Of a DNA stretch of 32,624 nucleotides, positions 1 through 32,624 are shown piece after piece. Under the pieces are notes generated by a model. It was not told the origin of the DNA, made no database searches, and was given only the letters and a program-made list of their open reading frames with translations. The stretch covers positions 1-32,624 of the forward strand of contig JAGQNP010000008.1 in assembly GCA_020428005.1 (NCBI GenBank), read 5' to 3'. This stretch comes from Candidatus Saccharimonadota bacterium (GTDB taxonomy: Bacteria > Patescibacteriota > Saccharimonadia > Saccharimonadales > JACQNP01). The position numbers and the translations under genes were made by a program. How positions within the stretch are numbered: the first letter of the stretch is position 1; each line of letters opens with the position of its first letter.

Positions 1-1
1 C

Positions 2-1357
2 ATACTTCGTTTTGAGAAGGATTTTCCAAACACAACTTTAATAAAACTTGAACAGAATTATCGCAGCACGAAGGCAATCTTAGATGCAGCTCATGCAGTA
101 ATAACAAAAAATCAAGATCGATCAGAAAAGAAGCTATGGACGAGCCTTGGTGACGGCAATCCTATCTCTATTCTGGCAGTTGCAAGCGAACGAATCGAGA
201 GCGAAACCATTGCTAGGCGAATAAAATCTGTAGTTGACATTGGTGCTCGTCGATACAGTGACTTCGCAATATTATATCGAACTAATGCTCAGAGTCGTAC
301 TCACGAGGAAGCCCTCATGAGGTTTGGGGTACCTTATCAAATTGTTGGCGGTCAGAAATTTTATGATCGTAAAGAAATCAAAGATATACTTGCCTATCTT
401 CGACTTTTATACCAACCAGCTGACTCTGTTAGTTTCGAAAGAATCGTTAACGTGCCAACTAGAGGTATAGGTGCTAAGACTCTGGAAACTTTTCTTAGTT
501 GGCAAAGAGAATCCGGTATTTCTATTCAACAGGCTCTGGAAGAAGTTGATAACGTTTCATTGCTCTCTCCAAGAGCGAAGAAGAATTTATTTGAATTCGG
601 GGCGCTACTAAGAATGCTTCGCGAACAAATGGATGAAGTTGCATTACCGGTTTTGCTAGATAGTCTTATAAGGAGAATAGAATATATTGAGTTTATTAAT
701 GACGGAACTGTACAGGGCGAGTCGCGGGTAGAAAACGTGAAAGAGCTAATGAGTGTAGCGGTTAGTTACCAAGAGGTCGGTCTTGATGGTTTTTTGGAAG
801 AAATATCACTTGTAAGCGATTTAGATAATGCAAAATTTAGCTCCGACTTAGTTACTCTTATGACAGTTCATTCAGCGAAGGGTCTAGAATTCCCAATTGT
901 GTTTATGACGGGCATGGAAGAAACTATATTTCCACATTCTAGGTCTTTGTATGATCAAAATGAGATGGAAGAGGAAAGAAGATTATGCTACGTTGGCATG
1001 ACAAGGGCAAAAGAAGAATTATTTATGAGTTATGCCTCCAGTCGCATGCTGTATGGGGGTTCTCAACATAATCCGCCATCAAGATTCTTAAGTGACTTTG
1101 ATAATAGCCAGCATATTGGTGATCCTAGTTTTGATTATGTTCAGGATAATTCTAACTTTAATCAGAACTTATCCCCGTCGTTTGAAACCGATGAGCCAAG
1201 ATATATACCAGAAATTTCTGAGGGAGATGGTATTGAGCACGAAGTTTTTGGCAAGGGGACTGTTATGGAAATTGACGGTGAAAATCTGGCTGTTTACTTT
1301 AAAGGCAGGGGTTTAAAAAAATTGAATCTGAGCTTCGCGCCGATTAAGAAAATATGA
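2..1357 (+). CDS. pcrA: ATP-dependent DNA helicase PcrA/UvrD, C-terminal part (5' end outside window)
   Basis: This is the 3' part of a superfamily 1A 3'-5' DNA helicase for nucleotide-excision and replication-linked repair. The frame is open from base 2 with no start, so the N-terminal ATPase half lies upstream. Visible motifs are LEQNYRST (motif IV), LYRTNAQSR, the segment VTLMTVHSAKGLEFP (motif V) and EEERRLCYVGMTRAKEEL (motif VI, with the ATP-contacting Arg). The last ~45 residues hold a small Tudor-like domain (EHEVFGKGTVMEI), typical of PcrA/UvrD and absent from Rep, which favours PcrA. It overlaps the NUDIX gene by ATGA, so the two are translationally coupled. No frameshift is seen. 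Family assignment is secure; PcrA versus UvrD naming is convention. Confidence 0.95.
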   Translation: MLRFEKDFPNTTLIKLEQNYRSTKAILDAAHAVITKNQDRSEKKLWTSLGDGNPISILAVASERIESETIARRIKSVVDIGARRYSDFAILYRTNAQSRTHEEALMRFGVPYQIVGGQKFYDRKEIKDILAYLRLLYQPADSVSFERIVNVPTRGIGAKTLETFLSWQRESGISIQQALEEVDNVSLLSPRAKKNLFEFGALLRMLREQMDEVALPVLLDSLIRRIEYIEFINDGTVQGESRVENVKELMSVAVSYQEVGLDGFLEEISLVSDLDNAKFSSDLVTLMTVHSAKGLEFPIVFMTGMEETIFPHSRSLYDQNEMEEERRLCYVGMTRAKEELFMSYASSRMLYGGSQHNPPSRFLSDFDNSQHIGDPSFDYVQDNSNFNQNLSPSFETDEPRYIPEISEGDGIEHEVFGKGTVMEIDGENLAVYFKGRGLKKLNLSFAPIKKI

Positions 1358-1815
1358 AAGACAAAACAATAGCTCTCGTTGGAAGAATTTTATATTTTCT
1401 AGCTTGGCCAGCACTATATATTTATCTTAAAATTGGAATAAGAACTCGTGTAATTGTATCTCACAACGACAGAGTATTAGTAGTTAAGAATTTGATAGGT
1501 GATGGTAAATGGTCATTGCCTGGAGGCGGAGTTCATAAAGGTGAAGATTCAAGGGTTGGAGCATGTAGAGAACTATTGGAGGAAACAGGCATAACTATTG
1601 AACCATCACAATTAGAGATGATTGGGCAAGCAAGTGCAAATTTATCTGGATTAAAGTTTACCTATGATCAGTATTTCGTAGAACTTAGACAAAAACCTGA
1701 GATTAAAAAACAAGCGCTGGAATTAACCGGAATTGCTTGGGTCAAACTTGAATCATTGAACCCAGGCAATTCACAGCCAGATGTTATCGAAACTTTGAGA
1801 GCTTGGAAGCACTAA
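1354..1815 (+). CDS. NUDIX hydrolase
   Basis: A 153-residue hydrolase of nucleoside-diphosphate-linked substrates. The Nudix box is complete at about residues 58-80: Gly, five residues, Glu65-type acid, then RELLEETGI, so the Mg2+-binding REXXEE core is intact. Residues 6-28 are strongly hydrophobic (ALVGRILYFLAWPALYIYL), suggesting membrane association, which is unusual for a plain house-cleaning NUDIX. The substrate cannot be read from the sequence. Start ATG overlaps the helicase stop by four bases, so it is probably the last gene of that transcription unit. Possible roles are removal of oxidised nucleotides or of a membrane-linked diphosphate; neither is proven. Confidence 0.9.
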   Translation: MKDKTIALVGRILYFLAWPALYIYLKIGIRTRVIVSHNDRVLVVKNLIGDGKWSLPGGGVHKGEDSRVGACRELLEETGITIEPSQLEMIGQASANLSGLKFTYDQYFVELRQKPEIKKQALELTGIAWVKLESLNPGNSQPDVIETLRAWKH

Positions 1816-1837
1816 ATTACATTTGATACAATGTAAT
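1816..1837. promoter_or_regulatory. Inverted repeat between NUDIX and wall-enzyme genes
   Basis: ATTACATT and AATGTAAT form a perfect 8-bp inverted repeat around a six-base centre (TGATAC), starting right at the NUDIX stop codon. No T-run follows, so it is a poor terminator. It lies in the likely promoter zone of the next gene and could be an operator. Function unknown. Confidence 0.4.
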
Positions 1838-1893
1838 AACTCTTTGTGGTTCCTGTTTTGTAATTGAATGTATCAATAAAGAGCAAATTTTCA

Positions 1894-3228
1894 ATGAGTA
1901 ATACTAATAATTCGAAAAAAGTTTTTGACATCTCTAGGCCAACTATAAAAGGTCCTAAGGTAACTAATACAAAAAAGCCAAAAAAAGTTATTAAAAGTAC
2001 AAAGTTAAAACCCCATCAACACCCATTTATTATTCCAGTTATTACCTTTTTGGTGCTTTTTTTTATTTCTATTGTCGGATTTATTATGACCAATGGACAG
2101 ACTATTGGGCCAGATGATTCGCATGTAGTTCGGATTTCTATTGAAGGTGAATCAAAAACAGTTCCCACAAGAGCGAAGAATGTTAAAGATTTCTTAGACA
2201 GAGCCAATATCGAGATAAATGAAGGTGATGTTGTTGAACCAGAATTAAATTCAGAAATCAATGATGACGATTTTAGGGTTAATGTTTATAAGGCGCGTCC
2301 AGTTACGATTATTGACGGTGATAATCGTACACAAACTCTAAGTGCCGCAAAGACGCCACGAAGTGTTGCTCAACAAGCGGGTATTGAAGTCTACCCTGAA
2401 GATAGTGTTGAGGTTATATCACCTTCTCAAGAAATACTTAAAGATGGTGTTATTGGTGAGAAGGTGGTAGTTGATCGTGCGACACTTGCACATCTAAATC
2501 TTTATGGAACTCAGGTTAGTTTGCGGACACGTGCCAAAAACGTTGGTGAATTACTAAAAGAAAAGAATATAAATATTGGCGAAGGTGATACTGTTCAACC
2601 GAATAGTGATACTCCTATTTCTGCTGATGTTCAAATTTTTGTGACTCGTGTAGGAACTCAATTAACGACAGTTGAAGAAGAAATTGCTATGCCCGTCGAG
2701 ACAGTCGAGGATCCATCACTTACTTTTGGAGCAATTGCCATAAGGCAAAAGGGAAGTCCAGGAAAGAAGGTTGTTACCTATCAAATCGAAACACAAAACG
2801 GTCAGGAAGTTAGTCGCAAGGTAATTCAAGAAGTGGTTGCAGTTCAACCAGTAAAACAGATTGAAGCTAGAGGAAAGGCTTACACCGTTCCTGATGATAA
2901 GAGTAGTTTATTAACAGCGGCTGGGATTTCACTTGGAGATTACCCATATGTAAATCACATTATAAGCAGTGAATCAGGATGGTGTGCAACAAAATGGCAA
3001 GGTCAGGTTGGATATTGCCCTGGCTATTATTCTGAGATTCATTCACCTTCAAGCGGATACGGCTATGGTTTATGCCAGGCAACCCCTGCTGGTAAAATGG
3101 CGTCGGCGGGAGCAGACTGGGCTACGAATCCTGTAACACAACTCAGATGGTGTTCTGGTTATGCAGTTGGTCGCTATGGTAGCTGGGAGGCTGCGTATAA
3201 TTTTTGGTCAGCTAATCATTGGTGGTGA
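1894..3228 (+). CDS. Secreted/anchored DUF348-G5-lysozyme-like wall enzyme (YabE/Rpf-type)
   Basis: A probable peptidoglycan hydrolase exposed outside the membrane. Order of parts (numbered from the ATG at 1894): a basic cytoplasmic tail, one TM helix at about 44-67, three DUF348 repeats at about 78-254 (TVPTRAKNVKDFL, and again SLRTRAKNVGELL), a G5 domain at about 258-328, and a C-terminal lysozyme-like domain at about 349-444. The candidate catalytic Glu360 is in SSESGW, and the end (KMASAGADW, ending HWW) resembles Apf/Rpf-type transglycosylases. Four Cys lie in the last domain. A TTG start at 1864 in the same frame is possible, but the ATG has the more ordinary context, with weak GAG upstream. 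It ends one base before rsmA, the same neighbour as yabE in Bacillus and rpfB in Actinobacteria. Confidence 0.88.
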   Translation: MSNTNNSKKVFDISRPTIKGPKVTNTKKPKKVIKSTKLKPHQHPFIIPVITFLVLFFISIVGFIMTNGQTIGPDDSHVVRISIEGESKTVPTRAKNVKDFLDRANIEINEGDVVEPELNSEINDDDFRVNVYKARPVTIIDGDNRTQTLSAAKTPRSVAQQAGIEVYPEDSVEVISPSQEILKDGVIGEKVVVDRATLAHLNLYGTQVSLRTRAKNVGELLKEKNINIGEGDTVQPNSDTPISADVQIFVTRVGTQLTTVEEEIAMPVETVEDPSLTFGAIAIRQKGSPGKKVVTYQIETQNGQEVSRKVIQEVVAVQPVKQIEARGKAYTVPDDKSSLLTAAGISLGDYPYVNHIISSESGWCATKWQGQVGYCPGYYSEIHSPSSGYGYGLCQATPAGKMASAGADWATNPVTQLRWCSGYAVGRYGSWEAAYNFWSANHWW

Positions 3229-3229
3229 T

Positions 3230-4030
3230 ATGAGCGATGTAATTGCAAAAAAGTCATTAGGACAGCATTGGTTAAATGATCTATCAGCACTTGATGCAAT
3301 TTGTGATGAAGCAGATTTGCGTGAGTCAGACACAGTACTGGAAATTGGTCCTGGCAAAGGTAGTCTTACTAGCGTGATAATGAGTAAGGGATGTGACGTT
3401 TTTGCAATTGAAGTCGATGAGGATGCCATTAAATATTTACATAAGATATTTGCAAGACAATGGGACGTAAACTTACATGTTGAAAAATCTGACATTAGAT
3501 CCTTTGATTTTCGACGGCTTCCAAAAGATTATAAAATTGTTGCCAATATTCCCTATTACTTGACTAGTCATCTAATACAGTTAATTAGCGAATCGAAAAA
3601 TCCGCCAAAATTAGCCGTTCTATTGGTTCAGAAAGAGGTTGCTGATAGAGTTTGCGCTGAGCCTGGAGATATGTCTATCTTGTCACTAACTTCGCAATTT
3701 TTCTGGGAAGTCAAAAAGGGTAGAATTGTTGGTGCGGAATTGTTTGATCCACCTCCAAAAGTTGATTCACAAGTACTTGTTTTAAATAGGAGAAAAGAAC
3801 TGGCTTACGATGTCGATACAAAAAAATTCTTTCGAATTATCAAGTGTGGATTCTCCTCTAAGCGAAAGACACTGCTAAATTCGCTTAGCGGGGGACTGCG
3901 TATTGGTAAAAAAGAAACAGAATCTATTATTTCTGAATCCAACATTGATCCAAATTCTAGACCTCAAGAACTATCTTTAGATGACTGGAGCAGATTATAT
4001 ATATCAGTATCAAATTCCAAAATTTTATAG
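3230..4030 (+). CDS. rsmA: 16S rRNA (adenine1518/1519-N6)-dimethyltransferase RsmA/KsgA
   Basis: Dimethylates two adjacent adenines in helix 45 of 16S rRNA during 30S assembly. Motifs: KKSLGQHWLND at the N terminus, the SAM-binding EIGPGKGS (residues 38-45), the catalytic NIPYYL (106-111) and the C-terminal FDPPPKVDSQVLVL. Length is 266 residues, normal for the family. The start ATG at 3230 has GGTGG just upstream and sits one base after the wall-enzyme stop. A longer reading to 3161 would run into that gene and add non-homologous residues. Coupled translation with the upstream gene is likely. Confidence 0.97.
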   Translation: MSDVIAKKSLGQHWLNDLSALDAICDEADLRESDTVLEIGPGKGSLTSVIMSKGCDVFAIEVDEDAIKYLHKIFARQWDVNLHVEKSDIRSFDFRRLPKDYKIVANIPYYLTSHLIQLISESKNPPKLAVLLVQKEVADRVCAEPGDMSILSLTSQFFWEVKKGRIVGAELFDPPPKVDSQVLVLNRRKELAYDVDTKKFFRIIKCGFSSKRKTLLNSLSGGLRIGKKETESIISESNIDPNSRPQELSLDDWSRLYISVSNSKIL

Positions 4031-4047
4031 CACTTCCCTGTCAATAC

Positions 4048-4076
4048 TTGATAGGTTAACTATTAACATGTAAACT
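4048..4076 (+). promoter_or_regulatory. marR-type gene promoter with internal palindrome
   Basis: TTGATA (4048-4053), 17-base spacer, TAAACT (4071-4076). The start ATG is six bases after the -10 box, so transcription should begin at the ATG (leaderless). The spacer contains GTTAA-CTA-TTAAC (4055-4067), a likely operator for autoregulation by the encoded MarR protein. Confidence 0.6.
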
Positions 4077-4082
4077 ATTTTT

Positions 4083-4511
4083 ATGAAATACACACAAGAC
4101 TCTATTGGCTTTTCTTTTCAGAGCGTATCATCTATGCTTGCCCGTCACTCTGACAATGTTTTACAAGCAAATTTAAATCTTAGCTATTCTCAATACAAAG
4201 TAATGACAGTGCTAAGTAATATTTTGTCAGCAAAACAAGTGGATATTGCAGAACATCTTAGCCAAACAGAGGCTAGTATCAGTCGTCAAATAAAGCAAAT
4301 GCAACACGAAAAACTGATTGAAGTTAAAGTCAATCCTGCCAATCGGCGTGAACATTTAGTGTCAATGACAGCTAAAGGTTCAAGGATTTATAGTAAGGCC
4401 ACGGATTTGCTTAACAGAGTATATTGGCCGGTATTCAGGAATCTTAATGACAGTGAGTTAAGGAATATGCAAAACTCACTACAAATATTATCTAATTATT
4501 TATCAAAATAA
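4083..4511 (+). CDS. MarR-family transcriptional regulator
   Basis: A 142-residue winged-helix repressor-type protein. The recognition region reads QVDIAEHLSQTEASISRQIKQM, followed by wing-like VKVNPANRREHLVSMTAKG, which matches the MarR pattern (variable sensor helices at both ends, a DR-like NRREH turn in the wing). MarR proteins act as dimers on short palindromes and release DNA when they bind a ligand or are oxidised. There is no Shine-Dalgarno; the promoter places the RNA 5' end on the ATG. A strong terminator follows directly, so it is a single-gene unit. The ligand and targets are unknown; the promoter palindrome suggests self-control. Confidence 0.92.
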   Translation: MKYTQDSIGFSFQSVSSMLARHSDNVLQANLNLSYSQYKVMTVLSNILSAKQVDIAEHLSQTEASISRQIKQMQHEKLIEVKVNPANRREHLVSMTAKGSRIYSKATDLLNRVYWPVFRNLNDSELRNMQNSLQILSNYLSK

Positions 4512-4545
4512 AAAAACAGCCAGTTTTATCTGGCTGTTTTTATTG
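4512..4545. terminator. Bidirectional intrinsic terminator
   Basis: AAAACAGCCAG and CTGGCTGTTTT pair around a TTTTAT loop, with an A-run on one side and a T-run on the other. It can end both the MarR gene (+) and the convergent RRM gene (-). Confidence 0.92.
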
Positions 4546-4556
4546 TAACAATATTA

Positions 4557-4814
4557 CTATCTGTCTTCTTTAGGACGAGCTTCGTTGACAGTTATTGGAC
4601 GACCATCAAGCTCTTTGCCGTTTAGTTCGTCAATAGCCTTTTTAGCTTCTTCGTCACTACTCATTTCTACAAAACCAAATCCTTTTGATCGACCAGAATC
4701 ACGATCTGTGATTACCTTTGCAGATACAACAGTACCTACAGTGCCGAAGAAATCAGCTAGGTCGTCATCCTTAACGCCCCATGATAGTGATCCTACGAAT
4801 AAATTAGTTGCCAT
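4557..4814 (-). CDS. Small RRM RNA-binding protein
   Basis: An 85-residue protein that is essentially one RNA-recognition motif. RNP2 is NLFVGSL (residues 3-9) and RNP1 is KGFGFVEM, both with the RNA-stacking aromatics. The tail (VNEARPKEDR) is short and lacks the glycine-rich end of cyanobacterial cold-induced Rbp proteins. It probably acts as an RNA chaperone. A good GGAG lies eight bases before the ATG. The ~160-base stretch upstream holds a possible switch: CTCC, 11 bases before that GGAG, could pair with it, and another GGAG further upstream could compete. That structure is weak and only suggested. Confidence 0.95.
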   Translation of the reverse strand: MATNLFVGSLSWGVKDDDLADFFGTVGTVVSAKVITDRDSGRSKGFGFVEMSSDEEAKKAIDELNGKELDGRPITVNEARPKEDR

Positions 4815-4978
4815 TAATATTATCTCCTTTTCGCACTTGGAGGTAATCTGGCAATGCAGTTAGCTGCTCCTCTGTTCGCGCACTATTACTATTAACTAGA
4901 TTTCACAAAAATGTTACTTTTAGCAGCTTCTCTAGATTAAGGGTAATATTAACACATAACTTTACAAAAAGCTAGTAG

Positions 4979-5410
4979 TTATTTATTTGATTTGCTACTG
5001 ATAGTAATTTTCTTTGGTTTAGGTAGTTCTTTTAGTGGAACTACTACCTTTAGGACACCACCGTCTACGTGTGCTTTAATCTTGTCTGAATTAGCAAGTT
5101 GTGGCAATCGAACACTTCTATAAAAACTACTAGAACTTTCGCGTACAACATACTTCTTTTTCTTATCTTCTTCTTTCTCGTGCTTTTCGGCTTGGATTAC
5201 GAGTGTTCCATCATCAACGTGTACATCTATGTCTTTGTCCTCGAAGTTTGGCAGGTGTGCTTCGATAATCAGCTCTTTGTCATCTTTCGTGTAGACATCA
5301 GTAGTTGGCATGTCCACCTTACTAAAGGGTGTCATCCAATCATCATTGAAAAATTGCTTTTGCAGTGATATCAAATCTGCAAAAGGATCATATTTTGTTA
5401 GTTTGCTCAT
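4979..5410 (-). CDS. Small heat-shock protein (Hsp20/alpha-crystallin)
   Basis: A 143-residue ATP-independent holdase that binds unfolding proteins. The alpha-crystallin domain spans about residues 35-135, with LIIEAHLPNFEDKDIDVHV at the start, the lysine-rich central loop (KHEKEEDKKKKY), and the dimer/oligomer signature DGGVLKVVVPL near the end. The short C-terminal tail carries the ITISSK segment where the IXI-type anchor would lie. AGGAGG sits just before the ATG. Its promoter is covered by a perfect CIRCE element, so HrcA control is very likely; this is unusual for an sHSP gene, since CIRCE more often controls groEL or dnaK. Confidence 0.95.
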   Translation of the reverse strand: MSKLTKYDPFADLISLQKQFFNDDWMTPFSKVDMPTTDVYTKDDKELIIEAHLPNFEDKDIDVHVDDGTLVIQAEKHEKEEDKKKKYVVRESSSSFYRSVRLPQLANSDKIKAHVDGGVLKVVVPLKELPKPKKITISSKSNK

Positions 5411-5452
5411 AGCTTTGTCCTCCTACTTTATTATTGATTTGATTTGTTATTG

Positions 5453-5475
5453 AGGGTGATTATGATCATTACCCT
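5453..5475 (-). promoter_or_regulatory. 5'-terminal hairpin in hsp20 leader
   Basis: An imperfect 23-base palindrome (AGGGT...ACCCT outer arms) lies exactly where transcription from the hsp20 promoter should start (about 5475). The mRNA would begin with a stem-loop, an arrangement known to protect RNA 5' ends from decay. A thermosensor or second operator is also possible. Confidence 0.4.
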
Positions 5476-5481
5476 ACCTAC

Positions 5482-5519
5482 ATGATAAAAAATTAGCACT
5501 CTCATGTCAAGAGTGCTAA
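5482..5519 (-). promoter_or_regulatory. hsp20 promoter with CIRCE operator (HrcA site)
   Basis: Plus-strand bases 5493-5519 read TTAGCACTC-N9-GAGTGCTAA, the full CIRCE consensus without a mismatch. On the minus strand, TTGACA (5505-5510) and TATCAT (5482-5487) are 17 bases apart, and the -35 box lies inside CIRCE, so bound HrcA would block RNA polymerase. metK on the other side has its own start downstream of the site. Confidence 0.93.
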
Positions 5520-5521
5520 TT

Positions 5522-5549
5522 TTGATTATTCTTATAAGTTTGGTACACT
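5522..5549 (+). promoter_or_regulatory. Candidate metK promoter
   Basis: TTGATT (5522-5527), 16-base spacer, TACACT (5544-5549), giving a start near 5556, just upstream of the riboswitch. Both hexamers are weak matches. Confidence 0.4.
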
Positions 5550-5567
5550 TTATTGGCACATTAAATT

Positions 5568-5721
5568 AATAAGTATCAAGAGTGCAGTGAGAGAACTAGC
5601 TCTGCGACCTGCCAGCAACCATCGTAAATACGAAAGGTGCTCCCTCTAGCCCGCATAGGGAAAGATATATAGGTTAAACTCCTTTTATTTTCCTTGCGAG
5701 ACAGGGAAGATACGAAAGGAG
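5568..5721 (+). promoter_or_regulatory. SAM riboswitch (SAM-I/SAM-IV clan) with SD-sequestering platform
   Basis: The metK leader has the S-box landmarks in order: ATCAAGAGTG (5575-5584), TGCCAGCAACC (to 5620), AAAGGTGCTCC (from 5633), and a closing GATA (5664-5667) that can pair back to TATC (5574-5577). The expression platform is translational: CTCCTTT (5679-5685) pairs with AAAGGAG (5715-5721), the Shine-Dalgarno of metK, above an inner stem TTCCTTG/CAGGGAA. With SAM bound, metK translation should fall. Subtype (SAM-I, SAM-IV or the I/IV variant) needs a covariance-model search. Confidence 0.88.
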
Positions 5722-5728
5722 ATTTTTT

Positions 5729-6697
5729 ATGTCAAAATTTAGAACTGCCGAGAGTGTTTCACCAAAACATCCCGACAAATTGTGTGACCAAATATCCGAT
5801 GCCATTTTGGACGCATATTTGGCTAAGGACCCACTTTCTCGCGTAGCGGTTGAGGCTGTTGGCGGACACGGGAAGGTTTTTGTTGTTGGTGAGGTTACCT
5901 CAAAAGCAAAGGTAGATGTTGCACCGATTGTTAAGCGGCTGTGTGGCAATGTTGAGCTTGAGACACGAATTGTAGCTCAGAGCCCCGAGATTGCTCAAGG
6001 TGTTGACACTGGTGGTGCCGGTGATCAGGGAATAATGGTTGGGTATGCGTGTAGTGAAACCCCCGAATTCTTGCCATTGGAGACAATATTGGCTAGGAAA
6101 TCAAATCAGTTTTTGTATGAGAAGTTCCCTTTTGATGGCAAAACTCAAATTACTTTGGAGAATGGCAAAATTATTGCGGCTGTGGCAAGTTTTCAGCATG
6201 CTTTAACGGACGACCTAAGGGAATCATTACAGGAGTGGCTCGAAACACAAAAAATAGCTCCTGTTTCTAAAGAGGTAAAATTGCACATCAATCCATGTGG
6301 CGATTGGGAGCAGGGTGGTTTTGATGCCGATACTGGTTTGACTGGCAGAAAGTTGGTCGTAGATAATTATGGCCCACGCATACCTATAGGTGGTGGTTGC
6401 TTTAGCGGCAAAGATCCAAGCAAGGTTGACCGTTCGGCTGCATACATGGCCCGTCATGTTGCGGTACATTATCTTAAGAAAAATAAATCCAAAGAGGTTT
6501 TTTGTTACCTTGCATATGCTATTGGTACTGCTGAACCTGTTGAGGCCACAGTTATTATTGATGGTAAACAAGAGCAGGTTAAAGGTTTTGACCTAACTCC
6601 TAACGGTATTATTAAAGCCTTAGATTTGCGTAAACCACAGTACGAACAAACGGCTCAATATGGGCATTTTGGTAACAATTTTGCTTGGGATAAATAA
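5729..6697 (+). CDS. metK: S-adenosylmethionine synthetase (compact form)
   Basis: Makes SAM from methionine and ATP, releasing phosphate and pyrophosphate. Key elements are present: SPKHPDKLCDQISDA (catalytic His and metal Asp), GAGDQGIMVGYA, and GGGCFSGKDPSKVDRSAAY (the P-loop with Lys residues). It has 322 residues, well below the 380-400 usual for bacterial MetK; the shortening is inside the sequence since both ends match. GGAG lies ahead of the ATG and is the part controlled by the riboswitch. It converges with the TPM gene after only five bases. A working enzyme is expected. Confidence 0.96.
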   Translation: MSKFRTAESVSPKHPDKLCDQISDAILDAYLAKDPLSRVAVEAVGGHGKVFVVGEVTSKAKVDVAPIVKRLCGNVELETRIVAQSPEIAQGVDTGGAGDQGIMVGYACSETPEFLPLETILARKSNQFLYEKFPFDGKTQITLENGKIIAAVASFQHALTDDLRESLQEWLETQKIAPVSKEVKLHINPCGDWEQGGFDADTGLTGRKLVVDNYGPRIPIGGGCFSGKDPSKVDRSAAYMARHVAVHYLKKNKSKEVFCYLAYAIGTAEPVEATVIIDGKQEQVKGFDLTPNGIIKALDLRKPQYEQTAQYGHFGNNFAWDK

Positions 6698-6702
6698 GGT
6701 TA

Positions 6703-8913
6703 CTACCAATTACCACTATTATGACTTCCGCCACCCCCACCCCCGGGTGAACTACCCCAATTGTTACTACTGTGGATAGTTGTCATAGCGTTTAGTTGTC
6801 TTTGTTGTTCACGTTCGCGCTCGCGTTGCCTTTCACGCTCCTCTTCGGCTTCTCTAACATCACGTCTAGCTTCGTCTTTTGCGCTTGTAATTGATGAGAT
6901 AAGGTCATTATATCTACTAACTTGACTGCCAAGATCGCGCCTATTTGCACTTGTATCTGATGAGAATATTGTCATAGCATAAGACACATTGGTGTCGTAA
7001 CTATGACTGGAAACATAACTTCGAAGATCATCAAGCGATGATTGAGCTTCGTGTTCTAGCTGCTGCACGGAGGTGCGTAGGTCATCCATCTCTTCTTTTT
7101 CGCTCTGCGCCCTCGTTATCATAGAATCAACAGTTGCTCGGTGTTGCTCGAGCCTCTCGGCAATTTCCAGATATTTTGGTTTGTCGATTTTAGTTTCGGA
7201 TTCAACAAAATCACTGAATTCTCTACTTGATTGTTCAATGAGCTCACGCGTTTCGTCTTCAACATCACCTTCGTGATCATCGAAAGCATATCTATGCACA
7301 TCTTTAAATCGTTCAAATATTTCATCCACACTAGACGTTAGTGATTCCCGGATTTCTATCAGATTAGCATTTCTATCTGCGACACCAGCACTAGATGCTT
7401 CTATAGATTCAACAATTGAATCAAATTCTGTAACAAGACCCTCATATTTGGCTAGTGATTCTGCTGATTTTACGCCTTCTAACTGAGAAGTTTCTTCTAA
7501 AATATTTCGTAGCCTATCAATTAGTCTTGGCATTTCTTCGGCAAGACTAGCTATATCGAAATAGCATGATTCATGATATTCAGTTCGAAGATTTTTCAAT
7601 ATGGTCACAGATTTTTCTGCAACCTGACTTTGTTCAGTTATTTCTGTAGTTTGTCTTTGACGTGCCTGATCTGCTAAATGCAGTCTATCGTCAAGCGATT
7701 CAACTTCTGCATAAACTGCATGAAGTGCCTCTTCTTGCCCAGCCATCAATTCGGCTGGCTTTTTAACATAATATTGATCGCGGAGTTTCTTAACTTCAAT
7801 GAAGGTATTGTCAAATAGTTCCATTTTCGGGAAAAAGTACTCAACATTCCATCCAGATTCTTTTTTTCTGGCCAAAAGCTTGTAAATTGCATCTATGCGC
7901 CCTTTGAACGCATTATATAATTCGTCAATTTTACCGACTAGGTTACCAACTTGCTCTGCTTCTTGTCGTAGCGTCTCTACTGATGCCGCGGCATCTTGTG
8001 TCGCCTCATCAAGATCACTAGCTGCATTACCTACAACAAATCTGTCTGGCCATAGCTTTCTCTTTTCTCTGTTGTATGTGCTAAGGGCAGTGTCTTGTCT
8101 TGACTCGATGTCAACTAGATCTTGTTGAGTTTGTGCTAGGTATTCTCTCAATTCGGAAGCATCGTCCTCACGCAAGATACCCAGCAATGATTCAGCATTC
8201 ATTATCTGTTCTGTGATATCAGCCTTAACTTCACCAGCTGCACCCTTACTATCTCTAATATCACCTTTAATGGTCAAAGATCGTTTTAATCTAGCACCAA
8301 TTGCACCAAGAACTGCCGCACCACTGATACCGAATAATATCTCTTTTAGCGGAATATCCATAGGCTTACTTGGCTCTTTTGTTGTTTCTTGTCCAATGGC
8401 TTCATTGTCGCTGCCTAGTCGATTATTAACTGGTTGATCATACGGACTTATTCGATCAAGTAGATTAGCAACATCTGATTGATAACTAGTACTTTGGTCA
8501 CGCAAATCATCAACCAGGTAAGGTAACGCGCTATCTATGCGAGAGCTACTGATCGAAGATTTTGCACTTCCTGTTCTATATACATCGTACGATCTAGGTT
8601 CGGTCGAAATGAATACATTGAGCAGATTACTTCCATTCCAGCCACACAAATCTTCAAGCCTTTCAGAGTGTGATTCAGCATCATCAGCACTAAATACACC
8701 TTCGTCAGTTGCGTCCTCAAGTATTTGTACATGAACCTCTACGCCGTTAGTAGCGTATTCGCCAATGACTTGTCTCAGATGTGTGGAAGAATCTCCCGTG
8801 AGAGTTTCGTCGTAAACCGGTACACACTGTTCGGGTGATTGAGCTTGTGCTTCTGCTAAAGGCATTAAAAACGAGCCGGCAGCAGCCATTGTTCCAACTA
8901 GGAGTTTTCTCAT
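6703..8913 (-). CDS. TPM-domain-like envelope protein with long coiled coil
   Basis: A 736-residue envelope protein. It has a signal peptide (MRKLLVGTMAAAGSFLMPLAEAQA), an N-terminal external domain to about residue 155 that resembles TPM (YgcG/Psb32) domains (VEVHVQILEDATDEG, EPRSYDVYRTG), one TM helix at about 187-208 (LFGISGAAVLGAIGARL), then some 450 residues of highly charged coiled coil facing the cytoplasm, and a Gly-rich end (SSPGGGGGGSHNSGNW), a common TPM-family tail. Known TPM members usually have far shorter cytoplasmic parts. The promoter implies leaderless mRNA. No function can be assigned; a role linking envelope and cytoplasm is a guess. Confidence 0.8.
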   Translation of the reverse strand: MRKLLVGTMAAAGSFLMPLAEAQAQSPEQCVPVYDETLTGDSSTHLRQVIGEYATNGVEVHVQILEDATDEGVFSADDAESHSERLEDLCGWNGSNLLNVFISTEPRSYDVYRTGSAKSSISSSRIDSALPYLVDDLRDQSTSYQSDVANLLDRISPYDQPVNNRLGSDNEAIGQETTKEPSKPMDIPLKEILFGISGAAVLGAIGARLKRSLTIKGDIRDSKGAAGEVKADITEQIMNAESLLGILREDDASELREYLAQTQQDLVDIESRQDTALSTYNREKRKLWPDRFVVGNAASDLDEATQDAAASVETLRQEAEQVGNLVGKIDELYNAFKGRIDAIYKLLARKKESGWNVEYFFPKMELFDNTFIEVKKLRDQYYVKKPAELMAGQEEALHAVYAEVESLDDRLHLADQARQRQTTEITEQSQVAEKSVTILKNLRTEYHESCYFDIASLAEEMPRLIDRLRNILEETSQLEGVKSAESLAKYEGLVTEFDSIVESIEASSAGVADRNANLIEIRESLTSSVDEIFERFKDVHRYAFDDHEGDVEDETRELIEQSSREFSDFVESETKIDKPKYLEIAERLEQHRATVDSMITRAQSEKEEMDDLRTSVQQLEHEAQSSLDDLRSYVSSHSYDTNVSYAMTIFSSDTSANRRDLGSQVSRYNDLISSITSAKDEARRDVREAEEERERQREREREQQRQLNAMTTIHSSNNWGSSPGGGGGGSHNSGNW

Positions 8914-8919
8914 AAAAAC

Positions 8920-8947
8920 ATTATCTAACAGACTAGTAGATTTGCAA
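8920..8947 (-). promoter_or_regulatory. Promoter of the TPM-like gene
   Basis: On the minus strand TTGCAA (8942-8947) and GATAAT (8920-8925) are 16 bases apart. The start codon follows the -10 box after six bases and there is no Shine-Dalgarno: a leaderless start. Confidence 0.6.
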
Positions 8948-8958
8948 GCATTAGCATA

Positions 8959-9015
8959 TTGTTTTATTACATTAATTTTGCTATAATGTAAATACTGTAA
9001 GTGTGCAGTATTTAC
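8959..9015 (+). promoter_or_regulatory. ssrA promoter and perfect 10-bp inverted repeat
   Basis: TTGTTT (8959-8964), 17-base spacer, TATAAT (8982-8987). Directly behind the -10 box GTAAATACTG (8988-8997) and CAGTATTTAC (9006-9015) form a perfect inverted repeat with an eight-base loop. Its right arm ends at the base before mature tmRNA. It may be an operator at the start site or, if transcription begins early, a hairpin in the precursor leader. Confidence 0.7.
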
Positions 9016-9406
9016 GGGGCTGAATTTAAGCTCGACGTTGGACTTTATTAGTTAGAGAAGCAGGTCGCTTGCTGAGCGTTATACGGCAAATTGAATAAAT
9101 GCAAAAACATTTACTCAGCGACTAGCTAGCGCATTTTCAATGCCTAAGCTAGATTTCGCACTAGCTGCCTAATTATTAGACAGCCGTCACTAAAGCGACG
9201 CCAGATAGTTTTAAATGACGCCATATTTATCTGGATGCTCACATACTCTTGATCTGTAGTATGTGCTAAGATTTTGGATCTGCGGACTATGATTTTTTGG
9301 TTATTTATCGGTCATTGTCTCAAGTCAACCCAAATGACATAAACCTGTAGATGCTCTAACAAAAATAAACTAGCGGACGTGGGGGCAGTACCCACCAGCT
9401 CCACCA
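9016..9406 (+). ncRNA. ssrA: Transfer-messenger RNA (tmRNA, ssrA)
   Basis: Rescues stalled ribosomes and tags the unfinished protein. The ends form the tRNA-like acceptor stem: GGGGCTG (9016-9022) pairs with CAGCTCC (9396-9402), followed by an encoded ACCA. GCTCGACG near the 5' end is the usual D-arm region. The tag frame starts at GCA 9101 and ends with TAA at 9170: 23 codons, beginning AKTFTQR and ending KLDFALAA, with the ALAA degron typical of ClpXP targets. The resume codon is assigned from the only long frame that ends in ALAA. The T-loop reads GGCAGTA instead of a TTCRANT-type loop, while its GTGGG/CCCAC stem is intact. A terminator follows. Confidence 0.95.
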
Positions 9407-9417
9407 TAAGCATTATG

Positions 9418-9446
9418 ACCTCTGTTATTTTTAACAGGGGTTTTTG
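9418..9446 (+). terminator. ssrA intrinsic terminator
   Basis: ACCTCTGTTA and TAACAGGGGT pair (one G-T pair) around TTTT, followed by a T-run. It also lies just past the stop of the convergent 9460 gene. Confidence 0.88.
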
Positions 9447-9459
9447 TAATACTCTTAGA

Positions 9460-9927
9460 CTAAGAGTCTAGCTCTGGACTGGATTCCATTGGAACTTCCC
9501 AGCTCTCAACATCAACGGCATCAGGGTATTTCCAGGCAAGGCTTCCAGCTATTGCTGTCTCACCCATTCTATCTGTAGGCATATGGAAAACATGTTCAGC
9601 ACCAGCACTGTATGCATGATGAAAACCTCTTTCAGCATGCCTTTCTTCTTGCCGTCTTATGAAATCAATAATATCGAACCGACGATCACTAGTGAAGAAT
9701 TTATCTGAAGTAGCATCAAAGTCTGCACCACTTACATGACCCTTGTCTTGTTTAGCTCGACCATCGACACATTCATCTCTATTCGCACTAGTATCTTTTC
9801 TGGCTGCTTCACCGTCCGAAAAGTCAAAAGGCATTGAGCCTAGCATAATACCAGCGTCACCAATTAAATCTTTTAGACGTTCTTTAGTCTCTGGTGAAAT
9901 TCTTAAGTGTTTACCTCGCATACTCAT
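9460..9927 (-). CDS. Hypothetical protein, soluble
   Basis: Not recognised. A 155-residue acidic, soluble protein without signal peptide or TM helix. The N-terminal part (GKHLRISPETKERLKDLIGD) looks like a helical segment common in small regulators; the middle has RFDIIDFIRRQEERHAERGF and the rest is low in recognisable motifs. The ATG at 9927 was chosen because a promoter (TTGCCT-N17-TATTGT) ends six bases before it; an in-frame TTG at 9933 would begin inside the -10 gap. Its position beside ssrA says nothing firm about function. Coding potential is supported by length and a fitting promoter only. Confidence 0.6.
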   Translation of the reverse strand: MSMRGKHLRISPETKERLKDLIGDAGIMLGSMPFDFSDGEAARKDTSANRDECVDGRAKQDKGHVSGADFDATSDKFFTSDRRFDIIDFIRRQEERHAERGFHHAYSAGAEHVFHMPTDRMGETAIAGSLAWKYPDAVDVESWEVPMESSPELDS

Positions 9928-9933
9928 AACCAA

Positions 9934-9962
9934 ACAATAACATAAAACATGCTAATAGGCAA
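9934..9962 (-). promoter_or_regulatory. Promoter of the 9460 gene
   Basis: Minus-strand TTGCCT (9957-9962), 17-base spacer, TATTGT (9934-9939), then six bases to ATG 9927. It fits the leaderless pattern seen elsewhere in the window. Confidence 0.45.
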
Positions 9963-9999
9963 TTATTGAGGTTTCCTGGTAGCTCCATCCTGCTCATGC

Positions 10000-10028
10000 T
10001 TGCTATTCACTACTAAGATAACTAAGCT
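10000..10028 (+). promoter_or_regulatory. thrC promoter
   Basis: TTGCTA (10000-10005), 17-base spacer, TAAGCT (10023-10028), then TATAAA and the ATG. No Shine-Dalgarno; leaderless start likely. Confidence 0.5.
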
Positions 10029-10034
10029 TATAAA

Positions 10035-11462
10035 ATGAGCGATAGATTAATTAGCACACGAGATCCCGAACGTATTGAATATGGTTACTCTGATGCCCTA
10101 TTACAGGGGCTAGCACCTGACGGTGGCCTTTATGTACCTGGTGCGTATCCGACAGTTGATGAAGAATCACTTCGAGCTATGAGTGGCTTGGACTACGTTG
10201 ATCTATTCACGAGGATTAAGAGCCTTTATGTTGACGATATACCTTCAGAAACTCAAGCCCAACTTGCTTCTGCTGCCTATAGCAAAGAAAAATTTCCAGT
10301 ACCAGACGGCAATATAGTTCCTCTTACACAAGTTGATAGGAACTTTTTCATTCAGAATCTTTCATTAGGTCCTACGGCTGCCTTTAAAGACATGGCATTA
10401 CAACCTTTGGGTCAAGATATGAATCATGCTCTTTCAGAAAGAGAACAGTCACTTATGCTGCTTGGTGCTACTTCTGGTGATACTGGTTCTGCAGCTGAAG
10501 CGGCCATAAAAGGCTTGGGAAGAGCTGGACTAGTTATGTTGAGTCCAGAGAATGGTATGAGTGATTTTCAGTCAGCACAGATGAGCGAGTTAACAGGAGG
10601 GAATATTTTAAACCTCAGTGTTAGAGGTAATTTTGATGCCTGCCAAGCACTTGTTAAAGCGATTAAGTCTGATGCTGAGTTTGCCGATTTAGGAGCAGTA
10701 AACTCAATAAACTGGGGAAGAATAGCTTCGCAAATTCCATATTACTTCTCGGGTTACTTACATGCTGTTGACGGTTTAATTGGCAGACCAGTTGATTTTG
10801 TTGTACCAACAGGTAACTTCGGGAATATTTTAGCTGGTTACATTGCAAGAGAAATGGGGCTACCAATAAGAAGACTTATTGTTGCAACAAATGAGAACAG
10901 TGTATTGAACAATCTAATCCAGGACGGTAAGTATCAAAAAACACCAGCACAAATAACTACAAGTCCATCAATGGACATTTCTGAAGCATCTAACTACGAA
11001 CGACTTTTATTCGATATTTTTGAAGGCGATGCACTAAAAGTTCGAGACTACATGCAAATGTTTAAAAATACTGGTACTGTAAGGTTCGAAGATTTTGATC
11101 TACCATACTATACGCTTCGAGAAATGGGCTTTGATAGTGGAGTGTCTCATGCAGCTACACGTCTAGAGTCAATCCGTTGGGTTCATGCAAAAAGAGGCAT
11201 TGTAATAGATCCGCATACTGCAGATGCTGTTACTGTGGCAAGCAGAAAGGCAGATGAAGATGTGCCGATAGTATGTATGTCCACTGCTTTGCCTGTTAAG
11301 TTTGAATCAACAATTGAATCTGCCCTAGGTTTTGTTCCAGAGCGTGAAGACCCACGTTTTATTGGTATTGAAGAAAGAGAACAAGGTGGTTTTGTTGTCG
11401 TTGATGACGATATCGATGAAGTAAAAGAAAAGATTCGATCATTTCGTAGTGATTCACTCTAG
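10035..11462 (+). CDS. thrC: Threonine synthase
   Basis: A PLP enzyme that converts O-phosphohomoserine to threonine. The N-terminal cap (APDGGLYVPGAYP) is typical for ThrC. The PLP Lys is K118 in GPTAAFKDMALQPLG, and GATSGDTGSAAEAAI forms the phosphate-binding loop. VPTGNFGNILAGYIA is a further family motif. Its 475 residues match the longer fungal/enterobacterial type. No other threonine gene is adjacent, so its substrate must come from elsewhere, from the host, or the enzyme acts in a different direction. Whether a threonine pathway exists cannot be judged here. Confidence 0.96.
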   Translation: MSDRLISTRDPERIEYGYSDALLQGLAPDGGLYVPGAYPTVDEESLRAMSGLDYVDLFTRIKSLYVDDIPSETQAQLASAAYSKEKFPVPDGNIVPLTQVDRNFFIQNLSLGPTAAFKDMALQPLGQDMNHALSEREQSLMLLGATSGDTGSAAEAAIKGLGRAGLVMLSPENGMSDFQSAQMSELTGGNILNLSVRGNFDACQALVKAIKSDAEFADLGAVNSINWGRIASQIPYYFSGYLHAVDGLIGRPVDFVVPTGNFGNILAGYIAREMGLPIRRLIVATNENSVLNNLIQDGKYQKTPAQITTSPSMDISEASNYERLLFDIFEGDALKVRDYMQMFKNTGTVRFEDFDLPYYTLREMGFDSGVSHAATRLESIRWVHAKRGIVIDPHTADAVTVASRKADEDVPIVCMSTALPVKFESTIESALGFVPEREDPRFIGIEEREQGGFVVVDDDIDEVKEKIRSFRSDSL

Positions 11463-11501
11463 GACATATCTCCCTAGGGGATAAGTAACATTCTTGCAAC
11501 T

Positions 11502-11577
11502 TTGCTAAATTTATTAGCTTATGCTATAATTTAGTAGATAAGTAAAGCGCTTATGTATGTAAGCGCGTTTTATTTTT
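11502..11577 (+). promoter_or_regulatory. typA promoter followed by terminator-like hairpin
   Basis: TTGCTA (11502-11507), 17-base spacer, TATAAT (11525-11530). Downstream, GCGCTTA (11547-11553) pairs with TAAGCGC (11560-11566), followed by GTTTTATTTTT. This looks like an intrinsic terminator inside the leader, i.e. an attenuator. It could instead end read-through from thrC. Confidence 0.6.
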
Positions 11578-11582
11578 AGCCT

Positions 11583-13403
11583 ATGAAACAAGATCCAAGT
11601 AAAATTCGAAACATTGCAATAATTGCACACGTTGACCACGGCAAAACAACTTTAGTAGATGGTCTATTAAAACAATCAAAGACTTTTCGTGATAATCAAG
11701 CAGAAATGAGCCAAGAACTGGTAATGGATAGTGGTGACCAAGAGAAGGAACGCGGAATAACAATTACTGCAAAAGTGACTGCCGTTCAGCACAACGAATA
11801 CAGGATAAATATTATTGATACACCTGGTCACGCTGATTTTTCTGGAGAAGTTGAACGAACATTGAACATGGCTGATGGATGTATTCTGATTGTGGATGCT
11901 CAAGAAGGACCAATGCCACAAACAAAGTTTGTATTGGGTAAGGCTTTGGCTTATGAACTTCAACCAATAATTATTATTAACAAGATTGACAAATCTGGTA
12001 GCCGAATAAAAGAAGTAGAAGATGAGATTGCCGAGTTGTTTCTGGAGCTTGCAGTACATGAAGACCAGTTACATTACCCCGTATATTATGCAATTGGGCG
12101 TAGTGGTAAGGCGTGGGATTCAGTGCCAACCAATACAGATGAAGATGCCGATCTATCTGTGATATTTGATGCAATTGTTAATCACATTCCGGCTCCGAGA
12201 GTCGAGATTGATAAGCCATTTCAGATGCTAGTCACGGCATTAGCATGGGATAACTTTAAAGGAAAGTATGCAGTAGGAAGAATAACAAGGGGCTCTATTA
12301 AGCCCAGTAGTGCGGTAACACTTTGTAAGAAGGATGGATCCATTGCTAAGGCAAAAATTGACAATGTTTTTATGAGTCATGGGCTGTCAAGATTCGAAGT
12401 GCAAGAAGGTGTGGCTGGCGATATCATACAGATTACTGGAGTGGGTGATGCTCAAATAGGGGAAACGATTGCTGATGCAGAGCAGCCGGAAGCACTACCT
12501 GTGCTGGAAATTGAAGCACCGACGCTGAAAATATACCTAGGACCAAACACCTCACCGTTTAAGGGTAAAGAAGGTGAGTTTGTTACTAGCCGTCAAATTG
12601 GCGATCGTTTACAAAGAGAGCTTGAAACCAATGTTGGGTTACGTGTCGAAGAAGAAGGAATAGGGTTCTTGGTGAGTGGGCGCGGAGAATTACATCTTAG
12701 TGTTTTGATAGAGACAATGCGTCGAGAAGGTTTTGAGTTTGAGGTAGGACGACCACAAGTTGTAACAAAGGAAGAGGATGGTCAAACCGTTGAGCCTATC
12801 GAAGAGCTAATTATTGAAGTTCCAGCAGAGCATGTAGGTGCTGTTCAGATGGAGTTAGGTGCAAGAAGAGCAACTCTAAAGGAACAGTTCGCGAGCCCCA
12901 AGGGAGTTACAAAACTAGTCTACGAACTGCCAACCCGAACTTTTATTGGGCTTCGAAATATCTTGATGACACAAACAAAGGGAACCGTTGTCATGAATTC
13001 CTTGATGTTAGGCTATAAACCACTTGGAGCAGTATTAACTCAACTTAGAAACGGAGTTATTATTGCTTTTGAGACAGGTACGACTACTCCTTATGCTCTT
13101 CAAATGATGGAAGACCGTGGCGAGTGTTTTATTGGTCCTGGTGTGAAAGTATATGCTGGCCAGATCGTTGGGCTTAATAAACGTCAAGAAGATATGGAAA
13201 TGAATGTTTGCAAGACTAAGCACTTAACAAACATGCGAAGTTCATCTAGTGATGGGGTCGTACAGCTAACATCCCCAAGAATATTAAGTTTGGAAGAATG
13301 TCTCGACTTTATTGAAAATGATGAATTATTAGAAGTCACGCCATCATCTTTGCGCCTTCGTAAAAGTGAACTAGATTCTAATAAACGAAAAAGACAGAAA
13401 TAG
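11583..13403 (+). CDS. typA: Ribosome-associated GTPase TypA/BipA
   Basis: A translational GTPase of the EF-G family that binds ribosomes and helps 50S assembly and stress or cold growth. G1 is AHVDHGKTTL (15-24), G2 is ERGITITAK, G3 is DTPGHADF, G4 is NKID. Domain II and the EF-G-like C-terminal domains follow (GRGELHLSVLIETMRREGFEFEVGRP), and the BipA-specific C-terminal end is complete. Length of 606 residues is normal. No Shine-Dalgarno is visible ahead of ATG 11583, despite a leader of about 45 bases that holds the hairpin above. Confidence 0.97.
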   Translation: MKQDPSKIRNIAIIAHVDHGKTTLVDGLLKQSKTFRDNQAEMSQELVMDSGDQEKERGITITAKVTAVQHNEYRINIIDTPGHADFSGEVERTLNMADGCILIVDAQEGPMPQTKFVLGKALAYELQPIIIINKIDKSGSRIKEVEDEIAELFLELAVHEDQLHYPVYYAIGRSGKAWDSVPTNTDEDADLSVIFDAIVNHIPAPRVEIDKPFQMLVTALAWDNFKGKYAVGRITRGSIKPSSAVTLCKKDGSIAKAKIDNVFMSHGLSRFEVQEGVAGDIIQITGVGDAQIGETIADAEQPEALPVLEIEAPTLKIYLGPNTSPFKGKEGEFVTSRQIGDRLQRELETNVGLRVEEEGIGFLVSGRGELHLSVLIETMRREGFEFEVGRPQVVTKEEDGQTVEPIEELIIEVPAEHVGAVQMELGARRATLKEQFASPKGVTKLVYELPTRTFIGLRNILMTQTKGTVVMNSLMLGYKPLGAVLTQLRNGVIIAFETGTTTPYALQMMEDRGECFIGPGVKVYAGQIVGLNKRQEDMEMNVCKTKHLTNMRSSSSDGVVQLTSPRILSLEECLDFIENDELLEVTPSSLRLRKSELDSNKRKRQK

Positions 13404-13408
13404 ATAAT

Positions 13409-13436
13409 TTGTTCACTTATTTTTATCGACTAAAAT
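13409..13436 (+). promoter_or_regulatory. Promoter of the SpoU methyltransferase gene
   Basis: TTGTTC (13409-13414), 16-base spacer, TAAAAT (13431-13436). Seven bases separate the -10 box and ATG 13444; leaderless start likely. Confidence 0.55.
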
Positions 13437-13443
13437 AATCACA

Positions 13444-14007
13444 ATGAGCACTCCAAAAATTGACCCGGAACTGGTGAAAAATGGTGATAACAGGAACGTT
13501 ATTGACGAGTACCGTAACTGGACTGTTGAGGCTATAAAAAATGACATGATTAGCAAGTCGTTTCCATTACATATTGCAATCGAAAATATCCAACACGACA
13601 TTAACATCGGTAGCATTATTAGAAGTGCCAACGCTTTTAATGTGGCAGGTGTGCATATTATTGGTAAAAAACATTGGAATAGACGTGGAGCGATGTCTAC
13701 CGAAAAGTATCTGGAACTTTATTATTATAAGATCACCGATGAATTTGTTAATTGGTCTATACAAAACAACAAAGTCATAATCGGAATAGATAATATTGAA
13801 GGTAGCAAAGACCTCAGTAATTATGAGTTTCCAAAAGAAATTGTCCTAGTGTTTGGACAGGAAGGCCCTGGATTATCTGAGGATATGCAAAAACACTGTA
13901 AAGACATATTGGGAATAGCGCAGTACGGTTCAACACGATCCGTAAATGTAGGCGTAGCAGCTGGAATTGTTCTATATGAGTGGACAAAACAGTACAAAAG
14001 TACTTGA
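13444..14007 (+). CDS. TrmH/SpoU-family RNA 2'-O-methyltransferase
   Basis: A 187-residue SPOUT methyltransferase that methylates a ribose 2'-OH in tRNA or rRNA. The three SpoU motifs are clear: NIGSIIRSANAFNV (motif 1, with the catalytic Arg), LVFGQEGPGLSEDM (motif 2), and SVNVGVAAGIVLYEW (motif 3, the SAM knot). There is no N-terminal substrate-binding domain, so the target site (tRNA G18, C34 or a 23S position) cannot be told. The N terminus has about 30 extra polar residues. Its stop codon lies inside the -35 box of the next promoter. Confidence 0.93.
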   Translation: MSTPKIDPELVKNGDNRNVIDEYRNWTVEAIKNDMISKSFPLHIAIENIQHDINIGSIIRSANAFNVAGVHIIGKKHWNRRGAMSTEKYLELYYYKITDEFVNWSIQNNKVIIGIDNIEGSKDLSNYEFPKEIVLVFGQEGPGLSEDMQKHCKDILGIAQYGSTRSVNVGVAAGIVLYEWTKQYKST

Positions 14008-14031
14008 CATATAGTATAAATGTCCTATAAT
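14004..14031 (+). promoter_or_regulatory. Near-consensus promoter of the small secreted pair
   Basis: TTGACA (14004-14009), 16-base spacer, TATAAT (14026-14031): both hexamers are perfect. The -35 box overlaps the upstream stop codon. Transcription should start near 14038. Confidence 0.88.
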
Positions 14032-14037
14032 AATTAC

Positions 14038-14217
14038 TACGAGATTCGTAAAGAATTTTGGCCGCGGGTTAGCATACAGTGACTATGGCGGCCACCGAAA
14101 CGGCATTGCCCAACCGGTGCAGTTAGTAAGGCAAAATATAGCGCCTCTGCAACGACTAAGCAATTCGCATACTAAGGCGAAATGTTTAATCAAGCGTTGA
14201 AAGGAGGCGCTTTTCTA
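14038..14217 (+). ncRNA. Structured ~180-nt leader RNA, candidate riboswitch
   Basis: No gene fits here, and the RNA has clear complementary segments. Domain 1: TGGCCGC (14059-14065) pairs with GCGGCCA (14088-14094), enclosing CATA-N7-TATG. The middle (14095-14120) has short CCG/CGG and GGC/GCC pairs. Domain 2: AGCGCCTCT (14140-14148) pairs with GGAGGCGCT (14203-14211), which includes the Shine-Dalgarno of the next gene, with inner stems CAACG/CGTTG and TTCGC/GCGAA. This would switch off translation unless refolded. I do not recognise a known riboswitch class. Confidence 0.65.
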
Positions 14218-14580
14218 ATGGAAAGATATAGAGAAAGACCAAGGTTCGGACTTATATTTTGGCTTACTGGGTTTAGCGCAGGGATAAGTTTATGCAACTT
14301 AGGACATATCTTAGCCGATGATTCGGATAGCCGAGTTGAAAAAATACAAACTTATAATGAGCAGATATTTGAACAGCTTTCAGATGATCAAGAAGGAGTA
14401 CAAAATCTTGTACTCCATGATTGGAGCAATTCGTATTCATTTACTGTTTCACAGGAAGGTCAGGCTGATCAGGTATGCGAAGGTAGTTATGAAGTAAATA
14501 ACAACGTAGCTGTCGCAATTGGTGACATTGCTTGCACGGTTTCAACACCAATCGGAACAACAACTACAACTATAGGATAA
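14218..14580 (+). CDS. Small secreted or membrane-anchored protein
   Basis: Not recognised. A 120-residue protein with a hydrophobic N-terminal helix (LIFWLTGFSAGISLCNLGHIL, about 10-30) as signal or anchor and a polar external part. Two Cys (VCEGSY and IACTV) 18 residues apart could form a disulfide. The end is TTTTTIG. ATG 14218 is preferred over the in-frame ATG at 14182 because AAGGAGG lies ten bases ahead of it. That site is paired in the leader RNA, so expression is probably controlled at translation. It is followed after ten bases by a lipoprotein of similar plan. Confidence 0.75.
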   Translation: MERYRERPRFGLIFWLTGFSAGISLCNLGHILADDSDSRVEKIQTYNEQIFEQLSDDQEGVQNLVLHDWSNSYSFTVSQEGQADQVCEGSYEVNNNVAVAIGDIACTVSTPIGTTTTTIG

Positions 14581-14590
14581 GGAGAAAAAA

Positions 14591-14902
14591 ATGGAGAAAC
14601 TATATCTAGAATCAAGAAATATTTTGCGGGCAACTTTAGTAGCCGTAGGTCTTGGCGCTACGGCATTGCTGGCAAGTGGTTGCGGACAGACAACACCACC
14701 ATCACCAGAGCAAGTCGAGAGTGATGCCCAATACTTTACTCTTGATGATGTAATTGCTGCCAATGGTGAACCAGTACATTGCTTTATGTATGGATCACAA
14801 TCAGAAGGCACAAATGCCTCAAAATCCTGGTTTGGGTTTGCATGTGATTTTGAGGGTAATGCAATATTTCCGGGTGAGACAACCAATACTACCTTAGGCT
14901 AG
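14591..14902 (+). CDS. Small lipoprotein
   Basis: A 103-residue lipoprotein of unknown function. The signal is hydrophobic with lipobox LASGC at about residues 27-31, so the mature protein would be lipid-anchored on the outer face of the membrane. Two further Cys (VHCFMY and FACDF) stand 20 residues apart, and the end is TTNTTLG, paralleling the upstream gene product. AAGGAG lies seven bases before the ATG. It is co-transcribed with the upstream gene. Confidence 0.82.
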   Translation: MEKLYLESRNILRATLVAVGLGATALLASGCGQTTPPSPEQVESDAQYFTLDDVIAANGEPVHCFMYGSQSEGTNASKSWFGFACDFEGNAIFPGETTNTTLG

Positions 14903-14904
14903 TT

Positions 14905-14941
14905 TTGAGTATGTCAAAAACTCACTTACAATAGAGTGAGT
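14905..14941 (+). promoter_or_regulatory. FKBP gene promoter with inverted repeat over the -10 box
   Basis: TTGAGT (14905-14910), 16-base spacer, TACAAT (14927-14932), then seven bases to the GTG start. ACTCACT (14920-14926) and AGTGAGT (14935-14941) form a perfect 7-bp inverted repeat around the -10 box, running into the start codon; a possible operator. Confidence 0.55.
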
Positions 14942-15587
14942 GAAAAAAGAGACATGGATAGCATTATCGCTGGGTGCAGTTATGGTAATTGCACTCAGCG
15001 GCATTGGCTTTGCTGTGTGGAGGGCTGGTCAATCTAAGACACAAAAACAGCCAGCAAAAAACTTAAAAACTACATCGGATAATAGCGATTCTCTCCTGAA
15101 TGTCGGAGATAACTCCGGTGTTGGTGGTGGTATTGGTGGAACAGCCCAAAGCCTTGGCAATAGTGGTTCTGTTGCAGGAGACAGCACGGCTAATGGCAAT
15201 AAAAAGCCAAATTTTAGTGATTATGAAAAATATAAAGACGATAAAAGTGCTCTATATGCTGACATTAAAAAAGGCGACGGTGAAGAAGTAAAAATAAAGA
15301 GCAAGGTGGATATATATTACAGGGGATATTTATTGAATGGAGAGATATTTGATAACCAGTGGCCAGCCAAACAAGGTGATACACCAAAGCCTTTTGTGTT
15401 TGAAATTGGCACAAACACTATCATACCTGGTCTTCAACAAGGGCTTGTCGGAATGAAGGATGGTGGCAAGCGATTAATAATTGTTCCCCCCGCGGCGGGT
15501 TATGGAGATAAGGGCCAGGGATCGATACCGCCAGACTCGGTGCTAATATTTGAAGTTGAATTATTAAAAGTGGAACAACCTAGCTAA
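14940..15587 (+). CDS. Membrane-anchored FKBP-type peptidyl-prolyl isomerase
   Basis: A 215-residue extracytoplasmic proline isomerase. Residues 6-27 are one TM helix, 30-100 a low-complexity Gly/Ser/Asn linker, and about 105-212 the FKBP domain: DIYYRGYLLNGEIFDNQW, FEIGTNTIIPGLQQGL and YGDKGQGSIPPDSVLIFEVEL, with the pocket Tyr, Asp and Trp/Phe in place. It probably helps fold the many exported proteins of this cell. GTG start, leaderless by promoter geometry, no Shine-Dalgarno. Its last eight bases overlap the convergent CNNM gene. Confidence 0.95.
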   Translation: MKKETWIALSLGAVMVIALSGIGFAVWRAGQSKTQKQPAKNLKTTSDNSDSLLNVGDNSGVGGGIGGTAQSLGNSGSVAGDSTANGNKKPNFSDYEKYKDDKSALYADIKKGDGEEVKIKSKVDIYYRGYLLNGEIFDNQWPAKQGDTPKPFVFEIGTNTIIPGLQQGLVGMKDGGKRLIIVPPAAGYGDKGQGSIPPDSVLIFEVELLKVEQPS

Positions 15588-16557
15588 CTCTAAATCTGTC
15601 AGCTTCGTCTTCGATCTCGTGGCCTATAATTTCTTCGAACAGATCCTCAATTGTCACGATACCAATAATTTTGCCAGACTTTTCAACAGGTATTAAGTGC
15701 GAACGAGCACCGATAAATTTACGAAACATTGTATCGAGAGCGGTTTTGCTACCAACAATTTTTGTCGGGTGAAGTTTGAGTTCTTCAACTGGGGTTGGGT
15801 TTTCATCAAAATCAATATCTACCAGGTCTTTCATGAGCAGTACACCATAACATTCGGTCTTTGCTTTATTAAAGATCGGAATACGACTATAGTTCCTATC
15901 CTTTATCTCATCGATTATTTTTGAATCAATAACTGTTCCCGGCGTGAGCCAATAAGTTTTTTCGATTCCAGTTGCAATGTCATTAACTTGTTTATTGCTC
16001 AGACTTAATGCACCACGCATTATCTCGGCCTCATCATCATCGATCTCGTTAGAGTGATTACCGATATGTTCATTAATGATCACATTTAATTCATGACGAC
16101 TATGAAGTCTGAGTTCTTCGTCACCGAGCAACTTATCAAGTAGTATTTGTAAAGGTTTTGATATAGGGTACGTTAGAATTATCATTGCGCGCAAAAGCGG
16201 TGATAAATAAGCGCAAAAACTCAGTGCGCTTCGAGCGAATAAAGCCTGAGGAATAACTTCACCAAATATGACTATGGCCATTGTACTTGCTATGCCTGCT
16301 ACTAGACCATTGAATTTATTGCCAAGAATAATTGCAGTCGTAGAGTTGACAGCAACATTACTGAAAAGTATCGCGGTCAGAGTAAGATGGCTATTTTCTC
16401 TTAATTTAATAACTTTCTTTGCTTTTTCATTACCGATTTTTACCTGACGTTTTAAGTACGCAACATCCAATGACATTATGGCTACATTCAGTCCAGAACA
16501 GACACCTGATAAACCAACCAGAATTACGATTTGAATTGTAAGAGTTAAGTTGTCCAT
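15580..16557 (-). CDS. CNNM (DUF21)-CBS membrane protein, CorC/HlyC family
   Basis: A 325-residue integral membrane protein. The DUF21/CNNM domain takes about residues 1-165, with hydrophobic helices (for example IVILVGLSGVCSGLNVAI and IASTMAIVIFGEVIPQALF). Two CBS domains follow, at about 190-260 and 265-320 (YSRIPIFNKAKTECYGVLLM; IGIVTIEDLFEEIIGHEIEDE). Related proteins bind ATP/Mg2+ with CBS and export Mg2+ or affect Co2+ resistance. The C-terminal CorC/HlyC domain found in longer members is missing. ATG with a 17-base spaced promoter upstream. Older names such as hemolysin are misleading. Confidence 0.93.
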   Translation of the reverse strand: MDNLTLTIQIVILVGLSGVCSGLNVAIMSLDVAYLKRQVKIGNEKAKKVIKLRENSHLTLTAILFSNVAVNSTTAIILGNKFNGLVAGIASTMAIVIFGEVIPQALFARSALSFCAYLSPLLRAMIILTYPISKPLQILLDKLLGDEELRLHSRHELNVIINEHIGNHSNEIDDDEAEIMRGALSLSNKQVNDIATGIEKTYWLTPGTVIDSKIIDEIKDRNYSRIPIFNKAKTECYGVLLMKDLVDIDFDENPTPVEELKLHPTKIVGSKTALDTMFRKFIGARSHLIPVEKSGKIIGIVTIEDLFEEIIGHEIEDEADRFRVS

Positions 16558-16570
16558 TCAGTTGATATTT

Positions 16571-16599
16571 ATTGTATCTTTTTGTTGAGGTGTTATCAA
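16571..16599 (-). promoter_or_regulatory. Promoter of the CNNM gene
   Basis: Minus-strand TTGATA (16594-16599), 17-base spacer, TACAAT (16571-16576). The start codon follows 13 bases later. Confidence 0.65.
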
Positions 16600-16625
16600 T
16601 TTTTGCCAGATTTTGATTATTAACC

Positions 16626-16655
16626 TTGACCAATATGAATTTACTGAAGTAGTCT
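16626..16655 (+). promoter_or_regulatory. Candidate trehalase promoter
   Basis: TTGACC (16626-16631), 18-base spacer, TAGTCT (16650-16655). Start ATG nine bases later with GAAGG between. Divergent from the CNNM promoter. Confidence 0.4.
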
Positions 16656-16664
16656 GAAGGTACT

Positions 16665-17942
16665 ATGATTGGTAAAGTAAGGAATCTGGGTAACAAAGCA
16701 CTCAATATTAAGCTGTTGCGAAAAAACAGATATCTCAATCATTCCGATGTTAAAGAAGCCCGAAAGTATATTGAAGAATATTGGGAAAACTTAATTCGTT
16801 ATCATCCTAAAGACGACGAAAGTTTATTGGGCCTACCAAAACCATATATTGTTCCTGCCCACGAAAAGGGTCATGAGTTTGATTTCAACGAAATGTATTA
16901 TTGGGATAGCTACTTTATGGTGCAGGGCAAGTTCGGCAGAAATAATAAAGAACTAGTAATGGGAATCTTAGAAGATCTGGTTTATATGCTAGATCGATAT
17001 GGGATTATTCCAAATGCATCTAGAACTTATTTAACAGGTAGGTCACAACCTCCATTTTTGACTAGTTTTATATGGGAAGTTTACGAGACATATGATCTAA
17101 ATCAAAAATGGTTAAAAAAAATGATGACTGCTGCTGAAGATGAATATCATACAGTTTGGATGGGCAAGGTAAAGCCCAATGCTCGGCAAGTATATCAAGG
17201 ACTAAGCAGATATTACGACATAAATTATGTTCACGATTTAGCAGAAACAGAAAGTGGTTGGGATATGAACACAAGGTTTAATCGAAAAGCCTTGCAATAT
17301 TTGCCCGTTGATTTGAATGCACTTTTGTACAAGTATGAAATTGATTTTGAAAAGTACTATAAATTGATCGGAAATGATCGAGTTGCTGCTGGCTGGAAGT
17401 CTGCATCTGAACATCGAAAAAAAGTTATGAATGAACTAATGTGGAGTAATTTGAAAGGGCTGTATTACGACTACAATTTTGTTAAGGAAAAAAGAGGCGT
17501 AGTCAGTTCATTAGCTACATTTTATCCAATGTGGGCTGGTATGGTTGACGAGGAACAGGCAGAGCAGCTCGTTAAATCACTCAAGAGGTTTGAAAATAAA
17601 GGTGGTTTAGCTACAACCGATACACAGCCACTGAACCAGCTTGTACCAGGATTAATGCCAACGCAGTGGGCATATCCTAATGGCTGGGCACCACTTCATT
17701 TCATAACAATACAAGGCTTAGAACGTTATGGTTATTATGATGATGCAGAAAGAATTGCAATGCGGTGGCTAAAAACTAATCTAGATTGGTTCAACAAACA
17801 CGGTGTTTTCTTAGAAAAGTATAATGTTGTCAATCCGGAAAAACCTCCGGTTAAAGGCGTATATCCTTCACAAACAGGATTTGGTTGGACTAATGCAATT
17901 TTTGAAAGACTTTGTCAGGATTATATTGATGAGCGAATCTGA
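16665..17942 (+). CDS. GH37-type trehalase
   Basis: A 425-residue (alpha/alpha)6-barrel hydrolase of the glycoside hydrolase 37 family, which splits trehalose into two glucose units. Landmarks are MYYWDSYFMVQG, TESGWDMNTRF (with candidate acid D200), QWAYPNGWAPLHFI and TGFGWTNAIFERL, plus LEKYNV. The glycine-rich GGGEY segment of enterobacterial TreA is reduced to GVYPSQ. There is no signal peptide, so it should act in the cytosol. It is shorter than TreA/TreF (about 550). In an organism with few carbon routes, trehalose from a host is a plausible energy source; this is inference. Another alpha-glucoside is possible. Confidence 0.9.
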   Translation: MIGKVRNLGNKALNIKLLRKNRYLNHSDVKEARKYIEEYWENLIRYHPKDDESLLGLPKPYIVPAHEKGHEFDFNEMYYWDSYFMVQGKFGRNNKELVMGILEDLVYMLDRYGIIPNASRTYLTGRSQPPFLTSFIWEVYETYDLNQKWLKKMMTAAEDEYHTVWMGKVKPNARQVYQGLSRYYDINYVHDLAETESGWDMNTRFNRKALQYLPVDLNALLYKYEIDFEKYYKLIGNDRVAAGWKSASEHRKKVMNELMWSNLKGLYYDYNFVKEKRGVVSSLATFYPMWAGMVDEEQAEQLVKSLKRFENKGGLATTDTQPLNQLVPGLMPTQWAYPNGWAPLHFITIQGLERYGYYDDAERIAMRWLKTNLDWFNKHGVFLEKYNVVNPEKPPVKGVYPSQTGFGWTNAIFERLCQDYIDERI

Positions 17943-18084
17943 GCTACCATGTGATGAAAAGCTTAAGTTCGATAGCAAAAAGGAAGCCAGCGCGGTTGCT
18001 CTAGCAGCGGACTGGCAAAAAGGCTCAAACCTGAGACCGTATAAGTGCAAGCACTGCAACTTGTGGCATCTTACAAGCAAGTAA
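17929..18084 (+). CDS. Zinc-knuckle miniprotein
   Basis: A 51-residue protein that overlaps the trehalase end by 14 bases. The C terminus is RPYKCKHCNLWHLTSK, a Cys-X2-Cys...His pattern that could hold a metal or nucleic acid. Similar small proteins with a PYxCxxCxxWHLT ending recur in bacteria and phages without known function. The ATG at 17929 is chosen; a longer reading would extend far inside trehalase. No Shine-Dalgarno is evident, so coupling to trehalase translation is likely. Confidence 0.7.
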   Translation: MSESELPCDEKLKFDSKKEASAVALAADWQKGSNLRPYKCKHCNLWHLTSK

Positions 18085-18087
18085 GCG

Positions 18088-18093
18088 TATAAT
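18088..18093 (+). promoter_or_regulatory. -10 box of the MazG-like gene
   Basis: A perfect TATAAT, six bases before the GTG start at 18100. A clear -35 box is not seen. It fits the leaderless pattern. Confidence 0.4.
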
Positions 18094-18099
18094 CAAAGG

Positions 18100-18417
18100 G
18101 TGATTAAGAGGGGCATGAAACTTGACGAATACCAGATGTTAGTAAGGGGTTTGGTTGTGGAGCGTGGCTTTGATCAGGAAACAGTTGCTGAAGTTTTTAT
18201 GTTGTTTCTTGAAGAAGCTGGCGAATTTGCCAAAGCGGCAAGGAAAGCGACTGGAGTAAAGGTTGATAAAAAGTCAAAAATTCACGACTTACAGGAAGAA
18301 GCTGCTGATGTGTTTTGGTTATTAATTGACTTATGTAATCGCTTGGATATAAACCTAGAAGATGCCTTCATAGAAAAAGAAAGCAAAAATCAAAAAAGAA
18401 ATTGGACAACTTCATAG
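18100..18417 (+). CDS. MazG-like nucleotide pyrophosphohydrolase
   Basis: A 105-residue all-alpha NTP pyrophosphatase. The EEXXE and EXXD metal motifs are present as LFLEEAGEFAKAAR and LQEEAADVFWLLIDLC, and the closing KNQKRNW resembles related small proteins. These enzymes cleave NTP or dNTP to the monophosphate and clean up odd nucleotides. GTG at 18100 was taken because of the perfect -10 box six bases before it; the ATG at 18115 is the alternative, with a GGGG stretch too close to serve as a Shine-Dalgarno. Confidence 0.88.
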   Translation: MIKRGMKLDEYQMLVRGLVVERGFDQETVAEVFMLFLEEAGEFAKAARKATGVKVDKKSKIHDLQEEAADVFWLLIDLCNRLDINLEDAFIEKESKNQKRNWTTS

Positions 18418-18556
18418 CAGATATCTTTGATTTACTGTAAACTATTCGTTGAAATGACAGCATATTTACCTGAGTTATTTAACTCCGTTATGATGCCCAA
18501 CTAGGGCTAGTAATTTTTTTCTTTCAGATTTTATGTCAAACTAAGCAGGTAAACTT

Positions 18557-20002
18557 ATGAATTATTATGTAACAACTTCAATACCGTATGTTAATGGGGA
18601 ACCTCATATAGGGTTTGGTATGGAACTAGTTCAAGCAGATGTTCTTGCCAGAGCAGCTCGTCAACGAAACAATAAAGTTCTCTTCTCTACAGGTGCAGAT
18701 GAACATGGTGGCAAGATTGCGGAGAAAGCCAGAGAAAAAGGCATTGACACAAAAATATTTACAGATCAAATGAGTCAGAATTTTCGTGATCTAGGAAAAC
18801 TATTAAATATCAGCAATGATAGATTTGTAAGAACAACAGATGCTGGTCATGAGCAACGTGCTCAATTGGTTTGGGAAGCATTAGACAAAGATATTTACAA
18901 ATCCAAATACACTGGCCTTTATTGCACAGGTTGTGAGGCATTTGTAACTGAAGCAATTGCTAAGGAAAATAATGGACAGTGTCCAAATCACGAACGCGCT
19001 TATGAGAAGATAGAAGAAGAAAATTATTTTTTTAAACTTAGTTCATATTCTGCACAAATAGAAAAAGCTATCAAGGACGGTAGTTTAAAGATTGTTCCAA
19101 AGACAAAAAGGAACGAGATACTAAGTGTTATTCACGAAGGACTTGAGGATATTAGTATTTCTCGCCCAAAGGATAAGATTTCTTGGGGAATTCCAGTACC
19201 AGGAGATGATACTCAGGTAATGTACGTTTGGTTTGAGGCTTTAATGAACTATATAACAGTACTTGGCTATCCTGAACATTCTGATTTTAAAAGCTACTGG
19301 CCAGCCAATGTACAAGTTATAGGCAAGGATATCTTGAGGTTTCATGCTGCTATATGGCCAGGTATGCTAATTGCACTAAAACTTCCACTACCCAAACAGC
19401 TATACGTTCATGGGTTTATAACTATCACTGGTCAAAAAATAAGTAAAAGTACCGGTTTGGTTGTTCATCCAAAAGAAATTGTCGATAAATATAGTGCAGA
19501 TGTGTTTCGTTACTACTTTTTAAAACATATACCTTCTTACAATGATGGTGATTTTAGTTGGGAAAAACTAGAAGCCGCCTACAATAATGAACTTGCCAAT
19601 GAACTTGGAAATGCTGTGCAACGAACAGCAGCCATGATTAAGCTGTACCAAAACAATATTATCGGCAATACTCCAGAAGCCACTCATGATGTTGCGCAGT
19701 ATTGGGAGGCACTTGATGATTGTAGATTTGATAAAGCACTTGAAGAAGTGTGGGAACAGGTCAGGGGTCTAAATCAATATATTGATGAGACCAAGCCCTG
19801 GGAAATTCATAAGCAAGGTGACACAGAACATCTTAGAGAAGTCCTAGCATATCAAGTAACTTGTCTACTTGAAATTGCTGAATTACTGGAGCCTTTCATG
19901 CCGGAAACGTCTACAAAAATACGCCAAACTTTTGAAACCGGTGTTGTAAGACCCATTGATGGTACTTTGTTTCCGAAGTCTGAAAAAGTAACCACAGGCT
20001 AG
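18557..20002 (+). CDS. metG: Methionyl-tRNA synthetase (short form)
   Basis: Charges tRNA-Met with methionine. HIGF (17-20) is the HIGH motif and KISKS (294-298) the KMSKS loop. A zinc-type CX2C is in LYCTGCEAF, followed by GQCPNH, so the knuckle is present in a single CX2C...CX2H form. The anticodon-binding domain starts at YNNELANELGNAVQRTAAMI. It has 481 residues and lacks the C-terminal tRNA-binding (EMAP-like) domain found in longer bacterial forms. The 139-base stretch upstream has a weak GCCC/GGGC hairpin with a T-run, but no clear promoter. AGG lies before ATG. Confidence 0.96.
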   Translation: MNYYVTTSIPYVNGEPHIGFGMELVQADVLARAARQRNNKVLFSTGADEHGGKIAEKAREKGIDTKIFTDQMSQNFRDLGKLLNISNDRFVRTTDAGHEQRAQLVWEALDKDIYKSKYTGLYCTGCEAFVTEAIAKENNGQCPNHERAYEKIEEENYFFKLSSYSAQIEKAIKDGSLKIVPKTKRNEILSVIHEGLEDISISRPKDKISWGIPVPGDDTQVMYVWFEALMNYITVLGYPEHSDFKSYWPANVQVIGKDILRFHAAIWPGMLIALKLPLPKQLYVHGFITITGQKISKSTGLVVHPKEIVDKYSADVFRYYFLKHIPSYNDGDFSWEKLEAAYNNELANELGNAVQRTAAMIKLYQNNIIGNTPEATHDVAQYWEALDDCRFDKALEEVWEQVRGLNQYIDETKPWEIHKQGDTEHLREVLAYQVTCLLEIAELLEPFMPETSTKIRQTFETGVVRPIDGTLFPKSEKVTTG

Positions 20003-20004
20003 CT

Positions 20005-20772
20005 GTGGAATTTATTGATACCCATTGCCACATTCATTTTTCTGACTACAAGTCAGATCCTGATCAAGTAATATCTGAAGCTCTGAACAATAGAATTACA
20101 AAAATGATATGCGTTGGCTGCACTTTAGATGACAGTCGAATTGGGGTTGAATTTGTTAGTTCTCGCGATAATTGCTGGGCTACAATCGGCCTACATCCGC
20201 ACGAGGCTAAAAAATACAAAGGCAACAGCAATCTCCAGGAAGAATTTACACAGTTAGTAGATAAACCAAAGGTGGTAGCTATAGGCGAAACAGGCCTTGA
20301 TTTTTATTATAATAATTCACCGAAGAATGCTCAGATTAGTATTTTGGAGTTTCAACTTGAATTGGCACAAAAAAATAATCTTCCAGTTATTTTTCATGTA
20401 CGTGATGCATTCGATGATTTTTGGCCAATATTTGATAATTTTAAGGACATAAGAGGTGTTATTCATAGTTTTAGTTCAAATGTCGATGATTTAGATAATG
20501 CATTGTCTCGTGGTTTGCACGTGGGTTTAAATGGAATTATGACATTTGCAAAAGACGATGCACTATTGGATGCAGCTAAAGCTGTTCCGTTGCAAAAATT
20601 ACTTCTTGAAACAGACGCCCCCTTCTTGACTCCTGTGCCCTTTCGTGGTACAATCTGCGAGCCTAAGCATGTACGTGTCACGGCGGAGTTTTTAGCTAAC
20701 CTGAGAGGGGAATCCCTGGAGGAGTTAGCAGCTGCGACATGCAAGAATGCCCAAGCGTTGTTTAATATATAG
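20005..20772 (+). CDS. tatD: TatD-family metal-dependent DNase
   Basis: A 255-residue TIM-barrel hydrolase with 3'-5' nuclease activity in the known members. Metal ligands and motifs are visible: DTHCHIHF (6-ish), GETGLDFYY, FHVRDAF, VIHSFSS and ETDAPFLTPVP. The start is GTG, two bases after the metG stop, so it is co-transcribed. metG-tatD adjacency is widely conserved (metS-yabD in Bacillus). D-aminoacyl-tRNA deacylase function has been reported for related proteins and would fit the neighbour, but the sequence does not decide. Confidence 0.95.
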   Translation: MEFIDTHCHIHFSDYKSDPDQVISEALNNRITKMICVGCTLDDSRIGVEFVSSRDNCWATIGLHPHEAKKYKGNSNLQEEFTQLVDKPKVVAIGETGLDFYYNNSPKNAQISILEFQLELAQKNNLPVIFHVRDAFDDFWPIFDNFKDIRGVIHSFSSNVDDLDNALSRGLHVGLNGIMTFAKDDALLDAAKAVPLQKLLLETDAPFLTPVPFRGTICEPKHVRVTAEFLANLRGESLEELAAATCKNAQALFNI

Positions 20773-20788
20773 CTTACAAAAGGAAGAG

Positions 20789-21079
20789 ATGCATTCAATT
20801 GACGAAAAAGTTATAGAACGATTACACCGCTATCCAAGTGATGAAGTGGGTCAGGTTGCGTTTGACCGTGATCAACATGAGCTGGAGCGGGCAAGGCAAA
20901 ATATTGCACGTCTAGGTATAGAAGAAAGCCCAGAAGAATTAATAGCACAATCTGCTCAAACAAAACCAGAAGCCAAAACTCCCATAAAGTCAGAACCAAC
21001 GGTTCCGCATGTTAATGATGGAGTATTGGATATCGATGTAATTCGTTTGCAAGTTGAACAAGCACAAAGGGCAGCATAA
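20789..21079 (+). CDS. Hypothetical protein
   Basis: Not recognised. A 96-residue soluble, acidic and helical protein (ERLHRYPSDEVGQVAFDRDQ) with a Pro/Lys/Thr-rich middle (KPEAKTPIKSEPTVPH) that is probably flexible. ATG 20789 has GGAAGAG directly ahead; an upstream in-frame reading would overlap tatD. It is in the metG-tatD unit and followed by another unknown after two bases. Confidence 0.72.
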   Translation: MHSIDEKVIERLHRYPSDEVGQVAFDRDQHELERARQNIARLGIEESPEELIAQSAQTKPEAKTPIKSEPTVPHVNDGVLDIDVIRLQVEQAQRAA

Positions 21080-21081
21080 TT

Positions 21082-21447
21082 ATGATCCAGAAAGTTATTT
21101 CTAACTTTGCTAGAAACAAGCAGTCCGAGAGGCGTCAGAGCATTCGTCGCAATTTATTAAGATTAGAAGCGAAAATTGGTGGCCAGGTATTTGGTAAGAT
21201 TCCGGCAGGCCATAGTCGGGAATTTTTTTGTCTTGACGAGCATAGTTGGGTTTGGCACGAGGAGTGGATTGACCATAATGGCAATAGACAGTCGATGACT
21301 ACAAGATATGAAATACGCCCTAGTGGATTAATCAAGGTTCAAAATGGTCACTATCAGCCAGTATCTTACGAGGAAGCAAAAAGGTTTAAAGTAGCTACTG
21401 ATCGATACTTTAAAAGAGTTAGATCGGAAATATACGCTAGCATATAA
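21082..21447 (+). CDS. Conserved-looking hypothetical protein
   Basis: Not recognised. A 121-residue basic protein without membrane segments. The core has many aromatic residues (LDEHSWVWHEEWIDHNG, TTRYEIRPSGLIKVQNGHY) and looks like a small beta-rich domain, flanked by basic helices (RNKQSERRQSIRRNLLRL and AKRFKVATDRYFKRVRSEI). The rich set of Trp and His suggests a ligand or nucleic acid site. It ends the metG unit, since a new promoter zone follows. Confidence 0.75.
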   Translation: MIQKVISNFARNKQSERRQSIRRNLLRLEAKIGGQVFGKIPAGHSREFFCLDEHSWVWHEEWIDHNGNRQSMTTRYEIRPSGLIKVQNGHYQPVSYEEAKRFKVATDRYFKRVRSEIYASI

Positions 21448-21467
21448 CAGTTTTATTAGGGACTTTC

Positions 21468-21484
21468 TAACTATAGAATAGTTA
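21468..21484 (+). promoter_or_regulatory. Perfect inverted repeat before cysteine desulfurase gene
   Basis: TAACTAT-AGA-ATAGTTA, ending three bases before ATG 21488. It covers possible -10 sequences (TATAGA or TAGAAT). A bound repressor here would stop transcription; the -35 region is weak. Confidence 0.5.
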
Positions 21485-21487
21485 TAT

Positions 21488-22627
21488 ATGATCACTCAAA
21501 ATTATTTTGATTATGCTGCTGCAACACCTATGAATTCGGAGGTTGTTGACTCTATGCTTCCATATTTTAGTGATGATTTTTTTAATCCTTCTTCCGATTA
21601 TTTGAATGCTAAAAAAATTGCAAAAGATATTCAAACTGCAAGACAGGACATCGCTAGCTGTTTAGGAGTCAAGCCAACAGAGATAATCTTTACAGCTGGG
21701 GGAACTGAAGCAAATAATCTAGCAATCAGTGGCGTTGCAGAAAAGTATTCTGGATCTACTTTGGCATGTTCTGTTGTCGAACATAAGTCCGTAATAGCTC
21801 CTACATTGCGCTATAAGCACAAACTTCTTGAAGTTGATAAAACTGGTGTCATAAATCTTTCAAAGCTTAAACAAGAAATTACAGATGACGTAGTCCTAGT
21901 AAGTTTGATATTAGCAAATAATGAAATAGGTACTATTATGCCTATGAAAGAAACTTCGCGGATCATTCAAAAAATAAGGGATTCAAGAAAATCGAAAAAA
22001 AATAATCTACCATTATTGCTTCATACGGACGCGAGTCAAGCTGGAAACTATCTCTCACTTAAACCCTACTCTTTAGGTGTTGACATGATGACCATAAATG
22101 GTGGAAAAATATATGGGCCCAAACAATCGGGAATATTATATGTTAAAACCGGTATAGATATTCATCCGCTTGTAATTGGCGGTGGCCAAGAGCGCGGTTT
22201 GCGTAGTGGAACAGAAAATGTTGCTGGAATTATTGGTTTCGCAAAAGCATTAATTATGTCCCAAAACCTTAGAGAGCAAGAGCTCAAGAGAATGCAAAAA
22301 CTTCACAAACTATTCGTACGTGAACTTAATCAAAATATCCCAAACGCAATTATTAATGGTTCAAAGAAACGTCTACCCAATAATTTGCATATTACTGTCC
22401 CTGGTATTGATAATGAACGTGTAATGATGATTCTTGATGAACGTGGCTACCAGGTTGCAGTTGGTTCTGCCTGTAATGCTAGTAGTGAAGAGCCTTCACA
22501 CGTTTTGCGTGCTATAGGTTTAAGTGACAAAGATGCCAGATCTAGTTTAAGATTTACTATGGGTAGATTCACGTCCGAAGAATCTATTAAAGGCTTGATA
22601 AAAAATCTCTCAGAAATATGCGGGTAG
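21488..22627 (+). CDS. Cysteine desulfurase (NifS/IscS-like)
   Basis: A 379-residue class V PLP enzyme that takes sulfur from cysteine for Fe-S clusters or tRNA thiolation. The PLP Lys is K207 in NGGKIYGPKQ; the usual His just before this Lys is replaced by Gly. The catalytic Cys329 is in GSACNASSEEPSH, on a short loop as in group I (NifS/IscS) enzymes. LHTDASQAG holds the PLP-binding Asp. No iscU, iscR or mnmA lies next to it. tRNA thiolation is as likely as cluster assembly. The overlapping palindrome at the promoter hints at specific control. Confidence 0.94.
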   Translation: MITQNYFDYAAATPMNSEVVDSMLPYFSDDFFNPSSDYLNAKKIAKDIQTARQDIASCLGVKPTEIIFTAGGTEANNLAISGVAEKYSGSTLACSVVEHKSVIAPTLRYKHKLLEVDKTGVINLSKLKQEITDDVVLVSLILANNEIGTIMPMKETSRIIQKIRDSRKSKKNNLPLLLHTDASQAGNYLSLKPYSLGVDMMTINGGKIYGPKQSGILYVKTGIDIHPLVIGGGQERGLRSGTENVAGIIGFAKALIMSQNLREQELKRMQKLHKLFVRELNQNIPNAIINGSKKRLPNNLHITVPGIDNERVMMILDERGYQVAVGSACNASSEEPSHVLRAIGLSDKDARSSLRFTMGRFTSEESIKGLIKNLSEICG

Positions 22628-22628
22628 C

Positions 22629-22656
22629 TTGCAACAAATATACAGTAGGATATACT
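22629..22656 (+). promoter_or_regulatory. Promoter of the F1-like operon
   Basis: TTGCAA (22629-22634), 16-base spacer, TATACT (22651-22656), starting within a few bases of the desulfurase stop. Transcription should begin near 22663, giving a short leader with GAGGA before ATG 22680. Confidence 0.65.
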
Positions 22657-22679
22657 GGAAGAGGACATATTAAAAGAAA

Positions 22680-23528
22680 ATGTCAAAGACAAAAATAAAA
22701 CAACTATTTTCTTGGCCTCGTTTGGCTGCGCTAGCTGCGTTAGCTTTTTTGGTTTTATTGAGTGGAAGTAGTTCAATTTTTGCTCAGGCTGTTACTCAAG
22801 GTTTTGGTGCTGACACGGTTCTTCAAAAGGGAGTAGTAGTTCAACTTGATAAAACTGACACAACCAAAGTCAAACCCGTTACATTAGAGTCAATCGAAGA
22901 GATGTATGGTGTTGTTGTTGATGCCAACGATGCGCCAGTTACTTTATCTAATGAAGGAAGAAAAGTATTTGTTGCGACTGTTGGGCCATTTGACGTACTT
23001 GTTAGTGATCAGGGGGGTACAATTAACCCTGGAGATTATCTAACAATATCTGCTATTGAAGGTGTGGCAATGAAGGCAGGGGATAAAGAGCCTGTTGTTG
23101 TTGGTAGAGCTCTAGATGCTTACGATGGTAAAACTAATGTAATTGGTGCCGCTCAAGTCACGGACAACAACGGGGCAAGCCGGACAGTTAATCTTTCTAG
23201 GATAAGAACTGATATAAGTGTATCGAGGAATCCCTTGCTAAGGGGTGAAACACCAAATGTCCCTGAGTTTTTAAGAAAAGCTTCCGAAGCAATTGCTGGT
23301 AAAGAAGTAAACGCTGTGAGAATTTATCTCAGCGTCTTCGTTTTTACTGTTAGCACAATTGCTGCCGGAAGTTTGCTATACGCAGGTGTTAGAAACGGGT
23401 TAATTTCAATAGGTAGAAACCCACTCAGTAAGAAAACTATAATTCGTGGCATGTTTCAGGTGATATTAACTGGTTTAATAATTTTCATTGTTGGGCTTTT
23501 TGGGGTATATTTACTACTAAAGCTTTAA
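22680..23528 (+). CDS. c-subunit-like membrane rotor protein with external domain
   Basis: A 282-residue protein in the atpE place. Residues 13-36 are a signal peptide (LAALAALAFLVLLSG, cut near AQA). Residues ~38-205 form a beta-rich external domain with GGTINPGDYLTISAIEG, like motifs in tail-fibre and surface repeat proteins. TM1 is about 213-237, then the loop R246-N247-P248 as in c subunits (Arg-Gln/Asn-Pro), and TM2 about 253-281. Topology is that of a c subunit with both ends outside. TM2 has no Asp or Glu; the position 18 residues after the loop Pro, where E. coli c has Asp61, is Leu266 beside Thr264. It should not carry protons. The homology is inferred from place, loop and topology. 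Confidence 0.78.
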   Translation: MSKTKIKQLFSWPRLAALAALAFLVLLSGSSSIFAQAVTQGFGADTVLQKGVVVQLDKTDTTKVKPVTLESIEEMYGVVVDANDAPVTLSNEGRKVFVATVGPFDVLVSDQGGTINPGDYLTISAIEGVAMKAGDKEPVVVGRALDAYDGKTNVIGAAQVTDNNGASRTVNLSRIRTDISVSRNPLLRGETPNVPEFLRKASEAIAGKEVNAVRIYLSVFVFTVSTIAAGSLLYAGVRNGLISIGRNPLSKKTIIRGMFQVILTGLIIFIVGLFGVYLLLKL

Positions 23529-23556
23529 CAGTACATTATAGGTGGGTAATTAATAA

Positions 23557-24180
23557 GTGGAGATGTGGGAACTAGGACTGATTTTGGGCATGTTGTTAGC
23601 AGCAACAGTAGCTTTTATTTGGCTGGCTCTTAATATTGGTTCTGGTGCAAAGAATAAAAAAAATCCAAACGATGCCTTTACCGAACAGGCTGAGAAAGAT
23701 GTTGAACATATCTTTAATGATGATTTTAGGGAAGAATTAAGGAATAGGGGACGGCTTCATTTTGAAAAAATTATTGGTGAAAACGCCATGTTTTTACAGC
23801 AAGATCTTCGACTCACTACTTCACAGCTAAATGAATTCATGAAGACCGAAATAACTCGCAAACTACAAGAAGAATTTGCTAAGTATGAAGAGTCCATAAC
23901 TGATGCTAAACAGCTTGCAATTGATTCAATAAATAAAACGCAAGAAGCTATTGAGCAGCAACGAAAAATGATGAGCCAACAACTTAGTCAGGAGCTTGCT
24001 AACGAGAAAGCTCGCTTGATACATAGATTTGAAGAAAATATGGCAGACATCATTAATCACTATGTTTTGGCGGCTATTGGTGATCAAATTGACCTGAACG
24101 ATCAACTCGAATACATACTAAGCGACCTTGAGACAAACAAAGAAGCAATAATTAGAGATATTACTGATGGAGCAGGATAA
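23557..24180 (+). CDS. atpF: F-type ATPase b-subunit-like stalk protein
   Basis: A 207-residue protein with one N-terminal TM helix (about 5-27, LGLILGMLLAATVAFIWLAL) and a long, charged, mostly alpha-helical part to the C terminus, as expected for the peripheral stalk. Sequence identity to standard b is low; the assignment rests on place, topology and helix pattern. Start is GTG 23557 with AGGTGG ahead, or ATG 23563. The end overlaps the delta gene by 14 bases. Such a stalk would hold alpha3beta3 still against a turning rotor, so its retention suggests real rotary work. Confidence 0.82.
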   Translation: MEMWELGLILGMLLAATVAFIWLALNIGSGAKNKKNPNDAFTEQAEKDVEHIFNDDFREELRNRGRLHFEKIIGENAMFLQQDLRLTTSQLNEFMKTEITRKLQEEFAKYEESITDAKQLAIDSINKTQEAIEQQRKMMSQQLSQELANEKARLIHRFEENMADIINHYVLAAIGDQIDLNDQLEYILSDLETNKEAIIRDITDGAG

Positions 24181-24676
24181 GTCGATAATTGTATTACCAA
24201 CGGGCGTAACCGGCAGGATGGATGTTGGCAGGTTAGTCAGAGAGGTTGATGCATTAGATCAGTTTTTGGAACAGGCTGCGGTGAGAAAACCGGGTACTCC
24301 AATGCAAATGCCAAAAACCAGCAAGTTGTTAGACGAGATGCTGGAAACAAACAAGATAAATGCGCTAGTTGAAGATGACAGGAAAAGACTACTCAATTTT
24401 TTAATAACAGTTAGAGCTAAAGCTCCTGTTATGCACATGAGTTTTAGTGCTGATCCAGCTCCTCTGTTTACTCAAAAACTCGTCACATGGCTTAGAGATA
24501 ATATTCATCCTCTTGTGTTGCTGCATGTAGGGATACAGCCGAATATTGGCGCCGGATGTATTGTCAGAACAACAAATAAGCAATTTGACTTGAGCTTAAA
24601 GCAGGATTTTGCAAAACAACACCCATTATTGATGGCAAAAATTCATGGTTCTGTTCAAGAGGTAAGTCATGAGTAG
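24167..24676 (+). CDS. atpH: F-type ATPase delta-subunit-like protein
   Basis: A 169-residue soluble protein. The C-terminal part [20 protein letters not shown] matches the typical delta signature (beta strand, conserved Gly and an exposed turn), followed by DLSLKQDF. The N-terminal helical bundle is strongly diverged. Delta joins b to the top of alpha3beta3. It overlaps b by 14 bases and alpha by eight, so translation is coupled along the operon. Confidence 0.82.
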
Positions 24677-26095
24677 TGGTAATAAACATTTTGACCTGTT
24701 GATAGAGTCTGGTAACCCTGTAGGTGAAGTTGTGTCTGTTGACGCTTTTCTGATACGCATACACGGACTGCAGCCTTGCAACATTCACTCCTTAATTATG
24801 TTTGAGGATGGTAGCAAAGGGTTTGTTAACCAGGTATCAGAAAACTATGTTACAGTGCTGCACTTAGGTTCTGAGCATCTTCAGATTGGAATGGTGGCCG
24901 TACTTCAGCATCAAGAACTGGTTTGTAAAGTCGGTAAGGACTTCATCGGAAGAGTGGTTAGTGTTACGGGTGAGCCACTTGACGGAAAGGGGCCTATAGC
25001 TGCAGACTCGGTATGGAAAGTATTTAATACTGCTCCTCCGTTGTATGAGAGGAAACTATTAGACACTCAGTTAGAGAGTGGTGTTACGGCAATAGATGCC
25101 TTATTCCCTGTTGTTAGAGGGCAAAGGATGGCATTACTTGGAGACAGTAAGTCTGGAAAGAGTACACTGGCGACCCAGCTTACAATAAATCAAAAGAATA
25201 CTGATCAAGTTGTTGTTTATGTTTTGATTGCAAAGCGACGAACTGACGTCGATACATTACTGTCTAGATTACAAGAAACCGATTCCCTAAAGAAAGCAAT
25301 TGTGGTTGTATCGACTATGTTTGAATCTCTTATAATGAGCTATATAGCGCCCTATGTTGGCTGTGCTATGGCTGAATACCTTTGGCAAGTTCACGCCCAG
25401 GATACCATTATTATCTATGATGACTTAACGAGTCACGCACATGCATATAGAGAGGTTGCCCTGATGTCTGGTGTTAGTCCGGGTCGTGATTCCTATCCTG
25501 GTGATATGTTCTATGCTCACTCAAGTTTGCTAGAAAGGGCAGGTAGGCTGGATAAGAATTCTGCCCATCTTACTAGTATTCCTGTTGTAAATGCTGCGGG
25601 CGGTGACATTACAGCGTATCTACCAACCAACATAATGTCTATTACTGATGGTCAGTGGATACTAGATATGGATATTTTTCGAAATGGTATTAGGCCTGCT
25701 GTAAACATGGGTCTATCAGTTACACGTGTCGGTGGTGTTGGTCACAATAAACGACAAAAGTCTTTGGCTGCTCAAACTTTAAAAACTTTGGCTGACTATC
25801 GACAAGCCGAGGAGTTCTCTCACTTTGGTTCGGAACTAGCTTTAGAGTCTAAGAAGGCATTAGAAACAGGCAAGCGGATATTCGAGCTACTTACTCAGTC
25901 TCCAAGTGACACCTACTCATTACTTAGTCAGCAGTTGATGATGGACGTAATTCTGAACCTTGAAGATGGGGCTGTGCTGGACATCAACACTATGAAGCTT
26001 AAGGTAAAAGAATATGCAGACAAAATCGAAAATGATGATCAGTTTGAAAAAGTTCGTGATGAGCTGAAAGTCGGTAGTCAGGTGGAACTTAAGAA

Positions 26096-26099
<4 letters not shown>
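24669..26099 (+). CDS. atpA: F1-type ATPase alpha subunit
   Basis: A 476-residue non-catalytic subunit that pairs with beta. P-loop is GDSKSGKST (158-166) where standard alpha has [25 protein letters not shown] is the Walker B region, [20 protein letters not shown] follows, and the Arg finger is R353 in GLSVTRVGG. About 20-25 residues are missing from the N terminus, where standard alpha contacts delta, in line with a changed stalk. The C-terminal helical domain is present. Start ATG overlaps delta; the end overlaps gamma by ATGA. Confidence 0.94.
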
Positions 26100-28257
<2,158 letters not shown>

Positions 28258-28274
28258 TTCCAGAAAGTCTTTAT

Positions 28275-28589
28275 ATGTCTGATAGTGAGCAACCAAACGA
28301 GAGTACAGAAAAAAAACAGGATGACAAGGTTGATACTGGCGATGAAGACCATATGCACGTCAAGGTTTACGCTCCCTTCAAGGTTTATTTTGATGGCGTT
28401 GCAACTAGCATTTCCGCCGTTAATGATACTGGCCCATTTGACATTTTGCCTAAACACCACAATTTCATGACCTTAATTAGTCAAGGAGAAGTGATTGTAC
28501 GTACAGACAAAGCAGAAGAAAAGTTCAAGATCAGTCACGGCATCATGCATGTTAAAGCCGATGATGTTGTAGTGTTTCTAGACGTTTAG
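28275..28589 (+). CDS. atpC: F1-type ATPase epsilon-like subunit, short
   Basis: A 104-residue protein. Residues ~27-104 fit the beta-sandwich of epsilon (KVYAPFKVYFDGVATSISAVNDTGPFDILPKHHNFMTLI, with the typical GPFDILPxHxN). The C-terminal helical hairpin, which inhibits rotation in ATP synthases, is absent. The N terminus has about 26 extra acidic residues. It would link gamma to the rotor ring without the brake. It is 17 bases behind beta and the last gene of the operon. Confidence 0.9.
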   Translation: MSDSEQPNESTEKKQDDKVDTGDEDHMHVKVYAPFKVYFDGVATSISAVNDTGPFDILPKHHNFMTLISQGEVIVRTDKAEEKFKISHGIMHVKADDVVVFLDV

Positions 28590-28600
28590 GAACTTTATTT

Positions 28601-29569
28601 TTATTCAACTGCCATATAATCGAAGCTAAACGACGTTCCGGGTGAAGCCGCATTAGTGCTGCAGATACTAAAGCTTGAAGCTGATCTATCTACATAATAG
28701 TTCAAGCCACCACCTGCGCCACCGACTGGGGTAACTATCACGTGAGGTGTAGCGTTGAAGGAATTGGTGAAGTAAATCGTAACAAAACAACCTGCAGGTG
28801 GTCCGCCACCGATATTTATCTGTACAGTTCCCGCTGTATCTGTGCCACTAACTGAACTCGTCCCACCGGAGCCAAGCGCACCACCGTTTACTTTGCCTGG
28901 TGTTCCTCCCCCGGCATCTAGATGCCTACTAAATTGCAAATCACCACTTATCTGTAAACTTTGCGTTGAAACAACTGGAGCAGAAATTCCGCCGCCAAAA
29001 GATCCGCCACCACTTACGGTAAGATTTTTCTGAACCGTTAATTGACCCTGAATACTCACATCGCCGGAAACAGAAAGTTTGTTTGCTTGAATCTGGTCAA
29101 AATTACTTTCGCCAGAAACAGTTAGGCCAGGTAAGCTTAGTGAACCACCCACTTTAATTGTTCCAGCGACATCAATGCTGTCACGAAACAGTACTTTGCC
29201 TGTAAAAATAGCGTTTGATTCGATGCTTAAAGTTTGCTTTGGGTCACCAACCTTCGCCTCGCTACCTTTTAGTTGCTCGAGAGTTTCTTTGGTAAGAGGT
29301 TGGGTATTGATGGTTGTCTCTACATCGGCTTTTTTATTGCGTTGTATTCCTACAAAAATTATTGCTCCAGTTAGAACAAGTATAAGAATGAAGAGCAGTA
29401 AGTAAATATTTAGATGAGAAACTAAGCCTTGAATTCGTTTGGCAAAACTTACTTTTGGCTTATCTGCTTTCGCATTATCGCCACCAGTCTTTTGCTGTTC
29501 GTTTTCAACTACTGTCCCCGGATCTTCTAGGGTATCTAATTCGTTGTTTTCCTCTGGTTTGTTATCCAT
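28601..29569 (-). CDS. Membrane-anchored surface protein with fibre-like repeats
   Basis: A 322-residue surface protein. An acidic cytoplasmic N terminus (~1-50), TM helix at about 53-75 (LLLFILILVLTGAIIFV), then repeated VSGxxxxxGxLTV-like strands (about 110-200) like a beta-helix or trimeric fibre shaft, and a C-terminal head (~250-322) with VTIYFTNSFNATPHVIVTPV and FDYMAVE. That C-terminal pattern resembles fibre/tail-spike heads. Two Cys in the head could pair. It converges with the F1-like operon, its stop being 12 bases from epsilon. Binding to a host surface is a reasonable guess. Confidence 0.82.
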   Translation of the reverse strand: MDNKPEENNELDTLEDPGTVVENEQQKTGGDNAKADKPKVSFAKRIQGLVSHLNIYLLLFILILVLTGAIIFVGIQRNKKADVETTINTQPLTKETLEQLKGSEAKVGDPKQTLSIESNAIFTGKVLFRDSIDVAGTIKVGGSLSLPGLTVSGESNFDQIQANKLSVSGDVSIQGQLTVQKNLTVSGGGSFGGGISAPVVSTQSLQISGDLQFSRHLDAGGGTPGKVNGGALGSGGTSSVSGTDTAGTVQINIGGGPPAGCFVTIYFTNSFNATPHVIVTPVGGAGGGLNYYVDRSASSFSICSTNAASPGTSFSFDYMAVE

Positions 29570-29617
29570 AACATCAATAAGGCTTATGTTTAAAGCTTTC
29601 CTACATCATACTATGGA

Positions 29618-29638
29618 TATGGTAAAAAAATAACCATA
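29618..29638. promoter_or_regulatory. Inverted repeat between divergent surface genes
   Basis: TATGGT and ACCATA separated by nine A/T bases, midway between the divergent genes 28601 (-) and 29706 (+). Possible shared operator; no other support. Confidence 0.35.
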
Positions 29639-29648
29639 ATTGTAAATA

Positions 29649-29677
29649 TTGTTCACTTTTGGGATAATTACTACTGT
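29649..29677 (+). promoter_or_regulatory. Candidate promoter of the 29706 gene
   Basis: TTGTTC (29649-29654), 17-base spacer, TACTGT (29672-29677). A leader of about 20 bases with AGGA before ATG follows. Confidence 0.45.
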
Positions 29678-29705
29678 ATAGGTAGGGTGTACCTTAGGAA
29701 GTGTC

Positions 29706-30398
29706 ATGACAAAATATCAGTTGGGGGTGAATCAGGCCAGGCAAAGAAAATTCTTTAGATGGGCTTGGAAGATTTTGGCGGTAATAATCTTGCTAGTTTT
29801 GCTAGTATTGCTGGCAATATTTGTTGACAGTTGGTTACAAAAGAGGAAGGCTAATACACCTTCTAAAGCGACTGATCCTGTTACATCAACAATTGCCCCG
29901 AGTACCCAGATATTCACTTCCCCTTATTTTCAATTTCAAACAGATAAAAACTGGCGAGCCATAGCCAATGAGTCAACTACAACAAAATATGTTTACCGAC
30001 GTGGAACTGATAATCACGTAGAAGGTGACATGACTGTCTATATTAATTCAAGCCCTGATGACGTTCAGGCAACAAGAGTGATGCCAGTTGTCTTAAATAG
30101 TGATGGCACGAGCCTTGAAGCTAGCTTTGTATCAGATCATTGCAAGAAAAACCTATCAAAACCTCAGCAAGAGAACACAGGGGAGGTTACTCTGACACTG
30201 AATTCGGTTAGGTTTGTTTGTGATGTTGATGGCAATCTATTCTCGGTAATTGTCGGACTAGAGAATGCCACGCCAGTTATGAATTTTAGGAGGCCTGATG
30301 GCACAAACGCTAATTATATAATTGTATTTACGGACCTTAGGTTTACCCCGCAGGCCGACGAATTGGAAAAAATTATGGACACCTTTCAAATTCGCTAA
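29706..30398 (+). CDS. Membrane-anchored extracellular protein, unknown
   Basis: Not recognised. 230 residues: a basic N terminus, one TM helix at about 19-44 (ILAVIILLVLLVLLAIFV), a Thr/Ser/Pro linker to about 70, and an external domain (YFQFQTDKNWRAIANEST, FTDLRFTPQADELEKIMDTF) reminiscent of small lipoprotein-like beta domains. Two Cys (DHCKK, FVCDVD) may pair. AGGA lies seven bases before ATG. It precedes two secreted proteins on the same strand. Confidence 0.82.
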   Translation: MTKYQLGVNQARQRKFFRWAWKILAVIILLVLLVLLAIFVDSWLQKRKANTPSKATDPVTSTIAPSTQIFTSPYFQFQTDKNWRAIANESTTTKYVYRRGTDNHVEGDMTVYINSSPDDVQATRVMPVVLNSDGTSLEASFVSDHCKKNLSKPQQENTGEVTLTLNSVRFVCDVDGNLFSVIVGLENATPVMNFRRPDGTNANYIIVFTDLRFTPQADELEKIMDTFQIR

Positions 30399-30427
30399 CT
30401 GCCTATGTGCTACTATGTAATTGTCTT

Positions 30428-31201
30428 ATGAAAAAACACAGATTTGGGATAGTATTAATGACCTTTGTTTTGGTACTTGGAAGTGGCTCAGTGTATGCCC
30501 AGTCTTCATCATCAACTAATTATCGTGTGGATGAAACATTCTTTGGCTCTGGCGGTGAACTTGATGCCCAAAGCTCCAGTTATCGTGCACAACAATCAGC
30601 AGGTGCTCTCGGTGTCGGATTTGCCAGTAGTACAAGTTATGATGTGAATGGCGGATTTTTAACCCAGAATAACGCATATTTAGAGATGTCAGTCCAGAAT
30701 ACCACAGTCGATCTAGGTACTCTTTCCAGATATAGTACCGCAAGTGGTTCAGCTCAAGCTGGTGTGTGCAACTGTTCTTTCACTGTCAGAACTTACGTTT
30801 CTTCACAATATGTAATCTATTCAATTACCAATCCTCCAACCAGCGAAAACGGTGATGTTCTAACAGCCAAGGCTTCTCAAGGTGCACCTTCTGCCGATCC
30901 CGATGTTGAAGAGTTTGGAATGAACATTGTCGCCAATACAAGCCCAGCTAGTATTGGCGCTGACCCAGTTAATTATCCAGATAATACTTTTGCTGATGGT
31001 GAGGCAGCTACTGGCTATGACACAACCAACCAATACAAATATGGTGTTGGTGATATTATTGCTCGCTCACAAGCTACACCTGGAAATTCAGCAACGGGTA
31101 GGACAGATTACACCGTAAGCTTTATTGCCAAAACCAATGCTTCTACTCCAGCTGGAACTTATACAATGAGACAGCAACTAGTCGTCGTTCCAACTTACTA
31201 A
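30428..31201 (+). CDS. Secreted beta-sandwich-like protein
   Basis: A 257-residue exported protein. Signal peptide ends near VYAQS (MKKHRFGIVLMTFVLVLGSG). The rest is Ser/Thr/Asn-rich beta structure. The end TPAGTYTMRQQLVVVPTY closely resembles the end of the next gene product (TPTGSYTVTTTYIATPTF), so both share a C-terminal module. Two Cys stand next to each other (GVCNCSF). ATG 30428 was taken as start since the signal peptide begins there; an upstream in-frame GTG (30407) adds an unlikely sequence. Possibly a subunit or partner of the 31316 surface protein. Confidence 0.82.
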   Translation: MKKHRFGIVLMTFVLVLGSGSVYAQSSSSTNYRVDETFFGSGGELDAQSSSYRAQQSAGALGVGFASSTSYDVNGGFLTQNNAYLEMSVQNTTVDLGTLSRYSTASGSAQAGVCNCSFTVRTYVSSQYVIYSITNPPTSENGDVLTAKASQGAPSADPDVEEFGMNIVANTSPASIGADPVNYPDNTFADGEAATGYDTTNQYKYGVGDIIARSQATPGNSATGRTDYTVSFIAKTNASTPAGTYTMRQQLVVVPTY

Positions 31202-31238
31202 GTTTTTCACATCTGTGGATAAACTCTTAAGCTAAAAC

Positions 31239-31267
31239 TTGATAAATGAGGTGAACTGTGATAAAAA
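31239..31267 (+). promoter_or_regulatory. Candidate promoter of the major surface protein
   Basis: TTGATA (31239-31244), 17-base spacer, TAAAAA (31262-31267), giving an A-rich leader of about 40 bases before a strong AAGGAG. Confidence 0.45.
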
Positions 31268-31315
31268 AGACTATGCAATCAACCAAAACAAAAAACAATT
31301 TAAAAAGGAGATCAT

Positions 31316-32617
31316 ATGAAGCAACTACTTCATAGGCTTGACTATAGGCATAGTATAAGCAGAATGCTGCAAATAGCAGCAGTAGGGCTTTTACTTGCTG
31401 CCAGTGTAGCTCAGATTATGAGCTCACAAAGTGCTAGTGCCGCTCAATTGACATCAAGGAGCGTTACTATTAGCACTTCACAATTCGGTGCAACAGCAAA
31501 CTATGCGTTTGCTTTCACTGTACCGGCTGCTGGTACGGCAATTCAGGGTATACTCTTTGAATTCTGTACTACACCAATCGGTACCTGTACGGCACCTGGT
31601 GGAACATTTGATGTTTCATCAGCAACTGTCAACGGTACCCAAACATTTACTAACGCTACAGCTTTCACGGATAACGGTAGTGCTGACGAAGGTGCTTGTA
31701 CTGAGGCAACTAATACAGCTAACGTATTCTGTGCCGAACGTGCAGATGCGACTGCTGAAGGCGCTACAGCTAAAGCTATACAGCTTGACAGCATCACCAA
31801 CCTAAGCACAGAGGACACTGTATACGTACGCATTGGTACATACTCAGACACTGCTTTTGCAACAGCTGTAGACTCCGGTGTCGTTGCTATGGCCACAGTT
31901 AACCAATTGGTTACAACTGGTCGTGTTCAGGAAAATCTAGAATTTTGTATCGCTGCTATCGACGATGACGACGCTTTACCAACTGACCCAGCTGACTGTA
32001 TTGCTAACATGAATGACACAACTGTAGACATTGGTGTTATCGACAACACTGCTGCTGCTATCTCACCTGTTGAACCAACTGCTACAAACGGTGCCGACGA
32101 CGACTACGGTATTGCTAGCTTAACGACTAATGCTTCTGCTGGCGCTGCTTTGACATTCTTCTCAAACACCGCTGGTTCTGGTTCTAATCAACTAGCAGGT
32201 TTCCGTGTTACAGGTGCAACATGTAATGCTTCTGACACTACTTTAACTGACCAATGTTTCCGACCAGCTGCTAATGCTGGAACAAACTTCGATACATCTG
32301 ATGGTGAACGCTTCGGCATTCAAATCCCATGTATTGATACAACTCAGGGAACTACATCAGCTTTAGTAGGAGATGCAGCTTACGACAACACTGATGGTGT
32401 CACAACCAGCTCAGCTGATTGTGAAAACCCATCTGCGGGTGACACCGGCGATACATTCGCTTGGTGGGATGGTTCTAACGCTGACTTAATAGCCAGCTCT
32501 ACTGGACCTGTCCACGATGAAGTTGTTAAGATCCGATTCGGTGCTATTGCTTCAGCAACTACACCTACTGGTTCTTACACCGTAACAACAACCTACATCG
32601 CTACACCTACGTTCTAA
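31316..32617 (+). CDS. Probable abundant secreted surface protein
   Basis: 433 residues, exported: signal peptide to about residue 43 (IAAVGLLLAASVAQ, SASAAQ), then an acidic Thr/Ala/Asn-rich beta protein. Ten Cys occur as five neighbouring pairs (6 to 29 residues apart, for example CTTPIGTC), suggesting five local disulfide loops. The C-terminal module TPTGSYTVTTTYIATPTF is shared with the gene before. AAAAAGGAG lies six bases before ATG, and codons ending in C (AAC, GAC, ATC) are much more common than in neighbours, both pointing to very high expression. It could be an S-layer or pilus-like coat protein; no known family is recognised. Confidence 0.85.
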   Translation: MKQLLHRLDYRHSISRMLQIAAVGLLLAASVAQIMSSQSASAAQLTSRSVTISTSQFGATANYAFAFTVPAAGTAIQGILFEFCTTPIGTCTAPGGTFDVSSATVNGTQTFTNATAFTDNGSADEGACTEATNTANVFCAERADATAEGATAKAIQLDSITNLSTEDTVYVRIGTYSDTAFATAVDSGVVAMATVNQLVTTGRVQENLEFCIAAIDDDDALPTDPADCIANMNDTTVDIGVIDNTAAAISPVEPTATNGADDDYGIASLTTNASAGAALTFFSNTAGSGSNQLAGFRVTGATCNASDTTLTDQCFRPAANAGTNFDTSDGERFGIQIPCIDTTQGTTSALVGDAAYDNTDGVTTSSADCENPSAGDTGDTFAWWDGSNADLIASSTGPVHDEVVKIRFGAIASATTPTGSYTVTTTYIATPTF

Positions 32618-32624
32618 AAAGAAC

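Follow-up and report, generated by a model that had tools for sequence, protein, structure and literature searches.

A subunit c-like protein without the ion-binding acid opens a second F1-type operon in Saccharimonadia and may connect ATP hydrolysis to the cell surface

Introduction

Rotary ATPases couple ATP to ion flow. In the window, which is the whole 32,624-nucleotide stretch of Saccharimonadia DNA analyzed here, a tightly packed seven-gene operon (positions 22680-28589) has the order H1-b-delta-alpha-gamma-beta-epsilon. H1, the first gene, stands where the subunit c gene (atpE) would be expected, and its predicted product combines a c-like hairpin with an external domain. The locus raises two questions: (i) whether H1 is related to the membrane rotor of ATP synthase and (ii) what an F1-type ATPase could do with a rotor that has no recognizable ion site.

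Results and Discussion

Gene content of the operon

The genes and the parts of H1 are as follows.

22680..23528, + strand: H1, 282 aa; signal peptide, ectodomain and c-like two-helix hairpin, acid absent from transmembrane (TM) helix 2
22680..22784, + strand: H1 signal peptide, approximately residues 1-35, its hydrophobic stretch ending in SIFAQA (from the sequence; A35-Q36 conserved in close homologs)
22785..23264, + strand: H1 ectodomain, about residues 36-195, predicted beta barrel like phage decoration, cement and preneck-appendage proteins (AlphaFold2, Foldseek and profile comparison)
23313..23417, + strand: H1 TM helix 1, residues 212-246 (AlphaFold2)
23412..23423, + strand: H1 loop G-R-N-P at residues 245-248, corresponding to the RQP/RNP loop in subunit c (alignment)
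23421..23522, + strand: H1 TM helix 2, residues 248-281, Asp and Glu absent (AlphaFold2 and alignment; G265-L266 at the ion-site position)
23557..24180, + strand: putative b-like stator subunit, coiled coil with one N-terminal TM (hhalign to canonical b 70%, controls <2%; operon position)
24167..24676, + strand: putative delta/OSCP-like stator subunit (weak PF00213 match, E 0.052; hhalign 24%; operon position)
24669..26099, + strand: alpha-like subunit (PF00006, E 1.5e-67; atpA 403 bits, under the equivalog cut-off)
26096..26953, + strand: gamma-like central shaft, c-ring foot Y-I-F-E-P retained (PF00231, E 2.4e-28; foot residues)
26950..28257, + strand: beta-like catalytic subunit, catalytic residues retained, DELSEED acids gone (PF00006, E 1.3e-63)
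28275..28589, + strand: epsilon-like subunit, beta-sandwich alone, C-terminal helices absent (PF02823, E 4e-14, no PF00401; length)
28601..29569, - strand: bactofilin-like surface protein with a single TM and an exterior rich in beta structure (PF04519, E 2.4e-5, under the cut-off; adjoins the operon in H1-bearing genomes; AlphaFold2 pLDDT 68)
29706..31201, + strand: two exported or membrane-anchored proteins (29706-30398 and 30407-31201), frequent operon neighbors (synteny)

Several adjacent operon genes share 4-14 bases of overlap. The operon has the features of an F1, namely gamma, epsilon, and catalytic alpha and beta subunits in which the P-loop, Glu, Arg and Mg-ligand residues are present. 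No a-subunit gene was found in it, and it thus lacks the pairing of a with c for ion transport that marks a complete FoF1 synthase. A canonical FoF1 is encoded elsewhere in this genome, split between contig C50 (a, c, b and delta) and contig C29 (alpha, gamma, beta and epsilon); the sole a subunit found in the genome belongs to this separate canonical operon.

Architecture of H1 and loss of the ion site

A preliminary description of this DNA had proposed that H1 carries a signal peptide, an external domain and a hairpin with R246-N247-P248 in its loop, and occupies the atpE position of an atp-ordered operon. Both proposals hold: H1 is the first of the seven genes, about 160 exported residues follow the signal peptide, and the AlphaFold2 model (mean pLDDT 90.6) places two helices on either side of G245-R246-N247-P248. 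In H1 and its homologs (hereafter H), the hairpin loop has a mean net charge of +3.5 and the hairpin ends are near neutral. Together with the signal peptide, the positive loop suggests the topology of subunit c, in which the N-terminal domain and C-terminus would be external and the loop cytoplasmic.

The H1 loop reads GRNPLSKK; the canonical c of the same genome, which has a Glu in TM2, reads GRNPESSK. GRNP is invariant in all 40 rows of an alignment of H1 homologs (A1), and the R and P are kept in 57/57 hairpins of a second alignment (A2). One H hairpin (L107:8016-8252) has the loop A-R-Q-P, of the E. coli c type, instead of G-R-N-P. The GxGxGxG glycine pattern by which normal c-rings pack is absent from TM1 of Saccharibacterial H, and is kept only in the large fusion proteins described below; ring size, and even ring formation, is therefore uncertain.

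For the ion site, offsets were counted from the loop proline, and 30 canonical c subunits from within the order served as the comparison set. All 30 have an Asp or Glu at offset 15-17. By contrast, a TM2 acid was found in none of the 62 Saccharimonadia H hairpins at any offset of at least 12, and the few acids present are confined to offsets 2-11, at the cytoplasmic end. H1 itself has Gly-Leu (residues 265-266) at the position of the acid and no Asp or Glu anywhere in TM2, as previously claimed. Fusion-bearing homologs are widespread, and every one lacks the acid at the ion site, including H-like proteins of other classes and the large fusions; in L178 and L179 the only acid is at offset 33, at the C-terminus. 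Nor was an a subunit found near H loci in the neighborhoods examined, in Saccharimonadia or in other classes, in line with the earlier expectation. A rotor that has neither the TM2 carboxylate nor an a subunit to work with would be unable to carry ions.

The complex could still be an ion pump or synthase if H1 were mixed with canonical c, borrowed the canonical a subunit or used another ion residue. We consider this very improbable. Canonical a and c are indeed encoded in the same genome, but on different contigs and in a separate operon, the carboxylate is missing throughout the 62 hairpins, and the inhibitory domain of epsilon has been lost.

Descent of the hairpin from subunit c

Searches of H1 against Pfam and NCBIfam matched no family, and there was no match to PF00137 (subunit c). 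Direct hhalign comparison of H with Saccharibacterial c gave a probability of 76%. This match reflects the loop alone, since permuting the TM columns with the loop kept leaves the score no lower, and it was dropped as sole proof of the relationship. A weak, single-member match to TrwL (E 0.056) raised the possibility of a VirB2/TrbC-like pilin; this was rejected as outweighed by the c links.

The relationship is instead established through intermediates. We searched 380 genomes of the phylum with a profile of A2, which comprises 57 H hairpins and excludes canonical c. Its matches included H-like proteins from other classes (250-310 aa), a number of larger fusions and numerous ORFs of 70-100 aa. 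In a sample of neighborhoods, the short ORFs are AtpE, encoded between a and b of canonical operons (six confirmed, 23-28 bits), and the long proteins open a second F1 operon without a. Of seven matches of A2 among 177,635 PDB sequences, five are ATP synthase c, the top two included; the matches are individually weak (best E 0.046), and the selection is specific. The larger fusions (664-820 aa, plus one of 2589 aa) match strongly on both sides: hhalign probabilities are 99.4% for H to other-class H, 97.8% for H to the large fusions and 97.9% for the large fusions to canonical c, and each of these links beats all permutations in which the loop is left intact (0/80). Moreover, two fusions of 670-680 aa with Ig-like domains (L181 and L184) pass the PF00137 cut-off of 24 bits, with 30.1 and 30.6 bits. 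In Foldseek, the H1 model aligns with Chloroflexus c at a TM-score of 0.92 (rmsd 1.0 over 68 columns, E about 0.09), which, with no E-value under 0.001, supports c likeness but does not prove it. The suggested link to c subunits is thereby borne out: judged by the profile comparisons, the H1 hairpin is c-derived and shares common ancestry with subunit c.

H1 thus resembles subunit c in its two-helix hairpin, its GRNP/ARQP loop, its homology via the bridging fusions and its place ahead of b-delta-alpha-gamma-beta-epsilon. It differs in the missing TM2 acid, the added signal peptide and ectodomain, the lack of a partner a subunit and, in Saccharibacteria, the lost TM1 glycines.

Acid-less c-like hairpins also end eight proteins of 497-2589 aa with Ig-like or NHL-propeller ectodomains (L178, L179, L180, L181, L182, L183, L184 and L185). 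These genes sit in a-less F1 clusters, except L183, near which no cluster was seen.

Distribution and exceptions

Homologs of H1 occur in 41/61 relatives from the order, in 81/119 genomes of the order and in 90/195 sampled genomes of the class; nearly all named relatives are genomes from metagenomes, labeled Candidatus Saccharibacteria or Saccharimonadia. A related-locus query with the single H1 protein gave no match, and a closer homolog set (A3) yielded loci. Neighborhoods of the relatives repeat H-b-delta-alpha-gamma-beta-epsilon, mostly in the same order. Given homologs in 41 of 61 order relatives, the mostly shared operon order and the invariant GRNP of A1, the pattern is not due to chance.

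There are exceptions. In five genomes with a well-covered locus (G001, G007, G017, G029 and G051), the interval from the cysteine desulfurase gene to b contains no H1. An H2-type gene (see below) is present elsewhere in G001, G007 and G017, and in G051 an H gene adjoins a bactofilin-like gene on another contig. No H was detected in G029, which is 100% complete and has a complete second motor operon (L081), by a query that had no positive control among the 8 genomes searched. At one locus (L088) the cluster reads H-alpha-gamma-beta-epsilon, and genes for b and delta are absent between H and alpha; a complete cluster (L089) is on the same contig.

The genome under study also encodes a paralog, H2 (286 aa, 31% identical; L036:1095-1955, on contig C27), with no adjoining motor genes. 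H2 adjoins genes for L21 and Ile-tRNA synthetase and large surface proteins.

The motor subunits

The beta residues K155, E181, R182, D242 and R246 are kept in all 74 beta sequences from a-less sets, indicating that beta is probably a live ATPase. The same 74 sequences have lost most of the DELSEED-loop acids and kept all catalytic residues checked. A beta tree separates the canonical from the a-less sets, with a midpoint root that is arbitrary.

In E. coli, the c loop can be cross-linked to the gamma region around E208-P209 and Y205. The residues matching E208-P209 are kept in 75/75 gamma sequences, and an aromatic residue is found at the Y205 position in 70/75. Epsilon of the a-less sets is 82-130 aa long, versus 125-150 aa in canonical sets, and PF00401 is present in canonical epsilon and absent from the operon epsilon. 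The beta-sandwich, the part that contacts the ring, is retained; loss of the C-terminal helices would fit hydrolysis with no need of inhibition. Nearly all H operons retain genes for b and delta. Their assignment to the b-like and delta-like families is putative and draws on weak profile matches together with gene position.

Divergence of alpha and beta, both below their equivalog cut-offs, could be read as the mark of a functionless, decaying duplicate of ATP synthase. This is scarcely credible for an operon that is intact across the class and in other classes, and whose five beta catalytic residues are conserved without exception.

We also considered an F1-like ATPase that powers the export or assembly of surface fibers, as FliI/SctN does in type III secretion, with H1 as a pore or platform. 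Giant surface proteins and exported proteins adjoin H genes, as such a role would predict. However, alpha and beta score best against atpA and atpD, far above the FliI/SctN models, and on inspection the signal peptides of H1 and of the surface proteins look ordinary. Type III ATPases are also without the gamma, delta, epsilon and b set, all of which is retained here. We regard an export function as quite unlikely.

A predicted surface-directed motor

We suggest that the operon probably encodes an ATP-hydrolyzing rotary motor dedicated to the cell surface, in which a c-derived, ion-dead rotor turns external domains. Hydrolysis by the alpha-beta-gamma-delta-epsilon complex would turn gamma-epsilon, as in F1. 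Gamma and epsilon would grip the GRNP loops of an H1 oligomer, probably a ring, and b and delta would hold the F1 head. A rotor that transports no ions would have to pass torque mechanically through the membrane, here to the external N-terminal beta domains. These could then move or load surface fibers, involving the bactofilin-like partner or the giant fibers encoded beside H2. Such a machine may be used in host attachment, gliding, surface remodeling, or the reeling or loading of fibers.

Several observations count against a motor: the lost TM1 glycines, the restriction of direct H1-c similarity to the loop, F1 sets with no H1 in the operon, and G029. Alternatively, H1 could be a passive membrane tether whose loops hold gamma-epsilon or the whole F1, in which case hydrolysis would have a cytoplasmic or regulatory role and the ectodomain would not be rotated. 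The missing ring-packing glycines are consistent with a tether, as is an ectodomain that is a common beta module, also present in surface proteins. Yet retention of the b and delta stator in nearly all operons would be pointless without torque, and the presence of unrelated folds (phage-cement-like, Ig-like and NHL-propeller) on the same hairpin suggests that the exterior is the output. We therefore consider a tether unlikely.

If the complex does rotate as a surface motor, F1 torque would do work outside the cell. The system has gained external domains on its membrane rotor and lost its ion site, with the motor, shaft foot and stator retained. This may be relevant to the retention of two F-ATPase operons in host-dependent Patescibacteria with reduced genomes.

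Comparison with known systems

Mycoplasma species have a type 2 G1-ATPase (M. mobile gliding) and a type 3 F1-like X0 ATPase (MIB-MIP) (PMC3369863, PMC11864180, PMC12994834). Like the operon described here, these are extra F1 sets beside a normal FoF1 and are tied to surface machinery. The Saccharibacterial operon differs in keeping b and delta and in having no gene for the 12-TM Protein 1. The corresponding NCBIfam models fall short of their cut-offs (MSC_0618, 366.8 versus 570; MMOB1670, 338.9 versus 850; MMOB1660, 325.6 versus 600), and no operon protein reaches the cut-off of MSC_0619. Mycoplasma Protein 5 resembles H1 in having a signal peptide, an exported part and two C-terminal TMs, a comparison of architecture only; no similarity of Protein 5 to c has been reported (PMC3369863, PMC11864180, PMC12994834). 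For the M. mobile gliding motor, MMOB1610 and MMOB1650 have been named solely as candidate gamma partners (PMC11864180). A c-derived rotor with an ectodomain offers a concrete candidate architecture for the membrane coupling of that motor.

'Symbiotic' type-2/3-like F-ATPases of Omnitrophota, whose beta was placed with 'Ca. Saccharimonadia' (TM7) sequences, have been described by alpha/beta phylogeny and by their location near type IV pili (PMC10066038). By that description they share with the present operon a non-respiratory F1 (PMC10066038); the main text of the paper mentions neither a c subunit nor protons. The preliminary statement that no system of this kind had been described was accordingly too strong, given the Mycoplasma F1-like X0/G1 analogs and this TM7 beta relative. 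It stands for the rotor itself: our search of the open-access literature turned up no account of a c subunit that is ion-dead and bears an ectodomain.

N-ATPases retain ion-translocating Fo parts. The H1 operon resembles these alternate F1Fo enzymes as a second F-type operon beside a canonical one (PMC10656485), and its proteins fall under the cut-offs of the NCBIfam alt_F1F0 models.

More broadly, and tentatively, we see a serious possibility of an undescribed class of machine: ATP-driven transmembrane rotors in which ion-dead c-rings with interchangeable external domains (phage-cement-like barrels, Ig-like chains or NHL propellers) would let F1 drive external structures across Patescibacteria, with Mycoplasma Protein 5 as the same kind of part. 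If so, Protein 5 would explain how the M. mobile gliding motor is coupled to the membrane.

The ectodomain and its possible surface partners

The H1 ectodomain resembles the barrels of phage decoration, cement and preneck-appendage proteins; in other lineages the same hairpin bears Ig-like or NHL-propeller ectodomains. The bactofilin-like gene lies beside the motor locus in 19/23 cases with H1 and in 0/7 without (Fisher p 1.6e-4, from hand-assembled counts), and H1 and the bactofilin-like gene co-occur by genome (both in 72/119); the p-values of both comparisons are optimistic because the genomes are related. Foldseek of the AlphaFold2 model of the bactofilin-like protein (pLDDT 68) gave no significant match. 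In 19 large ORFs, an H1-type ectodomain directly adjoins a domain equivalent to the C-terminal half of the bactofilin-like protein. This fused arrangement suggests that the H1 ectodomain may bind the bactofilin-like protein when the two are encoded apart, and the latter is a probable extracellular partner of the rotor.

The 19 ORFs are giant surface ORFs of up to about 4000 aa (for example L263, G114:C1:190304-191197), and in them the bactofilin-type domain directly follows the H1-type ectodomain. In L181, genes at 9107-12666 immediately neighbor the Ig-like fusion rotor and encode dockerin, cohesin and WxLIP peptidoglycan-binding domains.
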